Below, one piece after another: positions 1-64,000 of a stretch of 64,000 nt of DNA (its first letter is position 1; each line of letters begins with the position of its first letter). Origin of the DNA: Hydrogenimonas urashimensis (GTDB taxonomy: Bacteria; Campylobacterota; Campylobacteria; Campylobacterales; Hydrogenimonadaceae); NCBI RefSeq assembly GCF_016593255.1, contig NZ_AP023212.1, positions 1 through 64,000 of the forward strand, given 5' to 3'. The notes under the pieces are model-generated. The model was not told the origin of the DNA. It saw nothing but the letters and a program-made list of their open reading frames with translations, and did not search any database. Made by a program: the position numbers and the translations under genes.

Positions 1-442
1 CCAGTTTGGCCAGACGCGTTTTGGCCGATGCGATCTTCATCGATGCCGAAGCGATGCTTTGCCGCAGGGCACTGACATCGTTGCCGGAAATTTCGCTCTG
101 AAGCGCCAGCATTTTTTTCAACCGTACCCTTTGCAGTTTCGTCGCCCCGATCTTCTGTGTCAATGCATGGAGTCTGTGCTGAAGCTCCTCTTTGGCGGTG
201 ATGAAATCGACAGGATCGATTTTTGCCAGGAGTTCTCCTTTTTTGACAGGGGAGTTGGCAGTTTTGGTCATTTCGATCACTTTTCCACCCACTTTGAAGG
301 CGAGAGTCGACAATCGGTCGCTTTTGATGAAGGCGGCGTCACTGACGGCATGGGTGGTACGGAAATGGATATATCGGTATCCGACGGCCACCAGTGCGAT
401 TACGATCGCGATCAGGAGCAGTGAACCGGTCTTTTTGGACAT
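1..442 (-). CDS. HlyD/EmrA-type membrane fusion protein, N-terminal part (runs off the window)
   Basis: Reading the minus strand from an ATG at 442 gives an open frame to the window edge (147 codons, 3' part missing). Residues about 6-24 form one hydrophobic inner-membrane anchor. A biotinyl-lipoyl-like segment follows (around 'AFKVGGKVIEM' and 'VKKGELLAKID'), then the start of a coiled-coil hairpin rich in Leu, Lys and Gln. This is the layout of periplasmic adaptor subunits of EmrAB or HlyD-type exporters, which link an inner-membrane pump to an outer-membrane channel. AGGA lies about 6 nt before the ATG. It is divergent from the TetR gene at 533, which suggests local control. The partner pump lies outside the window, so the substrate is unknown. 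Confidence 0.85.
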   Translation of the reverse strand, partial: MSKKTGSLLLIAIVIALVAVGYRYIHFRTTHAVSDAAFIKSDRLSTLAFKVGGKVIEMTKTANSPVKKGELLAKIDPVDFITAKEELQHRLHALTQKIGATKLQRVRLKKMLALQSEISGNDVSALRQSIASASMKIASAKTRLAKL

Positions 443-465
443 GACAATCCTTTGAAGGGCATTTG

Positions 466-480
466 GTGAATTATATTCAC
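466..480. promoter_or_regulatory. Palindrome between hlyD and tetR, candidate TetR operator
   Basis: GTGAAT-TAT-ATTCAC has perfect 6-bp arms around a 3-nt centre. It sits 24 bases upstream of the adaptor start (442) and 53 bases upstream of the TetR start (533). TetR-family proteins commonly bind such palindromes in divergent intergenic regions to control themselves and the neighbouring exporter. Assigning it to this regulator is inference from position and symmetry only. Confidence 0.45.
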
Positions 481-532
481 AAAAGTATTAATTCATTCTT
501 ATTTAAGGAATTGTGCTTTATCATTGCTTATT

Positions 533-1141
533 ATGAGCACGCATACAACCGTCAAACACAAGATCCGTCAAAAGGTAGAGGAAGCGAAAAAGGAGATCAT
601 TCTTGATGCCGTCTCCGACTACTTCGAAACGGTGGGGTTTAGCGAACCGAAAATGCAGGATATCGCCAAAGCCGTGGGGATTTCTGTCGGGGCGCTCTAT
701 AAGCTCTTCCCATCCAAAGATGCGCTCTTTTTTGCCTACGTGGGCCATCAGATAGAGCAGTTCAGTCGTAAACTTGCCGACATGTGTGAAGATGTGAAAG
801 ATCCCCAAAAGTGCCTTGTGCTCTATATCCAGCTCAAATTTTCCACATTCGCTTCCAAACGCAAAGCGATTGAGGATCCTGTCATCGGCGATCCGCTCTT
901 TTTTGTCAAGATGAATACGAGAAAAGAAAATCCCGCCGCCGCGATCTTCGAATTTCTGGCCGAGCAATTTGAGAGACTGGCACGAAAAAAGCCGCTCAAA
1001 TCGTCCAACCATATGAAAACGGCCTATTTATTCAATGCGGCGACGATGGGATACATCGAATATTGGCTCAATTTCGGCGGTGGTCTCGAAGAGAAAGCCG
1101 AAGAGGTTTTCGACCGTATCATGAACGGCATCGGGGCGTGA
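533..1141 (+). CDS. TetR/AcrR family transcriptional regulator
   Basis: The product has 202 residues. An N-terminal helix-turn-helix (about residues 15-62, including 'MQDIAKAVGISVGALYKLF') has the typical TetR pattern of a small residue in the turn followed by Tyr-x-x-Phe. The rest is a divergent all-helical ligand-binding domain. I chose ATG 533; an in-frame TTG at 524 has a slightly better distance to the AAGGA at 506-510 and would add three residues. The gene lies between two HlyD-type adaptor genes and precedes a YbhFSR-like ABC exporter. This resembles the arrangement of the E. coli TetR-family regulator CecR with ybhGFSR, so control of efflux genes is the likely role. The ligand is unknown. 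Confidence 0.88.
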   Translation: MSTHTTVKHKIRQKVEEAKKEIILDAVSDYFETVGFSEPKMQDIAKAVGISVGALYKLFPSKDALFFAYVGHQIEQFSRKLADMCEDVKDPQKCLVLYIQLKFSTFASKRKAIEDPVIGDPLFFVKMNTRKENPAAAIFEFLAEQFERLARKKPLKSSNHMKTAYLFNAATMGYIEYWLNFGGGLEEKAEEVFDRIMNGIGA

Positions 1142-1151
1142 GGAGACGATG

Positions 1152-2018
1152 ATGGAAAAAATTTCGCTGGTACTTGGCAGCGGAGGAGCCAGGGGTTACG
1201 CCCATATCGGCGTCATCGAAGAGCTGGAGCGTCTGGGATACGAAATCGTCTCGATCAGCGGAGCGTCGATGGGGGCGTTGATCGGCGGTCTCTATGCGGC
1301 AGGAAAAATGCAGGAGTACAAAGAGTGGGTACTGGGACTGGACGTGCTGGATGTGATGGCGCTGCTCGATTTCAGCTGGGACAGGCGGGGCATGGTACGC
1401 GGTGACAAGGTGCTTGGAAAATTGAAAGAGATACTGGGCGACATTCGCATCGAGGCATTGGATGTCGACTATACCGCCGTGGCGACCGACCTGAAGCGAA
1501 ACCGGGAAGTGTGGTTTCAAAAAGGGGACCTGCTCGAAGCGATCCGGGCTTCGATCTCGATTCCTTCTTTTTTCACGCCTGTCGAAAAGGATGGTATGCT
1601 TCTGGTCGACGGCGGCGTGCTCAACCCCCTGCCCGTCGCACCGACGATGGCGTCCTACAGCGATAAGACCGTTGCTGTAAGCCTTTTCGGAGACGCGGCG
1701 GCACCGAAAATCGAAATGCCCGAAGAGGTGCGTCTGAAGGAGTCGAAACTGGATGAAATCGCATCGGAAATTGTAAGCCGGGCAAGGCAATGGTTCGAAT
1801 CGCAGGCAAGTGAGGAGAAGGAGCCCTACCATCTTTTCGATATCATCGATATGACCATTGAATCGATGCAGAAAACGCTGGTAGGATACCGGCTCGGTGG
1901 CTACCCTCCCGACCTCATGATCGAGATACCCCAACAGGTCTGCTCGGCGCTCGATTTTCACAAAGCCTACGAGGTGATCGAAACGGGAAGGATTCTCGCT
2001 CGCAAGAGCCTGGAATAA
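1152..2018 (+). CDS. Patatin-like phospholipase / RssA-family serine hydrolase
   Basis: The product has 288 residues and the hallmarks of patatin-type lipid acyl hydrolases. There is a glycine-rich oxyanion loop G-S-G-G-A-R-G at residues 9-15, a nucleophile elbow G-A-S-M-G with Ser39, and a D-G-G triad motif with Asp about 153. These make a Ser-Asp dyad enzyme, probably acting on phospholipid or acyl esters at the cytoplasmic face; no signal peptide is visible. ATG 1152 is placed 6 nt after GGAG (1142-1145); ATG 1149 is also possible. It starts about 10 nt after tetR and should be cotranscribed. RssA-type proteins are widespread and mostly of unknown physiological role. Confidence 0.87.
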   Translation: MEKISLVLGSGGARGYAHIGVIEELERLGYEIVSISGASMGALIGGLYAAGKMQEYKEWVLGLDVLDVMALLDFSWDRRGMVRGDKVLGKLKEILGDIRIEALDVDYTAVATDLKRNREVWFQKGDLLEAIRASISIPSFFTPVEKDGMLLVDGGVLNPLPVAPTMASYSDKTVAVSLFGDAAAPKIEMPEEVRLKESKLDEIASEIVSRARQWFESQASEEKEPYHLFDIIDMTIESMQKTLVGYRLGGYPPDLMIEIPQQVCSALDFHKAYEVIETGRILARKSLE

Positions 2019-2123
2019 TAGGCGGGGTGCGAACCGTCGGTTTCTGAACACAATGGTGGGCAGAGGCGGGCGGCTTTCACCCACATCAAAAACTGAGTAT
2101 CATCATTTAAAAAGGAGTTCAAA

Positions 2124-2717
2124 ATGGAAATCGACAAAATAAAAGAAGAGATTGCCAATAAGATCGAGGCACTGAGGGAGAGCGGCGAAGAGAGTGCGGA
2201 AAAGATCCGCGGGGCGATCGAAAGCACCATAAAAGAATCCCTGGAAAAATCGGAAGCCGGTACCGAGGAGATCAAAAAGGCGGCCCGGGAGATCCTTCTG
2301 GAACTGCAGGTTAAAGGGTATATCAAAAAGATCGAAATCGAAGAGAGTCTCAACGGAATCATCGGTGCCATCGAAAAAGAGGCGCAGGAGAGACTTGCGG
2401 CCATCGATTACGAAATGCTCAAGCTCAAACTCAAAGCCGAAGATGAACGCATGCGCCTGGCCAATCAGCTCCAAAAGGCCGCCGAAGGTTTCAAAGAAGC
2501 TGCCAGTGAAATGGAGAAGGAGGTTGAAACCTCGGTCAGACAAAAGGCGCTGGCGCTGGAGCGTCAAGCCCTGGAGCTCAAAACGAAAGCCAAAGAGGAG
2601 TCCGAATCTCTGAGTGCAAAGGCGTCGGAGTTCGCAGAGAAGGTCATCCGAATCGCAAAAGGCGCCTACGAGGGAGCGGTTGAGGGAGCCAGGAGAGCGC
2701 TCGAAGAAAAAAAATAG
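2124..2717 (+). CDS. Charged coiled-coil protein of unknown function
   Basis: The product has 197 residues, almost entirely Glu/Lys/Ala/Leu-rich amphipathic helix, with no Cys, Trp, signal peptide or membrane segment. The C-terminal 40 residues (AKASEFAEKV, then an AYEGAVEGA segment) look like the amphipathic repeats of apolipoprotein- or LEA-like proteins. A clear AAGGAG lies 7 nt before the ATG. The gene sits between the patatin-like hydrolase and the HlyD adaptor, so an accessory or scaffolding role at the membrane is possible. I do not recognise a named family and assign no function. Confidence 0.75.
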   Translation: MEIDKIKEEIANKIEALRESGEESAEKIRGAIESTIKESLEKSEAGTEEIKKAAREILLELQVKGYIKKIEIEESLNGIIGAIEKEAQERLAAIDYEMLKLKLKAEDERMRLANQLQKAAEGFKEAASEMEKEVETSVRQKALALERQALELKTKAKEESESLSAKASEFAEKVIRIAKGAYEGAVEGARRALEEKK

Positions 2718-2771
2718 AACGGCCCACAGTGCCAGGGGGAGGGGAGGTTGACGGATGACAAAGGATAAGGT

Positions 2772-3929
2772 GTGAAGATTTTAAAAAAGTATTGGGTCGG
2801 TGGGGTCGCGTTCGTGCTCTTTATGGTCGCGAGTGCGATGATCTACACCAAGCTTCATCCCCAGGAGCTGCCGCCCAATCTTGTGGAGGGAACGGGTCGT
2901 ATCGACGGGGATCTGACCAGTCTGAACACCAAATATCCGGGACGTATCGCCGAAATATTCGTTGACGACGGCATGCCGGTATCCAAAGGCATGGTGGTGG
3001 CGAAGCTAACAAGCAGGGAGTACGAAGCGCAGAAAGAGAGCCTGCAGAAACAGATTGCGGCAAAACAGAGGGAGCTTGGAGCCAAAGAGATCGAACTGCG
3101 CATCAACGAAACGAAAATCCCGCAGTTGCTCCAAAAGGCGAAAGCGGTGTTGGAGTCGCGCAAAAGCCAGCGGCAGGAGCTGGGCCGAGCCATCGCCTCG
3201 CAGGAGTCGTTGGTGGCGCAGGACATGCGCGATCTTGAGCGTATGAAAAAACTCTTTGCCCAAAGGCTGATCCAAAAACACAAACTCGAAGAGGTTGAAC
3301 TCAAATACGATCTCGATCGGCACACACTGGCCGGACTGCTCGACAGGAAACGTCAACTCGAGCAGGCTGTCGCCATTGCCGAAAGCGACCTCTCCAACGC
3401 CGTCGCCGCCCAGAAATCCCTCGATGCGATGCGCGAGGGGATCGCGGCGCTCAAAGAAGGGATCGCGGCGCTGGAAGCGTCCAAAGCCCGGGTGCAAGCG
3501 ATGATTGCTGAGTTGACGCTCGTAAGCCCTCTGACCGGCTTCACGGTAGAAAAGATCGCCAACCCCGGCGAAGTGCTGGGCGCAGGCATGCCGGTGGCCA
3601 CGCTCATCGCTCCCGAATCGCTCTATCTTAAAATTTTTGTCGATACGATCAAGAATGGCAAAATCAAACTTCACGACAAAGCGGTCATCTTCCTCGATGC
3701 CTGGCCCGACCATCCTATACCGGCGGAGGTGGTTCGTATCGCGCAAAAAGCGGAATTTACACCCAAAGAGGTCAATGTCCGAAGCGACAGGATTCAGAGG
3801 GTTTTTGCCGTGCATCTGAAACCCTTGAAGCCCGATCCGCTGTTGAAACTGGGACTTCCCGCGATCGGGGTCATTTCGCTGGATGGCAAGGGATTGCCGA
3901 AGTCGCTTGAGGATATTCCGGCACTTTGA
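2772..3929 (+). CDS. HlyD family periplasmic adaptor (YbhG-like)
   Basis: The product has 385 residues. Residues about 9-28 form an N-terminal membrane anchor. A lipoyl half-motif follows ('YPGRIAEIFV', 'GMPVSKGMVVAKL'), then a long coiled coil (about residues 75-245), then the second lipoyl half ('LVSPLTGFTVEKI', 'GEVLGAGMPVATL') and a beta-barrel domain. This is the order seen in YbhG/HlyD adaptors. The start is GTG 2772, preceded directly by AAGG-rich sequence. Two copies of 'GIAAL' (about residues 224-238) mark a small internal repeat in the hairpin. With the ATPase and two permeases downstream it likely forms a tripartite exporter. Substrate unknown. Confidence 0.88.
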   Translation: MKILKKYWVGGVAFVLFMVASAMIYTKLHPQELPPNLVEGTGRIDGDLTSLNTKYPGRIAEIFVDDGMPVSKGMVVAKLTSREYEAQKESLQKQIAAKQRELGAKEIELRINETKIPQLLQKAKAVLESRKSQRQELGRAIASQESLVAQDMRDLERMKKLFAQRLIQKHKLEEVELKYDLDRHTLAGLLDRKRQLEQAVAIAESDLSNAVAAQKSLDAMREGIAALKEGIAALEASKARVQAMIAELTLVSPLTGFTVEKIANPGEVLGAGMPVATLIAPESLYLKIFVDTIKNGKIKLHDKAVIFLDAWPDHPIPAEVVRIAQKAEFTPKEVNVRSDRIQRVFAVHLKPLKPDPLLKLGLPAIGVISLDGKGLPKSLEDIPAL

Positions 3930-4038
3930 CACGGTTTCGGAATCTCGTATTATCGGTTTTCGGCAGAGTGGGAAACGATTTTCGCCGCGCTCACTCATTG
4001 AAAATTCCATCGGAAAGTCCCGAGATTGAGGCAAGAGA

Positions 4039-5277
4039 ATGCGTATGAGAAAAAAGCGACGACGTTCGAATCACACAGACCCGACGACCCGTCACCGCTC
4101 CACCGACACGCCTGCAAAAATCGACCGAAACGTCGTTTTGCTGGGCTGGGTCAGCTATTTTACCGACATGGCCTCGGCGATGGTGAACCCGATTCTTCCC
4201 ATTTTCGTTGTCGCAGCACTCCATGAAGGGGTGGACAAACTGGGGATCATCGTCGCGGTGGCGACCTTCGTCTCCTACGCGCTGCGGCTTGTGTCGGGGT
4301 ATATCAGCGACCGTTTTGGCATCGTCAAACCGCTGGTGGTCGGGGGGTACGCACTCTCTGCCATCTCCAAACCCATGATCGGCATGACACACGGTTACAA
4401 AAGCGTCGCGTCGCTCAAGGCGCTTGAGAGACTCGGCAAAGCTCTCAGGTCCGCACCCAAGGATGTGATGATCGCCGAATACAGCCACAAAAACGCCTCC
4501 GGAAAGACGTTCGGCTTTCACAAAACTCTCGATATCGCGGGGGAACTGAGCGGCACACTGCTGCTTTTTGGCTTTCTGCTCTGTTTCGGGGTGAGTGAAG
4601 GGGTGATGCGCACGATCTTTCTGGCGACGATCGTGCCCGGCCTGATCGGATTCGTGCTCGTCGCCTTCTTTGTCAAAGATGTCAAGAAGCGCCCGGAAAG
4701 AGAAGGGGTGAAGTTCCGCCTTACCAAAAGAGACAAAAATGCCGTGAAACAGCTCTTTTTCTACTTCCTTTTTATCTTTTTCATGTTCAGCGAAGCCTTT
4801 TTTACGATGCAGGCCAAAAACGTGGGCATCGCGGTGATGCTGATTCCTCTGCTTTTCGTCGTTTCGACGGGAATGCAGACGCTGACCAGCTATCTGCTGG
4901 GCGTCTGGGTCGACAGAATCGGCGCGGCAAGGGTGCTTTGGCTGGGGTATCTCTGCGGCGTGACCGCCCAGCTGCTTCTGTGGTTTGAAAAGTCGTGGCT
5001 GACATGGCTGGCCTACGCCTTTTTGGGTCTTTTTACCGTCGCCACTCTCAACGCCAACCGGGCCTTCATCGCCGCCTCCAGCGACAACAGGGGGTCGGTT
5101 TACGGCGTCTTCTACGGCGGTGTGGCGCTTTTTGGCGCGCTGGGCGCCTATGTCTGCGGCATGCTCTGGGAGCATTTCGGCATGCAGTCGGCACTGCTTT
5201 TCTCGCTGGGCGGCACCTTGGCACTTTGGCTCTTTTTCTCCCTGACCATCATGGGCGGGCGCTATGGTTACGCTTGA
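4039..5277 (+). CDS. Major facilitator superfamily transporter
   Basis: The product has 412 residues with about 12 hydrophobic helices after a basic, hydrophilic N-terminus of about 30 residues. The loop between helices 2 and 3 ('RLVSGYISDRFGIVKPLVVGG') matches the MFS signature G-x(3)-D-R-x-G, and an equivalent loop recurs in the second half ('LLGVWVDRIGAARVLWLG'). This supports a proton-coupled carrier in the inner membrane. Its 3' end overlaps the ATPase gene by 14 nt, so the two are translationally linked. An MFS carrier inside a HlyD/ABC-2 cluster is unusual. ATG 4045 is an alternative start. Substrate not predictable. Confidence 0.88.
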   Translation: MRMRKKRRRSNHTDPTTRHRSTDTPAKIDRNVVLLGWVSYFTDMASAMVNPILPIFVVAALHEGVDKLGIIVAVATFVSYALRLVSGYISDRFGIVKPLVVGGYALSAISKPMIGMTHGYKSVASLKALERLGKALRSAPKDVMIAEYSHKNASGKTFGFHKTLDIAGELSGTLLLFGFLLCFGVSEGVMRTIFLATIVPGLIGFVLVAFFVKDVKKRPEREGVKFRLTKRDKNAVKQLFFYFLFIFFMFSEAFFTMQAKNVGIAVMLIPLLFVVSTGMQTLTSYLLGVWVDRIGAARVLWLGYLCGVTAQLLLWFEKSWLTWLAYAFLGLFTVATLNANRAFIAASSDNRGSVYGVFYGGVALFGALGAYVCGMLWEHFGMQSALLFSLGGTLALWLFFSLTIMGGRYGYA

Positions 5278-6901
5278 AGTCCGTAACGCCACGGTCCGCT
5301 ACAAGAAGCGCATCGGCATCAAAAACGCCTCTTTGGAAGCCAAAAGGGGGCAGATCATCGGTTTTATCGGCGCCGACGGTACCGGAAAAAGCTCCCTGAT
5401 GCACGCCATCGCCGGTGTGGGGCCTTTCGAGGGGGAGATACGCTTCGAAGGAATCGCCTACCACTCCCCGAAGGAAGCGGAACCCATCAAGCAGAAATTC
5501 GGGCTTATGCCCCAGGGGATTGGGCTGGTACTTTACAAAAACCTGACCGTTGCGGAACATCTCGATTTTTTCGCCGCCATCCGAAATATCAGAAAAGATG
5601 CCGCATTTCGCAGCTACCGGAAGCGTCTGCTCCATATGGCGGGACTGGAGCGGTTTACCGACAGGCAAGCGGGCAAGCTCAGCGGGGGGATGATGCAGAA
5701 ACTCTCGCTCATCTGCACGCTGCTGCACCGCCCGAAACTGCTGATACTCGACGAACCGACCACCGGTGTCGACCCGCTCAGCCGTCTGGAGCTCTGGGAG
5801 ATTCTCGACGACATTCGCAAAGCGGAAGGAACCGTCGCGCTGGTGAGTACCGCCTATATGCAGGAAGCCGCAAGAATGGATAGAATCTATCTCTTCGACG
5901 ACGGGGAGATTATCGCCGACGGCACGGCCGAAGAACTGCTCGATACGGTCCACCCGATGACTTACGAACCCGTGCCCTGTCCCGAAGATGAGCATGTCCG
6001 GTGTATTCACACCGGCCATTTCACCTACGCCCTGACTCCCATCGACGCGCCCCCCAAAGAACCGACACTCGAAGCGCTCTTTTTTGTCAACGCCCTGAAA
6101 AAAGGGAGGCGCCTTCCTGTCATCGAAGTGAGCCCGAAAGAGAGCGAGGTGAAGATACCGCCCGTCGTCATGGAAGCGAAAGGCCTGACGAAGCGCTTTG
6201 GCGATTTCGTGGCGGATGACCATATCGACATGCAGCTCAAAAGCCGCGAAATCCTGGGATTGCTGGGTGCCAACGGGGCGGGAAAGACCACCTTCATCAA
6301 GATGCTTCTTGGACTCTATCCCATCGACGAGGGGGAGCTGACCCTGTTGGGGCGTCCCATCCGCAGCGCCAGGGACAGGCAGTCGCTCAAAGCGAAAATC
6401 GGATATGTCAGCCAGCATTTCGCTCTCTACAAAGACATGACGGTACGGGAAAATCTCCTCTATTTTGCCAATATGCATAAAATTCCGGCAAGCAGAGCTC
6501 TGCCACGTATTTTGCGTTACGCCGGGGAGTTGGGATTTGAAAGCTATATGGATGCGCTCCCAACGGAACTGCCCCTGGGGATCAACCAGCGCTTTTCGGT
6601 GGCGGCGGCGCTGCTGCACGAACCGGTTATCCTCTTTCTCGATGAACCGACATCGGGAGTGGACGCCATCGCCAGAAACCAGTTCTGGCAGATGCTCCAG
6701 CTTATCAAAGAGCGATGGGGCATAGCGATACTCATCACCACCCACTATATGAGCGAAGCGGAGTACTGCGATCGGATCGTATTGCTGAAGCAGGGGAAAA
6801 AGATTGCCGACGACACCGTGGAAAATCTCTACAAAACCTATCCCGACGCCAAAAATTTCGAAGAGATTTTTCTGCAGTTTTATCGGGAGGAGGCACAATG
6901 A
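5264..6901 (+). CDS. Double ABC ATPase (YbhF/RbbA type)
   Basis: The product has 545 residues with two nucleotide-binding domains. Domain 1 has Walker A G-A-D-G-T-G-K-S (residues 36-43), signature L-S-G-G-M-M-Q (about 139-145) and Walker B 'LLILDEP' (Asp about 163). Domain 2 has Walker A G-A-N-G-A-G-K-T (about 335-342) and Walker B 'ILFLDEP' (about 460). Its signature is degenerate: 'LPLGINQR' replaces LSGGQ-R. Such asymmetry is normal in the YbhF/RbbA family, where both domains sit on one chain and pair with two ABC-2 permeases. It overlaps the MFS gene (14 nt) and the first permease (ATGA). It should power export by the complex. Confidence 0.92.
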   Translation: MVTLEVRNATVRYKKRIGIKNASLEAKRGQIIGFIGADGTGKSSLMHAIAGVGPFEGEIRFEGIAYHSPKEAEPIKQKFGLMPQGIGLVLYKNLTVAEHLDFFAAIRNIRKDAAFRSYRKRLLHMAGLERFTDRQAGKLSGGMMQKLSLICTLLHRPKLLILDEPTTGVDPLSRLELWEILDDIRKAEGTVALVSTAYMQEAARMDRIYLFDDGEIIADGTAEELLDTVHPMTYEPVPCPEDEHVRCIHTGHFTYALTPIDAPPKEPTLEALFFVNALKKGRRLPVIEVSPKESEVKIPPVVMEAKGLTKRFGDFVADDHIDMQLKSREILGLLGANGAGKTTFIKMLLGLYPIDEGELTLLGRPIRSARDRQSLKAKIGYVSQHFALYKDMTVRENLLYFANMHKIPASRALPRILRYAGELGFESYMDALPTELPLGINQRFSVAAALLHEPVILFLDEPTSGVDAIARNQFWQMLQLIKERWGIAILITTHYMSEAEYCDRIVLLKQGKKIADDTVENLYKTYPDAKNFEEIFLQFYREEAQ

Positions 6902-8010
6902 ACCTTGGGGTCGTTCGGGCCTATATGCTCAAAGAGTTCAGGGAACTCATTCGCTCCAGGATGATCGCCATTGTCTATCTGCTTCCGACGATGATCATTA
7001 TCCTCTTTGGCTACGGCATCCGGATGGAAGTGACCCATGCCAGGACAATCATCATCGACAACGACCACACCAAACTTTCCCAGGATCTTGCGGCCCGTTT
7101 CGAGCATTCGAAATATTTCGACACCCGAATCCTTCAAATTACAGAAAAAGAGGCGTTGCATCGAATCAAACAGGCAAGGACGGACATACTTGTTATCATT
7201 CCCGAAAGTTTCGAAAAACGGCTTCTCAAAGGGGTCGAAACAGAGCTCGGCGTCTTCGTGGATGCCGCGTTTCCTGTACGGGGCGAGACGATGAGCAACT
7301 ACGTAAAAGGTGTCATCTACACGGCGGCCACCGACCTCATGCCAACATCCACAGCACGCCTCATCACCGTGGAGAGCCGAAACCTTTTCAACCAGGCGAT
7401 GCGTGACGAAGATGCCATCGTACCGGGTCTTCTGGGGCTCATTCTCCTGGTCGGTCCGGCCATCCTGTCGGCTCTGCTCATCGTCAAGGAGAAAGAGGAG
7501 GGAACCATTTTCAATTTCTTCTCATCGCCTGTCAAAAAGAGTGAATTCCTCATCGCCAAACTGGTGCCGGCCTTTCTGCTTCATTCCGTCAACATCGTGA
7601 TTCTCTTTTTGTGGGCCACCTATCTTTTCGGTGTCCCTTTCAGAGGCAGTTTCATCCTTTTTTGGATCGCAAGCGAACTCTACATTGTCGTCAGCCTGGG
7701 TATCGGCCTGCTGGTGTCGATCATCACCCGTACCCAGATCGTGGCGATCGTTCTGACGATCATCATCACCATCATTCCGGGCTTTCTTTACTCGGGGATG
7801 CTGATGCCTATCTCCTCGATGTCGGGAGAGTCGAAAATCGAAGCGCATATCTACCCGGTGATGTACTACAACCATATCGTCTACGACACGTTCCTGATCG
7901 GCCAGGGGCTGGCGTCTGCGAAAATCGTTCTCTATCTGCTTATACTCTTTTTCTATGGCCTGGGCATCGTGCTGCTGGGATCGATGCTGATGAAAAAGGA
8001 GATCGGATGA
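6898..8010 (+). CDS. ABC-2 type permease subunit 1 (YbhS/YhhJ-like)
   Basis: The product has 370 residues: one N-terminal membrane helix (about 22-40), a large extracytoplasmic domain (about 45-175), then five hydrophobic helices. 'KEKEEGTIFNFFSSP' matches the conserved coupling-helix region of ABC-2 permeases (R/K-E-x-G-T). ATG 6898 overlaps the ATPase stop as ATGA and lies just after GGAGGAGG, giving tight translational coupling. Together with the next gene it forms the membrane channel of the exporter, with polarity consistent with efflux. Confidence 0.92.
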   Translation: MNLGVVRAYMLKEFRELIRSRMIAIVYLLPTMIIILFGYGIRMEVTHARTIIIDNDHTKLSQDLAARFEHSKYFDTRILQITEKEALHRIKQARTDILVIIPESFEKRLLKGVETELGVFVDAAFPVRGETMSNYVKGVIYTAATDLMPTSTARLITVESRNLFNQAMRDEDAIVPGLLGLILLVGPAILSALLIVKEKEEGTIFNFFSSPVKKSEFLIAKLVPAFLLHSVNIVILFLWATYLFGVPFRGSFILFWIASELYIVVSLGIGLLVSIITRTQIVAIVLTIIITIIPGFLYSGMLMPISSMSGESKIEAHIYPVMYYNHIVYDTFLIGQGLASAKIVLYLLILFFYGLGIVLLGSMLMKKEIG

Positions 8011-9086
8011 GACTTTTTTTGACACTGGTCATGAAAGAGATCATCGCCTTTTTCCGCTCCTGGGGACTGGTGGCGGTGGTGCTTTACTCCTTTACCTTGG
8101 ATATCTACATCGCCGGCAAAGGGATCGAAATGCAGGCGAAGAATGTTTCCGTCGGCTATGTGGACGATACGGGCGGGGGTATCAGCATGAAAATTCTAAG
8201 CCGTCTTCATGCGCCGGAATTTCAAAAACCGGTGCGATTTCTCTCCCAAAAGGCTCTTTACGACGCCATCCGCAACCGTGAGATCATGGTGGGCCTGCTT
8301 TTCGATCACGATTTCGAAACCTCCTATGAAAAAACCGGCCGTACCCAGCTCAACCTTCTTCTCGACGCCATTTCCGCCACCCAGAGTTTCCAGGCACTCC
8401 AGTATCTGCAAAACATCGTCCTGGATTTTTCCAATCTCCGGGTGCCTATCGAGCTTAAAATCCACAGACTCTTCAATCCCAACGCCCGGACCGACTGGTT
8501 CATGGCCGTGGCGGAGATGCTTTCGGTCACGACCCTGCTGGGTGTCATCCTCACCGCCGCCGTCTTTGTGCGGGAGAAAGAGAACGGAACGTGGGACATC
8601 ATGCTGTTGATGCCCATCGATCCCAAACTGATCATACTCGCCAAAAGTTTTTCACAGGTGATCATTCTGATGTTCGGTGTCGTCATCGCCACAGGCATCG
8701 TGCTGTTCGGCGCATTTGATGTTCCCGTCAACCAGTCGCTGTGGGCCTTCTTTCTGCTCTCGTTCTTTTACGCTTTCACCAGCGCCGGCATCGGACTTTT
8801 CGTTGCGGCGGTCAGCCGAAGCATGCTGCAGGTGGCGCAACTGGCTATTTTGATCATGATGCCTCTCATCTTTCTCAGCGGTGCCTGGACACCCATCCAC
8901 GCCATGCATCCGTTGCTGCAGGATCTTTCGCTTCTTTCTCCCCTGCGATACTACATCGAAGGAAGCGAAAGCATTTTTTTCAGAGGAACCGAATTTGTCG
9001 ATCTGTGGCCCTATTTCGCGGGCGTGATCATTTTGGGTGCCATTCTCTATCTTTACGGCTTCAGAAAAATCGGCAAGCTTTTTTAA
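8007..9086 (+). CDS. ABC-2 type permease subunit 2 (YbhR-like)
   Basis: The product has 359 residues with the same plan as the preceding permease: an N-terminal helix, an extracytoplasmic domain of about 130 residues, then five helices. The conserved 'VREKENGTWDIMLLMPI' is present. ATG 8007 overlaps the previous stop (ATGA). It is the last gene of the export operon; after it come 35 nt and then the MITE-like element. A heterodimeric permease with one double ATPase is the known composition of YbhFSR-type pumps, so the complex is complete here apart from the outer-membrane channel. Confidence 0.92.
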   Translation: MRLFLTLVMKEIIAFFRSWGLVAVVLYSFTLDIYIAGKGIEMQAKNVSVGYVDDTGGGISMKILSRLHAPEFQKPVRFLSQKALYDAIRNREIMVGLLFDHDFETSYEKTGRTQLNLLLDAISATQSFQALQYLQNIVLDFSNLRVPIELKIHRLFNPNARTDWFMAVAEMLSVTTLLGVILTAAVFVREKENGTWDIMLLMPIDPKLIILAKSFSQVIILMFGVVIATGIVLFGAFDVPVNQSLWAFFLLSFFYAFTSAGIGLFVAAVSRSMLQVAQLAILIMMPLIFLSGAWTPIHAMHPLLQDLSLLSPLRYYIEGSESIFFRGTEFVDLWPYFAGVIILGAILYLYGFRKIGKLF

Positions 9087-9121
9087 TAGGTCTCCTTAGC
9101 CCTTTTTGTTATACTTGTAAC

Positions 9122-9241
9122 TGACGTTACGCAAAAGGCGGAACGTCTCTCGAAATCTACGATTTCGTAGCTTTAGGGGGGTGCAGGGGACGGCCAGTCC
9201 CCGCCAAAACATGGGCTTTGCTCATGTTTTGCGTAACATCA
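9122..9241. repeat. MITE-like element: 15-bp terminal inverted repeats and three internal hairpins
   Basis: The left end TGACGTTACGCAAAA (9122-9136) and right end TTTTGCGTAACATCA (9227-9241) are inverted repeats matching at 14 of 15 positions. Inside are three hairpins: CGAAATC/GATTTCG (9151-9167), GGGGAC/GTCCCC (9186-9202) and AAAACATG/CATGTTTT (9207-9230). No ORF fits in the 120 bp. Size, terminal symmetry and lack of coding capacity suit a non-autonomous transposable element or REP-like sequence. No target duplication is obvious. Confidence 0.65.
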
Positions 9242-9268
9242 GCTTGTAAAAAAATTCAAGGACACACA

Positions 9269-9697
9269 ATGGAGTGCGAATTTCCCACTATCAACGCCAA
9301 TCCCGAAGAGATCAGGGAGATATTCGAGGAGGTGGAGACGATCGCCGTCATCGGTCTCTCTCCCGATCCTTCCAAAGACAGCCACCGTGTGGCGAAATAT
9401 CTGCAGGAGGCCGGTTACAAAATCATTCCGGTCTATCCCAAGGAGGAGGAGATTCTGGGTGAGAAGGTCTACCGGTCGCTCAGGGAGATTCCCGGCAGTG
9501 TTGATATGGTTGACATCTTCAGAAAACCCGCGGCGGTGGGTCCGATTGTCGAGGCGTGCAAGGCGCGCGGCGATATCAAGGTGGTCTGGCTGCAGGCGGG
9601 AATCGTCAACAACGAAGCGGCCGATGCGGCCAAAAAAGCGGGCATGAAGGTGGTGCAGAGCCGCTGCGCCATGGTCGACCACAGAAACCTCGCATGA
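9269..9697 (+). CDS. CoA-binding (YccU-type Rossmann) protein
   Basis: The product has 142 residues forming a single Rossmann-like CoA-binding domain. The nucleotide loop is 'IAVIGLSPDPSKDSHRVAKY' (about residues 26-45), followed by 'GYKIIPVYPKEEEILGEKVY' and the family-typical 'VDMVDIFRKP' and 'VVWLQAGIVNNEAA'. The C-terminal 'VVQSRCAMVDH' matches the conserved Cys of this family. Function is not established; CoA or acyl-CoA binding is known for the fold. I chose ATG 9269 because AAGGA lies 7 nt upstream; an upstream in-frame start would be read through the repeat element. It overlaps ilvA by 4 nt (ATGA). Confidence 0.88.
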   Translation: MECEFPTINANPEEIREIFEEVETIAVIGLSPDPSKDSHRVAKYLQEAGYKIIPVYPKEEEILGEKVYRSLREIPGSVDMVDIFRKPAAVGPIVEACKARGDIKVVWLQAGIVNNEAADAAKKAGMKVVQSRCAMVDHRNLA

Positions 9698-10905
9698 TTC
9701 GACTCGAAGATATCCAAAGGGCTCATGCCCAGGTTCGCAAAGTTGCGGTCGAAACGCCCTTTTCCTACGCGCCCAAACTGAGCGAGGAGAGCGGATTTGA
9801 AGTCTACCTGAAAAAGGAGAATCTACAGACTACCGGCTCCTTCAAGATACGGGGCGCATTCAACAAAATCGCCTCGCTGAGCGATTTGGAGCGCGGTCGG
9901 GGTGTCGTGGCGGCAAGTGCGGGCAACCATGCCCAGGGTGTGGCGCTGGCGGCGAAATATTTCGGCATTCCCGCGACGATCGTCATGCCGGAAACGACGC
10001 CCCTGACGAAAGTGGATGGTGTCAAGTCCTACGGGGCGGAGGTGGTACTGCATGGGAGCAACTACGACGAAGCCTATGGCTACGCCGTCAAGTTCGCCAA
10101 AGAGAAGGGACGGGTCTTCGTCCACCCTTTTGCCGACGAAGAGGTGATCGCGGGTCAGGGAACCATTGCACTGGAAATTCTGCAGAAATGCGAAAAGCCG
10201 GACGCCATTCTCGTCCCCGTGGGCGGTGGCGGCCTCATCAGCGGCATCGCGGTCGCTGTTAAAGCACTTTCTCCCGACACCAAAGTGATCGGTGTGGCGG
10301 CGGAAGGGGCACCGGCCATGAAACTCTCTTTCGATGCCCGTGAACCGATCGATACGACGGGGGTGCGGACCATCGCGGACGGGATCGCGGTACGGGACAC
10401 CTCCGCAACGACGCTGGCCTACATTTTGCGCTACGTGGACGATATCGTGCTCGTCAGCGATGACGAAATCGCCAATGCGATTCTCTACCTGCTTGAAAAA
10501 CAGAAACTTGTCGTGGAGGGGGCGGGCGCCGTCGGTGTGGCCGCTCTGATCCACCGACGTCTCAATCTCCCCGAAAAGGCGAAGGTCGTGACGGTGCTCA
10601 GCGGAGGAAACATCGATGTCACGATGCTCTCGGTTATTATCGAGAAGGGCCTGCTCAAATCCTACCGCAAAATGAAACTGGTGGTGACGCTTATCGACAA
10701 GCCCGGCAGCCTGATGAAACTGACGGAGATTTTGAAAGAGGCGCAGGCCAATATCGTGCAGATCGGCTATGACCGCACCTCGCTCGACCTCAAATTCGGT
10801 GACGCCTACGTCTCCATCGCCGTGGAAACCAAAGGAAGGGAACATCAGCAGGAGATAAAAAAACTTCTACACGAACATGGATACCGTTTTGAAGAGGAGC
10901 ATTGA
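9694..10905 (+). CDS. ilvA: Threonine ammonia-lyase with C-terminal ACT domain
   Basis: The product has 403 residues, a fold-type II PLP enzyme. The PLP lysine is in 'TGSFKIRGAFNK' (Lys51), followed by 'AASAGNHAQGVA' and the glycine loop 'VPVGGGGLISG' that holds the phosphate. Residues about 325-403 form an ACT domain ('VTLIDKPGSLMKLTEIL') for allosteric control. This short, one-ACT form resembles TdcB-like enzymes of many Campylobacterota and converts threonine to 2-oxobutanoate for isoleucine synthesis. ilvB and ilvH lie about 3 kb downstream on the same strand, supporting the biosynthetic role. ATGA overlap with the CoA-binding gene. Confidence 0.94.
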   Translation: MIRLEDIQRAHAQVRKVAVETPFSYAPKLSEESGFEVYLKKENLQTTGSFKIRGAFNKIASLSDLERGRGVVAASAGNHAQGVALAAKYFGIPATIVMPETTPLTKVDGVKSYGAEVVLHGSNYDEAYGYAVKFAKEKGRVFVHPFADEEVIAGQGTIALEILQKCEKPDAILVPVGGGGLISGIAVAVKALSPDTKVIGVAAEGAPAMKLSFDAREPIDTTGVRTIADGIAVRDTSATTLAYILRYVDDIVLVSDDEIANAILYLLEKQKLVVEGAGAVGVAALIHRRLNLPEKAKVVTVLSGGNIDVTMLSVIIEKGLLKSYRKMKLVVTLIDKPGSLMKLTEILKEAQANIVQIGYDRTSLDLKFGDAYVSIAVETKGREHQQEIKKLLHEHGYRFEEEH

Positions 10906-10914
10906 GACTCTCCT

Positions 10915-13023
10915 ATGATCATCGAGAAGAGACTTCGTTTCAAATCCGCCGTGACGGCTGTCAAGCCGATGGAGAGGAAAAAAATCGCCATAATCGATGC
11001 CACAAACAGTGTCCGCTTCTTCAAACTCGATCCGGTCATTTTGGTGGACGGATTCAAAACCTCCATCGAACAGGATCCTCATCTGCTTCAAGGAAGCGAC
11101 CTCTCCAAGGACGGCCGTTTCGTCGCCTTTTCGGTCAAAAAGGGGGGTGTCGCGGTGTTCAGTGGCAACCAGAAGCGGCTAATCTACCGGTTCCGGCGGC
11201 ACGAAGGGGATGTGGAGAGTCTCTGCATCAGTGACAGCCACGACTATCTCGCAACCGGCGGACAGGATGGCAAAACCTTTCTATGGAGCCTCGTGACAGG
11301 GCGCATGGTCGCCTCGCTGCCCCACCATGCCGACTTTGTAACCGCCATCGATTTCAGCCCCAACGGTCAGTGGATCGCCACGGGAAGTTTCGACCGAAAA
11401 ATCCTCGTGACCAATATCTCATCCCTCTCCCGCCATTTCCGCCTTAGAGGGCATGGCGGCGCCATCAATGCCATCCGGTTCATCAGGGACCACCGCCTCG
11501 TCGCCGCCGACAAGAGCGGAGAGATTGTCGTGTGGGACTATTTCGATCAGCGGGTTGTCAAACGTCTGAAAAAGATGCTGGACGAAGTGACCTCCCTGTG
11601 CGTCACGCCCGACGACCGGTTTCTTTTCGCAGCCGACAGAAGCGGTCTGGTCTCCCTTTATGATCTCAACACCTACGAAATGCTCTCTTTGCGCTACCTG
11701 ACCTACCGCAAGCCGATCAGGAAAATCGCCTATGCCGAAACGGGCAACTATCTTGTCGTCGGGCTCGAAGATGGTGAAGTGACCTTCAACACCCCGCTGA
11801 AAGAGAGCGAAAGGATGGAGGAGATGATCGATACCGGCAAGCTTTCGGAAGCCTACCGCCTTGCCGACGAAAATCCGCTGCTGCGCTACAGCGATGGCTA
11901 TCTCCGGCTCGAAGTTTTATGGGAAGAGGCTTACGAAGAGGCGGTAAAACTGCTGGAGAAAGGCAGACGCGACGAAGCGAAGAGGGTACTTGAGCCCTTC
12001 GGGGGAGAGAGTTCCAAAAGGCTTCTAATCCAGCAGCTTCTCCACGACTACCGGATGTTTGAAAAGTTCAAAACCGCTGTCGAAAACAGGCGCTTCCAGC
12101 TCGCCTACTCCCTTGCGGCCCAATACCCGTCACTCAAACAGAGCCGTTACTACACGCAGATGGAAGAGGCGTGGCACACGGTGTTCACGAAAGCCAAGAA
12201 GCTCATTCTGCAAAACGGCGGCGAGGAACGGGTAAAGGAGCTGTTCAAACCGTTCCGCGGTATCACGGGCAAGAGTGTACTGATCCAGACACTCCTTGCG
12301 GAGCGTGAGATATACAAACTTTTCATGAAACTGGTCAACAAGAGAGATTACAGGGGGGCGATCGAACTGGCGAAACGCTATCCCGCCATCCAGGAACTCG
12401 AAGAGTATCGCAAAATCGAGCGTCTCGCCGATGCGATCATCCAGAAAGCCCGTCTGGAACTGGAAAAAGGACATTACGCAGAAACGGCCCGGCTTGCGTC
12501 GCAGCTGATGGAATTTCCCGATCAGAAGAAGACGGCGGAGGCGTTGACGGAGGAGGCGAACCTCTACGCCTCGGCCATGCGCTATTTCGCGGAAAAAAAT
12601 TACGACGCGATCTACCGTATGCTGGAACAGTATCCGGTGCTGGAGGAGACGAAGATCGTGAAAAATCTCGAAGAGGCGTGGCGCAAAGTGGTGAAAGAGG
12701 CAGAGATATACGCGTCAAAAGGCGACATCGCCGCTCTGAAAAAGATTTTCGCTCCGTTTATGCCAATTGCCCGGCAAAGGTACAAAATCGTATCGCTTTT
12801 TAAGCAGGCCTATATCGAACAGATCGAACAGGGAAGCTCATCGTTCGGCAAAGATATCGACAAAGCGGTGGAGCGCTATCTCGGATTATTCGGTATGGAC
12901 GACGAGATCGATTCCTGGCTTCGCCTTCACGGAAAGATGAGAGAGCGTTTCGCCGAAGCGGCGGCAAACGATGCGGGAGCCATCGATCCTCTCCTGCTTC
13001 CCGACACGATTATGGGAGATTGA
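10915..13023 (+). CDS. WD40 beta-propeller protein with helical-repeat C-terminus
   Basis: The product has 702 residues. Residues about 1-300 contain WD40-type blades (for example 'HEGDVESLCISDSHDYLATGG', split by a 'GKTFLW' strand, and 'FSPNGQWIATGSFDRKILV'). Residues about 305-660 are all-helical. At least three units of about 100 residues share a 'YP.L.....Y..+E' helix and a '+.LF.PF.GI..K..LIQ' helix (around residues 360-375, 440-460 and 600-625). There is no signal peptide or membrane segment, so it is probably a cytoplasmic scaffold. It overlaps the Ppx/GppA start region by a few bases, suggesting a shared operon. The family is known in the phylum only as a WD40-repeat protein; I assign no function. 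Confidence 0.85.
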   Translation: MIIEKRLRFKSAVTAVKPMERKKIAIIDATNSVRFFKLDPVILVDGFKTSIEQDPHLLQGSDLSKDGRFVAFSVKKGGVAVFSGNQKRLIYRFRRHEGDVESLCISDSHDYLATGGQDGKTFLWSLVTGRMVASLPHHADFVTAIDFSPNGQWIATGSFDRKILVTNISSLSRHFRLRGHGGAINAIRFIRDHRLVAADKSGEIVVWDYFDQRVVKRLKKMLDEVTSLCVTPDDRFLFAADRSGLVSLYDLNTYEMLSLRYLTYRKPIRKIAYAETGNYLVVGLEDGEVTFNTPLKESERMEEMIDTGKLSEAYRLADENPLLRYSDGYLRLEVLWEEAYEEAVKLLEKGRRDEAKRVLEPFGGESSKRLLIQQLLHDYRMFEKFKTAVENRRFQLAYSLAAQYPSLKQSRYYTQMEEAWHTVFTKAKKLILQNGGEERVKELFKPFRGITGKSVLIQTLLAEREIYKLFMKLVNKRDYRGAIELAKRYPAIQELEEYRKIERLADAIIQKARLELEKGHYAETARLASQLMEFPDQKKTAEALTEEANLYASAMRYFAEKNYDAIYRMLEQYPVLEETKIVKNLEEAWRKVVKEAEIYASKGDIAALKKIFAPFMPIARQRYKIVSLFKQAYIEQIEQGSSSFGKDIDKAVERYLGLFGMDDEIDSWLRLHGKMRERFAEAAANDAGAIDPLLLPDTIMGD

Positions 13024-13028
13024 CGAGA

Positions 13029-13967
13029 ATGCATGTGGTCGGCATCGACCTGGGCTCCAACACCTTTCGGGTCGCGGAACTCTCGTGCACCTCGTTGGAA
13101 ACCGTCCGGCAGTACGAGAAGATAGTAAGGACCGCCGACGGAATGGTGGAGACGGGGATCATTTCGGATGAGGCCCTCGAACGGATTGTCGAAGCGGCCC
13201 GGAGCGCAAAAGCGAAAATCGATTTTTCTCACCACAAAGTCGTGGCGGTCGCGACAGAAGCGGTGCGCAGGGCGAAAAACGCCGACCGGATACTTGAGGC
13301 GATACGGCAACGCACCGGGATCTCCTTTCGTGTCATCTCGGGTGAAAAGGAGGCGGACTACACTCTGCTTGCCGTCAAAACACGCCTGGAGAAAATGGGA
13401 TACGAGGCACGCGATTTCGTGATGGTCGATATCGGCGGAGGATCGACCGAACTCCTCTTTTTCGATGGCAGACGCCTCTTTTCAAAAAGCTTTCCCATCG
13501 GCATCGTCACGGTGGCTCAGAGGTACAAAACGATGGAACGCATAGAAGAAGCCCTTCCCGGTCTGATGGTGCCGGTCGAAGCGTTTGTCCGAAAGGCGCA
13601 GGAACGGGGTATGCGCCCCGGACTCTTCGTCGCCACGGCGGGTACGCCCACGACGGTTGCCGCGATGAAACTGGGCATGGAGTACGACACCTACGACTCC
13701 GCACGCGTCAACGGCACGCTTCTTTTCAGGGAAGATCTGAAAATGCAGCTTCGAAGACTCCTTTCTTTGGACGTGGCCGCACGCCGTCGGCTTGTCGGTG
13801 TAGGCAGAGAGGATCTCATCGCGGCAGGGATTTTGATTTTCGAACGTTTTTACGAATTGCTCGGCTTTGACAGGGCGATTGTGGTCGACGACGGTCTGCG
13901 GGAAGGTGTGGCGATAGCCGAATGCCTCGGGCTGAAAGAGGGGCCGCGTTTTGAGAGGGTCGGGTAG
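13029..13967 (+). CDS. Ppx/GppA family exopolyphosphatase / pppGpp phosphohydrolase
   Basis: The product has 312 residues with the actin/Hsp70-like ATPase fold. Phosphate-1 loop is 'VVGIDLGSNTFRVAEL' at the N-terminus, phosphate-2 loop is 'FVMVDIGGGSTELLFF' (about residues 128-143), and the catalytic-region 'SGEKEADYTLLAV' is present. At this length it is the short form lacking the C-terminal HD domain of E. coli Ppx, as is common in Campylobacterota. It could hydrolyse polyphosphate or pppGpp; the sequence does not separate these. I chose ATG 13029, 11 nt after GGGAGA; a TTG at 13020 is possible. Confidence 0.88.
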   Translation: MHVVGIDLGSNTFRVAELSCTSLETVRQYEKIVRTADGMVETGIISDEALERIVEAARSAKAKIDFSHHKVVAVATEAVRRAKNADRILEAIRQRTGISFRVISGEKEADYTLLAVKTRLEKMGYEARDFVMVDIGGGSTELLFFDGRRLFSKSFPIGIVTVAQRYKTMERIEEALPGLMVPVEAFVRKAQERGMRPGLFVATAGTPTTVAAMKLGMEYDTYDSARVNGTLLFREDLKMQLRRLLSLDVAARRRLVGVGREDLIAAGILIFERFYELLGFDRAIVVDDGLREGVAIAECLGLKEGPRFERVG

Positions 13968-14013
13968 CCGCGTCGCATTTTGGAAATTAACCCGCGATTA
14001 ACCGCTTTTAGGT

Positions 14014-14019
14014 TAAAAT
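14014..14019 (+). promoter_or_regulatory. Probable -10 element upstream of ilvB
   Basis: TAAAAT lies in a GGTTAAAAT context, 32 bases upstream of ilvB. It is the same TTAAAAT/TAAAAT core seen ahead of acnB and secA. ATTAACC occurs twice just upstream, and AGGTTA/TAACCT (14010-14015 and 14031-14036) forms an inverted repeat spanning the leader. No -35 hexamer is evident, which is usual in this phylum. Regulatory meaning unknown. Confidence 0.4.
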
Positions 14020-14050
14020 CGGCAAATTTCTAACCTTAGGAGATACGGCC

Positions 14051-15742
14051 ATGGAGATGACCGGCGCACAGATGGTGATCGAAGCGATGAAGCTCGAAGG
14101 GGTCGATACGGTGTTCGGATACCCCGGCGGCGCCATCATGAACGTCTACGACGAAATCTACAAACAGAACGATTTTCGGCACATCCTGACACGGCACGAA
14201 CAGGCCGCGGTGCATGCGGCGGACGGATATGCCCGCTCGACCGGAAGAACCGGCGTCGCCTTTGTGACGAGCGGACCCGGTTTCACAAACGCGGTGACCG
14301 GTCTGGCGACAGCTTACATGGATTCGGTTCCGTTGGTGGTTATCAGCGGGCAGGTTCCCATCACGATGATCGGTACCGATGCCTTTCAGGAGATAGATGC
14401 GACGGGAATCAGCCGCTCCTGTACCAAACACAACTACCTGGTTCGAAGCGCCAAGGAGCTTCCCCGTATTCTCAAAGAGGCATTTTATATCGCTGCATCC
14501 GGACGCCCAGGTCCCGTTCATGTCGACATCCCGAAAGATGTGACGGCGGAGGTTGCCGCGTTCGAATATCCGACCCATATCGACCTTCCGACCTACCGTC
14601 CGACGACGAAGGGGAATGTGCGTCAGATCAAGAAGGCGGCCGAAGCGATCTGCAACGCCAAGCGTCCCGTTTTCTATCTGGGCGGAGGCATCATCAATTC
14701 CGGCAGCGCGGAGCTTGTCCGGGAATTCGTCCAGGCGACGCAGATTCCCGCCGTTGAGACCCTGATGGCCCGCGGATCGCTCCGCTACGACGATCCTCTG
14801 CTGCTGGGCATGGTCGGTATGCACGGAAGCTACCAGGCTAACATGGCCATGAGCGAAACGGATCTGATGATCGCCCTCGGACCCCGCTTTGATGACCGCG
14901 TAACCGGGAAACTCTCCGAGTTTGCCAAGCATGCGAAAGTGATCCATGTCGATATCGATCCCAGCTCCATCGGCAAGCTGATCGACGTGGACTATCCCAT
15001 TGTCGGGGATCTCAAAGAGGTTCTTGAAGTGATGATTCCCAAGGTCAAAGAGTGTGTCGACCCGGACCGCTACCAGGCGTGGAGGAACATCCTGAAACGC
15101 TATAACGAGATTCATCCGATGCATTTTGAAGACAGCGACAAAGTCATCAAACCCCAGTGGGTCATCAAGCGTGTCGGAGAGATTCTTGGCGACAGGGCGG
15201 TCATATCGACCGATGTCGGACAGCACCAGATGTGGACGGCACAGTTCTATCCTTTCTCCTACCCCAGGCAGCTCGTCACAAGCGGGGGACTGGGGACGAT
15301 GGGTTTCGGTTTCCCCGCTGCGATGGGTGTCAAACGGGGTGTGCCCGACAAGGTCAGCATCAACTTTACGGGAGACGGTTCCATCCTGATGAATATCCAG
15401 GAGCTGGTGACTGCGGTCGAAAGCAGACTGCCTGTGGTCAACATCATTCTAAACAATCACTATCTTGGCATGGTGCGTCAGTGGCAGACCTTCTTTTATG
15501 ACAAACGCTACGCGGAGACCGATCTGAGCTTCCAGCCGGACTTCGTGCGCCTTGCCGAAGCGTGCGGTGGTGTCGGATACCGTGTCGAGACGAAAGAGGA
15601 GTTCGACGAGGCGCTTCAGGATGCGGTGAACAAAGGGGTCGTGGCAATGATCGACGTGATCATCGATCGGGATGAGAATGTACTCCCAATGGTGCCGAGT
15701 GGCGGAACTCTCTACAACATGATGCTGGAATACAAGGATTGA
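14051..15742 (+). CDS. ilvB: Acetolactate synthase large (catalytic) subunit
   Basis: The product has 563 residues, a thiamine-diphosphate enzyme. The N-terminal domain has 'VFGYPGGAIMNVYDEI' and the catalytic Glu in 'TRHEQAAVHAADGYARSTG' (about residue 54). The central domain binds FAD. The C-terminal ThDP motif runs from 'GDGSILMN' to 'NNHYLGMVRQWQ'. It condenses pyruvate, or pyruvate with 2-oxobutanoate, in valine, leucine and isoleucine synthesis. TTAGGAG lies 8 nt before the ATG. The regulatory subunit ilvH follows with a 1-4 nt junction. The ilvB-ilvH-lpxD order matches the one I recall from C. jejuni. Confidence 0.96.
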   Translation: MEMTGAQMVIEAMKLEGVDTVFGYPGGAIMNVYDEIYKQNDFRHILTRHEQAAVHAADGYARSTGRTGVAFVTSGPGFTNAVTGLATAYMDSVPLVVISGQVPITMIGTDAFQEIDATGISRSCTKHNYLVRSAKELPRILKEAFYIAASGRPGPVHVDIPKDVTAEVAAFEYPTHIDLPTYRPTTKGNVRQIKKAAEAICNAKRPVFYLGGGIINSGSAELVREFVQATQIPAVETLMARGSLRYDDPLLLGMVGMHGSYQANMAMSETDLMIALGPRFDDRVTGKLSEFAKHAKVIHVDIDPSSIGKLIDVDYPIVGDLKEVLEVMIPKVKECVDPDRYQAWRNILKRYNEIHPMHFEDSDKVIKPQWVIKRVGEILGDRAVISTDVGQHQMWTAQFYPFSYPRQLVTSGGLGTMGFGFPAAMGVKRGVPDKVSINFTGDGSILMNIQELVTAVESRLPVVNIILNNHYLGMVRQWQTFFYDKRYAETDLSFQPDFVRLAEACGGVGYRVETKEEFDEALQDAVNKGVVAMIDVIIDRDENVLPMVPSGGTLYNMMLEYKD

Positions 15743-15744
15743 TG

Positions 15745-16218
15745 ATGAAAGTAGAACGACGTATAATCTCTGTAATCGTGCAAAACGAACACAGTGTCCT
15801 CGCCCGCATCACGAGTCTTTTCGCCGCCCGGGGCTACAATATCGAAACATTGACCGTAGCACCCATTCCCGACAGCAACATGTCGCGGCTGACGATCGAG
15901 ACGAAAGGAAACGTTCGGGTCATCGAGCAGATCATCAAACAGCTTCACAAACTGATTCCGACCTACAAGGTGATCGAACATGAAGAGATGGTCGAAAAGG
16001 AGCTGGTGATGATGAAATTTCCGATCAACGAATCGCTGGCCAATATCCAGGCTCTCTGTGAAGCCTACAACGGCGGTATCGCCAATGTCAGCAGCCAACA
16101 TATCATCACGATGGTGGCGGACGAGCCCAAAAGGGTCAAACATTTCATCGAGGCGGCGCAGCGCTTTCATCCCGTCGAAATCGTGCGCGGCGGCGTCGTC
16201 GCCATGGAGCGCGAATGA
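15745..16218 (+). CDS. ilvH: Acetolactate synthase small (regulatory) subunit
   Basis: The product has 157 residues. The N-terminal ACT domain ('ISVIVQNEHSVLARITSLFAARGYNIETLTV') binds valine for feedback inhibition and activates the large subunit. A second ferredoxin-like domain follows ('VMMKFPINESLANIQALCEAYNG'). Length and order match IlvH/IlvN. ATG 15745 lies 6 nt after AAGGA (15734-15738); ATG 15742 overlaps the ilvB stop and is an alternative. Its 3' end overlaps lpxD by 4 nt (ATGA). Confidence 0.95.
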   Translation: MKVERRIISVIVQNEHSVLARITSLFAARGYNIETLTVAPIPDSNMSRLTIETKGNVRVIEQIIKQLHKLIPTYKVIEHEEMVEKELVMMKFPINESLANIQALCEAYNGGIANVSSQHIITMVADEPKRVKHFIEAAQRFHPVEIVRGGVVAMERE

Positions 16219-17195
16219 GGCTGAGTGAACTCGCGGCCCAAATCGGTGTGGCCTTCGAAGGGGAAGATCGTGAAATCCTCGGCATCGGCACGCTCAAAAG
16301 CGCCACGCCACAGGAACTGAGCTTTCTCGACAATCCCAGATATGCCGATGAACTCGCCAAAACGAAGGCGGCCGCCGTACTGGTTTCGCCGAAATTCGCA
16401 TCGCAGGTTCCAAAAGGGACGGTGGCCCTGGTCGATGACGAACCCTATCTGAAACTGGCCTATGCCAGCCGTCTGTTCGCTCCCGAGCCGATGAAGCAGG
16501 AGGGGAAGGAACCGATTTTCGGCAAAGAGTGCCGGATCGGGGAGGGGGTCCGTTTCGGAAAAAATGTGGTGATCGCGGAGCGGGTGACCATCATGCCCGG
16601 ATCCTATATCGGTGACGATGTGAAGATAGGCAGCGATACACTGATCTATCCCAACGTGACGATCTATCACGGTTGCCGGATCGGGGAGCGCTGCATCATC
16701 CATGCGGGAACGGTCGTGGGAAGCGACGGGTTCGGTTTCGCCCATACGAAGGAGGGCAGCCATGTCAAGCTTTTTCAACTCGGCAACGTAGTGATCGAGG
16801 ATGATGTCGAGATCGGAGCCAACTGCGCCATCGACCGGGGTGCGATCGCCTCGACGATCATCCGCAAAGGCGCTATCATCGACAATCTTGTCCATATCGC
16901 CCATAACTGCGATATCGGAGAGTATTCGGTATTGACGGGACAGGTGGGACTTTCCGGCTCGACGAAACTCGGCCGGAATGTGGTGATGGGCGGTCAGAGC
17001 GGCACTGCCGGACACCTGGAGATCGGTCCCTTCGCGACCATAGCGGCACGGGGCGGTGTGACCAAATCGATCGAAGGAGGCAAAGTCTATGCCGGTTTCC
17101 CGATCATGGAACACAAAAAGTGGCTCAAGCTCAATGCGCTGCTGATGCGGATGCTCAACAGTGCGATATCCAACAAATCGAAGGAGAAAAGATGA
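16215..17195 (+). CDS. lpxD: UDP-3-O-acylglucosamine N-acyltransferase
   Basis: The product has 326 residues. The N-terminal uridine-binding domain (residues 1-100, 'LSFLDNPRYADEL') precedes a left-handed beta-helix of hexapeptide repeats. The catalytic His is in 'LVHIAHNCDIGE' (about residues 225-236), and 'GSDGFGFAH' is the LpxD family motif. It adds the second hydroxyacyl chain in lipid A synthesis at the cytoplasmic side of the inner membrane. It is coupled by ATGA overlaps to ilvH upstream and the small gene downstream. The link to ilvBH is a conserved gene order in the phylum rather than a pathway link. Confidence 0.95.
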   Translation: MRLSELAAQIGVAFEGEDREILGIGTLKSATPQELSFLDNPRYADELAKTKAAAVLVSPKFASQVPKGTVALVDDEPYLKLAYASRLFAPEPMKQEGKEPIFGKECRIGEGVRFGKNVVIAERVTIMPGSYIGDDVKIGSDTLIYPNVTIYHGCRIGERCIIHAGTVVGSDGFGFAHTKEGSHVKLFQLGNVVIEDDVEIGANCAIDRGAIASTIIRKGAIIDNLVHIAHNCDIGEYSVLTGQVGLSGSTKLGRNVVMGGQSGTAGHLEIGPFATIAARGGVTKSIEGGKVYAGFPIMEHKKWLKLNALLMRMLNSAISNKSKEKR

Positions 17196-17419
17196 AAGAG
17201 ACGAAACTGATCAAGGAGATTCCCCTGGCAAGCAGCGACAACGGTGTTTTATCCGTCGCGACGGTCAAGGAACCCTACGGCGAAGGGAGCGAACCGGTCG
17301 TGAGCATCGCCATATGGCTGACGAAATCGGACGATGAACCGGATTGGAAGGTGCATGTCCCCGCAAAGAATCTGGATCAGGTCATCGAGGCGCTGCAGGA
17401 GGCGAAAAAGGCCCTTTGA
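17192..17419 (+). CDS. Small conserved-looking protein of unknown function
   Basis: The product has 75 residues starting at ATG 17192, 5 nt after AAGGAG and overlapping the lpxD stop (ATGA). It is acidic and soluble with predicted beta strands ('LSVATVKEP', 'PVVSIAIWL') and a C-terminal helix ('KNLDQVIEALQEAKKAL'). The strands-then-helix pattern resembles PC4-like or single-domain nucleic-acid binding folds only loosely, so no function is assigned. The coupling to lpxD and coding-like composition support a real gene. Confidence 0.75.
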   Translation: MKETKLIKEIPLASSDNGVLSVATVKEPYGEGSEPVVSIAIWLTKSDDEPDWKVHVPAKNLDQVIEALQEAKKAL

Positions 17420-17476
17420 GGCCCACAGCGTCGAACGCGCTTCCCTTCACCCATAGAGGGGCCGGGAATTTCTTTT

Positions 17477-17494
17477 TTTCCGGAAAACCGGAAA
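17477..17494. promoter_or_regulatory. Perfect palindrome upstream of the TonB receptor gene
   Basis: TTTCCGG-AAAA-CCGGAAA is a perfect 7-bp-arm inverted repeat 36 bases upstream of the receptor start. It is preceded by a T-run (17472-17479), so it is not an intrinsic terminator on the plus strand. Outer-membrane receptor genes are usually repressed by metal- or substrate-sensing regulators, so an operator is plausible. It does not match the classic Fur box. Confidence 0.4.
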
Positions 17495-17530
17495 GGGTCC
17501 ATCCCGATACATTTCAAAGAAAGGAGACTC

Positions 17531-19444
17531 ATGAAATTAGCCAAAGGTTTCAAAGGACGTTATTTTTCTCTTGCCGCAATCGCAGCGACGGTCAGCTGCG
17601 TCAATCTGCAGGCGACGGAGAATCGTATAGAATCCCAAGAACAGCATATTGCCCAATACACAGAAGTCGAACCCGACGAAGAGACGGAAGTTCTCGAAGA
17701 TATCGTCGTCGAAAGCGCGCTTCCTTCCTCATCAAGGTTAAAGAATATAACCTCCGACGTTAGCGTCATCACCTCCGAAGAGCTTCAACAAAACCATTAC
17801 CGAAGCGTCGTCGACGCTTTGAGAGACCAAACCTCACTTTTCGTCATCCAAAACGGCGGACCCGGACAAACATCCGGCTTTACTCTTCATGGAATGGGGG
17901 CTGAACATGTATTAGTGTTGATTGATGGTATACGCGTCAACGACCCCACCAGTACCAAAGGCCAGGCGCAACTAGAGCATTTGCGGCTGAGCGATGTGGA
18001 GCAGATTGAGATCCTCAAGGGGGCACAGTCGGGTGTCTGGGGCGCCGATGCCGCCGGCGGGGTCATCAACATCGTCACGAAAAAGGCCAAAAAGGGGCTT
18101 CATTTCAGCGGGCACCTCGCCGGAGGCAGTTACATGACCCATGAGGGCTCCCTTGTCGCATCCTACGGAAGCGACCGCTACAGCTTCAAAGCGGGTTTCG
18201 ACGGTTTCAAAACCGACGGTTTCCCGCCCAAAACCACTTCCACATTCGATGCGCAAGATACCGAACGCACCTACCTCGCCGCTTTGACGCTGCGGCCGAC
18301 CGATTCGACGGAGATTTCAGGCAACTACCGGCAGGTGGTATCGGATTTCGACTATGACGGTGGGTTCAATAACACTTCGGTCAAAAAACACGGAAGTGCC
18401 GATCTGAAATTCTACAACCTCAAAATCGACCAGAAAGTGGGGGATGTGACGGTCACCGGGTATGGATGGGGTAGCCGTTTCGAGAGGATCTACGACGGCA
18501 ATGCCTACAAAGGCAACGAGTACGAAGCCGGTCTCAAAGGGCACTTTTCGCTTGCCCGGGGAGATTACACCCTGGGAGTGAGCCATCGGCGGTCGAAAAT
18601 GGACAAATCGTATGGGGCCGATTTCGACGGGGATGTGAGAGACAATGCCCTGTACGGTGCATTTTCACAACCGATGCTGAATGGCAGATTGGTAGCCAAT
18701 GCCGCTTTGCGCTATGACGACTATGACGCTTATAACGACAAAACGACGGGAAAAGTCGGTCTCAAATACAGTATTTCAAACGAGGCGGGATTCGCCGCCA
18801 ACGTCGGTACCGGATACCGGGTACCCTCTTTGTATGAACGTTACGGAGATGGCGCCTATACATTGCCAAACGATAACCTCAAACCGGAATCGACCACGGC
18901 CTACGATGCGAGACTTTTCGGTTATGGAGCCACAATCGGCTATTTCTACAATGAAATTACCGATTTGATCGATTATGTTCCCGGTGCCAATTATGGACCG
19001 GGACGGTATGAAAACCGGGAGGGCAAATCGAAAATCCAGGGTGTCGAACTCGCCTACGAGAGAGCGGTGGATGCCATCGATTCGGTTTTGAAACTCTCCT
19101 ATACCTATGTCGATGCGAAAGACCGCAACGATGCGCGGCTTTTGCGGCGTCCCAGACACCGTGTCGGCGCTTCCTGGAGCTTTTTTGCGACGGACAAACT
19201 CGATGTGACGATCGGTATGCAATATGCGGCGGACTATCTGGACGTCCATTACGAAGGGTTTATACCCAAAACGGTACAGATGGGAGAATATATCGTCTGG
19301 AATGCGGTCATCAATTACGGCTTGCCGGAATATGGCGGTTTCTACCTGAAACTCGACAATATTTTCGATGAAGATTACCAGGTGATCGATGGTTACAGGA
19401 CAGAAGGACAGAGCCTTTATGCCGGTTGGAGATTCGTCTACTAA
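17531..19444 (+). CDS. TonB-dependent outer-membrane receptor (BtuB-like)
   Basis: The product has 637 residues. A signal peptide (about residues 1-29, ending near 'VNLQA') is followed by an acidic linker. The TonB box is probably around 'DIVVESA'. The plug domain (about residues 70-180) has the typical 'VLVLIDGIRVNDP', 'VEQIEILKGAQSGVWG' and 'AAGGVINIVT'. The remainder is a 22-stranded barrel ending with 'GWRFVY', a terminal aromatic outer-membrane signal. The plug motifs are closest to BtuB/colicin I receptor types, suggesting cobalamin or another chelate as ligand. AAAGGAG precedes the ATG. Downstream lie a cysteine-rich ORF and metE. Confidence 0.92.
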   Translation: MKLAKGFKGRYFSLAAIAATVSCVNLQATENRIESQEQHIAQYTEVEPDEETEVLEDIVVESALPSSSRLKNITSDVSVITSEELQQNHYRSVVDALRDQTSLFVIQNGGPGQTSGFTLHGMGAEHVLVLIDGIRVNDPTSTKGQAQLEHLRLSDVEQIEILKGAQSGVWGADAAGGVINIVTKKAKKGLHFSGHLAGGSYMTHEGSLVASYGSDRYSFKAGFDGFKTDGFPPKTTSTFDAQDTERTYLAALTLRPTDSTEISGNYRQVVSDFDYDGGFNNTSVKKHGSADLKFYNLKIDQKVGDVTVTGYGWGSRFERIYDGNAYKGNEYEAGLKGHFSLARGDYTLGVSHRRSKMDKSYGADFDGDVRDNALYGAFSQPMLNGRLVANAALRYDDYDAYNDKTTGKVGLKYSISNEAGFAANVGTGYRVPSLYERYGDGAYTLPNDNLKPESTTAYDARLFGYGATIGYFYNEITDLIDYVPGANYGPGRYENREGKSKIQGVELAYERAVDAIDSVLKLSYTYVDAKDRNDARLLRRPRHRVGASWSFFATDKLDVTIGMQYAADYLDVHYEGFIPKTVQMGEYIVWNAVINYGLPEYGGFYLKLDNIFDEDYQVIDGYRTEGQSLYAGWRFVY

Positions 19445-19455
19445 GGCTGTGTAGG

Positions 19456-19812
19456 ATGCAAGTGCGGGGATTCGGGAAAAACTACTTTACGTTGGCGGCG
19501 ATTCAGGCGTACAGTGCGGCGGCCATGCTGCATGCACGTCATATCGCCGTTGCGGCGTATCGTCCCGAATACCCCAAAAGCGTGGGCGAAGCGGAGGAGG
19601 ATCCACCCCCTTTGGAGGCGATGCTTCAAGCACTTGTATCCTGTTTCGTCGCCCGGCCTCAATCAAGCGGCGCCAAACCCTGCCACTGCAACTGCTACTT
19701 CAAACGGCTCGCCTATCTGCTGCTCTATATCAGCGAGCACTTCCGACGCTTTACCTGCCGCTGCCGCTACACCAAAACCGGATTGGCACCCCCCTTTTTC
19801 AACGAACAGTGA
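19456..19812 (+). CDS. Cysteine-rich small protein, uncharacterised
   Basis: This is an open frame of 118 codons starting 11 nt after the receptor stop. Codon choice is GC-rich in third positions like its neighbours. The N-terminus (GFGKNYFTLAAIQAY) resembles that of the preceding receptor (GFKGRYFSLAAIAAT). The C-terminal half has C-H-C-N-C and, about 23 residues on, C-R-C-R-Y, flanking a short hydrophobic helix 'LAYLLLYI'. Closely spaced Cys/His could bind a metal. The stop overlaps a possible GTG of the metE frame. No family is recognised; it could be a spurious ORF in an otherwise empty 442-base gap. Confidence 0.5.
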   Translation: MQVRGFGKNYFTLAAIQAYSAAAMLHARHIAVAAYRPEYPKSVGEAEEDPPPLEAMLQALVSCFVARPQSSGAKPCHCNCYFKRLAYLLLYISEHFRRFTCRCRYTKTGLAPPFFNEQ

Positions 19813-19823
19813 AAAAACTAAAA

Positions 19824-19853
19824 ACCAAAAATTTTTGGTGGTCGCTTTGCGAC
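19824..19853 (+). other. Two adjacent inverted repeats in the metE leader
   Basis: ACCAAAAA/TTTTTGGT is a perfect 16-bp palindrome at 19824-19839. It is followed at once by the hairpin GTCGC-TTT-GCGAC at 19841-19853. Both lie 33-63 bases upstream of metE. They could be an operator, an attenuator or an end-of-transcript structure. No U-tract of terminator quality follows the second hairpin, and I see no known riboswitch motif. Confidence 0.4.
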
Positions 19854-19886
19854 TTTACAAATTGCAAAAATGAGAAAGGGTTTGCT

Positions 19887-22181
19887 ATGTCCGAAACATT
19901 GGGAACATGGGTGATGGGGTTCGCCCGTATCGGTGAAAAGAGAGAGTTGAAAAAGGCGCTGGAAGCCTACTGGAGAGGCCAGAGCGGTTTCGAAGCCGTT
20001 TTGGAGACGGCGGATATGCTGAAAAAGCGCCACTGGACGTATCAAAAAGAGGCAGGTATTGATGCCGTCAGCGTCAACGATTTTTCGCTTTATGACCAGA
20101 CGCTGGATATGGTGGAGATGTTGGGTCTGACACCCGATCGATTCAAGGATATCGACGATCCTACGCAGCGCTATTTCGCCATGGCGAGGGGCGATGCGGA
20201 TCATACGGCGATGGAGATGACCAAATGGTTCAACACCAACTACCACTACATCGTTCCTGAACTCAAAGCCGGCATGGCATGGTCGGTCAATGTGCAAAAG
20301 ATCGTCGACGAGTACGAAGCGGCCAAAGCCCAGGGGATTACGCCGAAGATCAATCTGATCGGCCCGCTGACATTTTTAGGTAACGCCAAGCGGATCGATA
20401 CGCCGGATGGGGATGCTCTCTCGCTCTTTGGAGAGATCCTCCCTGCCTACGAAGCACTGGTGAAAGCGCTTGCCGGGCTGGATAGTCGGGTGACGCTCCA
20501 GGTGGAAGAGCCGATACTGGTGACCGACAAAGCGTCGCAGGTATCGCTGCTTTGCAAAGAGGCCTATACGCGCCTGGCCGGGGTTGCGGAAAATGTCGAT
20601 CTTTACGTTGTGACCTACTTCGATCACGCCAAAGAGGCGGTGGCACAGTTGGTACAAACGCCTATCAAAGGTATAGGCCTCGATTTCGTCCACGGTGAAG
20701 AGAATGTCGGGGTCGTCGAAGCGATCGCCGAAAGTGGCAAAACGCTGATCGCCGGGGTTGTCGACGGACGCAATATCTGGGTCAGCGATATCGAAGAGAA
20801 GGTCCGGTTTTTGGAAAGGCTTGCCGAAAAGATGGAGAAAGAGAAGATCGTCGTATCGACCTCCTGCTCTTTGCTGCATGTGCCATACACGCTCAAGTAC
20901 GAAGAAAAGATGGACGACGACATCAAATCGTGGCTCGCATTCGGTGTGGAGAAACTGGACGAAGTGGCGCTCATTCATAAAATTTTCCATCGGGGGGCCA
21001 ACTATCTGAATGCCAAGGAGGCGATGGCTTATGCCAAAAACCGTGAAGCCAACGCACAGAGGCGGACTTCACCGCGAATTCATGATGAAGCGGTGCAAAG
21101 CAGGATGGCGGATATCAAAGCGCTCAAAAAACAGCGCATTCCTTTTTCCGAGCGGATTGGACGCCAGCATGCGTGTTTTGGCTATCCGCCCCTTTGCACC
21201 ACCACGATCGGCAGTTTCCCCCAGACGCCGGAGGTGCGTGCCGTACGGAGAGATTTCAAAAAAGGGGCGATCGGCGAAGCCGAATATGTGGAAAAGATGA
21301 AGGGGTTCATCCGCGATTGCGTCGCCTTCCAGGAGGAGATCGGGCTTGAGGTGCTGGTGCACGGCGAGTTCGAGCGCAACGATATGGTCGAATATTTCGG
21401 TGAGCAGCTCAAAGGGGTGGCTTTCAGCGAAAACGGCTGGGTGCAGAGTTACGGCAGCCGCTGCGTCAAACCGCCCATTATCTACGGTGACGTGAGCCGG
21501 CCAGAGCCGATGACGGTTTTTTGGAGCACCTACGCCCAGAGCCTGACCGAAAAACCGATGAAAGGGATGCTCACCGGCCCCGTGACGATTCTCAACTGGT
21601 CCTTCGTACGCGACGACCAGCCCCGCAGTGAAACTTGCTACCAGATCGCTTTTGCGATCCGTGACGAAGTGGACGACCTGCAAAAAGCGGGGATCGGCAT
21701 GATCCAGGTGGATGAAGCGGCCTTCAAAGAGGGGTACCCTCTAAGAGTCTCCAAACGCCCGGCTTATGAGCGGTTCGCATTGGAAAGTTTCTGGATCGCC
21801 ACCAACGTGGCCGAGCCAGAGACGCAGATTCATACCCACATGTGTTACAGCGATTTCAACGACATCATCGAAACGATCGAAGCGATGGATGCCGACGTCA
21901 TCTCCATCGAAACAGCGCGAAGCGGCAACGTGCTTCTCAAAGTCTTCAAATCCTACGGGTACGAAAAAGAGATCGGGCCGGGGGTCTACGACATCCATTC
22001 GCCACGCATTCCGAGCGTCGAAGAGATCGAAAAGCAGATCGAAGCCCTGTTGGAGGTACTGCCCGCCAGACAACTCTGGATCAATCCCGACTGCGGCCTG
22101 AAAACCCGCCGCTGGGAAGAGGTGAAACCGAGCCTACAACATATGGTGGAGGCGACGATAAGAGTGAGAGAAAGACTTTGA
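19887..22181 (+). CDS. metE: Cobalamin-independent methionine synthase
   Basis: The product has 764 residues, close to the E. coli length of 753. It has the MetE double-barrel layout. The N-terminal barrel starts 'MGFARIGEKRELKKALEAYW'. The C-terminal catalytic barrel starts near residue 435 ('TTTIGSFPQTPEVRAVRRD') and has zinc/substrate ligands in 'HTHMCYSDFND' and 'INPDCGLKTR'. It transfers a methyl group from methyltetrahydropteroyl-polyglutamate to homocysteine. I chose ATG 19887, preceded by GAGAAAGGG and aligning with known N-termini; an in-frame GTG at 19809 would add 26 residues. Confidence 0.96.
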   Translation: MSETLGTWVMGFARIGEKRELKKALEAYWRGQSGFEAVLETADMLKKRHWTYQKEAGIDAVSVNDFSLYDQTLDMVEMLGLTPDRFKDIDDPTQRYFAMARGDADHTAMEMTKWFNTNYHYIVPELKAGMAWSVNVQKIVDEYEAAKAQGITPKINLIGPLTFLGNAKRIDTPDGDALSLFGEILPAYEALVKALAGLDSRVTLQVEEPILVTDKASQVSLLCKEAYTRLAGVAENVDLYVVTYFDHAKEAVAQLVQTPIKGIGLDFVHGEENVGVVEAIAESGKTLIAGVVDGRNIWVSDIEEKVRFLERLAEKMEKEKIVVSTSCSLLHVPYTLKYEEKMDDDIKSWLAFGVEKLDEVALIHKIFHRGANYLNAKEAMAYAKNREANAQRRTSPRIHDEAVQSRMADIKALKKQRIPFSERIGRQHACFGYPPLCTTTIGSFPQTPEVRAVRRDFKKGAIGEAEYVEKMKGFIRDCVAFQEEIGLEVLVHGEFERNDMVEYFGEQLKGVAFSENGWVQSYGSRCVKPPIIYGDVSRPEPMTVFWSTYAQSLTEKPMKGMLTGPVTILNWSFVRDDQPRSETCYQIAFAIRDEVDDLQKAGIGMIQVDEAAFKEGYPLRVSKRPAYERFALESFWIATNVAEPETQIHTHMCYSDFNDIIETIEAMDADVISIETARSGNVLLKVFKSYGYEKEIGPGVYDIHSPRIPSVEEIEKQIEALLEVLPARQLWINPDCGLKTRRWEEVKPSLQHMVEATIRVRERL

Positions 22182-22187
22182 CATTTT

Positions 22188-22208
22188 GATGGGGACGGAG
22201 TCTCCATC
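22188..22208. terminator. Hairpin between convergent metE and EAL/HDOD genes
   Basis: GATGGGGAC-GGA-GTCTCCATC forms a 9-bp stem with one G-U wobble and a 3-nt loop, starting 7 nt after the metE stop and 19 nt from the opposite gene's stop. There is no clear U-tract on either strand, so it may be a weak or factor-assisted bidirectional terminator. Confidence 0.4.
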
Positions 22209-22226
22209 GGTATCAATCAACGGTGT

Positions 22227-23471
22227 TTACTGCATCGCCTTCAACGCTTCGTCGAACGCATTGACTTTTTTCATCGCTTCGAGGGAGAGTTTGTTGATCG
22301 CGTCCGGTGAAAGGTTGTATTTCATGACGATCTGATTCAACTTTTGGACATCGTTGTTTTCGATAACCCTCACCATGTTCAGAAGCCTACCATAGAGTCC
22401 GTCGGCTTCGAAGAGAGCGTTTTCTATCTCATCGGAGACATGCAGATGGTGGAGGATTTCTCTGGGGGGACGGTGGAAAATGAGATGGATAAGCGAGAGC
22501 ATACCCACAAGATAGGCGGTCTCCTGCATCGATTTGCTGGCATCGGGTTTTATCAGTTTCAGCAGCCCTACCATCAGTTCTGTACGGTTGATGACCATCA
22601 GAACCAGCGGATGGTTACCATTGTCGCGCTGTGTCTCTTTTGCAAAAAGCATGACGAGCAGCCATTGGGAGAGCTGGTTGCGCCCCAGCAGCGTAATGAG
22701 ATGGCGTATCGACGTGACAGTCTGCCGAAGGGAGAAAAAGGGGGAATTGATGAAACGGAGCAGCTGGAGCGTGATTGTGTGTTCTCTTTCGAAAGCTTCC
22801 ACGAGTTCGTCGGTCGATGCATCGTTGCGTATCAGGTTCCACAGCAGCAAAATCGCGCCGGTTTCTGCGTGGATAGGATACTCTTCGAGCACTTCCGGCT
22901 GTTTGAAAAAGTAGCCCTGAAAATAGTCACACCCCATATCGAGCATGTTCTGGTGGGCCTCTCTCGTCTCGATTTTGGAGCAGATCGTCTTGATACCATG
23001 CGCTTTTGCTGTTTCGATGATCTTTTTGATCGTCGCTTCATCCAGGGCTTCATGGTCGATTTTGATGTAACTGATCAGATCGAGAATATGGGGCAGTCCG
23101 ATCGTTTTGGGATCGTGCAGATCGTTGATAGCGAACGTATAGCCTTCCGCTTTGTAGTGCTCGAGAAGGCGGATCAGTTCGGGGTCGTGCATATCCTCTT
23201 CGAAAAGGGCGAATATGAGTCTCTCTTTCGGGAGGGCTTCGAGGAGTTTTCTCTTGAGGAAAAGAGGCGTGATTTTGATGATGCCGTAATGCAGGCCGAT
23301 GACGTTGTCCACACCGATGACGTTGATCAGATTGTTGACGGCGGTCGCCGTCATCACAGTCCCTTTGTCTACATCTTCATCGGGTTTGTGTCCGCGAAAA
23401 AGTATTTCGTATCCAAAAAGACGATTGTTTCTGTCGACGATCGGCTGTCTCGCTATGTAAAATGCATCCAT
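22227..23471 (-). CDS. EAL-like/HDOD domain protein (YuxH family)
   Basis: The product has 414 residues. The N-terminal domain is a degenerate EAL. 'YIARQPIVDRNNRLFGYEILFRG' carries E-I-L in place of E-A-L, the metal-binding D-D-F-G motif is replaced by 'INDLHDPK', and 'IKID' and a terminal Gln are retained. The C-terminal HDOD domain (about residues 200-400, 'LLRFINSPFFSLRQTVTSIRHLITLLG') is typical of signalling adaptors. Loss of metal ligands makes c-di-GMP hydrolysis unlikely; a signalling or scaffold role is more plausible. I chose ATG 23471, just after AGAGG; an upstream ATG at 23516 lies inside the small gene. Confidence 0.88.
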   Translation of the reverse strand: MDAFYIARQPIVDRNNRLFGYEILFRGHKPDEDVDKGTVMTATAVNNLINVIGVDNVIGLHYGIIKITPLFLKRKLLEALPKERLIFALFEEDMHDPELIRLLEHYKAEGYTFAINDLHDPKTIGLPHILDLISYIKIDHEALDEATIKKIIETAKAHGIKTICSKIETREAHQNMLDMGCDYFQGYFFKQPEVLEEYPIHAETGAILLLWNLIRNDASTDELVEAFEREHTITLQLLRFINSPFFSLRQTVTSIRHLITLLGRNQLSQWLLVMLFAKETQRDNGNHPLVLMVINRTELMVGLLKLIKPDASKSMQETAYLVGMLSLIHLIFHRPPREILHHLHVSDEIENALFEADGLYGRLLNMVRVIENNDVQKLNQIVMKYNLSPDAINKLSLEAMKKVNAFDEALKAMQ

Positions 23472-23473
23472 GA

Positions 23474-23641
23474 TTACCTCTTCTTTTCCATTGTCGAGTT
23501 GATCTCTTCGATCCATTTTGAAGTGTTTCCCTGCCTCGTCTTTCTGTCACTCTGGGGTGTCTTGTGGGTTTTGGTCGGGAAAAAATATCCCAGAACCACC
23601 AGAACGAGCACAGCTGCCAGAAAGATGAGAAAAGCCTGCAT
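23474..23641 (-). CDS. Small single-pass membrane protein
   Basis: The product has 55 residues starting at an ATG that overlaps the aspB stop by 1 nt (TGATG), so it is translationally coupled. An N-terminal hydrophobic helix ('FLIFLAAVLVLVVLGYFF') is followed by a basic, polar tail. It ends 2 nt before the start of the EAL/HDOD gene. No family is recognised; the gene is supported by tight packing between two genes and a clear membrane segment. Confidence 0.65.
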   Translation of the reverse strand: MQAFLIFLAAVLVLVVLGYFFPTKTHKTPQSDRKTRQGNTSKWIEEINSTMEKKR

Positions 23642-24810
23642 CAGCGATAGCTTTTGACAAATTCGGCGATGCGCTCTATCCCTTTGCGTATCGTTTCGAT
23701 GTCGGTCGCGAAGCTGAACCGGAAATAGCCGTCCGTTCCGAAACCGGCGCCCGGAACGACAGCGATACCCGCTTTTTCGAGCATCGCCTTGGCGAATTTC
23801 ATCGAATCGGGTTCGATCGCCTTGTGGTTGACGAAGAGATAGAAAGCCCCTTTCGGTTTGATGACACAAAGCCCTTCGATTTCGTTGAAGAGGCGCGTCG
23901 CCTCCTCACAACGCGCTTCGAAAGCCTGACGCATCATTTCGATATCGGCGTCGGCGCTGCCGTCCAGTCCTTTGATCGCCGCCAGCTGCGTGATGGAGTT
24001 GATGTTCGATGTACTCTGGCTCTGGAGTTTTTTCATCGCTTTGACCAGTTCACGGTCGGCGCTCGCGCAATATCCGAAGCGCCATCCTGTCATCGCGACC
24101 GATTTGCTCAGTCCGTTGACGGTGACGGTTCTTTCGAACATGTCGTCGCTGACAGAGGCGGCAGCGGTGAAGGTGGTGCCTTCGTAGACAAGCTTTTCGT
24201 ACATTTCATCGCTTGCGATCATGATATCGGTATCTTTCAGTACGTTCCCGATCGCCTCGAGTTCTTCTCGCGAATAGACCGAGCCGGTCGGATTGGAGGG
24301 GGATGTGAGAACGAGCATCTTCGTTTTGGGGGTAATGGCGGCCTCGAGCTGTTCGGGCGTGATTTTAAATGCTGTCGTATCGTCCGTTTCGATCGTGACC
24401 GGGATGCCTCCGCTGTATTTGACGAGTTCGGGATAGGTGACCCAGTAGGGTGCGGGTATGATCACTTCGTCTCCCGGATTGATGGTCGCCTGGAAAAGGT
24501 TGAAAAGCGACTGCTTCGCACCGTTGCTGGCGATCACCTGGTCGGTCGTGTAGTGCAGGCCGTTGTCGCGCCGCAACTTTTCGGCAATCGCCTCTTTGAG
24601 CTCCGGTATGCCATCCACCGGCGTATATTTCGTAAAACCCTCTTCGATCGCCCTGATTGCCGCATCTTTGATGACCTGGGGCGTGTCGAAATCGGGTTCT
24701 CCGGCGGAGAAACCCAGGACATCCTTTCCTTCACGTTTGAGTTGTTGTGCCAGTGAAGTGATCGCAATGGTAAGAGATTCCGAGAGTGTCTGAATTCTGT
24801 TGGAAAGCAT
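23641..24810 (-). CDS. aspB: Aspartate aminotransferase (class I, PLP)
   Basis: The product has 389 residues, a fold-type I aminotransferase of the Ib/1-gamma subgroup. 'GFSAGEPDFDTPQVI' is the N-terminal substrate loop, 'SPSNPTGSVYS' contains the conserved Asn, and the PLP lysine is in 'VNGLSKSVAMTGWRFGY'. Arg in 'FRFSFAT' binds the substrate carboxylate. It interconverts aspartate and oxaloacetate. The position next to cysE and speA corresponds to aspB in C. jejuni (recalled gene order). ATG 24813 is also possible. A stretch of T lies just upstream of the start. Confidence 0.93.
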   Translation of the reverse strand: MLSNRIQTLSESLTIAITSLAQQLKREGKDVLGFSAGEPDFDTPQVIKDAAIRAIEEGFTKYTPVDGIPELKEAIAEKLRRDNGLHYTTDQVIASNGAKQSLFNLFQATINPGDEVIIPAPYWVTYPELVKYSGGIPVTIETDDTTAFKITPEQLEAAITPKTKMLVLTSPSNPTGSVYSREELEAIGNVLKDTDIMIASDEMYEKLVYEGTTFTAAASVSDDMFERTVTVNGLSKSVAMTGWRFGYCASADRELVKAMKKLQSQSTSNINSITQLAAIKGLDGSADADIEMMRQAFEARCEEATRLFNEIEGLCVIKPKGAFYLFVNHKAIEPDSMKFAKAMLEKAGIAVVPGAGFGTDGYFRFSFATDIETIRKGIERIAEFVKSYR

Positions 24811-24917
24811 CAATACCCTTTTTTTCTTTTCATTCTATCGAAAAATCGGGGAATGGAGACTTAAACAGAGAAAAACTGTATCTTCTCCTGCTTTCATTGT
24901 GTTGCAAGGAAGCGTGG

Positions 24918-24936
24918 AAGGGTCGCTTCGACCCTT
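24918..24936 (-). terminator. Hairpin downstream of the lipoprotein gene
   Basis: AAGGGTCG-CTT-CGACCCTT is a perfect 8-bp stem 8 nt beyond the lipoprotein stop on the minus strand and 108 nt upstream of aspB. No U-tract follows, so rho-independent termination is uncertain; it may mark a 3' end between the cysE-side operon and aspB. Confidence 0.4.
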
Positions 24937-24944
24937 TCGCAGAA

Positions 24945-25193
24945 TCAGCGTTTTTCGGCTTCGCAGTTGGTATCGACGCTGCCGTCTTTGTTGAATTTCA
25001 CAGTGACGCCGAACTGGTCGTCATCATCGTATTTGATGTAACGTACGCCATCAAGACAGAAGTAGGAGACATTGTCGACATCGATTTTGCCGGCTTCGAT
25101 ATCGGCCGCCTTGACTTGATGCTGCTTGTCGCTGCAGCCGCTGAACGCAAAAAGAAGCAGAGCGGCCGCTCCCAGAAGCAGAGTTTTTTTCAT
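24945..25193 (-). CDS. Small lipoprotein
   Basis: The product has 82 residues. A signal peptide ends in a lipobox 'FAFSGC' with the lipidated Cys at residue 20, followed by a small periplasmic domain with two more Cys and an acidic 'KYDDDDQFG' stretch. Asp is absent at +2 (S-D follows Cys), so outer-membrane sorting is possible. It lies 30 nt after cysE on the same strand. Function unknown; the pair of distal Cys may form a disulfide. Confidence 0.8.
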   Translation of the reverse strand: MKKTLLLGAAALLLFAFSGCSDKQHQVKAADIEAGKIDVDNVSYFCLDGVRYIKYDDDDQFGVTVKFNKDGSVDTNCEAEKR

Positions 25194-25223
25194 CGTGGAT
25201 TCCTTTCTGCCGGTGTGGCTGAC

Positions 25224-25931
25224 CTATTGTTTCATAGATTTGATAAAAGCTTTGTAAATTTCGTCCAGTTTCTTGTCTTCCTCGAGCAGCTCTTTGTGCT
25301 CGGGAGCGAGTATGTGTTCGATGACCGCGACCCGTTTGAGGAGGTATTCAAAAAGTTCTTTGTTGATGTCGGGAATCTTGTTGTGGCTGAGGGGGCTCTT
25401 GTCACGCCCTTTGGTGACCACTTTGGCCGGGATTCCGACTGCCGTCGATTCGGGCGGGACCGAGCGGACAACGACGGAGTTGGCACCGATTTTGGAGTCG
25501 TATCCAATCGTGATATTGCCGAGAACCTTCGCTCCCGCCCCGATGACGACGCCCCGTTCTATTGTGGGGTGGCGTTTGCCGGGATTGAGGGAGACACCGC
25601 CCAGGGTGACCCCCTGGTAGATCGTGACATCGTCACCCACGATAGCGGTTTCGCCAATAACGACGCCGATGCCGTGGTCGATGAAGACGCGCCGGCCGAT
25701 CGTCGCGGCGGGGTGGATGTCGATATTGGTGATGAACTGGGAGATACCCATCCAGATGCGTGCGATCAGACGCAATCCTTTGCGATGGAACCAGTTGGCG
25801 ATGCGGTAGTTGACGATGGCCCAAACACCGGGGTAGTTGAAGAAGAGCTCGAATTTCGAGTGTATGGCCGGATCGCGCCGGTAGACACTGTGAAAATCCT
25901 CCACAATGAGCCGATAGAGCGGTGGTGTCAT
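25224..25931 (-). CDS. cysE: Serine O-acetyltransferase
   Basis: The product has 235 residues. An N-terminal helical domain precedes a left-handed beta-helix with hexapeptide repeats. Family motifs 'IDIHPAATIGRRVFIDHGIGVVIG' (catalytic His/Asp) and 'GVTLGGVSLNPGKRHPTI' are present. It makes O-acetylserine from serine and acetyl-CoA, the first step of cysteine synthesis. It lies 24 nt after speA in the conserved minus-strand block. The C-terminal tail after the beta-helix is longer than in the shortest homologues and could hold the cysteine-synthase contact, but no terminal Ile is present. Confidence 0.95.
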   Translation of the reverse strand: MTPPLYRLIVEDFHSVYRRDPAIHSKFELFFNYPGVWAIVNYRIANWFHRKGLRLIARIWMGISQFITNIDIHPAATIGRRVFIDHGIGVVIGETAIVGDDVTIYQGVTLGGVSLNPGKRHPTIERGVVIGAGAKVLGNITIGYDSKIGANSVVVRSVPPESTAVGIPAKVVTKGRDKSPLSHNKIPDINKELFEYLLKRVAVIEHILAPEHKELLEEDKKLDEIYKAFIKSMKQ

Positions 25932-25955
25932 CGTTTTTCTTCCCCTCGAATGGAA

Positions 25956-27824
25956 CTATTCCGCAAAATTGATGGTTCTAAGATAACCATTTTCACTGAG
26001 ATAGAGGTAAAGTTTGCCAAGTATTTCTTTGCGCTCATCTTCCTCTATTTTTTCGGAATCCTCGATCAATTGTCTGATGCGTCGTTCGACCTCTTTGGTA
26101 TCGTAATCGATATCTTCGAGCACATCGAGGATATTCTGGGCCTCCAGAATCTTTTCGATGCGATAGGTGCCATCCTCTTCGAAACGTACGATCGCTTCGG
26201 TCGGATGGGTGAAGAGGTTGTGGCGCATGCCGAGAATCTCCTGATAGGCACCGACTTTGAAGAAACCCAGGAAGTACTCCTCTTTTTCGACATTCACATC
26301 GTGGAGATAGAGCGGATTGTCGATATTGAAGGCGATTTCCCCATCGCTGTCGCAGGTGATGTCCCACAAGCTGGCGGAGCGGGTGGGGGGCTGGTCGAGC
26401 CTGTCAAGAGGCATCAGGGGAAATGTCTGGCCGAGACCCCAGTAGTCGGGAAGCGACTGGAAAAGGGAGAAATTCACCAGGTAGCGCTCCTGCACCCGAT
26501 CGAGTATGTCTTTGATCTCTTTGGACGGTTTGTCGCGCAGGAGTTCCAGCGCCTTCTTGATGATCAGGTGCACCAGTGTTTCGGTGTTGGCCCGGTCTGT
26601 CAGATCGATATAGCCCAGGTCGAAAAGTGTAAGAAGCGACTCCATATGATCGAGGGCGTCGTGAAGATACTCTCTGGCGTTTTTCGTCGATATGGAGCGG
26701 TAAAGGTCGTAGAGCTCCTGAACCAGCGGAGGATTGGTCTCTTTCAGACGCAGGATCTTTTCGCTGTACTCCTGGCTGAAGAGTTCGAGGACCGGCGCGA
26801 CGAGGACGGCGTGATTGGCGGCCACGTAGCGCCCCGATTCGGTGAAGATGGTCGGTTCGCGCACCCCTTTGGCCTGGGATATCTCCTTAAGAAGGAATAC
26901 CACGTCGTTGGTGAACTCTTCGAGGGTGTAGTTGCGGCTTGTCTGTGACTCCTGCTGGCTGTATTCGACGGCCAGCCCACCTCCTATGTTGATGGCGTGC
27001 AGGTTTTCGGCACCCAGTTTCCGCAGTTCGGCATAGATGTTTCCGGCTTCCCGGATCGCCTTTTTCAGCGGAGAGATGTGGTTCATCTGGGAACCGATAT
27101 GGAAATGGATCATCGAAAGCCTGTCGGTGAGGTCGTGGGCTTTTAGCAGGTCCATCGCTTCGAGCAGTTCGGTGGATGTAAGGCCGAACTTTGAGCTGTA
27201 CCCGCCGCTTTTGGCCCAGATGCCGATGCCGCCCGTGTGGAGTCGGATGCGCAGGCCGATTTTCGGTACGGGCGTGCCGAATCGCTTGGCCTCTTTGATG
27301 ATCAGTTCCAGTTCGTTGATCCCTTCGATCGTCAGGGTGATGTTGTGCCCCATCTTCGCGGCGAGAAAGCCGATGCTTATGAGTTCCTGGTCCTTGAACC
27401 CGTTGACGGTGATCGGTTTGCCCAGGTTGGTATAGGCCATGGCGAGGATCAGCTCCCCCTTGCTCCCCGCTTCGAGGCCGTACTCCAGCTCCTTTGTCGC
27501 CTCCATCAGCGGAATGATGAAGCCCGGAAACTGGTTCACTTTCAGCGGAAAGACCGCCTTGAACTTTCCTCCGTAGCCGAACTCCCTCTTCGCCCGTTCG
27601 AAATGGGCGAAGAGATTGCGGACATTTTGGGCGGAAAGGTGGGGAAAACGGAGAAAAAGAGGTCCTTTGTATCCTTCATCGCGGAGTCTTTTTGTAATCT
27701 CCATCAAAGAGGGCTTGCAGCCGTGGTTGATTTTGACCACTCCATCCTCGACGACGAAGTTTCCTTCGCCCCAGATATGGATGCCGTAAATCTTTTTTGG
27801 ATCATGCGAATCGGTCGACGGCAA
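25956..27824 (-). CDS. speA: Biosynthetic arginine decarboxylase
   Basis: The product has 622 residues, a fold-type III PLP enzyme. The PLP lysine region is 'KAVFPLKVNQ', the phosphate-binding glycine loop is 'AINIGGGLAVEYS', and 'FHIGSQM' and 'TESGRYVAANHAVL' are typical of SpeA. It makes agmatine for polyamines. The start is TTG 27824, 7 nt after GAGGAG; no in-frame ATG exists until well into the conserved domain. It overlaps hisS by 23 nt. This continues the cysE-speA-hisS order conserved in the phylum. Confidence 0.94.
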   Translation of the reverse strand: MPSTDSHDPKKIYGIHIWGEGNFVVEDGVVKINHGCKPSLMEITKRLRDEGYKGPLFLRFPHLSAQNVRNLFAHFERAKREFGYGGKFKAVFPLKVNQFPGFIIPLMEATKELEYGLEAGSKGELILAMAYTNLGKPITVNGFKDQELISIGFLAAKMGHNITLTIEGINELELIIKEAKRFGTPVPKIGLRIRLHTGGIGIWAKSGGYSSKFGLTSTELLEAMDLLKAHDLTDRLSMIHFHIGSQMNHISPLKKAIREAGNIYAELRKLGAENLHAINIGGGLAVEYSQQESQTSRNYTLEEFTNDVVFLLKEISQAKGVREPTIFTESGRYVAANHAVLVAPVLELFSQEYSEKILRLKETNPPLVQELYDLYRSISTKNAREYLHDALDHMESLLTLFDLGYIDLTDRANTETLVHLIIKKALELLRDKPSKEIKDILDRVQERYLVNFSLFQSLPDYWGLGQTFPLMPLDRLDQPPTRSASLWDITCDSDGEIAFNIDNPLYLHDVNVEKEEYFLGFFKVGAYQEILGMRHNLFTHPTEAIVRFEEDGTYRIEKILEAQNILDVLEDIDYDTKEVERRIRQLIEDSEKIEEDERKEILGKLYLYLSENGYLRTINFAE

Positions 27825-29016
27825 TGCGCTGCTCCTCTTTCTTCTCGAGGTCCTTGACCCAGATTTCTCCCGTTTTAAGTTCGTCTTCCCCGATAATGGC
27901 GCATTTTCTGACGCCCAGGCGGTCCGCGGCCTTGAGGTGCGCTTTGAGAGATTTTTTGTTATATTCGGCGAAGACCTTTTCGTTCTGTCTCATTTTGTGG
28001 GCCAGGTCGACGATGATATCGACGGCTTCGGGGACCATGACACCCAGATAGACACCCTCTCTTCCCTTTCTCGGGAGTTTCACCAGCTCGAGAATCCTTT
28101 CGATTCCAAGGGCGAATCCAACAGCCGGTGTCGGTTTGCCGCCGAGAAACTCGACCAGACGGTTGTAGCGCCCCCCGCCGGCGATGGCACTCTGGGCACC
28201 GATTTCATCGCTGACGAATTCGAAAGCGGTACGGGTGTAGTAGTCGAGTCCGCGGACGAGCTTGGGATCGAGCTCGAAAGGGAGATTGTGCGCTTCCAGA
28301 AGCCTGACGAGTGTGGAGAAATCGGCATCGCAGGTTTCACACAGTTTTTCGGTGATCAACGGCGCGTTTTCGAGCAGGGCCTGACAATTTTCGTTTTTAC
28401 AGTCGAGAACCCGGATGGGATTGGTATCGATGCGACGCAGACAATCTTCACAGAGGCCGTCACTGATATCGTGGAGATGGCTGACAAGGTGCTCCCGGTA
28501 ACCGGGCATGCACTCCGGACACCCCAGGGAGTTGATTTTGATTCGGTAGCCGATACCGAGGGCATCGAAGATATCCTTGATCATCAAAATGATATTGAAA
28601 TCCTCGTAGACGCTCTCTTCACCGAAACTTTCGCATCCGAACTGGTGGAATTCCCTGAGGCGTCCTTTCTGCGGACGCTCGTAGCGGAACATCGGGCCGT
28701 GATAGTACATCCGGTGGATGCCTCCCTTTTTGTCCAACTTGTTCTGGATGAACATCCGGACCACACCGGCCGTTCCTTCCGGTCGCAGACAGACATCGTG
28801 GCCCCCTTTGTCTATGAACTGATACATCTCCTTGCCGACGATATCGCTGCTTTCGCCCACGCTCCGTTTGAAAAGTGCCGTCTCTTCCAGCAGCGGGGTT
28901 TCGATATATTCGTATCCGTACCGTTCGGCGATGTCGCCTGCCGTCTTCAGGATATGGGTAAAGGTTTCGTTTTCCGGTGCGATGATATCTTTCATTCCTC
29001 GAAGGGCTTGAATCAT
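27802..29016 (-). CDS. hisS: Histidyl-tRNA synthetase
   Basis: The product has 404 residues, a class II synthetase. Motif 1 lies around 'YEYIETPLLEETALF', motif 2 is 'FRYERPQKGRLREFHQFGCE', the histidine-binding motifs are 'LVRGLDYYTRTAFEF' and 'GGRYNRL', and motif 3 is 'GFALGIERI'. It charges tRNA-His. The C-terminal anticodon domain is present ('GVMVPEAVD' onward). Overlaps tmk by 4 nt and speA by 23 nt. Confidence 0.96.
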   Translation of the reverse strand: MIQALRGMKDIIAPENETFTHILKTAGDIAERYGYEYIETPLLEETALFKRSVGESSDIVGKEMYQFIDKGGHDVCLRPEGTAGVVRMFIQNKLDKKGGIHRMYYHGPMFRYERPQKGRLREFHQFGCESFGEESVYEDFNIILMIKDIFDALGIGYRIKINSLGCPECMPGYREHLVSHLHDISDGLCEDCLRRIDTNPIRVLDCKNENCQALLENAPLITEKLCETCDADFSTLVRLLEAHNLPFELDPKLVRGLDYYTRTAFEFVSDEIGAQSAIAGGGRYNRLVEFLGGKPTPAVGFALGIERILELVKLPRKGREGVYLGVMVPEAVDIIVDLAHKMRQNEKVFAEYNKKSLKAHLKAADRLGVRKCAIIGEDELKTGEIWVKDLEKKEEQRIAVDRFA

Positions 29017-29594
29017 AGGCGTTCCTTGATAAATTGGGTGATAAGTCGGGTAATCGTATCAACAGACTGGGTGGCATCGACGACGAGCCGGTCAATTTCG
29101 AGCAGGTCGGTCAGCTCCTCCATGCACCGCTGCACCGCCATCATGTATTCGATGCCCCGCTTTTCGATCGTGTCGTGTTTTTTGTCAGAGAGTCTCTTCA
29201 GCAGACTCTCCTCGTCGATCGTCATCAAGACGACCGCATCGGGAACAAGATTCGCTGTCGCGTAGCGGTTGAGTTGTAGAAGCGTGTCGATGGCTATCTT
29301 CTCATGGACATGGGCGTAAGCGACGCCGGAGATGAAAGAGCGGTCGCTCAGAATCAGTCTGTCGTGGTTGGGACGGATCACACGTTCGGTGTGTTCGGCC
29401 CGGTCGGCCAGAAAGAGGAGCACCTCGCTGCGCGGGTGCAGATCGCCTTCTTCAAGAAGGATCGTGCGTATCTTTCTTCCCAGTGGCGTTCCTCCCGGCT
29501 CTTTGGTGACGAGTACATTGTCGAAAGCGCGTGCCACCCGTGCCACCTGGGTGCTTTTGCCGACCGTGTCGATCCCTTCGAAAGCGACATACAT
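29013..29594 (-). CDS. tmk: Thymidylate kinase
   Basis: The product has 193 residues. The P-loop 'FEGIDTVGKSTQ' is at the N-terminus, the DRX-type motif is 'LILSDRSFISGVAYA', and the LID region follows. It phosphorylates dTMP to dTDP. The gene shares an ATGA-type overlap with hisS and lies 3 nt after coaD. The P-loop has Thr-Val where many TMP kinases have Gly-Ala/Ser-Gly, a small variation that leaves the Lys intact. Confidence 0.94.
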   Translation of the reverse strand: MYVAFEGIDTVGKSTQVARVARAFDNVLVTKEPGGTPLGRKIRTILLEEGDLHPRSEVLLFLADRAEHTERVIRPNHDRLILSDRSFISGVAYAHVHEKIAIDTLLQLNRYATANLVPDAVVLMTIDEESLLKRLSDKKHDTIEKRGIEYMMAVQRCMEELTDLLEIDRLVVDATQSVDTITRLITQFIKERL

Positions 29595-29597
29595 CTT

Positions 29598-30089
29598 TTA
29601 GGCTTCTTGCTTTCTGGCTGTTTCGACCATCCTGTTCACCTCGGGTGGCAGAAGATGGGCGCAGGATGCATCGTGTTTGAGGATCGACCGGACGACAGAG
29701 GAACTGATGAAGGCATTTTCAAGGCTCGGCATCAGGTAGACCGTTTCGATCTCGGGAGCTAGGGAAGCGTTGGCGTATCCCATCTGCAGTTCGTATTCGA
29801 AATCGCTGACGGCGCGCAGTCCGCGGATGATGATCGAAGAGTCCATCTGCCGGCAGAATTCCACCAGCAGGCTCGAAAATCCCTGGACCGAGACAGATTT
29901 CAGACCGCCGCACGCGGCTTTTGCCATGGCGATACGCTGATCGTGGGAAAACATCGGTCTCTTTTCACTCGATTCCGCCACGGCGACGATGATTTCGTCG
30001 AAAAGGTGCGTCGCCCGGATGATGATGTCGAGATGGCCGTTCGTGATGGGATCGAAAGTACCGGGGTAAATCACTTTTTTGTTTTTCAT
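29598..30089 (-). CDS. coaD: Phosphopantetheine adenylyltransferase
   Basis: The product has 163 residues. It has the nucleotidyltransferase T/HxGH motif 'YPGTFDPITNGHLDII' and the C-terminal 'ISSSVVRSI' (ISSTxVR-type) motif. It makes dephospho-CoA from 4'-phosphopantetheine and ATP, the penultimate step in CoA synthesis. I chose ATG 30089 ('MKNKKVIYPGTFDP') which overlaps the ubiX stop; a longer frame would extend into ubiX. Part of the flgA-ubiX-coaD-tmk block. Confidence 0.95.
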   Translation of the reverse strand: MKNKKVIYPGTFDPITNGHLDIIIRATHLFDEIIVAVAESSEKRPMFSHDQRIAMAKAACGGLKSVSVQGFSSLLVEFCRQMDSSIIIRGLRAVSDFEYELQMGYANASLAPEIETVYLMPSLENAFISSSVVRSILKHDASCAHLLPPEVNRMVETARKQEA

Positions 30090-30613
30090 GCTTCCTCGTT
30101 TTTCCAACGTTTGAAAAGGGTGTTTTCGATGCCGAGCAGATCGAACCACTTCCCTACGATGAAACGCTCCATCTCCTCCACCGTTTCGTGATCGCTGTAA
30201 TATCCGGCGATCGGGGGAGCCACGATGACGCCGAGGCGGGAGAGTTTGAGCATGTTTTCGAGCGCGATGGCGCTGAAAGGCATTTCACGCGGTGCAAGCA
30301 GGAGAGGTTTACGCTCCTTGATCATCACAGCGGCGGCGCGTGTCACCAGGTTGTCGGCGATGCCGCAGGCGATCTTCGCCAGCGTGTTCATGCTGCAGGG
30401 AGTGACAATCATGGCATCGATACGAAAGGATCCCGACGCCATGGGGGCGGAAATGTCGTCGTTTTGATAGATTCGGACACTTTCGTGTTCGATCACTTTA
30501 CGGCCGTTGTCGGTGACGATCAGATAGGGGCTGACGTGGGCGGGAAGATACTCAAGGAGACGAAAGCCGAGCTGCACTCCGCTCGCTCCTGTAACGGCGA
30601 CTGTCAGTTTCAT
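30086..30613 (-). CDS. ubiX: Flavin prenyltransferase
   Basis: The product has 175 residues of the flavoprotein fold. 'VAVTGASGVQLGFRLLEYL' is the N-terminal FMN loop and 'VTPCSMNTLAKIACGIADNLVTRAA' is the family signature. It makes prenylated FMN, the cofactor of UbiD-type decarboxylases, from FMN and dimethylallyl phosphate; this serves menaquinone/futalosine-type or ubiquinone decarboxylases depending on the organism. Overlaps both flgA (4 nt) and coaD (4 nt). Confidence 0.94.
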   Translation of the reverse strand: MKLTVAVTGASGVQLGFRLLEYLPAHVSPYLIVTDNGRKVIEHESVRIYQNDDISAPMASGSFRIDAMIVTPCSMNTLAKIACGIADNLVTRAAAVMIKERKPLLLAPREMPFSAIALENMLKLSRLGVIVAPPIAGYYSDHETVEEMERFIVGKWFDLLGIENTLFKRWKNEEA

Positions 30614-31482
30614 CGAATTTCCACCTTTTTCTCTCCTGTCACGACGCCTCTGATCGACTTGCCATCCGATTTTTTAACGGTGACACTGTTGCCCATATAG
30701 CCGTTTTGCAACGCCGTTGCCTCGAATTCGATACGTACGTTTCCCTCTTGGTAGATGCAAAGGACCCTTTCGTCCTTTTTGACAGCCGGTATCGGCGCCA
30801 CCATTCTGGCAGTGATGATTTTGTCTGCCGGGATTATCTGCCGTGCCATGTACCTGCCGCCTGAGAGGTCGGTTACCGGCGTGTCGTGCATCCTGACGAG
30901 CGGTATGTTTTCGTACCGCAGGCTGTTTAAGTCAATTATTCTATCTTTTTTTATTTGATGATTCGCTTTATAGACACCCAGCTGTGCATCGATACGAAAT
31001 TGGAAAAAGTGGTTTTTTTTCCCGCACTTGACCACAAAGGTGCCGTGGTTTCTGCCCAGAGCGCCTTCAGAAAGCCGCAGTGTACATTTTTTCGAAAATT
31101 CGAAGGCACTGTATTTTAAACCGGTCGGTTTGACGGTGATGCTTTTGATCTCTATGGCGGGGTAGTGTCTTCTGAATTTTCCGGCGACCTCTTTTTCGAG
31201 TGCCGGGTAGCGGCCGATAAAGGAACGTTCGAATGTGATGATGCCGCTTTTGGGCAGTCGGACACGATGTCCCTCTTTTTCCAGAAGCGTTTTGATTTCA
31301 TAGACGGGTATCTGCCAGCGGAAGCGCTCTTTTGGCAATCGTTTCAAGCAGTTATTATGCCCCTTCAGTCCGAAAGTCTCAGGGGTTATACAGTTGTTTC
31401 TAAGAGTATAGCGATCTTTTAGTTCAATAGTGTCGGAATATGAAAAAGCACCAAAAACAAGGAGAGAAAAAATGAATAAAAT
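30610..31482 (-). CDS. flgA: Flagellar basal body P-ring formation protein, start uncertain
   Basis: About 290 residues. The C-terminal SAF-like domain has '[31 protein letters not shown]', and the end '[27 protein letters not shown]' is the FlgA C-terminus. It is a periplasmic chaperone for FlgI P-ring assembly. A hydrophobic signal segment ([15 protein letters not shown]) is visible, but no ATG, GTG or TTG occurs in frame between it and the tRNA-Gly gene. I place the start at an ATT at 31482. The only upstream canonical start near it is a GTG inside the tRNA gene. The order flgA-ubiX-coaD is conserved. Confidence 0.85.
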
Positions 31483-31556
31483 GGAGCGGGAGACGGGGGT
31501 CGAACCCGCGACCCCAACCTTGGCAAGGTTGTGCTCTACCACTGAGCTACTCCCGC
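31482..31556 (-). tRNA. tRNA-Gly (GCC)
   Basis: Minus-strand 75-nt cloverleaf including encoded CCA. The acceptor stem is GCGGGAG/CTCCCGC, the D arm is GCTC-AGTGGTA-GAGC, the anticodon stem CAACC/GGTTG encloses loop TTGCCAA with anticodon GCC, and the T arm carries GGTTCGA. Its 3' end touches the first possible codon of flgA. Confidence 0.95.
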
Positions 31557-31564
31557 GTGAAAAA

Positions 31565-31651
31565 TGGTACCGAGGGCCGGACTCGAACCGGCACGGGCTA
31601 ATGCCCACCAGATTTTGAGTCTGGCGTGTCTACCAGTTTCACCACCCCGGC
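31565..31651 (-). tRNA. tRNA-Leu (CAA)
   Basis: Minus-strand 87-nt class II tRNA with encoded CCA. The acceptor stem begins GCCGGGG, the anticodon stem CCAGA/TCTGG encloses loop CTCAAAA with anticodon CAA, a long variable arm follows (GGGCATTAGCCC-type), and the T arm carries GGTTCGAGTCC. It lies 8 nt upstream of tRNA-Gly on the same strand, so both are probably cotranscribed. Confidence 0.95.
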
Positions 31652-31703
31652 TTCTGGTACCCTGAATAATCACGAGTGGAATTTTATTGACTGGCAGCTT
31701 AAA

Positions 31704-31725
31704 CACCGATTAAAGGCAATCGGTG
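31704..31725 (-). terminator. Hairpin downstream of hup
   Basis: CACCGATT/AATCGGTG is an 8-bp perfect stem with a 6-nt loop, 15 nt past the HU stop. On the minus strand the stem is followed by TTTAAG, a short U-tract; on the plus strand CTTCTCTTTTT follows. It can serve as a bidirectional intrinsic terminator. Confidence 0.65.
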
Positions 31726-31740
31726 CTTCTCTTTTTCAGA

Positions 31741-32016
31741 TTATTTCGCAACCGCTTCTTTCAGTTTTTTCCCTACTTTGAATTTGACGGCACGTGTAGC
31801 AGGAACGTCGACGACTCTGTCTGTACCCGGAACTTTCGCTTTTCTCGCAGCACGCTCAGCCGTAGTAAACGTACCGAAACCGATGAAACTTACACTCTTG
31901 CCTGCCGCAAGTGCTTCCGTGATTGTATCGATGGCAGCATCGAGGACCGCTTCGGTGTCTTTTTTAGACAATCCCGCTTTTTCGGCGACAGCTTGAACGA
32001 ACTCGGCTTTTTTCAT
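31741..32016 (-). CDS. hup: HU family DNA-binding protein
   Basis: The product has 91 residues. 'MKKAEFVQAVAEKAGLSKKDTEAVLDA' is the helical dimer core, 'VSFIGFGTF' leads into the DNA-binding arm, and the arm region carries 'RAARKAKVPGTDRVVDVPATRAVKFKVGKKLKE'. It bends DNA and organises the nucleoid. The arm lacks the usual R-N-P-x-T tip, having K-V-P-G-T-D-R instead. Preceded by a good promoter and followed by a hairpin, so it is monocistronic. Confidence 0.94.
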   Translation of the reverse strand: MKKAEFVQAVAEKAGLSKKDTEAVLDAAIDTITEALAAGKSVSFIGFGTFTTAERAARKAKVPGTDRVVDVPATRAVKFKVGKKLKEAVAK

Positions 32017-32047
32017 GGGGCTATCCTTATGTGAGATTTACACGGTC

Positions 32048-32076
32048 ATTGTACAATGTTTTATTTCAAATTGCAA
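32048..32076 (-). promoter_or_regulatory. Promoter of hup
   Basis: On the minus strand TTGCAA (32071-32076) and TACAAT (32048-32053) are spaced by exactly 17 nt, 32 bases upstream of the HU start. This is a near-consensus sigma-70 promoter and fits an abundant protein. Confidence 0.6.
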
Positions 32077-32142
32077 GAAATTACAGGGAAAAACTCAACT
32101 TAAATGCCATGATGCCGATATTTACTGCAACAAAAGCGGACT

Positions 32143-32157
32143 GGGAACCAAATTTGC
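32143..32157 (+). promoter_or_regulatory. Sigma-54-type promoter of flgL
   Basis: GGGAAC-N5-TTGC matches the -24/-12 consensus TGGCAC-N5-TTGC at 8 of 10 positions with the essential GG and GC correctly spaced. It lies 67 nt upstream of flgL. In Campylobacter and Helicobacter many hook-stage flagellar genes are RpoN-dependent, so this assignment fits known regulation. Confidence 0.6.
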
Positions 32158-32224
32158 TTCTTTGAAAGCAGGTTGATGCAAAGCCCCATGAAAGTGATCG
32201 TTCACGGCAGGCGAAGGAGCCAAA

Positions 32225-33913
32225 ATGCGCATTACACAGAACAATTTTTACAACAGATTCGTCGCGGAGCAGCAAGGGATCAAACAGCAGCTCGATGCTT
32301 TGAGCCGGCAGATCTCCTCGGGTACGAAGATCAAATACGGGTACGAAGATCCGGCGGTCTTTGCCGACACGCTTCGACTCGATTACGAGGAACATTCGTT
32401 GACACAGGCGGTCAGTGTCGCGACCGATGCGCAGAATTTCGCCGACAATACCGACAGTGTGATGTTTCAGTTCAGCGATGCGCTCACCCGTTTCAAGACG
32501 CTGCTGATTCAGGCGGCCAACGGTTCCAACGCCGAGAGTAACTACTACGCCATCAGCAACGAGCTCAAGTCGCTCAAGGAACATCTCGTCAATCTGGGCA
32601 ACAGTTCCATCAACGGACGCTTTCTCTTTTCCGGCAGCAAGCTGGATGTCAAACCGCTCGATAAAAATGGCCACTATCACGGCAACGGGGAGGAACTCAA
32701 AGCGGTTGTCGGAGCCGGTGTGGAAGTGCCCTACAACATTCCAGGAGAAGATCTTTTTTTGGGCGAAGACGCCAATGTGCACCGTGTGGTAACGACCAAC
32801 ATCCCTCTTCTGAAAGCGAACGGAAACGACCCCGTCACGCTCGATACGACCCTTCAGGAGGTGACGGGCAATGCCAACAGTTTTACATTCACCGTACAGG
32901 GACGAAAAAGCGACGGAACGATCGTTTCGAGCAGTTTCTCATTGAATCCGGCTCAGACTGTCAAAGACCTGCTGGACAAAATAGCCGAACAGTACAGCAA
33001 CGACACTGTCGATGTCGGACTGGTCAACGGGTACATTCATGTCAGAGACAAATTGAAAGGAAACAGCCTGTTTGATTTCCATATATATGGTACGGATGGC
33101 ACCGAGGACATAGATTTTATAAAAACTCCCGGCACGGCATCCGGTACGTATGACGGTGTACCGTTTGAAAAAACGGGAGAATATACCTTCAGGGGAAATA
33201 TGGGACAGTTTTTGCTCTCCAACGGTTCTGTGGCTAAGGGGTCCAACAGACTTCAGGAGACGACGGCTGTCGATCTAAGCGGCGGAAGAACGTTGAATAT
33301 CGCCATCAACGGAACCGATCCTGCCGCAGCCTTTGGCATTGACGAAACCACTTCCTACCAGCAACTGATCGACGAATTGAAGTCCCAGGTATCGGCGGTA
33401 ACGGGCAATGACGCTGCCGTATGGATCGATAGAAACGGGAAACTGAATATCCAATCGGAGGGACTCGACAGTTTTGCCCTTTATGACGCCAATGCACCCT
33501 CGCTGCTTTTCAACACCAACGACGCGTTGACCGTGGACGACCCGAAACACGATCTTTTCGCTTCCCTCGGCGAAGCGATCGAAGCGGTGGAGAACGGTCT
33601 GCTCTATCCCGACGGCAGCAACGATGCGCTGGCGAGAAATCCCGGTATCGAAAATGCACTCGAGCGCATCGATCACGTGCTGGACCATGTCGAAAAGGAG
33701 CATACGAAAATCGGTGCCATGTCCAACAGCCTCAAATATGCCGTCGAGCGAAGCGAGACGCTGCGTATCAATGTCCAGACCCTTCGGTCCGATGTACTCG
33801 ACACCGATATCGGTGAAGCGACGGTACGGTTGAACCAGCTCAGCCTCAATTTTCAGGCGATGATGGCCTCCATCGCCAAAGTGCAGAATCTCTCTTTGGT
33901 TAATTACATTTAA
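32225..33913 (+). CDS. flgL: Flagellar hook-associated protein 3 (hook-filament junction)
   Basis: The product has 562 residues. The flagellin-type N-terminal helix region begins 'MRITQNNFYNRFVAEQQGIKQQLDALSRQISSG'. The C-terminal D0/D1 helices are 'SDVLDTDIGEATVRLNQLSLNFQAMMASIAKVQNLSLVNYI'. 'INGRFLFSGSK' is typical of FlgL. The middle 250-300 residues (D2/D3-like beta-rich insert) make it longer than the E. coli protein (317), as usual in Campylobacterota. It joins hook to filament. GGAG lies 6 nt before the ATG. Confidence 0.93.
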   Translation: MRITQNNFYNRFVAEQQGIKQQLDALSRQISSGTKIKYGYEDPAVFADTLRLDYEEHSLTQAVSVATDAQNFADNTDSVMFQFSDALTRFKTLLIQAANGSNAESNYYAISNELKSLKEHLVNLGNSSINGRFLFSGSKLDVKPLDKNGHYHGNGEELKAVVGAGVEVPYNIPGEDLFLGEDANVHRVVTTNIPLLKANGNDPVTLDTTLQEVTGNANSFTFTVQGRKSDGTIVSSSFSLNPAQTVKDLLDKIAEQYSNDTVDVGLVNGYIHVRDKLKGNSLFDFHIYGTDGTEDIDFIKTPGTASGTYDGVPFEKTGEYTFRGNMGQFLLSNGSVAKGSNRLQETTAVDLSGGRTLNIAINGTDPAAAFGIDETTSYQQLIDELKSQVSAVTGNDAAVWIDRNGKLNIQSEGLDSFALYDANAPSLLFNTNDALTVDDPKHDLFASLGEAIEAVENGLLYPDGSNDALARNPGIENALERIDHVLDHVEKEHTKIGAMSNSLKYAVERSETLRINVQTLRSDVLDTDIGEATVRLNQLSLNFQAMMASIAKVQNLSLVNYI

Positions 33914-33925
33914 TCGTCTTGCAAT

Positions 33926-33962
33926 GAATTCGAAGGATGAGATATAATCTTTCTTCGAATTC
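33926..33962 (+). promoter_or_regulatory. Inverted repeat enclosing the putative ftsK promoter -10
   Basis: GAATTCGAAG (33926-33935) and CTTCGAATTC (33953-33962) are perfect 10-bp arms with a 17-nt spacer holding TATAAT at 33943-33948. The spacing places a transcript start near the right arm, about 25 nt before the ATT start of ftsK. The repeat could be an operator for the promoter it encloses, or a hairpin after flgL. Confidence 0.5.
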
Positions 33963-33980
33963 GACAAGAAGGAACGGACA

Positions 33981-36140
33981 ATTTTTAAAACAGCTTTTCT
34001 CCTCACCATCGCAATTCTTTTTATCTACGGAACCATCGCGACATTTTTTCCCCAGAGTGCCATGGTGGGTACACTCGGCACACTTGTCGGAACGCACAAC
34101 CTGGAGCTTTTCGGGTACCTCGGCTATGTCGATTTCATCTTTCTTCTCTATCCTCTCTACCGACTCTACAAACTTCGCAGTATCGATGATTTCGAAATAG
34201 AGAGTTTCGCCGCATGGACTCTTTTTCTCTTTTCGCTGCTGATTCTCCAGGCGCTGGTGGCGGCATCTGCGATGCGGGGATGGGTAGGGGCGTCCATCGT
34301 CGATTTTCTTCATCCGTTTATTGGAGATGCGGGAGTCTGGCTTTTCTGGCTGATGACCCTGACACTCTCGGGTGTGATTCTGTGGGGAGAGAAGATTCAC
34401 TGGAAACTCTCCGACATCCGGGAGATGTTGGCGTCCAAACCGAAAGAGCCGGATGTCGGGCTGGCCGAAACCCCGCGCAAAAAAGCGGAGAGAAAGCCAA
34501 AAGCCGCGGCGAAAAAAGAGGTGTCCGAAACCATGGTTTCTGCCGAAGTGACAGAGCAGGAGAGACCGCCGTTTGAAGAGGCATCCGACGAAGAGACCCC
34601 GCAGGAGAAAGAGGATGAGCAGCCACCGCGTTCCAACCCGGACCATGCGTCGGTCGAAATCGTCCACGAAATCGAGGAGAACAAGAGACTTCTCGAACAG
34701 ATCGAACTGGGAGAGAAAGAACAGACAAAACCGAAAAATTTCAAGCTTCCCAAAATCGATTTTCTTCAGAAACCGCCCAAAAGAGGCAAAGAGGTGAACG
34801 AAGCGGAGATCGACACGAAGATCAGCGATCTGCTGGAGAAGCTGGCCAAGTTCAAAATCGAGGGAGACGTGGTGCGCACCTATGCCGGGCCGGTCGTGAC
34901 CACTTTCGAATTCAAGCCGGCCGCACACATCAAAGTCTCGAAAATTTTGAACCTGCAGGATGATCTGGCGATGGCGCTGCGGGCGCAGACCATCCGCATA
35001 CAGGCACCGGTACCGGGAAAAGATGTGGTCGGTATCGAAATTCCCAACAAAGAGGTCGAAACGATCTATCTAAGAGAGATTCTCGAAGACAATATCTTCA
35101 AAAAGTCGAAATCGCCCCTGACGATCGCTCTGGGCAAGGATATCGTAGGAAAACCTTTTGTCACCGATCTGAAAAAACTTCCCCATCTGCTGATCGCTGG
35201 AACGACAGGAAGTGGAAAGAGTGTCGGGATCAACGCGATGATTTTGAGCCTTCTTTACCGCAATTCGCCCGATCAACTGAAACTGATGATGATCGATCCG
35301 AAAATGCTGGAGTTTTCGATTTACAATGACATTCCCCATCTTCTAACGCCGGTCATCACCCAGCCGAAGAAGGCGATCACGGCACTTTCGAACATGGTCA
35401 CGGAGATGGAACGGCGCTACCAATTGATGAGCCAGACCCGCACCAAAAATATCGAAACCTACAACGAAAAGGCAAAGAGAGAGAAGAGGGAGGCGTTGCC
35501 CTACATCGTCGTCATTATCGACGAACTGGCGGACCTGATGATGACAGGCGGCAAGGATGTCGAGTTTTCGATCGCCCGTCTGGCGCAGATGGCGCGGGCC
35601 AGCGGCATCCATCTCATCGTCGCGACACAGCGTCCCAGCGTCGACGTCGTCACGGGTCTCATCAAAGCGAATCTTCCATCGCGCATCAGTTACAAAGTGG
35701 GACAGAAGATCGACTCCAAGGTGATCCTCGATTCCCTGGGAGCAGAATCGCTCCTCGGACGCGGCGACATGCTCTTCACTCCTCCCGGCGGAGGCGGGCT
35801 TATCCGGCTGCACGCTCCCTGGAGCAGCGAACAGGAGATTGAAACCATCGTTGAGTATCTCAAAGCGCAGCGGCTCGCGGAGTACGACGAGCATTTCCTT
35901 ATGGAGAGCGACGCGGAGGGCGGCGCGCTGCCCGGCGGCGGGACGGTGGACGATATCGATCCCCTCTTCGAAGAGGCGAAACAGATCGTTCTAACGGACA
36001 GAAAAACGAGTATCAGCTATCTGCAACGCCGTCTTCAGATAGGTTACAACCGTGCGGCACGCATTGTCGAACAGCTTGAGAGCATGGGTGTCGTATCGGC
36101 GCCCAATGCGAAGGGAAACAGGGAAATTCTCGAGGGGTAA
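33981..36140 (+). CDS. ftsK: DNA translocase FtsK/SpoIIIE, ATT start
   Basis: The product has 719 residues. There are four N-terminal membrane helices, an acidic linker (about residues 170-270), and the motor with Walker A 'GTTGSGKSVG' (Lys about 413), Walker B 'IVVIIDELADLMM', and a C-terminal winged-helix gamma domain ('SISYLQRRLQIGYNRAARIVEQLE'). It pumps chromosome DNA at division. I place the start at ATT 33981: AAGAAGGAA ends 6-7 nt upstream, an in-frame TAA lies shortly before, and no ATG/GTG/TTG lies between. The first ATG (34062) would remove the first membrane helix. Linker shorter than in many homologues. Confidence 0.92.
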   Translation: MFKTAFLLTIAILFIYGTIATFFPQSAMVGTLGTLVGTHNLELFGYLGYVDFIFLLYPLYRLYKLRSIDDFEIESFAAWTLFLFSLLILQALVAASAMRGWVGASIVDFLHPFIGDAGVWLFWLMTLTLSGVILWGEKIHWKLSDIREMLASKPKEPDVGLAETPRKKAERKPKAAAKKEVSETMVSAEVTEQERPPFEEASDEETPQEKEDEQPPRSNPDHASVEIVHEIEENKRLLEQIELGEKEQTKPKNFKLPKIDFLQKPPKRGKEVNEAEIDTKISDLLEKLAKFKIEGDVVRTYAGPVVTTFEFKPAAHIKVSKILNLQDDLAMALRAQTIRIQAPVPGKDVVGIEIPNKEVETIYLREILEDNIFKKSKSPLTIALGKDIVGKPFVTDLKKLPHLLIAGTTGSGKSVGINAMILSLLYRNSPDQLKLMMIDPKMLEFSIYNDIPHLLTPVITQPKKAITALSNMVTEMERRYQLMSQTRTKNIETYNEKAKREKREALPYIVVIIDELADLMMTGGKDVEFSIARLAQMARASGIHLIVATQRPSVDVVTGLIKANLPSRISYKVGQKIDSKVILDSLGAESLLGRGDMLFTPPGGGGLIRLHAPWSSEQEIETIVEYLKAQRLAEYDEHFLMESDAEGGALPGGGTVDDIDPLFEEAKQIVLTDRKTSISYLQRRLQIGYNRAARIVEQLESMGVVSAPNAKGNREILEG

Positions 36141-36247
36141 ACCGAATCTCTTCAAAATCTCTCTGGCATACCACGTTACCATTCAACACACAGTAGAAAT
36201 TTGTATGTTACCAATCGTTACACAGTGGCGAAGATTACGGAACTCTT

Positions 36248-36256
36248 TGTTAAAAT
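36248..36256 (+). promoter_or_regulatory. Extended -10 element of acnB
   Basis: TGTTAAAAT fits TGN-TANNNT, 33 nt before the acnB start. Upstream (36170-36238) lie several GTTAC-type sequences, including GTTACCAATCGTTAC and AAGATTAC at 36231-36238, which overlap the -35 zone and could bind a regulator. Confidence 0.5.
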
Positions 36257-36288
36257 AGATCGATACATACCATAATGAAGGAGAAAGA

Positions 36289-38862
36289 ATGGGTTTTATG
36301 GCCGATTATGAAAAGCATGTGAAAGAGCGCGAAGCGCTGGGCGTTCCTCCGCTTCCGCTGAACGCAGAGCAGACGGCACAGGTTATCGAACTTCTCAAAG
36401 AGATTCCGATCGTGGAGGAGGAGAAGCTTCTGGATCTTCTCGAAAACCGTGTGCCGCCGGGCGTTGATGATGCCGCTTATGTCAAAGCGGCGTTTCTGAA
36501 CGATATCGTACAGGGCAAAGCGGAAACGGCCGCGATCTCTCCGCTGCGTACCGTCAGGATGCTGGGCATGATGCTGGGCGGCTTCAATGTCAAGCCTCTG
36601 GTCGATGCCTTGAGCCACAAAGATCCCCAAATCGCCCAGGAAGCGGCGAACCAACTGAAAAACACCCTCCTCGTTTATGATGCGTTCAACGATGTGAAAG
36701 AGCTTGCCGACCAGGGCAACCGATATGCCAAGGAAGTCCTGGAGAGCTGGGCGAACGCCGAATGGTTCCTGAATCGTCCGGAACTTCCGGAAGAGATCAC
36801 CGTTACGGTCTTCAAGGTCCCCGGTGAAACCAATACCGACGACCTCTCTCCGGCCAGCGAAGCTTTTACCCGCAGCGACATTCCCCTCCATGCCAACAGC
36901 ATGCTCACCGCGAAGATGGAGGATCCGATCGGTACGATCAAAAAGCTGAAAGAGAAGGGGCATCCGGTGGCCTATGTCGGCGACGTTGTCGGTACGGGGT
37001 CCTCCCGAAAATCGGGTATCAACTCGGTCCAGTGGCACCTGGGCGAAGATATTCCGGGTGTGCCCAACAAACGCACGGGCGGCGTGATCATCGGCGGCAT
37101 CATCGCACCGATCTTCTTCAACACGGCCGAAGACTCCGGAGCCCTGCCGATCGAAGCGCCGGTCGAGAAACTGGAGACGGGCGACGTCATTACGATCAAA
37201 CCCTACGAAGGAAAGATCTACAAAAACGGCGAAGTGGTCAGCGAGTTCAAGCTCAAACCCAACACGCTTCCGGACGAATACCGTGCAGGCGGCCGGATTC
37301 CGCTCATCATCGGCCGCAATCTGACACGCAAGGCGCGTGAAGTCCTGGGGATGGGTGAAGAGAACATCTTTGCGCGACCCGAACAGCCGGAAGGCAAAGA
37401 GGGCGTCGGTTATACGCTGGCACAGAAAATGGTGGGCAAAGCGTGCGGCATGGAAGGTGTCCGCCCCGGTATGTATGTCGAGCCGGAAGTCTCCACCGTG
37501 GGCAGCCAGGATACGACAGGACCGATGACGCGCGACGAGATCAAAGAACTGGCGGCCCTCAGTTTCGGTGCCGATCTTGTCATGCAGTCTTTCTGCCATA
37601 CGGCCGCCTATCCGAAGCCGTCGGATGTGCAGTTGCAGCACACGCTTCCGCCCTTCTGGACCAGCCGGGGCGGCGTCATTCTGCGACCCGGCGACGGGGT
37701 CATCCACAGCTGGCTCAACCGCATGGTGCTTCCCGACACGGTCGGCACCGGCGGTGACAGCCATACACGTTTCCCGATCGGTATCAGCTTTCCGGCAGGT
37801 TCCGGTCTGGTTGCTTTCGCGGCGGTCACCGGCACGATGCCGCTGAACATGCCTGAATCGGTACTGGTCCGCTTCAAGGGAGAACTGCAGCCGGGAATCA
37901 CGCTCCGTGACCTGGTCAACGCGATTCCCTACTTCGCGATCAAGCAGGGATTGCTGACCGTCGAGAAGAAAGGCAAGAAGAACATCTTCGCCGGCCGTGT
38001 GCTGGAGATCGAAGGGCTTCCCTTCCTCAAATGCGAGCAGGCTTTCGAACTCTCCGACGCATCGGCGGAACGAAGCGCGGCTGCCTGTACCGTCAAACTC
38101 GACAAAGAGCCCGTCATCGAGTACATCAACTCCAACATCAAGCTTCTCGAAGCGATGATCGACCAGGGATACGAAGACAAGCGCACCATTCAGCGTCGTA
38201 TCGACAACATGAAGAAATGGCTCGAAAACCCGACGCTGATGGAGGCGGACGAAAACGCCGAATATGCCGCTGTCATTGAGATCGACCTGAACGAAGTGAC
38301 CGAACCGATCGTCGCTTGTCCGAACGACCCGGACGATGTGGCGACACTGAGCGAAGTACTCGCCGATCCGAATCGTCCTCACAAGATCGAAGAGGTCTTC
38401 GTGGGTTCGTGCATGACCAACATCGGCCTCTTCCGCGCGCTCGGAGAGGTGCTCAAAGGCAAAGGCCAGGTGCCTACCCGCCTCTGGATCGCACCGCCGA
38501 CCAAAATGGACGAGAAACAGCTCATCGAAGAGGGCTACTACGCCATCTTCGGTCAGGCGGGTGCGCGCACGGAGATCCCGGGATGTTCGCTCTGTATGGG
38601 CAACCAGGCCCGTGTACGCGACAACGCCATCGTCTTCTCCACGTCGACGCGCAATTTCGACAACCGGCTCGGCAAAGGAGCCCAGGTCTATCTGGGTTCC
38701 GCGGAACTGGCGGCGGTCTGTGCGATTCTCGGACGCATTCCGACCAAAGAGGAGTACCTCGAGATCGTGCCCCAGGCGATCGCCGGCAAAGAGGAAGACG
38801 TCTACAAATATCTCAGCTTCGACAAAGTTGACAGGGAAACCCTCGAATACATGGTCGGCTGA
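36289..38862 (+). CDS. acnB: Aconitate hydratase B
   Basis: The product has 857 residues, the normal AcnB length. It has the HEAT-like N-terminal domain ('[22 protein letters not shown]'), the swivel domain ('[21 protein letters not shown]'), and catalytic domains with the Cys ligands in '[13 protein letters not shown]' and '[13 protein letters not shown]' for the [4Fe-4S] cluster. '[13 protein letters not shown]' is another signature. It isomerises citrate and isocitrate in both directions of the TCA cycle. AAGGAG precedes ATG 36289; ATG 36298 is an alternative. Single gene with its own promoter and a strong terminator. Confidence 0.96.
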
Positions 38863-38868
38863 TACCCT

Positions 38869-38906
38869 GTTTGGCCGGGATACCTTCCCGGCCAAACCTT
38901 TTTTTC
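38869..38906 (+). terminator. Intrinsic terminator of acnB
   Basis: A perfect 12-bp stem (GTTTGGCCGGGA/TCCCGGCCAAAC) with a 5-nt loop is followed by CCTTTTTTTC, a clear U-tract. It begins 7 nt after the stop codon. Confidence 0.9.
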
Positions 38907-38930
38907 TTCTCGATACGCTACAATACCCCT

Positions 38931-39308
38931 ATGAAAACAGTTCTTTTGATGCTCTCACTTGCATTGGCTCTTTGTGCCGGAGAGCTTCACATTGACCATC
39001 TGGAAACCACTGTTTTGGAGAAAAAGAGCGGAAAACCCGTCAACGTGGAACTCTCCATCGTGCTTCAGGGGCGCGATATCCAACAAAGCGAGGTGGCGTT
39101 GATGGATGTGATTCAGACGGCCGTTGGGAGTTTTTGGGCCGAAACACTTGTGACGTCACGGGGCAAGGCGCAATTCAAAAAGATGGTGGTCGAACTGGCC
39201 GACAGGCAGTACGGCATTGAAATCGATTTCGTCTATATACAGAATATACGCATCGAGACCGACACGCTTGAAAAGTGTCTCGAACTGATCAGAAAGATAC
39301 CCCGTTAA
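38931..39308 (+). CDS. FliL-like periplasmic protein
   Basis: The product has 125 residues: a signal peptide (about residues 1-17, ending 'ALCAG') and a domain with 'VNVELSIVL', a long helix 'QSEVALMDVIQTAVGSFW', and C-terminal strand 'GIEIDFVYIQNIRIET'. This fits the SPFH-like FliL C-terminal fold with its strand-helix-strand pattern. It lacks the usual uncleaved N-terminal membrane anchor and long linker. It ends by overlapping the convergent lolA stop by 4 nt. A role at the flagellar stator is possible but no flagellar genes lie nearby here. Assignment is tentative. Confidence 0.65.
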   Translation: MKTVLLMLSLALALCAGELHIDHLETTVLEKKSGKPVNVELSIVLQGRDIQQSEVALMDVIQTAVGSFWAETLVTSRGKAQFKKMVVELADRQYGIEIDFVYIQNIRIETDTLEKCLELIRKIPR

Positions 39309-39829
39309 AATCTTCCGTCGATAATGTCGTAATCTTCGGGGATATCGCATTCAAGAAGCGAATCGTCGATTTTGGAAGTATCGACACGGCTGAATTTGAG
39401 GGTGACACGATTACCCAGCTCATCCGTATATCCGACAGAGTTGAGATGTTTTCCGCCGTCGACATATATGTCGTAGGCGACACCGTTGTAGTGGGCGATA
39501 TAGTGGGTTTTATCGATGTTCTTCGCATGTTCGAGAATGGCAAGCAGGGGAATGGTTCTGTCGAGACGATAGAGAGTGGCCTGTTCCAGTTCGGGTTCGA
39601 TAACCCAGGCACGGTTGCCCTGTAGACAGATCGTTTTTTTCACCGGAGTTTCGTAAATCCATTTCGCCCGGTCGGGGACCTTGACGGCGACATGGCCGCT
39701 GTAACGGAGTGTCCGGTTGTTCTCGCTGTTGAGAACGGTCTGGTTGAAATCGGCACGCATCTGTTCGGGGACCGGCAGTGCGGCAAAGAGGGCGGTCGAG
39801 AGGGCTATGGCGGCAAATATTCTGTTCAT
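39305..39829 (-). CDS. lolA: Outer-membrane lipoprotein carrier protein
   Basis: The product has 174 residues with a signal peptide ('AAIALSTALFAALP'). The rest is an open beta-barrel-like fold with 'RADFNQTVLNSENNRTLRYSGHVAVKVPDRAKWIYETP', matching LolA strands 1-3 and the conserved P-x-x-x-x-W-x-Y-x-x-P region. It shuttles lipoproteins across the periplasm. It is divergent from secA, and a LolC/E permease follows secA, consistent with the lolA-secA-lolC/E order recalled from Campylobacter. Three Cys are unusual for LolA. Confidence 0.9.
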   Translation of the reverse strand: MNRIFAAIALSTALFAALPVPEQMRADFNQTVLNSENNRTLRYSGHVAVKVPDRAKWIYETPVKKTICLQGNRAWVIEPELEQATLYRLDRTIPLLAILEHAKNIDKTHYIAHYNGVAYDIYVDGGKHLNSVGYTDELGNRVTLKFSRVDTSKIDDSLLECDIPEDYDIIDGRF

Positions 39830-39861
39830 GGGACGATTTTATAAAAAGCTGTGTGAATATG

Positions 39862-39870
39862 TGATAAAAT
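39862..39870 (+). promoter_or_regulatory. Extended -10 element of secA
   Basis: TGATAAAAT fits TGN-TANNNT in the 108-nt gap between divergent lolA and secA, 67 nt upstream of the secA start. The same gap must also hold the lolA promoter on the other strand. Confidence 0.45.
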
Positions 39871-39937
39871 TATACGCTTAATAATCCGCTACAAATTTTT
39901 TGCAGATTGTCCCACTACTCAATGAAGGTAAACAAGA

Positions 39938-42520
39938 ATGATTAAATCGGTTTTTCGTGCCATAGTCGGAACGGCCAACGACAGGGAGCTGAAAAAGTAC
40001 GCCAAAAAAGTCAAAAAGATAAACGCCCTGGAACCCAAATACGAAAAGATGGATGACGAGGAGCTCAAAAGGGCGTTCAACACTCTGAAAGAGAAGGTAG
40101 TGGCGGCAGACGCCACCTTGGATGATGTTCTTTTCGACTCGTTTGCCATTACGCGGGAAGCGGCGAAACGCACTCTCGGCATGCGGCACTTCGATGTCCA
40201 GCTCATCGGAGGCATGGTTCTCCACGACAACAAAATCGCCGAAATGAAGACCGGCGAGGGTAAAACACTTGTCGCCACGCTGCCCGTGGTACTCAATGCG
40301 ATGCTCGGACGCGGCGTCCATGTCGTCACGGTTAACGACTACCTCGCCAAACGGGATGCGACGGAGATGGGAAAGATTTACAATTTCCTGGGATATTCCG
40401 TCGGTACGATCACGGCGGATATACCCGATGACGCGACCCGCAAAGCGCAGTACGATGCCGATATCACCTACGGTACCAACAACGAATTCGGGTTCGATTA
40501 TCTGCGTGACAACATGAAATACTCCCTGGAGGAGATGGTGCAGCGTGACCACTACTACGCGATTGTGGACGAGGTCGATTCGATCCTGATCGACGAGGCA
40601 CGCACACCGCTGATCATCTCGGGTCCCACCAAGAGCAAACTGGATAACTACATGCGGGCCGACAAGGTGGCGAGGCAGATGGTGCGGGACGAGGATTTCA
40701 CGGTCGATGAAAAAAATCGGGTCATACTCGTAACCGAAAAAGGGATCGAAAAAGCCGAGAAACTTTTCGGTGTCGACAATCTCTACGCGATGGAGAATGC
40801 CATTCTCGCTCACCATCTCGACCAGGCGCTCAAGGCGCACCACCTTTTCGAAAGGGATGTGGATTATGTGGTCAAAGATGGGGAGATCGTCATTGTCGAC
40901 GAATTCACGGGACGCTTGAGCGAAGGGCGCCGCTTCAGCGAAGGGCTGCATCAGGCGCTGGAAGCCAAAGAGGGTGTGGAGATCAAGGAGGAATCCCAGA
41001 CATTGGCGGACATCACTTTCCAGAATTATTTCCGTATGTATGAGAAACTGGCGGGTATGACGGGTACGGCACAGACGGAAGCGACGGAATTCGCCGAGAT
41101 TTACGGACTCGATGTTATCTCCATTCCGACCAATGTGCCGGTGATTCGCAAAGATATGCCCGACCTGATCTACAAAACGGAAAAAGAGAAATTTGATGCC
41201 GTCCTCCGGGATATCAGGGAACGCAACAAAAAAGGGCAGCCGATCCTGGTCGGTACGGCATCGATCGAAAAGTCGGAAGTGCTCCACGAACTGCTCAAAA
41301 AAGAGAAGATTCCGCACAACGTGCTCAATGCCAAAAACCACGAACACGAAGCGGAAATCATCAAAGACGCCGGCAAAAAAGGGGCGGTCACCATCGCGAC
41401 CAATATGGCAGGACGCGGTGTCGATATCAAGATCGACGACGAGGTGCGCGAACTCGGCGGCCTTTACATTATCGGTACGGAACGCCACGAGAGCCGTCGG
41501 ATCGACAATCAGCTTCGGGGACGCTCCGGTCGCCAGGGAGATCCGGGCGAGAGCCGCTTCTACCTGAGCCTCGAAGATCACCTGCTGCGTATTTTCGGCA
41601 GTGAACGCATCAAAACCATCATGGAGAAGATGGGTGTCGAAGAGGGCGAGTATATCGAATCGAAGATGGTGACCCGTGCCGTCGAGAAGGCGCAGAAGAA
41701 GGTCGAAAACCTCCATTTCGAGTCGCGTAAACACCTCCTTGAATACGACGATGTCGCCAACGAACAGCGCAAGCTGGTCTACAAGTTCCGCCACGAACTT
41801 CTCAATCCCGAATTCAATATTTCCGAGAAAATCGATACGGTAAGAGAGGAGTATCTCGACAATCTGATGATGGATTGCGGTATATTCGACGGTGCCCCAC
41901 GGGAGGATTTCGATCTGGAGAGATTGCGTCTGAAGCTTCTTGAAGAGCTGGGTGAAGCCTTCGAACCCTCCGAACTGGAAGGCAAAGAGTATCACGACCT
42001 CAGAGAATTTCTGCTCGAAGAGCTCAAGAGGCGTTACGAAGAGAAGATGGCCGCCATTCATCCCGAACAGCGCAACGAGATCGAACGAATCATTTATCTG
42101 CAGGTGCTCGACAACGCCTGGCGCGACCATCTTTACCAAATGGATATCCTTAAAACCGGTATCGGACTGCGGGGTTACAATCAGAAGGATCCGCTGGTCG
42201 AATACAAAAAAGAGAGCTACAATCTCTTTACCGAACTGGTCGAATCAATCAAGTTCGAAGCACTCAAAACCCTCTATCTCATCCAATTCAAAAGCGAAGA
42301 GGAGCTGGCCGAAGAGCAGGCGGCCATCGAGCGGATGCGGGAGCAGATGGAAGCGGAAATGGATAACTTCTCGACCAACAAGGAGGAAGAGCTCGCTCCC
42401 CTGGCAGGCAAAAAGAAACCGGCCCGCAACGAACCGTGCCCCTGCGGAAGCGGCAAGAAGTACAAACACTGCTGTGGCAGAAGCGGCCCGAAAAAAGGCG
42501 CTTTGGCAAAAAATTCCTGA
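39938..42520 (+). CDS. secA: Preprotein translocase ATPase
   Basis: The product has 860 residues. Walker A is '[14 protein letters not shown]' (Lys about 109), the DEAD-like Walker B is '[19 protein letters not shown]', and the second nucleotide fold has '[13 protein letters not shown]' and '[14 protein letters not shown]'. The C-terminus carries the zinc-binding SEC-C motif C-P-C-G-S-G...H-C-C (about residues 834-847), needed for SecB/lipid binding. It drives Sec-dependent export. Preceded by TGAAGG 8-10 nt before the ATG. Full length, no anomalies. Confidence 0.97.
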
Positions 42521-42626
42521 TGAAATTTCAAAAATCGTGAAACAGAAAGCAAAAATGCGGAAAAAAAGAGTGCGCTTGCCATCGTCTGTTTCCGGTTCCC
42601 GTTTTTCCATTCACGAAAGGTAAATC

Positions 42627-43826
42627 GTGAATAAACGTTTCGTCAATACGATGGTACGGCGCTATCTGCGCTTTGACAGAGAGCATCCTTTTATATTTCT
42701 CTCGGCAATTCTCGCTTTTCTCGGTATCATGATCGGTGTGACCGTCCTTATCATTGCCATGGCGATCATGAACGGAATGGAGAAGGAGTTCGAAAAACGG
42801 CTCTTCGTGATGAACTACCCTCTGACTGTCTATCCGAAACTTCGAAACGCCATCGACGACGCTCTCGTTACAGCTTTGGAAGACAAGTTTCCCGATCTGT
42901 CGTTTAGTCCCTATATGCAGACACAGGTAATGGTCCGCAAAGGCGGGACCCTGAAGGGGGGATTGATGTTCGGTATCGATCCGGAGCGGGAAAAGGTCGT
43001 CAACGAGGTTTTCGCAAAAGCCTATGCCAAACCTTTCGGAAAATATGGCGTCGTTATCGGCAAACCATTGGCGGAACATCTTCGGCTGGATATCGGCGAC
43101 AAGATCATGTTCATTTTTTCGACACTTCGGCCCGCCGGTCTTACACTGATGCCCCTTTCCAAACGTTTCACGATCGAGGGACTTTTCAGGTCGGGACTCA
43201 ACGCCTACGACGAGAGCTACTATTATACCTCGTTTCGGACATTTGAAAAGATATTGGGCCGAAAACCCGGCCACTACGACGGTATCCATATCGAATCGCA
43301 TCATCCCATGAAAGATATTGAGACGATCAAAGAGGAGCTGCCCGGGTCCGTGGGTATCATCGGCTGGTGGCAGCAAAACGGCAACTTCTTCACTGCGATG
43401 CAGATGGAAAAACACGCCCTTTTCATCGTGTTGATGCTCATTATTCTCATCGCTTCGCTCAACATCGTCAGTTCACTGTTGATGACGGTGATGAACCGTC
43501 GCAGCGAGGTGGCGCTTCTACTTTCACTAGGCGCATCGAAACGGGAGATCATGCAGATTTTTTTCAGACTCGGTCTTATCATCGGACTGGGCGGCGTATT
43601 CTTCGGCGCACTGCTGGGCCTGGTCGGCGTGGAACTGCTGAGTCACTTCGATATCGTATCCCTTCCCGAAGATGTCTATGGCACCAGCCGCCTGCCGTTG
43701 GATTTGGATGCCGTCGATTTCGTGAGTATCCTTGTGGGTGCTTTTTTAATTACACTCTTCTCATCCCTCTACCCGGCGAAGAAGGCCTCGCAAGTAGATC
43801 CGCTCAAAGTTCTCAGGAACGAATAG
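42627..43826 (+). CDS. LolC/E-type lipoprotein-releasing permease
   Basis: The product has 399 residues. One N-terminal membrane helix (about residues 22-48) is followed by a large periplasmic domain (about 50-260) and three C-terminal helices with the FtsX/MacB signature 'IVSSLLMTVMNRRSEVALLLSLGASKREIMQIF'. This is the LolC/LolE layout. Together with LolA it transfers lipoproteins from the inner membrane. Only one such gene is seen, consistent with a homodimeric LolF-like permease in the phylum. The LolD ATPase is not in the window. Confidence 0.9.
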   Translation: MNKRFVNTMVRRYLRFDREHPFIFLSAILAFLGIMIGVTVLIIAMAIMNGMEKEFEKRLFVMNYPLTVYPKLRNAIDDALVTALEDKFPDLSFSPYMQTQVMVRKGGTLKGGLMFGIDPEREKVVNEVFAKAYAKPFGKYGVVIGKPLAEHLRLDIGDKIMFIFSTLRPAGLTLMPLSKRFTIEGLFRSGLNAYDESYYYTSFRTFEKILGRKPGHYDGIHIESHHPMKDIETIKEELPGSVGIIGWWQQNGNFFTAMQMEKHALFIVLMLIILIASLNIVSSLLMTVMNRRSEVALLLSLGASKREIMQIFFRLGLIIGLGGVFFGALLGLVGVELLSHFDIVSLPEDVYGTSRLPLDLDAVDFVSILVGAFLITLFSSLYPAKKASQVDPLKVLRNE

Positions 43827-43946
43827 TTTTATTTTACTCTCTTGTAAACTTTCTCTGATATACCCGTATCAGCGAAATCCATCTGCCGGTACCTCTTTAA
43901 AGATTTCTTTTAAAACGGATAAATAAACATTTAATGTAATATAGTT

Positions 43947-43952
43947 ATAATC
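43947..43952 (+). promoter_or_regulatory. -10 element of the nucleoside operon
   Basis: A consensus TATAAT lies in AT-rich sequence 79 nt upstream of the transporter start, with no recognisable -35 hexamer. It lies 18 nt upstream of the palindrome at 43971, so that site would overlap the early transcribed region. Confidence 0.5.
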
Positions 43953-43970
43953 TTTAACGAAATGAATTCT

Positions 43971-43992
43971 GTGATCTCATCATAGATTACAA
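43971..43992. promoter_or_regulatory. Operator-like 22-bp palindrome of the nucleoside operon
   Basis: TGTGATCT-N6-AGATTACA has 8-bp arms matching at 7 of 8 positions. It sits just downstream of the predicted transcript start, a classical repressor position. It is not a CRP site (spacer between TGTGA and TTACA is 12, not 6) nor an E. coli DeoR or CytR site. Confidence 0.45.
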
Positions 43993-44031
43993 CAACTCCA
44001 GGTTTGAAGTTTCACGGATGAGGAGTATGGC

Positions 44032-45276
44032 ATGCAACATGTTTTTATCGGCTTGCTCGGTGTCGTCGCTCTGCTGACGGTCGCATTTCTCTTTTCCAGC
44101 AATCGCAAGGCGATCAACCCACGAACGATTTTGGGTGCGTTGGCGTTGCAGGCGCTGGTGCCGGCGTTTGTGATCTATACCGATTCGGGTGCGGCGACGC
44201 TGCAGGCGATCAGTGACGGGGTCCAGGCGGTGATCGACAGTGCCCAGACCGGTATCGGTTTTGTCTTCGGCCCTCTGGTGGATGTGAAGAAGATCGGTTT
44301 CATTTTCGCGGTCAAGGTGCTGCCGGTCATCATCTTCTTCGCAGCGCTGATGTCGGTGCTTTATTATCTGAAGATCATGCAGGTGGTTATCAAGGTGATG
44401 GGAGGCGGCCTGCAGAAGCTGCTCAAAACCTCGCCCGTCGAATCCCTATCGGCGGCCGCCAACATTTTCGTCGGCCAGACCGAAGCGCCCCTGGTGGTCA
44501 AGCCTTATCTTCCGACGATGACGAAATCGGAACTCTTCGCCATCATGTCGGGCGGGCTCGCTTCCGTCGCCGGAGCGGTGCTGGCCGGATACGCCACCAT
44601 GGGCATTCCCTTGAACTATCTGATCGCAGCCTCCTTCATGGCCGCACCCGGCGGGCTGTTGATGGCCAAAATGTTAGAACCCGAAACCGATACCCCCAGG
44701 ACGGATCTGGAATCCAAAATCGTCGAAGAGCAGGAGAAGGAGACGGAGGCGGTCAACGTCATAGACGCGGCCGCCATCGGTGCGTCGGACGGGCTGAAGC
44801 TCGCGGCCAATGTCGGCGCCATGCTGATCGCCTTCGTCGCGCTGATCGCCCTGCTGAACATGATGGTGGGGGGCATCGGCGGTATGTTCGGCCTGGAAAA
44901 CCTGACGATCCAGCAGATGCTGGGGTACCTCTTCGCCCCCGTCGCCTTTATTCTCGGCGTGCCGTGGGAGCATGCGACCGATGTGGGCTCGCTGCTTGGT
45001 ATCAAACTCATCATCAACGAATTCGTCGCCTATATCGATCTGGTGAAGATGAAAGAGAGCCTCGACGTGCACTCTTTCGCCATCGCGACGGTGGCGCTCT
45101 GCGGTTTCGCCAACCTCTCCTCGCTCGCCATTCTTTTGGGGGGCCTGGGGGTCATCGCCCCGGGCAGACGGGGTGATATCGCCCGTATGGGAATGAAAGC
45201 GATTCTGGCGGGAACGCTTTCCAATTTCATGAGTGCCACGCTGGTGGGTATATTTGTCGCGATCAAAATGCTCTAA
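44032..45276 (+). CDS. Concentrative nucleoside transporter (CNT/NupC family)
   Basis: The product has 414 residues with about 10 membrane helices. '[46 protein letters not shown]' is the CNT signature (GQTEAP and the SGGxASVAG half helices), and '[16 protein letters not shown]' is the second conserved segment (CNT G-F-A-N). It imports nucleosides with Na+ or H+ across the inner membrane. It is the first gene of the catabolic operon and lies 10 nt before deoC, so uptake and breakdown are linked. GAGGAG precedes the ATG. Confidence 0.94.
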
Positions 45277-45286
45277 GGAAACCCCA

Positions 45287-46069
45287 ATGCAAGATCCGCA
45301 AACGGCGGCGAAAACCGCTTTGGTCCTGATGGACCTGACATCTCTTAACGACGACGATACCAAAGAAGTGATCGTCCAACTCTGCCATGACGCCCACACC
45401 CCCGCGGGCGATACGGCGGCGGTCTGCATCTATCCCCGGTTCGTTCCCATCGCCAAAAAGACGCTAATAGAGCAGGGGACACCCCGCATCAGCGTGGCGA
45501 CGGTCACCAATTTCCCGTGGGGGGACGATGACATCGACATCGCCGTGGCGGAAACCAAAGCCGCCATCGCCTACGGTGCCGACGAGGTGGATGTGGTCTT
45601 TCCCTACCGGGCGTTGATGGCGGGAGACGAGCGGGTCGGCTTCGACCTGGTCAAAGCGTGCCGGATGGCGTGCGGAGACGGGGTGAAACTGAAAGTCATT
45701 CTGGAGACGGGGGAGCTGAAAGAGTCTGAGCTGATCGCCAAAGCTTCCCGCATCGCCATCGATGCGGGCGCGCATTTCATCAAGACCTCCACCGGCAAAG
45801 TGCCCGTCAACGCCACCCTCGAAGCGGCGGAGGTGATGCTGACTATCATCAAAGAGGTCAATCCCGGTGTAGGGTTCAAGGCTGCAGGCGGTATCCGGGA
45901 CGTCAAAAGTGCCAAAGCCTATCTGGAGTTGGCGGAGCGGGTCATGGGCCCGGGCTGGATATCCAAAGAGCATTTCCGTTTCGGGGCTTCGGGACTTTTG
46001 AAGAGTATTCTGGAGACGCTGGGTTTGGCCAGTGCCGATGAAGAGAAGAGGGAAGGGGAGGTTTACTGA
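45287..46069 (+). CDS. deoC: Deoxyribose-phosphate aldolase
   Basis: The product has 260 residues, a TIM-barrel class I aldolase. The Schiff-base Lys is in '[12 protein letters not shown]' and the second Lys in '[11 protein letters not shown]'; the catalytic Asp is in '[16 protein letters not shown]'. It splits 2-deoxyribose-5-phosphate into glyceraldehyde-3-phosphate and acetaldehyde. AAGGAAA lies 5 nt before ATG 45287. It is at the length of the E. coli type (259). Overlaps deoB by 1 nt. Confidence 0.95.
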
Positions 46070-47334
46070 TGAGACGCACGATTATACTGCTGCTGGACTC
46101 CTTCGGAATCGGCGGGGCCGAAGATGCCTGCCGATTCCGAGATGTGACGAAGGAGGGTCGGCCCTTCAACGACGACGGGGCCAATACCCTGGGCAACATC
46201 GCCGCCTTCTGCAACGCGGGACTGGCGGAGGAGGGGCGCACCGGGGCTTTGAAACTGCCCCATCTCAACCGGCTGGGTCTGGGATTCGCCGCCAAAGAGA
46301 GTTGCGGCGGATGCTACCCCGAGGGGCTTAATGAAGATGTGGTGCCCGAAGGGGCGTACGGATACGCGTCGGAAGTCTCCACCGGCAAGGACACCTCCAG
46401 CGGCCACTGGGAGATGATGGGCGCCCCCGTGACCTTCAAATGGGGCTATTTCCGCAAAAAAACCGACTCCTTCCCGCCCGAACTGATCGAAGCGTTCATC
46501 AAAGAGGCGAAAGTACCGGGGATTCTGGGCAACTGCCAGGCGTCGGGAACGCAGATTATCGAAAAATATGGCATGGAACATATAAAAACCGGCAAGCCTA
46601 TCGTCTACACCTCCGCCGACAGCGTTTTCCAGATAGCCGCTCACGAAGAGCACTTCGGCCTCGAGCGGCTATACGAGATATGTGAAATCGCCAGAAAACT
46701 GGTGGACCGGTACAATGTGGCCCGGGTCATCGCCCGCCCTTTCGTGGGCGAGTCGCCCCAAACCTTCAAGCGCACCGGCAACCGTCACGACTACTCCGTC
46801 AAACCGCCGGCGAAAACCCTGCTGGACGAAATGAAAGAGGCGGGCAAAGAGGTGGTGAGCGTGGGCAAGATCAAGGATATCTTCGCCGGTTGCGGCATCA
46901 CACGCGCCTACCGCGCCAACGGGATCGAGGAGCTCTTCGACACGACGCTGGAGGCGGTGAAGTCGCTAAAGGATGATGGCATCGTCTTTACCAACTTCGT
47001 CAATTTCGACGCCGACTACGGCCATAGGCGCAACATCTCCGGCTACGCCAGGGAGCTGGAGTATTTTGACAGCCGGCTGCCGGAGATGATGGCACTGTTG
47101 AATGAAGAGGATCTGCTGGTGGTGACCGCCGACCACGGATGCGACCCGACCTGGTGGGGCACCGACCATACCAGAGAGCACATCCCCGTGCTCTTCTACG
47201 GCAAAAAGGTGCGCCCCGTCAACCTGGGGCACCGTTACACCTTCGCCGATATCGGTCAGACCATCGCCGAGCATCACGGCATGAAGCCGCTGTTGGTAGG
47301 CAAGAGTTTTTATCAGGAAATTTACAGAAGCTAA
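46069..47334 (+). CDS. deoB: Phosphopentomutase
   Basis: The product has 421 residues of the alkaline-phosphatase-like metalloenzyme family. '[16 protein letters not shown]' has the first metal Asp, '[15 protein letters not shown]' contains the phosphorylated Thr region, and the C-terminal '[27 protein letters not shown]' has the remaining metal ligands. It interconverts (deoxy)ribose-1- and -5-phosphate. It overlaps deoC by 1 nt and lies 10 nt before deoD. Longer than the E. coli enzyme (407) by about 14 residues. Confidence 0.95.
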
Positions 47335-47344
47335 AGGAGAAGTT

Positions 47345-48052
47345 ATGCCAACCCCCCATATCAACGCACAACCGGACGATTTCGCCGAAACGGTGCTGCT
47401 GCCCGGAGATCCCCTTCGGGCCAAATTCATCGCCGAAACCTTCATGGAGGATGCCAAACTGGTCACCGACGTGCGCAACATGTTCGGGTTTACCGGCACC
47501 TACAAAGGCAAACGGGTCTCGGTGATGGGAAGCGGCATGGGTATTCCCTCCGCCTCCATCTACGCCACCGAACTCATCACCGAATATGGCGTGAAGCAAA
47601 TCATTCGGGTAGGCACCTGCGGCGCGGTGAGCCGGGATATCGAGGTGCTGGATGTCATCATCGGTATGGGCGCCTCTACCGATTCCAAGGTCAACCGGAT
47701 GCGATTCAACGGCCACGATTTCGCCGCCATCTGCGACTACGAACTGCTGCGAAAGGCGGTGGACACCGCCAAGGCCAAAGGGATCGACACGAAGGTGGGC
47801 AACATCTACTCCGCTGACCTCTTCTATACGCCCCAACCGGAGATGTTCGATCTGATGGAGAAGCTGAACATTCTGGGGGTGGATATGGAGGCGGCAGGCC
47901 TCTACGGTGTGGCGGCGGAGTTCGGCGCCAAGGCTCTGACCATCCTCACCGTCTCCGACCATATCCGCACCGGTGTCAAAACCACCTCCGAAGAGCGGCA
48001 GACCAAGTTCAACGCGATGATGGAGATTGCCCTGGATGTGGCCGTTTCATAG
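47345..48052 (+). CDS. deoD: Purine nucleoside phosphorylase, hexameric type
   Basis: The product has 235 residues. '[15 protein letters not shown]' and '[17 protein letters not shown]' are the phosphate-binding motifs of the bacterial NP-I family; '[17 protein letters not shown]' carries the conserved Met-Glu for ribose binding; 'TVSDHI' holds the Asp contacting the base. It phosphorolyses purine (deoxy)nucleosides to base and ribose-1-phosphate. AAAGGAG lies 4-5 nt before the ATG. Length equals that of E. coli DeoD (239). Confidence 0.96.
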
Positions 48053-48062
48053 GTTGATGATT

Positions 48063-48944
48063 ATGAATAAAAGGAAAAGATGGATCGTCACGCTCTTTTT
48101 GGGGTCGCTGTTGATGGCGGGACCATCGCTGTGGGCGAAAGAGGCTTCGGAAGCCCAGGCGGAGATCGCCGCTTACAAAAGTGAGGGAGAGCAGGAGGCC
48201 TCAAAGCCCTGGTACAAACCCGATTTTACCTGGAACGACGTCAACATCAACTATCTCGACTGGAGCGACGGAAGCGAACGCCGGGGGGCAGGTAACTACG
48301 ACGATTTCCCCTATATTGAACTGGAAGGGGGAGCCGGTTGGGGGTGGGGTGAATTTTACTTTTTCACCGACTGGGAGAATCCGGGCAAAGGATTCGATGC
48401 CGATAAGGCGCCCAGGGACAGCCGATGGGTCATCAAGCCGATTCTCGATATCAATATTCCCAAAGCAAAAGGGTGGATGAAGAATGTGCAGCTGCATATT
48501 CAAGACTACTATCTCTATGGCAAGACTTTCCATGTCAACAATCTGGTGATCGGATTGGCTTACAAATATATAAGCGACAACTTTTTTATGCGCCCTTTCG
48601 TGGGCCTCCACTACATGCACGACTCTTTCCACGAATCGCTTTGGAACGGTTATATGGGGGGATGGGTCTTCAACTACGATTTTAGGCTCTTCAACCAAAA
48701 ATTCTCCCTCTCCAACTGGCACGAATTCGAGTGGGACCGGGATGAATCGACCTATCTCAACCCGGACGGCTCTAGGCAGCCCTTTGGAGACCGCTCATCC
48801 TGGGGCGTGCAGGGGGCACTGGCTGCCTGGTGGCATGTGAATGAACATTTTTCCGGAGGCGTTCAGTACCGGTATGCGTGGCACAAACTGGGCTCCTACG
48901 ACTATCTAACAGGTGTGATTTACACTTTGAAATATAACTTCTAA
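48063..48944 (+). CDS. Tsx-like outer-membrane nucleoside channel
   Basis: The product has 293 residues. A signal peptide (about residues 1-24, ending 'SLWAK') is followed by a 12-stranded barrel pattern rich in aromatics ('[11 protein letters not shown]', '[23 protein letters not shown]') and ends in aromatic 'YNF', a typical outer-membrane terminus. Length and the 'EFYFFTDW' strand fit the Tsx/OmpK nucleoside-channel family. It would let nucleosides cross the outer membrane, completing the uptake route with the CNT carrier. I chose ATG 48063 (AGG 9-10 nt upstream); ATG 48057 is close to the same ribosome site. Confidence 0.83.
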
Positions 48945-48966
48945 CTTCAGTTCTAAAAGGATCGAT

Positions 48967-50292
48967 ATGCTGCTTCCCCAGGAGATTATCCGCAAAAAGA
49001 GAGACGGCGGCGAACTGAGCCGGGAGGAGATCGCCTTTTTCGTCAAAGGAATCACGGACGGGAACGTGAGCGAGGGGCAGATCGCGGCGTTTGCCATGGC
49101 GGTCTATTTCAATGGGATGACGATGAAGGAGCGTATCGCCCTGACCGAGGCGATGCGCGACAGCGGCGAAGTGCTGGAGTGGCGAAGTCTGGGGCTGGAC
49201 GGGCCGGTGCTCGACAAACACTCCACCGGCGGGGTCGGCGACGTGGTCTCTTTGATGCTGGGGCCCATGGTGGCTGCCTGCGGCGGATACGTGCCGATGA
49301 TATCAGGACACGGACTGGGTCATACGGGTGGCACGCTGGACAAGTTCGACGCGATACCGGGGTACGACACGGCACCCAACAATGCACTTTTCAGAAAGGT
49401 GGTCAAAGAGGTGGGTGTCGCCATCATCGGCCAGACCGGCAACCTGGCGCCGGCGGACAGGCGCTTCTACGCCATCCGGGACGTGACGGCGACGGTGGAG
49501 TCGATTCCCCTCATTACCGCATCCATCCTCTCCAAAAAACTGGCGGCGGGGCTGGCGGTGTTGGTGATGGATGTCAAAGCGGGCAGCGGCGCCTTCATGC
49601 CCACCTTCGAAAAGTCCGTGGAGTTGGCCGAAAGCATCGTGGAGGTGGCCAACGGGGCGGGGTGCCGGACGTCCGCGCTGATCACCAACATGGACCAAGT
49701 GCTCGCAAGCAGCGCCGGCAACGCGGTGGAGGTGCGCGAAGCGGTTCGGTACCTAAGAGGCGATAAGCGCAACCCCAGGCTTCATGAAGTGACGATGGCG
49801 CTGTGTGCCGAGATGCTGCTTTTGGGCAAACTGGCATCCTCGGAAGAGGAGGCCCGGCGGAAACTTCAGACTGTCCTCGACAACGGGGAAGCGGCGGAGC
49901 GTTTCGCACACATGGTTTCGGCCCTGGGCGGCCCGGCCGATTTCATGGATCGTTACGACGACTATCTGGAACGTGCGCCCATCGTACGCCCCATCTATCC
50001 CGAAAAGGAGGGGGTCGTGGAGGCGATGGACACCCGCGCCGTGGGCCTTGCCGTCGTCGCCTTGGGAGGCGGAAGAACCCGGCCGAGCGATCCCATCGAC
50101 TACGCCGTGGGTTTTAGTGATTTCGCCGCCCTGGGAGAGCGGGTCGATGGCCAAAGGCCCCTGGCCGTCGCCCATGTGCGCAGCGAAGCGCAATTTAAAG
50201 AGGCGCAAAGGCGTATTCGCCAGGCGGTGCAGGTTGGAGAAAGTACCCCAGAACCCAAACCGATGATTCTAAAAAAGATTGCTAAGGAGTGA
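48967..50292 (+). CDS. deoA: Thymidine phosphorylase
   Basis: The product has 441 residues. '[25 protein letters not shown]' is the family signature with the phosphate-binding Lys-His-Ser, and '[21 protein letters not shown]' completes the pyrimidine-phosphorylase pattern (pyrimidine site His/Arg/Ser). Length matches E. coli DeoA (440). It phosphorolyses thymidine/deoxyuridine to base and deoxyribose-1-phosphate. GGAT lies before the ATG. Its 3' end abuts the membrane-GNAT gene. Confidence 0.95.
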
Positions 50293-50294
50293 TG

Positions 50295-50912
50295 ATGCAA
50301 ATCGACTGGATCGAATGGCTAGGATATCTCGCCTCCGTCGTCATTTTGATCTCCCTGACGATGGCTTCCATCGTCAAACTGCGCTGGATCAACCTGGTAG
50401 GCGCCCTTCTTTATACGATATACGGGCTGCTGATTCACTCCATTCCCGTCGCTTTCTTGAATTTTGGTATCGTGCTCATCAATATCTACTATCTCTATAT
50501 TTTCTATACGGCCAGAGAGAAATTCACGGTAGTCGCGGCCGACATCGATTCGGAACTTTTCAATCACTTTCTGCAGACCTACCGGGAAGAGATCGAGAAA
50601 CTGGTCTCCATCGAGATACTGAAACAGTGCCAAAAGGCGCTCTACCAGCTTCGTAACAATGAAATAGCCGGGATTATTGCGGGAGACCGTTTTGGCGACA
50701 TTCTTGATATCAAGCTCGATTTCGTATTTCCCCGCTACCGGGACTACAAACTGGGCGAATACTTTTTTGTTAAACATCCAGAGCTTTTCAGGGAACGGGG
50801 GATCAAAAAAATTTTTGCCCATGCCAGAAGCGAAGAATACGCCCGATACCTTGAGCGCATAGGCTTTAGGAAAGTTCCCGATTCCACCGATACATACGAG
50901 AAGGTGCTGTGA
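50295..50912 (+). CDS. Membrane protein with YgjV-like N-terminus and GNAT-like C-terminus
   Basis: The product has 205 residues. Residues about 8-75 contain three membrane helices ('LGYLASVVILISLTMASIV', 'INLVGALLYTIYGLL', 'IVLINIYYLYIFYT') in YgjV style. Residues about 80-205 look like a GNAT acetyltransferase: 'AGIIAG' strand, 'LDFVFPRYRDYKLGEYFF', and the terminal 'EEYARYLERIGFRKV'. The acetyl-CoA P-loop motif is weak, so activity is uncertain. ATG 50295 lies 5 nt after AAGGAG; ATG 50292 is possible. It overlaps cdd by 4 nt (GTGA), inside the nucleoside operon. Confidence 0.75.
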   Translation: MQIDWIEWLGYLASVVILISLTMASIVKLRWINLVGALLYTIYGLLIHSIPVAFLNFGIVLINIYYLYIFYTAREKFTVVAADIDSELFNHFLQTYREEIEKLVSIEILKQCQKALYQLRNNEIAGIIAGDRFGDILDIKLDFVFPRYRDYKLGEYFFVKHPELFRERGIKKIFAHARSEEYARYLERIGFRKVPDSTDTYEKVL

Positions 50913-51307
50913 ACCATTTTGACCGCCTTCGGGAGCTTATAGACAACTGTTATGCCCCCTACAGCAAATTTCGTGTGGCTTCTATCGCGGTTTTGGAAGA
51001 TGACAGAACGTATGGGGGCGTCAATGTGGAATCGGTGGCCTATCCGACAACGATGTGTGCCGAACGCAATGCCATATTTCATAGTGTAACGGAAGGTGCG
51101 AAACCCGGGGATATCGCCGAAGTGCATATCCTGGCGGTGAACGGGGAAGGGGAGTGTGTCAAAGCCTATCCCTGCGGCGCCTGCCGTCAGGTGATTGCCG
51201 AACTCTCTCGCAATGCCGCCAAAATTCATATCTACCGCTCCCGAGAGGATGTTACGGTACACTCCATTGCCGATCTGCTTCCCCACGCTTTTGATTCACT
51301 GGAATGA
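50909..51307 (+). CDS. cdd: Cytidine deaminase
   Basis: The product has 132 residues. Zinc ligands and proton shuttle are in 'TTMCAERNAIF' (Cys, Glu) and 'YPCGACRQVIAEL' (two Cys), the tetrameric CDA form. It converts cytidine and deoxycytidine to uridine and deoxyuridine, feeding DeoA. The start is GTG 50909 overlapping the preceding stop (GTGA). It is the last gene of the operon and converges with the AsmA-like gene 16 nt later; no terminator was seen between them. Confidence 0.94.
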   Translation: MNHFDRLRELIDNCYAPYSKFRVASIAVLEDDRTYGGVNVESVAYPTTMCAERNAIFHSVTEGAKPGDIAEVHILAVNGEGECVKAYPCGACRQVIAELSRNAAKIHIYRSREDVTVHSIADLLPHAFDSLE

Positions 51308-51323
51308 GATGCCGCGTTACCGA

Positions 51324-53927
51324 CTATTCGAAAAGATGGAAGGGAAAGGTGAAAGTGCGTTTGATGATGTTAAGAGGTGCCGTCACGATGTCTTTCGCCG
51401 CGCTGGTACGGACGGTCGGATCGTCCAGCGATCCTTCGACCAAGAGACCTATGGAGATGGTCCCGTCTTTCCCGAAAAGAATATAGCCGGCCACCGGAAT
51501 CTTGTGCATTGTCTTGCTGATGGTTTCTAAAAATTTGATCCGCATTTTTACATCGATTCGCCGACTCTCAAGATCGATGAAACCTTTGCCGAAAATATTG
51601 GCGCTTTCGCCCTTGATATCGATCTGTTCGAAATGGAAGCGCGGTGCCTTGTAACGGTATTTGACAATACCTTTTTCGATCTTGAAACCCCGGTTGCTGA
51701 ATCCCGGATTTTTCAGCATCAAAATGGCGGGAACGGAGTTCAGTACCGCCAGAATGTTGTTGTAGACAGCGTTTTTCGCCCACAGGGTGTCCTTGAAAAC
51801 GACGGTTCCGTTGAAATCGTCGATCTTCCCAACGGCATCGAAGTCGAAATAGCCACCGTAAAGATTCTTAAAGGCGGGAATCCCGTGCATCACTCTGTCG
51901 GGCAAGTTTTTTCCTATGACCTTGATATCGTCGTTGTAGATAATGGCGTTGATATGTCCGCTTCCATGGGTCGACTCGAAAAGGAGGGAGAAAGGATGCG
52001 CCGTTGTTATTTTAAGATCGAAGGTGTCGCACGGCAGATAGGCAAAGCGCGTATAGAGGGTACTCTCCCCGGCATGTACATGGATGACTCGGGAGGCGGC
52101 TGAATTCTTCAATCCGGCGGCGGAACTTTTCAGATAGGGGTCGATGAGCTTTTGTACTCCGGTAATGTTCACATCGATTTTGTCCATGTCGATCGTTGTC
52201 GTTTCCCCTTGCTGGACCAGCGTGATTTTGTCGTTGATCTTAACGATACTCTTGCGGGGTGTATGATGAATGTCGATATCCAATTGTTCGATGGGCGTAT
52301 GCCGGTAGCTGAGTATATCGTTCGGATAGATCACTTTTCCTCGAATGTCGGTTTTTCCCTTTTTGTAAAGAAGGTGGATGTATCCATTTTTTAGAGGTTT
52401 GAGAGGCCCAAGCAGATAAGGCTTGTATGTTTCGAGATTCGTGGCCGAAACGCGGAGTAGTCCGCCGGGACGGTATCTGAATTTCGTTTTCAGGTCCGGG
52501 ATATCGAAAAGGATATCCTCTTTGAACGCCATCATGACCTGCAGGGGTTTGTTCTCCATCTTAAATAGGTTTACGCCTTTGGAAGTTGTATAGCGCAGCT
52601 TTTCGATAGTCGACTGGAAGCTCCCCTCTCTGGCGGAAAGATCGATGGTGCCCCGGAATTTCGCTTCGAGATAGGGTTTCATGGTGATGCGGCAGTGTTC
52701 GATGGTGACGGTTTTGTTCCGGGAAACCACATGCAGATCGCGAACCGGCACCGGTATCGCATTGTCGAAGAGCAGTTCGGCGCTTTCGCTTCTGTAATCT
52801 CCTTTGTATGAGACAATACGGCCGTCGGTCAGAGAGACGGTAAAATCGACGATGGCATCCACGATCCCTCTTGTCTGTACGAAAGGGATAGGAATGCCGT
52901 ATGTTTCAAGAATTTTACGAACCGATTCGTCGAATCTGTCTTGTACCACGATATGGGCATCGAGCTCGGGTTTTTTCCCGGAGGGGATGAGATTGCGTAT
53001 CCGGACACGGCTGCCGTCGAGTTTTTTCTTTCGATAGCGCGGGTGGTGAAGTTTGAAGCCCAATGTGTTGTGGCGAAAACTCACATCGATGCGGGGTGTT
53101 CTGACAGGGGGCAGGTCGGGATGGAAATGGATTTGAGCATCGTAAGCGGTGGCGTACCCCTCCATTTTCGTTGGATCGATGATGATGGATCCATCCTTTT
53201 TGAGGGTCAACTCCCCTTTGAGATAGTGGAGAATGTATTGTTTCGCTGGGATTTTCGGATAGATCCATACTTTGACAGGTTCAGGCGGAGCGAGATAGTC
53301 CACGAGCGGCTTGATCGAGTCGGCCATGTCGCTGTTGACGATGAAACGGACGGTATCGTCACTGTGCCACACAAGGAAGTTGCCCCGAAGCCCAAGGCCG
53401 TCGAATTTGCCTTCCCCTTTCCAGATGCCGTTGCTCCCGTCGTACGCAAAGCGTCCCTTTAAGGAAAGATCGGGCTGGATGAAATAGAGGGTGGCAATTT
53501 TTGCGAAAAGGATCTTCCGCCTGGAATCGTAATAGATTTTCGTCGCGAGCTGGAGTTTGTCGGTCTCTACATAAAAGATATCGTCATAGAAGAGAAGATG
53601 GACAGTCTCCTTGCCGACGATGAGGTCGTTGATCTGTATCGTGTCGAAAAAGTGGGGAAGATAACGCAGAAGATCGCCGATTTTCTCCATCTCCTGCAGT
53701 GAATTGCGGTTTCCGGACGCACCTTCCATCGTTACACGATCGATTTCGATGATGAGTTTTTTATCTAATTTGATGTAAAATTCGCTTATTTTGAGACCGG
53801 GAAGATCGATGTGGGGGATCTTTACACCATGAGCAAGGACAACGGCCAGCACAATGAACAGAAAAAGTATAGTGAAAACGATTTTCAAAAGTGCAGAGTG
53901 GACTATTTTCGCTGTCGTTGTTATCAT
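51324..53927 (-). CDS. AsmA/YhdP-like inner-membrane anchored periplasmic protein
   Basis: The product has 867 residues. One N-terminal membrane helix (about residues 10-33) is followed by a long periplasmic region of repeated beta-strands with few Cys, matching the AsmA-like/YhdP bridge-protein fold (DUF3971 region and C-terminal 'LTRFAYLPCDTFDLKITTAHPFSLLFES'-type strands, AsmA2-like end with 'VYNNILAVLNSVPAILM' and 'GFIDLESRRIDVKMRIKF'). Such proteins move phospholipids between membranes. It is divergent from mltG, and its start region overlaps the mltG start by up to 74 nt. Confidence 0.82.
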   Translation of the reverse strand: MITTTAKIVHSALLKIVFTILFLFIVLAVVLAHGVKIPHIDLPGLKISEFYIKLDKKLIIEIDRVTMEGASGNRNSLQEMEKIGDLLRYLPHFFDTIQINDLIVGKETVHLLFYDDIFYVETDKLQLATKIYYDSRRKILFAKIATLYFIQPDLSLKGRFAYDGSNGIWKGEGKFDGLGLRGNFLVWHSDDTVRFIVNSDMADSIKPLVDYLAPPEPVKVWIYPKIPAKQYILHYLKGELTLKKDGSIIIDPTKMEGYATAYDAQIHFHPDLPPVRTPRIDVSFRHNTLGFKLHHPRYRKKKLDGSRVRIRNLIPSGKKPELDAHIVVQDRFDESVRKILETYGIPIPFVQTRGIVDAIVDFTVSLTDGRIVSYKGDYRSESAELLFDNAIPVPVRDLHVVSRNKTVTIEHCRITMKPYLEAKFRGTIDLSAREGSFQSTIEKLRYTTSKGVNLFKMENKPLQVMMAFKEDILFDIPDLKTKFRYRPGGLLRVSATNLETYKPYLLGPLKPLKNGYIHLLYKKGKTDIRGKVIYPNDILSYRHTPIEQLDIDIHHTPRKSIVKINDKITLVQQGETTTIDMDKIDVNITGVQKLIDPYLKSSAAGLKNSAASRVIHVHAGESTLYTRFAYLPCDTFDLKITTAHPFSLLFESTHGSGHINAIIYNDDIKVIGKNLPDRVMHGIPAFKNLYGGYFDFDAVGKIDDFNGTVVFKDTLWAKNAVYNNILAVLNSVPAILMLKNPGFSNRGFKIEKGIVKYRYKAPRFHFEQIDIKGESANIFGKGFIDLESRRIDVKMRIKFLETISKTMHKIPVAGYILFGKDGTISIGLLVEGSLDDPTVRTSAAKDIVTAPLNIIKRTFTFPFHLFE

Positions 53928-54813
53928 CGTTTCACTTGCGTTTTATCTTGTTCAGCCGGTAAAAAGCAATCGGGTACTCTTTCTTCCTGCCGGCACAGGG
54001 GCTACGATTATAGCATATCTGCATCGCAGCGGCATCGATGCCAACGGGCTCGACCGTTACCTGCTGCGTTTTTTCGGCTATCCCCAGCAGGGTTGGATCG
54101 ATATCGGGACCACGTGTCTGACAAAAGCCGATTTTCTCTATCGGCTGACCCATGCCAAAGCGGCGATGACGAAAGTGAAACTGATCCCTGGCGAGACACG
54201 CGTCATTTTTTTCGATCAGTTGGCGCGGACACTGAAACTGGACCCAAAAAAGCTAGATAACGCCTACCGCAGGTACGCTCCCTATCCCGACGGCGTCATA
54301 TGGCCCGATACCTATTTCGTGCCCATGGGAATTACCGAGGAACATCTCGTCTATCATCTGATCAAACGGTCGATGGCACGTCACGAAAGACTTTCGAAAA
54401 AGTTTTTCGGTACCTACAATGAGAAAAAATGGTTTCGATACGTAACGATTGCCTCGATTATTCAGAAAGAAGCGGCCGATACCAGGGAGATGCCGCTCGT
54501 TTCGGCTGTAATTTACAACCGTATGAAAAAGGGGATGCCGCTTCAGATGGACGGCGCTCTCAATTATGGCAAATATTCCCATGTCAAAGTGACGAAACGC
54601 CGAATTGATGAAGATATGAGCCGCTTCAACACCTATAAATATACCGGTCTGCCCCCCTCCCCGGTCGGCAGTGTCTCTCTCGATGCCATCAAGGCGGCCA
54701 TCAAACCGGCGAATGTGGATTATCTCTATTTCGTCAAAGGAAAGAATGGAAAACATATTTTTACGAAGCGTTACAAAACGCATCTTAGAAACATCAAAAG
54801 TGTGAATAAATGA
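53854..54813 (+). CDS. mltG: Endolytic murein transglycosylase
   Basis: The product has 319 residues. It has an N-terminal membrane anchor (about residues 16-36) and a LysM-like then YceG domain. The catalytic Glu region is 'IASIIQKEAADTREMPLVSAVIYNRMKKGMPLQMDGALNYG', and the C-terminal 'NTYKYTGLPPSPVGSVSLDAIKAAIKPANVDYLYFV' is a strong family signature. It cuts nascent peptidoglycan strands. Slightly shorter than the E. coli protein (340). ATG 53854 was chosen; an in-frame GTG at 53872 also keeps the anchor. Both overlap the opposite AsmA-like gene. Confidence 0.94.
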   Translation: MNRKSIVKTIFKSAEWTIFAVVVIIVSLAFYLVQPVKSNRVLFLPAGTGATIIAYLHRSGIDANGLDRYLLRFFGYPQQGWIDIGTTCLTKADFLYRLTHAKAAMTKVKLIPGETRVIFFDQLARTLKLDPKKLDNAYRRYAPYPDGVIWPDTYFVPMGITEEHLVYHLIKRSMARHERLSKKFFGTYNEKKWFRYVTIASIIQKEAADTREMPLVSAVIYNRMKKGMPLQMDGALNYGKYSHVKVTKRRIDEDMSRFNTYKYTGLPPSPVGSVSLDAIKAAIKPANVDYLYFVKGKNGKHIFTKRYKTHLRNIKSVNK

Positions 54814-54874
54814 AACATACATGATCCTAATTTTTTCGATTGCCTGCTATTTATAAGTTACTAACCGATTGGTT

Positions 54875-54880
54875 GATAAT
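54875..54880 (+). promoter_or_regulatory. Probable -10 element of icd
   Basis: GATAAT lies 36 nt before the icd start in an AT-rich stretch. GTTAC at 54857-54861 and AAGATTAC at 54884-54891 flank it; the latter matches a sequence in the acnB upstream region. Confidence 0.4.
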
Positions 54881-54916
54881 ATAAAGATTACAAACAACCA
54901 AAAGCAAGGAGAAAGC

Positions 54917-57103
54917 ATGGCATCCAATCCGACCATCATCTGGTCCAAAATCGACGAGGCGCCAGCATTGGCTACCTATTCGCTCTATCCCGTCGTCAAG
55001 AAGTTCGTTTCCAAAGCGGGTGTCGACGTGAAACTGAGCGACATCTCCCTGGCCGGCCGCGTGCTTGCCGCCATGGGCAAAGCGGAGGATGAACTGGCCA
55101 AACTGGGCGAACTGGTCCACAAGCCGGAAGCCAATATCATCAAACTGCCCAATATTTCCGCTTCCGTTACCCAGCTCAAAGAGTGCATCGCCGAACTGCA
55201 GGCGCACGGTCACGACATTCCCGACTATCCCGAAAATCCCCAGACCGAAGAGGAGAAGCAGATTGCCGCCAAATACGCCACCTGCCTCGGCTCCGCGGTC
55301 AACCCGGTGCTTCGGGAAGGCAACTCCGACCGCCGCTCCGCCCTGGCGGTCAAACGGTATGCCCAGAAAAATCCCCACCGCCTGAAGCCTTTCGCCGAAG
55401 ATTGCCAAGCCCGCGTCGCCCACATGGACGGTGACGGCGACTTCTATTCCAACGAGCAGTCCGTCATTATCCCCAAAGCGCAGACCGTCTCCATCAAGCT
55501 CAATGGCAAAACCCTCAAAGAGATCGAAGCCGAAACCGACGAGGTGCTGGATGCCACCTTCATGTCCGCCAAAAAACTCCGTGCCTTCTATGAAAAGACG
55601 ATCGAAGAAGCCAAAGAGAAAGATCTCATCTGGTCTTTGCACCTCAAAGCGACGATGATGAAAATCTCCGATCCCATCATGTTTGGCCATGCTGTCGAAA
55701 TCTTCTTTAAAGAGCTTTTCGAAAAGCATGGTGATCTCTTCAAAGAGCTGGGATACAACCCCAACCTGGGTCTTGGCGATCTCTTCGGGCGCCTGGAGAA
55801 AGCGGGCCGAAACGATGTAATCGAAGAGTTCAAGCAGGCTATTTTGAACAAAAAACCCGACCTGGCCATGAGCGACAGCGACAATCTCATCACCAACCTC
55901 CACGCCTCCAACCTGGTCATCGTCGACGCTTCCATGCCGGTCGTCATTCGTGAAGGAGGCAAGCAGTGGGACAAAAACGGCGACGCCCGTGAAACCCTGG
56001 CGGTCATCCCCGACAGCAGCTACGGCCGTTTCTATGAAGCGATGATGGAAGACTGCAAGAAGAACGGCCAGTTCGACGTCACGACCATGGGACGTGTCTC
56101 CAACGTGGGTCTGATGGCGAAAAAAGCCGAAGAGTACGGCTCCCACCCCACCACCTTTGAAGTGGCCGAAGACGGAGTCATGGAAGTGGTCTCCGAAAGC
56201 GGCGAAGTGCTGATGAAGCACGAAGTGGAAAAAGGGGATATCTGGCGACTGGTGCGTGCCAAAGACGAAGCGATCCGCGACTGGGTTCGCCTGGCGGTCG
56301 AGCGTGCCCGCATCGAAGGCGTACCTGCCGTCTTCTGGCTCGACAAGAAGCGTGCCCACGACGCCAATATGATCCAGCTGGTCGAAAAATATCTCAAAGA
56401 ACATGACACGACCGGCCTGGAATTGCCCATCATGGATGTGGAAACCGCAACCTACTTCACCAACGAGCGCGCCCGTGCGGGTCTGGATACCATCTCCGTC
56501 ACCGGTAACGTCCTGCGGGATTACCTGACCGACATGTACCCGATTCTGGAGCTCGGAACGTCGGCGAAGATGCTCTCCATCGTACCGCTGCTGGCGGGCG
56601 GCGGCCTTTTTGAAACCGGTGCCGGGGGCTCCGCGCCCAAGCATGTGGACCAGTTCCTCAAAGAGGGGCACCTGCGCTGGGACAGCCTGGGTGAGTTCCT
56701 GGCCCTGGCCGAATCGCTTCGCATGGAGTATATGAAATCCGAAGACGAGCGGATCGGTGTCATGGCCGACACCCTCGACAAAGCCAACGAAGGGTATCTG
56801 GAAAACGACAAGGCTCCCAGCCGAAAATGCTGCGAACCCGACAACAAAGCTTCCCACTACTGGCTGGCACGCTACTGGGCGGAAGCTCTGAGCACACAGA
56901 CCGCGGACAAAGAGCTGGCTGACACCTTCACGCCGATAGCCGAAGCGCTTATCAAAAACGAAGAGAAGATTCTCGAAGAGTTGCTAGCCAGCGAAGGCAG
57001 CTCCAAAGATATCGGAGGTTATTACGATCCTGACGATATCAAGGCAGAAAAGGCTATGCGTCCGAGCACGACATTCAACGATATTATCGATTCCATCGCG
57101 TGA
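54917..57103 (+). CDS. icd: NADP-dependent isocitrate dehydrogenase, monomeric type
   Basis: The product has 728 residues, the length of monomeric IDH (about 740) rather than the 400-residue dimeric form. It begins '[26 protein letters not shown]' and contains '[20 protein letters not shown]' (substrate-binding region) and '[25 protein letters not shown]'. It interconverts isocitrate and 2-oxoglutarate plus CO2; in a reductive cycle it would run as a carboxylase. AAGGAG lies 6 nt before ATG 54917. Its 3' end is followed by a hairpin, so it may be transcribed separately from mdh. Confidence 0.96.
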
Positions 57104-57108
57104 TTTTC

Positions 57109-57126
57109 CCGCACCTTCGGGTGCGG
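57109..57126 (+). other. UUCG-capped hairpin after icd
   Basis: CCGCACC-TTCG-GGTGCGG is a 7-bp stem with a stable UUCG tetraloop, 6 nt after the icd stop. CAAGATA follows instead of a U-tract, so it is more likely a 3' stabiliser or partial attenuator than a full terminator. Confidence 0.55.
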
Positions 57127-57144
57127 CAAGATAGGTGAGTAAAA

Positions 57145-57184
57145 CTTTGAAACTGATGTTGCGCAGTATACATCAGTTTGAAAG
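57145..57184. promoter_or_regulatory. 15-bp inverted repeat between icd and mdh
   Basis: CTTTGAAACTGATGT (57145-57159) and ACATCAGTTTGAAAG (57170-57184) are inverted with one mismatch in 15, separated by 10 nt. It lies 93 nt upstream of mdh. Size and symmetry suit an operator or a strong RNA hairpin controlling the mdh-fum-suc-oor operon. No terminator U-tract follows. Confidence 0.5.
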
Positions 57185-57276
57185 ATTGAAGTTTTATTCG
57201 TTTATCTTCCGGAATTATCAAACTGAAAGTCTCCCTGATCGGCAGGCTGAAGAAAAACTAAAATTAAGGATTGCCA

Positions 57277-58236
57277 ATGGGAAAAGGAAAACGAGTCGGT
57301 ATCGTCGGAGCCGGAAATGTCGGTTCGACAGCCGCGTTTATTCTTGCCATGAATGGTTCGTGCCATGAAATCATACTCAGAGACAACAAAATAGATATTG
57401 CGAAAGGAAAGGCGCTTGACATGAGCCAGGCCGCCGCCGCTGCGCGCAGCCATACGATCGTCTCGGTCGCCGAAGAGCCCCATCAGCTCAAGGATTGCGA
57501 CGTCGTCGTCGTTACTGCCGGCAGTCCGAGACTACCTGGGATGAGCAGGGATGACCTGCTCATGACGAATGCCGAAATCACCCGTGAAGTTGTCAACGAT
57601 ATCAAAACCTACTCTCCCAATGCCATCATCATTATGGTTTCCAATCCCCTGGATGCGATGACCTATGTGGCTTTGCGGGAGAGCGGCTTCGAGCGGCATC
57701 GCGTTTTGGGCATGGCAGGAATTCTTGACAGTTCCAGAATGGCCTATTTCATCCAGGAGAAACTGGGATACGGTGCCGGTCAGATCCGGGCGTCTGTGAT
57801 GGGCGGTCACGGTGACGACATGGTGCCGCTTCCCCGCTACTCCACCGTTGCCGGCGTGCCCCTCAACGATCTTCTGACGGATGAAGAGATCGACGAGATT
57901 GTCGAGCGGACCAAACATGGCGGTGCGGAAATCGTCAACTATCTCAAGACAGGTTCCGCCTATTATGCGCCGGGTAAGTCTGCGGTGATCATGGTCGAGG
58001 CGATACTCAAAGACACGAAGCAGATCTATCCCTGTGCCGTCTATCTGGATGGCGAATACGGATACAGCGACGTGGTCAGCGGTGTTCCTGTCAGCATCGG
58101 TGCCGACGGTGCCGAGGAGATCATCAATATCTCGCTCAATGCCTGCGAGCGGAAAATGTTCAAAAAATCGGTTGAGTCTGTCAGGGAACTGATCGATACA
58201 CTCGAGAAAAACAACTTTTTTGGAGAGAAACGATGA
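57277..58236 (+). CDS. mdh: Malate dehydrogenase (LDH-like type)
   Basis: The product has 319 residues. The NAD-binding loop is '[18 protein letters not shown]', the active-site region has '[16 protein letters not shown]' with Arg, and the catalytic His is in '[13 protein letters not shown]'. The G-x-G-N-x-G and substrate loop ('[14 protein letters not shown]') with Arg pairs fit a malate rather than lactate enzyme. It interconverts malate and oxaloacetate. ATG 57277 lies 6 nt after TAAGGA. It overlaps the fumarase alpha gene by 4 nt. Confidence 0.95.
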
Positions 58237-59084
58237 GAGAAATTGCCTACGAAGATATCGTCAAAGCGGTCAAGAACATGGTCATTCATACGGCCACGAA
58301 TCTGCCGGAGGATGCGCTGAAAAAACTCAAGGAGGCGCATGAGAAAGAAAAAAGCCCGGTGGCCAAGAAAGTTTTGGAGCAGCTTCTCGAAAACGCGGAG
58401 ATCGCGCGAACTGAGAAACGCCCCCTCTGCCAGGATACGGGTCTTGCGGTCTATTTCGTCAAGGTGGGACAGGATGTGCATGTAACCGGCGGCACCCTGA
58501 CCGATGCGATCAACAAGGGAACGGAAGAGGGATACATCGAAGGGTATCTGCGCGCTTCCACGTGCGACTGTTTTACCCGCGCCAATCTCAAAGACGTGAT
58601 CGGCTACAATCTTCCCGCCGTCATCCATTACGATATTGTCGAAGGGGACAAAATCGAGATCGAATACGCCGCCAAAGGGGGCGGAAGCGAAAATGTCAGC
58701 CGCGCCCGTGTATTGGCACCGGCACAGGGGCCGCAGGGTGTCATCGATTTCGTCAAGGAGGTCATCTCCGAAGCGGGCCCGAATCCCTGTCCTCCGATCA
58801 TCGTCGGTGTCGGAATCGGCGGTACGTTCGAAAAAGCGGCGGTTGCGAGCAAGTATGCGCTCTTCCGTGAAGCGGGCAAACCCCATCCGGATCCGGAGGT
58901 GGCCGAGTTCGAAAAAGAGCTTCTCTACGAGCTCAATAAACTGGGGATTGGTGCCATGGGAATGGGCGGTACGGAAACGGTATTGGCTGTCCATGTCGAA
59001 AAAAATCCGTGCCATATCGCCAGCCTTCCGGTCAGCGTCAATGTCCAGTGCCACAGCAGCCGACACAATCACGTAACGATTTAA
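58233..59084 (+). CDS. Fumarate hydratase class I, alpha subunit
   Basis: The product has 283 residues, the N-terminal half of class I fumarases (FumA-type iron-sulfur enzyme). '[18 protein letters not shown]' has the first cluster Cys, '[25 protein letters not shown]' and '[14 protein letters not shown]' contain the others and the substrate region. Split subunits are typical of thermophiles, archaea and autotrophs, and differ from class II FumC of C. jejuni. It hydrates fumarate to malate reversibly. TTTGGAGAG precedes the ATG; ATGA overlap with mdh. Confidence 0.93.
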
Positions 59085-59093
59085 GGATTTGCC

Positions 59094-59654
59094 ATGAGTC
59101 AAGTACACTATCTTACCACACCGCTTACAGACGAAGATATCATGAACCTCAAAGCCGGGGATATCGTCTATCTTTCCGGCACGATCTTTACAGCCCGAGA
59201 CGCGGCGCACAAACGCCTTGTCGATCTGATTGAGAACAAAGAGGAACTTCCCTTTCCTTTGCAGGGCGCCGTCATCTATTTTGTCGGACCGACTCCGCCC
59301 AAGCCGGGTGAACCGATCGGAAGCGCCGGGCCGACGACCAGCTACCGTATGGACAGCTACTCGCCGACACTCATCAAATACGGTCTGAAAGGAATGATCG
59401 GAAAAGGGAAACGCAACCAGGCGGTCAAAGACGCCTGTAAAGAGTACAAGGCGGTCTATTTCGGTGCGACAGGGGGTGCCGGTGCGCTTCTTGGCAAGCT
59501 GATCAAAGAGGCGGAAGTGATCGCCTACGAAGAGCTCGGACCCGAGGCGATCCGCATGCTCAAAGTCGAAAATTTTCCGGTGACAGTCATCAACGACGCC
59601 TATGGGAACGACCTTTATGAAGAGGGTCGCAAGAAGTACGAAGTCAAAGACTGA
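59094..59654 (+). CDS. Fumarate hydratase class I, beta subunit
   Basis: The product has 186 residues. 'MNLKAGDIVYLSGTIFTARDAAHKRL' and 'VGPTPPKPGEPIGSAGPTTSYRMDSYSPTLIKYGLKGMIGKG' are the FumA C-terminal/L-tartrate dehydratase beta signatures. It forms the swivelling domain that completes the active site of the alpha subunit. It follows alpha by 9 nt with AAGGA at the start. Expected within a reductive or oxidative TCA operon. Confidence 0.94.
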   Translation: MSQVHYLTTPLTDEDIMNLKAGDIVYLSGTIFTARDAAHKRLVDLIENKEELPFPLQGAVIYFVGPTPPKPGEPIGSAGPTTSYRMDSYSPTLIKYGLKGMIGKGKRNQAVKDACKEYKAVYFGATGGAGALLGKLIKEAEVIAYEELGPEAIRMLKVENFPVTVINDAYGNDLYEEGRKKYEVKD

Positions 59655-59677
59655 AAATCTAAACGAAAGGGATTAAC

Positions 59678-60841
59678 ATGAACATTCATGAGTATCAGGC
59701 GAAAGAGATTTTTCGTGAGTATGGCGTTCCGGTGCCGCGCGGACAGGTTGCGTTCAGCGTCGACGAAGCGGTGGAAGTGGCCAAGAATCTGGGTGGCAAC
59801 ATCTGGGTCGTCAAAGCGCAGATTCATGCCGGCGGCCGCGGCCTGGGGGGTGGTGTGAAACTCGCCAAGTCGATCGACGAGGTGCGCCACTGGGCCGATG
59901 AGATACTCGGCATGACACTGGTGACCCATCAGACCGGACCGGAAGGAAAACTGGTTCAGAAAGTCTACATCGAAGAGGGTGCGGATATCGCCAAAGAGTA
60001 CTATCTTGGAATGCTTCTGGACCGTGCACTCGAAATGCCGGTCATGATGGCCTCCACCGAGGGCGGCATGGAGATCGAAAAGGTGGCTGCCGAGACACCC
60101 GAAAAGATCGTCAAGGTCCATATCGATCCGGCGATCGGATTCCAGGGATTCCACGGACGCGAGCTTGCTTTCGGTCTGGGATTGGCGAAAGAGGAGATCG
60201 GACCTTTCATCAAATTCGCCCAGGCACTCTACAAAGTCTACATGGACAAAGATGCGGAGATGATCGAGATCAATCCTCTTATCAAAACCGGGGACGGCAA
60301 ATTTCTGGCACTTGATGCCAAGATGGGATTTGATGACAATGCGCTGGGCCGCCATCCGGACATTCATGAAATGCGTGACCTGAGTGAGGAAGAACCGACG
60401 GAGGTGGAAGCCAAACAGCATGGACTCAGCTACATCAAACTTGACGGGAATGTTGGATGCATGGTCAACGGCGCGGGTCTCGCGATGGCGACGATGGATA
60501 TCATCAAGCACGAAGGGGGCGAACCCGCCAACTTCCTCGACGTGGGTGGCGGAGCCAACCCCGAAACGGTGGCCAAAGGATTCGAAATCATTCTCAAAGA
60601 CCCCAACGTCAAAGCGATTTTTGTCAACATCTTCGGCGGGATTGTGCGCTGCGACCGTGTAGCCAACGGTATTCTCGAAGCGACGAAACTGACCGATGTC
60701 AATGTACCCGTCGTCGTGCGTCTTGATGGAACCAATGCGGAAGAGGCGGCAGAGATTCTCAAAAATGCCGGTATCAAAAACATCATTTCAGCGACCGACC
60801 TCGCAGACGGTGCGAAAAAAGCGGTCGAAGCTGCGAAGTAA
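59678..60841 (+). CDS. sucC: Succinyl-CoA synthetase beta subunit (ADP-forming)
   Basis: The product has 387 residues. The ATP-grasp domain ('[19 protein letters not shown]') and the C-terminal CoA-ligase domain ('[21 protein letters not shown]', '[19 protein letters not shown]'-type) are present. Length equals E. coli SucC (388). It couples succinyl-CoA/succinate to ATP; direction depends on the cycle. AAAGGG precedes the ATG; it lies 23 nt after the fumarase beta gene and 12 nt before sucD. Confidence 0.96.
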
Positions 60842-60853
60842 AAGGAGAGTAGT

Positions 60854-61726
60854 ATGAGTATTTTGGTCAATAAAGATACGAAAGTCATCGTCCAGGGATT
60901 TACCGGCAAAGAGGGTACCTTCCACGCTTCTCAGTGCATCGAGTACGGTACGAAAATCGTCGGTGGCGTTACGCCGGGCAAAGGGGGACAGGAACACCTC
61001 GGACAGCCGGTCTTCAATACGGTAAAGGAAGCGGTCGATGCGACGGGTGCCACAGTCTCCATGATTTTCGTTCCGCCGGCTTTTGTCGCCGATGCGGTCA
61101 TGGAAGCGGCCGATGCGGGTATCGAACTTTCTGTCATCATTACCGAAGGCGCACCCGTCAAAGACATGATGTACGCCAAAGCCTATGCGACGAAAAAGGG
61201 AATGAGTACGATAGGACCCAACTGTCCGGGAGTCATCACGGCGGAAGAGTGCAAAATCGGAATCATGCCGGGTTTTATCTTCAAAAAAGGGCCCGTGGGT
61301 CTCATCTCCAAATCGGGTACGCTGACCTACGAAGCTTCCAACCAGGTGGTTAAGGAGGGGTTGGGAATCACCACGGCCGTCGGAATCGGCGGTGACCCGA
61401 TCATCGGTCTTAGCTACAAACAACTCCTTCCGATGTTCGAGGCCGATCCTGAAACCGAAGCGATCGTTATGATCGGCGAGATCGGCGGGGATCTCGAGAT
61501 TCAGGCAGCCGAATTCATCAAAGAGCATATCAGCAAACCGGTCGTCGCTTTCATCGCAGGTCAGACCGCTCCGAAAGGCAAGCGGATGGGACATGCAGGT
61601 GCGATCATCTCCGGCGGCAGCGGTACGGCAGCCGAAAAGATGGCGGCACTCGAAGCGGCTGGTGTCAAAGTCGTCGTTTCTCCTGCTGACATCGGCAAGG
61701 CCGTCAAAGAGGTAATGGGCAAGTAA
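60854..61726 (+). CDS. sucD: Succinyl-CoA synthetase alpha subunit
   Basis: The product has 290 residues. '[33 protein letters not shown]' is the CoA-binding Rossmann motif; the phosphohistidine is in '[21 protein letters not shown]'. Length equals E. coli SucD (289). AAAGGAGAG precedes the ATG. Its stop is only 1 nt before the HMA-protein TTG, so the next gene is reached by coupled translation. Confidence 0.96.
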
Positions 61727-61727
61727 G

Positions 61728-62027
61728 TTGCTTAAAACCTACGAAGTAGCCAACATACGCTGCGAAGGGTGTGCCGCCACAATAAAAAAGGCACTCTCTG
61801 GGCATTTTGGTAACAGCGTTGTCATCGACTTGAGTGTAATGCCACGAAAGGTAACAGTCGAAATCGGGGACAATGCTGAAGAAGAGATTTTAATTTCATC
61901 CTTAAGAAAACTGGGGTATCCTCAAGTCGACGATGAAATATCGAATATAGAAAGCGCGGTGATGAAAGGAAAAAGTTTCGTTTCCTGTGCTATTGGAAAA
62001 TTCAATCCAACGAAGGAGAAGCAATGA
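61728..62027 (+). CDS. Small heavy-metal-associated (HMA) domain protein
   Basis: The product has 99 residues from TTG 61728, 1 nt after the sucD stop. 'VANIRCEGCAATIKKAL' carries the C-x-x-C metal site of HMA/CopZ domains, with the beta-alpha-beta-beta-alpha-beta pattern ('VVIDLSVMPRKVTVEIG'). It continues with about 35 residues after the HMA fold, including one more Cys ('SFVSCAIGKF'). Codon use is visibly more AT-rich than its neighbours (AAA, ATA, TTA, AGA). It overlaps oorD by 4 nt (ATGA). The metal and partner are unknown. Confidence 0.85.
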   Translation: MLKTYEVANIRCEGCAATIKKALSGHFGNSVVIDLSVMPRKVTVEIGDNAEEEILISSLRKLGYPQVDDEISNIESAVMKGKSFVSCAIGKFNPTKEKQ

Positions 62028-62341
62028 GTCTGATGAAAGCACCGGAGAACACTCCGGTTTGGACCGATGAAAATCGATGCAAAGCATGCGACATCTGTGT
62101 TGCCGTATGCCCTGCGGGCGTACTGGCCATGCGTTACGATCCCCACACCATTCTGGGACAGATGATTACCGTCGTCGAGCCCGATTCCTGCATCGGATGC
62201 AACGAATGTGAACTCTCATGCCCCGATTTCGCTATTTTCGTAGCGGACAAGAAAGAGTACAAGTTCGCCAAACTGACCGAGCAGGCGAAAGAGCGCGCGA
62301 AGAAGATCGCCGAAAACAACTATATGGTTCTCGGTGCCTAA
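62024..62341 (+). CDS. oorD: 2-oxoglutarate:acceptor oxidoreductase delta subunit
   Basis: The product has 105 residues, a ferredoxin-like subunit. Two [4Fe-4S] motifs are present: 'CKACDICVAVCPAG' and 'CIGCNECELSCPD' (C-x-x-C-x-x-C-x-x-x-C-P). It passes electrons between the OorB cofactor and a low-potential carrier. ATGA overlap with the HMA gene and 15 nt before oorA. Order D-A-B(-C) matches the C. jejuni oor operon. Confidence 0.95.
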   Translation: MSLMKAPENTPVWTDENRCKACDICVAVCPAGVLAMRYDPHTILGQMITVVEPDSCIGCNECELSCPDFAIFVADKKEYKFAKLTEQAKERAKKIAENNYMVLGA

Positions 62342-62356
62342 CAAAGGAGAAAAAAT

Positions 62357-63496
62357 ATGAGTGACAAAAGAGAATTGATATCTTCCGGTAACGAACTTTC
62401 CGCCATTGCAGCGGTCGACGCCGGCTGTATGTTCTTCGCCGGATATCCTATTACCCCGTCGAGTGAAATCATGCATACGATTTCCGACCTCTTGCCGAAA
62501 GTTGGCGGTGCGGCCATTCAGATGGAAGATGAAATCGGCGGAGTCTGTGCCGCTATCGGTGCGGGAATGAGCGGTGTCCGATCCCTGACGGCGACATCCG
62601 GTCCCGGAATCTCCCTCAAAGCGGAGAACCTGGGCCTTGCACAGATGGCGGAAGTGCCGTTGGTGGTGGTCAACGTCATGCGTGGCGGTCCCTCCACCGG
62701 TCTGCCGACCCGTGTTGCCCAGGGCGATGTCGCGCAGGCGAAAAATCCGAGCCACGGCGACTACAAATCGATCACCCTCTGTGCCGGAACACTTGCTGAG
62801 TGTTATACGGAAGTGGTGCGCGCCTTCAACCTGGCCGACCGCTTCATGCAGCCTGTAATCGTCTTGACCGACGAAACTCTGGGCCATATGCACGGCAAAG
62901 CGATTCTTCCGAGCCTCGAAGAGGTCAAAGCCGGCATCAAGCCGCGCAAAACCTTCGACGGCCCGCCGGAAGAGTACAAGCCCTACGGTGTTGGCCAGGA
63001 TGAACCGGCGGTTCTCAATCCGATGTTCAAAGGCTACCGCTACCATTTTACCGGCCTTCATCACGATGCCGACGGATTCCCGACCGAAGAGATCGAAACC
63101 TGCCGCAAACTGATCGACCGTCTTTTCCGAAAGGTCGACGCTCATCGCGACGAACTGGAAAGCAACGAAGAGTACATGCTTGATGATGCCGATATCCTCT
63201 TCGTCGCTTACGGTTCCGCATCACTGGCGGCCAAAGAGGCGATTCTGGAACTTCGTGAGCAGGGTATCAAGGCAGGCCTTTTCCGACCGATCACTCTCTG
63301 GCCGAGCCCGGAGGAGCGACTCTATGAACTTGGACAGAAATTCGACAAAGTCCTCTCTATCGAGCTGAACCAGGGACAGTATCTGGAAGAGATCCAGCGG
63401 GCGATGGGACGCAAAGATATCCAGAAACTGACCAAAACCAACGGCCGACCATTCTCCCCGGCAGACATTATCAACAAAGTCAAGGAGGTATTCTAA
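62357..63496 (+). CDS. oorA: 2-oxoglutarate:acceptor oxidoreductase alpha subunit
   Basis: The product has 379 residues. 'ELISSGNELSAIAAVDAGCMFFAGYPITPSSEIMH' is the pyrimidine-binding domain start of the 2-oxoacid:ferredoxin oxidoreductase alpha subunit, with 'ATSGPGISLKAENLGLA' and 'RGGPSTGLPTRVAQGD' as family signatures. It forms the thiamine-pyrophosphate enzyme with OorB. In reductive-cycle organisms it carboxylates succinyl-CoA to 2-oxoglutarate. AAAGGAG lies 7 nt before the ATG. Confidence 0.95.
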   Translation: MSDKRELISSGNELSAIAAVDAGCMFFAGYPITPSSEIMHTISDLLPKVGGAAIQMEDEIGGVCAAIGAGMSGVRSLTATSGPGISLKAENLGLAQMAEVPLVVVNVMRGGPSTGLPTRVAQGDVAQAKNPSHGDYKSITLCAGTLAECYTEVVRAFNLADRFMQPVIVLTDETLGHMHGKAILPSLEEVKAGIKPRKTFDGPPEEYKPYGVGQDEPAVLNPMFKGYRYHFTGLHHDADGFPTEEIETCRKLIDRLFRKVDAHRDELESNEEYMLDDADILFVAYGSASLAAKEAILELREQGIKAGLFRPITLWPSPEERLYELGQKFDKVLSIELNQGQYLEEIQRAMGRKDIQKLTKTNGRPFSPADIINKVKEVF

Positions 63497-63497
63497 T

Positions 63498-64000
63498 ATG
63501 GCTTTCAATTACGATGAATATTTGCGTGTCAACAAGATGCCAACCCTCTGGTGCTGGGGATGCGGTGACGGCGTGATCCTGAAAGCGTTCATACGCGCCA
63601 TGGACAAACTGGGCATCAACAAAGACGATATGTGTGTCGTTTCGGGAATCGGTTGTTCCGGGCGCTTCTCCTCCTATATCGACGTCAATACGGTCCATAC
63701 CACCCACGGCCGAACCGTAGCCTACGCTACGGGAATCAAACTGGCCAACCCTGACAAGCATGTCGTCTGTGTCGCCGGTGACGGCGATGCGCTGGCGATC
63801 GGCGGTAACCACACCATTCACGGCTGCCGACGAAACATCGATATAACAATGATCCTTATCAACAACTTCATCTACGGCCTGACCAACTCCCAGACCTCTC
63901 CGACCACGCCCCAGGGCATGTGGACGGTGACAATGAAAAAAGGCAATATCGATCCGACATTTGATGCCTGCAAACTGGCCGAAGCATCCGGTGCCTCCTT
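63498..64000 (+). CDS. oorB: 2-oxoglutarate:acceptor oxidoreductase beta subunit, 5' part
   Basis: Partial; the first 167 codons are in the window and the 3' end runs off the edge. 'TLWCWGCGDGVILKAFIRAM' and 'VSGIGCSGRFSSYIDVNTVHTTHGR' are the start of the thiamine-pyrophosphate domain, and 'VAGDGDALAIGGNHTIHGCRRNIDI' holds the Mg-ThDP G-D-G motif. It starts 1 nt after the oorA stop, with AAGGAGG 9 nt upstream. Completes the OorDAB set; oorC is expected beyond the window. Confidence 0.95.
   Translation, partial: MAFNYDEYLRVNKMPTLWCWGCGDGVILKAFIRAMDKLGINKDDMCVVSGIGCSGRFSSYIDVNTVHTTHGRTVAYATGIKLANPDKHVVCVAGDGDALAIGGNHTIHGCRRNIDITMILINNFIYGLTNSQTSPTTPQGMWTVTMKKGNIDPTFDACKLAEASGAS

Follow-up and report, generated by a model that had tools for sequence, protein, structure and literature searches.

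Proteins in which an N-terminal β-propeller is followed, in one chain, by C-terminal stacked helix pairs have the domain order by which coat (protocoatomer) proteins are defined. In the part of the 2010 survey drawn on here (PMC2799638), the only non-eukaryotic proteins reported with this arrangement came from the Planctomycetes superphylum; the same part grants that false negatives occur and notes that both domains are present, in other arrangements, in most proteomes. Prokaryotic WD40 proteins are largely uncharacterised according to the sections used of a survey devoted to them (PMC5587647), in which signalling and other roles are inferred from gene neighbours elsewhere; those sections do not mention a propeller-arm family, and a limited search of the open-access literature found no account of one. 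The family described here, to judge from predicted structure, has its domains in the coat-type order and occurs in the Campylobacterota, outside the Planctomycetes superphylum.

In the window (the whole stretch of 64,000 nucleotides analysed, from Hydrogenimonas urashimensis) the gene lies at 10915..13023 on the forward strand, stop codon included; it starts with ATG and encodes 702 amino acid residues. No promoter or terminator signal scored better than in shuffled sequence. The preliminary description had recognised a WD40 propeller fused to a helical region, which is upheld by Pfam, by the AlphaFold2 model and by fold matches. Residues 1-295 (10915..11799, +) form a seven-bladed WD40 β-propeller; the Pfam WD40 model matches four stretches of the protein (99 bits; cut-off 27), and the AlphaFold2 model of the whole protein (38 sequences; mean pLDDT 89.7, pTM 0.79) contains 28 strands between residues 3 and 292, that is, seven blades of four. 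Alignment to solved WD40 structures with VIA-align gave Z values of 34-35 and an rmsd of 2.2-2.5 Å over 283-290 residues, and the best matches include a solved bacterial structure, the WD40 domain 5yzv of Thermomonospora curvata. Having passed the curated cut-off and possessing four-stranded blades, the window protein is a member of the WD40 superfamily (PF00400). Elsewhere in the genome one further, weak WD40 match (G000:C1:153021-153449; 25% identity) extends over the propeller part only, and the arm profile has no match there. A defence function was considered and rejected, the PADLOC match of the window protein (HEAT-ARM_XIII, best stretch residues 64-164) being confined to the WD40 part.

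The propeller is followed by an all-helical arm, spanning about residues 299-636, which consists of four repeats with a unit of 84-85 residues. Repeats R1 (about residues 299-382; 11809..12060), the first helix of which is truncated, R3 (about residues 468-551; 12316..12567) and R4 (about residues 552-636; 12568..12822) were delimited by profile self-comparison, the model and repeat HMMs, all on the forward strand; for R2 (about residues 383-467; 12061..12315, +), the most conserved repeat of the family, conservation was used in addition. Predicted models place a C-terminal helical cap at residues 637-702 (12823..13020, +). Each repeat of the model comprises helices of approximately 25, 10, 5, 22, and 11 residues, and the arm modeled alone with AlphaFold2 reached a mean pLDDT of 89.4 and a pTM of 0.54.

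Compared with itself, a profile of the C-terminal half (29 homologues) matches off the diagonal when shifted by 84, 169, and 253 columns (E-values of 4e-28, 2e-19, and 3e-10, respectively). In a Smith-Waterman comparison of the window protein with itself the top off-diagonal score was 126, which none of 200 shuffles reached (mean 38, maximum 57); the repeats thus hold together on alignment. An HMM built from any one repeat picks up the remaining three in the window protein (domain scores 8.5-56; best of 200 shuffles 4.5-8.9), the weakest pair, the R3 HMM on R4, being marginal at 8.5 versus 5.4 for the shuffled sequences. Pairwise identity among the four window repeats is 16-32%. The self-profile, shuffle, and HMM results together indicate that the repetition noticed earlier is real, yet its "at least three" units of about 100 residues become four copies of about 85. 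The motifs from which it had been read are less uniform than was supposed: PF.GI..K..LIQ is clear only in R1 (residues 361-374) and R2 (446-459), R3 and R4 having degenerate versions, and P.L.....Y..E occurs, with changes, in R1 to R3 and is degenerate in R4. The R2 copy forms a loop motif, PFRGITGKSVLIQT (residues 446-459; 12250..12291, +), marked out by conservation over 102 members.

That no characterised family accounts for the arm, as had been proposed, agrees with the curated libraries, where no Pfam or NCBIfam model covers it. No Pfam match of the window arm exceeds its cut-off, the only one below it being SIX1_SD at E 0.015. This includes TPR models, the best of which among 29 members reached E 2.6e-4 in one member, and the HEAT/ARM models; a match to either family had been named as what would overturn the idea of a new repeat. 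In NCBIfam the window protein had two matches, both at chance level (E 0.33 and 0.64), and no enzyme family was found in the arm with NCBIfam or, over 29 members, with Pfam. A single arm sequence found no solved structure; the 29-row arm profile gave six weak matches, the best at E 0.007. Foldseek found no match of the arm model at E<=0.001 among either PDB entries or viral models, and the best VIA-align result was a Z of 7.8 with an rmsd of 21 Å over 104 residues, in a range which the tool calls common. Among coat proteins, IFT-A entries appear as weak matches only. Pieces of about 50 residues overlay TPR hairpins at 1.2-1.8 Å, all such overlays being local (about 50-60 residues), and the sequence contains A..LE.G....A patterns, which we take to be TPR-like; locally the modeled arm looks TPR-like. 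Weak fold matches are no proof of a new fold.

The arm profile (A1) matches 90 of the 298 Campylobacterota genomes in an even draw, spread over 23 of 58 genera, with up to three copies per genome and one in that of the window. Searches of three other phyla (those of genomes G299, G301, and G302), run without a positive control, matched 0/149, 0/194, and 0/199 genomes. Named relatives were searched out at 45 loci and belong to Hydrogenimonas, Nautiliaceae, Sulfuricurvum, and Sulfurimonas, the closest to the window protein being from a Hydrogenimonas (77%). Six of the 45 loci (L071-L076) are matches from other phyla that stop short of the arm's end, and their genomes yield no arm match at E<=0.001. 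A mobile origin was also rejected, since tblastn with the arm found no match in plasmids or phages and no relative was found in viral contigs. In one genome (G235, L153:4013-6159) the WD gene is split into two overlapping frames, a pseudogene or an assembly error.

A quick tree of 102 members, with long branches flagged, divides the family into clade A (51 members, including the window's) and clade B (51). It takes in all WD genes encoding over 560 aa, 102 of 103; the one left out, L039, is a 378-aa fragment at a contig end. The 103-gene locus set is not a random sample, for L032-L070 were found by scanning with a pattern derived from clade-A sequences and L080-L139 were picked by hand from among the matches listed; its neighbor names are a reading of sequences except where Pfam was run. 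Over the 102 members the best-conserved residues are K453 (99%), G119, L323, L531, N320, and E417, and the mean frequency of the top residue is 0.45 in R2 as against 0.33-0.40 in other parts. The R2 copy of the motif first noticed is consequently the best-kept piece of the arm.

In the window the gene is preceded, nine bases upstream, by an ilvA-like gene (threonine dehydratase by sequence reading; 9694..10905, +), the likely start of which, ATG 9694, is inferred from relatives of 403 aa. Directly downstream lies a short Ppx/GppA gene (13029..13967, +) starting at ATG 13029; the open reading frame as listed begins at TTG 13020 and overlaps the WD stop codon. Genes resembling ilvB, ilvN, and lpxD by sequence reading (14051..17195, +) make up the remainder of the co-directed cluster. 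The same genome carries a second, longer Ppx/GppA homologue (491 aa open frame; G000:C1:1910169-1911014). In clade A, gene order was read from 38 named loci plus the window, and the usual order in Hydrogenimonas and part of Sulfuricurvum is CoA-binding protein, ilvA, WD, ppx, ilvB, ilvN, lpxD. In two Sulfuricurvum loci (L046 and L048) ilvA and ppx are separated by a tandem pair of clade-A WD genes, probably a recent duplication. Clade-A genes are probably expressed together with ilvA, and in some lineages also with ppx.

The neighboring ppx had led the preliminary description to a scaffold for polyphosphate or stress signalling, a reading in which the WD protein binds or regulates the short Ppx. 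Its attraction is that ppx follows directly, nearly overlapping, in 27 of the 42 genes from named loci and the window, across Hydrogenimonas and Sulfuricurvum (27/103 over all family genes at the loci examined; the tree label ppx_down, set by locus, stands on 29 rows), and that in the window the WD stop overlaps the listed ppx start. The even draw gives a different picture. Among the matches listed, judged by eye, 34 of the 298 genomes carry a clade-A gene (arm E below 1e-110). Of these, 9 have ppx next to the WD gene and 8 have it elsewhere by the same reading; the other 17 lack the short-ppx orthologue and retain a distant Ppx alone (best E 1e-13 to 1e-21). Those 17 are 16 genomes of genus g9, that is, all 16 of its WD carriers by the same reading, and one of g10 of family f8. 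Conversely, short ppx is kept in many genomes without a WD gene, again among the matches listed; no clade-B gene (0/51) adjoins ppx, and the genome of the window has its longer Ppx elsewhere. Linkage to ppx is therefore not conserved across the family, and the expectation that homologues always neighbor it fails. Adjacency this patchy, with short ppx retained where the WD protein is absent, points to a lineage-specific operon arrangement and is weak functional evidence, and we regard a specific tie to Ppx as unlikely.

Another reading makes the protein a scaffold for the branched-chain amino acid (isoleucine) synthesis enzymes of its own cluster, ilvA, ilvB, and ilvN. An ilvA-like gene lies directly upstream of 30 of the 103 family genes, none of them in clade B, and the Sulfurimonas loci L064 and L070 keep ilvA-WD-ilvB without ppx, as would suit it; the Sulfurimonas genomes examined lack the short ppx. 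However, clade B has other neighbors, the clade-A genes of Nautiliaceae adjoin polA instead (polA-WD), and sharing an operon with ilv genes may be mere co-expression; this reading, too, is improbable.

Clade B is where a recurrent partner appears. Of the 51 clade-B genes, 16 are immediately preceded, on the same strand, by a gene of the c2 cluster, as is none of the 51 clade-A genes, the window's included. These partners come from six families (f2, f7, f8, f10, f11, and f13), and the gap between partner and WD gene is -22 to +21 bases, the two overlapping by over 20 bases in f11. Pfam recognised REC and PAS domains and no output domain in the three partners checked. The input end varies, being REC-PAS, PAS alone, coil-PAS, or REC alone, and the last approximately 115 residues are alike in 15 of the 16, the partner at L139 being a lone REC; 15 of the 51 sampled clade-B WD genes thus lie directly behind a gene bearing this constant end domain, which resembles PAS below the Pfam cut-offs. 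Examples upstream of clade-B genes are found at L093:4860-6143, L119:5315-5698, and L132:2402-2785. At L129 one WD gene is preceded by two consecutive partner-domain genes, L129:5176-5559 and its upstream neighbor.

An HMM built from the seven partners outside f11 recovers all eight f11 partners (E 1e-11 to 4e-5) and, among the 1142 open reading frames of the same loci, one further gene, itself beside a partner; the reverse test with an f11 HMM was weak, recovering one of the seven other partners and that neighboring gene. Of the 298 genomes, 24 contain a match to the domain at E<=0.001, and in 18 its E-value is below 1e-13. Every one of the 18 carries the WD family, as compared to 90/298 overall, and in 17 the domain lies directly upstream of the WD gene; in the 18th the two are on different contigs, the domain at the end of one and the WD gene at the start of the other. 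Ten of the 18 represent one genus, the others six genera in five other families, so that the co-occurrence does not amount to 18 independent events. The genome of the window has no convincing copy of the domain (best E 0.011), and 36 of the 51 clade-B genes have none next door. Many of the other clade-B genes adjoin ispG, or a polysaccharide deacetylase gene and dprA. At L080, L082, and L086 the WD gene is flanked by a polysaccharide deacetylase gene (PF04748 in L086) on one side and a dprA-like gene on the other, with a minD-like gene nearby, and at L084:7697-9835 it follows genes resembling exbB, exbD, and tonB, on the same strand and named by sequence reading.

A propeller and arm lacking an enzyme signature, present in several copies and with changing neighbors, fit a docking scaffold, and we consider it reasonably likely that the gene product is a cytosolic scaffold of this kind which in clade B serves as the output partner of interchangeable sensors. 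Such a protein, we infer, binds partners rather than catalyses. As a soluble cytosolic scaffold it would offer one binding face on the seven-bladed propeller and a second on the four-repeat arm, the latter best conserved around the PF.GI..K loop of R2. The frequent position of clade-B genes beside signal-sensing proteins suggests a docking platform in cell signalling. Here the WD protein is probably the output partner of the sensor encoded upstream, with the constant PAS-like domain of about 115 aa as the putative part that docks on it, and gene context suggests that the WD protein is read by, or reads, the sensors through this domain. Of the role first proposed, the scaffold survives as the most likely reading; signalling is retained for clade B alone, by gene context, and polyphosphate is not supported, with ppx adjacent in so few clade-A genomes and its orthologue missing from half of them.

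The third alternative, by analogy with eukaryotic coats and the coat-like proteins reported from Planctomycetes and their relatives, a bacterial membrane-coat-like protein whose propeller and stacked helix pairs would polymerise on membranes, has on its side that the predicted model places a propeller N-terminal and stacked helix pairs C-terminal, as the part of PMC2799638 used here defines the order (6-8 blades), that COPI subunits match the window propeller and that IFT-A subunits occur among the weak arm matches, but is very improbable; the fold searches of the arm noted above lend it no support, and the arm profile matches 0/149 genomes in the phylum to which G299 belongs (called Planctomycetes in L072).

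The docking scaffold matters in that the family is widespread in one phylum, its repeat is covered by no curated model, and one clade has a candidate docking domain, by virtue of which a direct binding test is possible. The fullest version of it, held tentatively and at somewhat less than even chances, is a previously undescribed signalling device of the Campylobacterota: a propeller-arm protein, whose 85-residue repeat of five helices has no curated model, would be the common output hub, read by interchangeable REC/PAS sensors via one constant PAS-like docking domain, and would extend the coat-type order of domains to a phylum for which the 2010 survey gave no example. Should the pairing prove genuine, phospho-relay or PAS sensors would have an output of a new type, and the propeller-plus-solenoid order could no longer be regarded as confined to eukaryotes and the Planctomycetes superphylum.

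In comparison to described systems, the window propeller is a normal seven-bladed member of the WD40 superfamily, from which the protein departs in that a long helical repeat arm is joined to it. With TPR proteins it shares hairpin geometry over pieces of about 50 residues, whereas its unit measures 84-85 residues and combines long helices with one of five residues, and a match over the whole arm is absent. The coat-like proteins of Planctomycetes and their relatives, as characterised in the part of PMC2799638 used here, likewise place an N-terminal propeller before stacked helix pairs in one chain; the present family occurs in another phylum, has no sequence match to them and is not known to be linked to membranes, and neither homology nor a coat function is claimed. 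Clade B invites comparison with the response regulators of two-component systems that have protein-interaction outputs, since 16 of its 51 genes follow a gene for a REC and/or PAS protein and the three such proteins checked have no recognised output domain. The output in clade B would be a separate propeller-arm protein, and the constant PAS-like end domain of its partners falls below the Pfam cut-offs.
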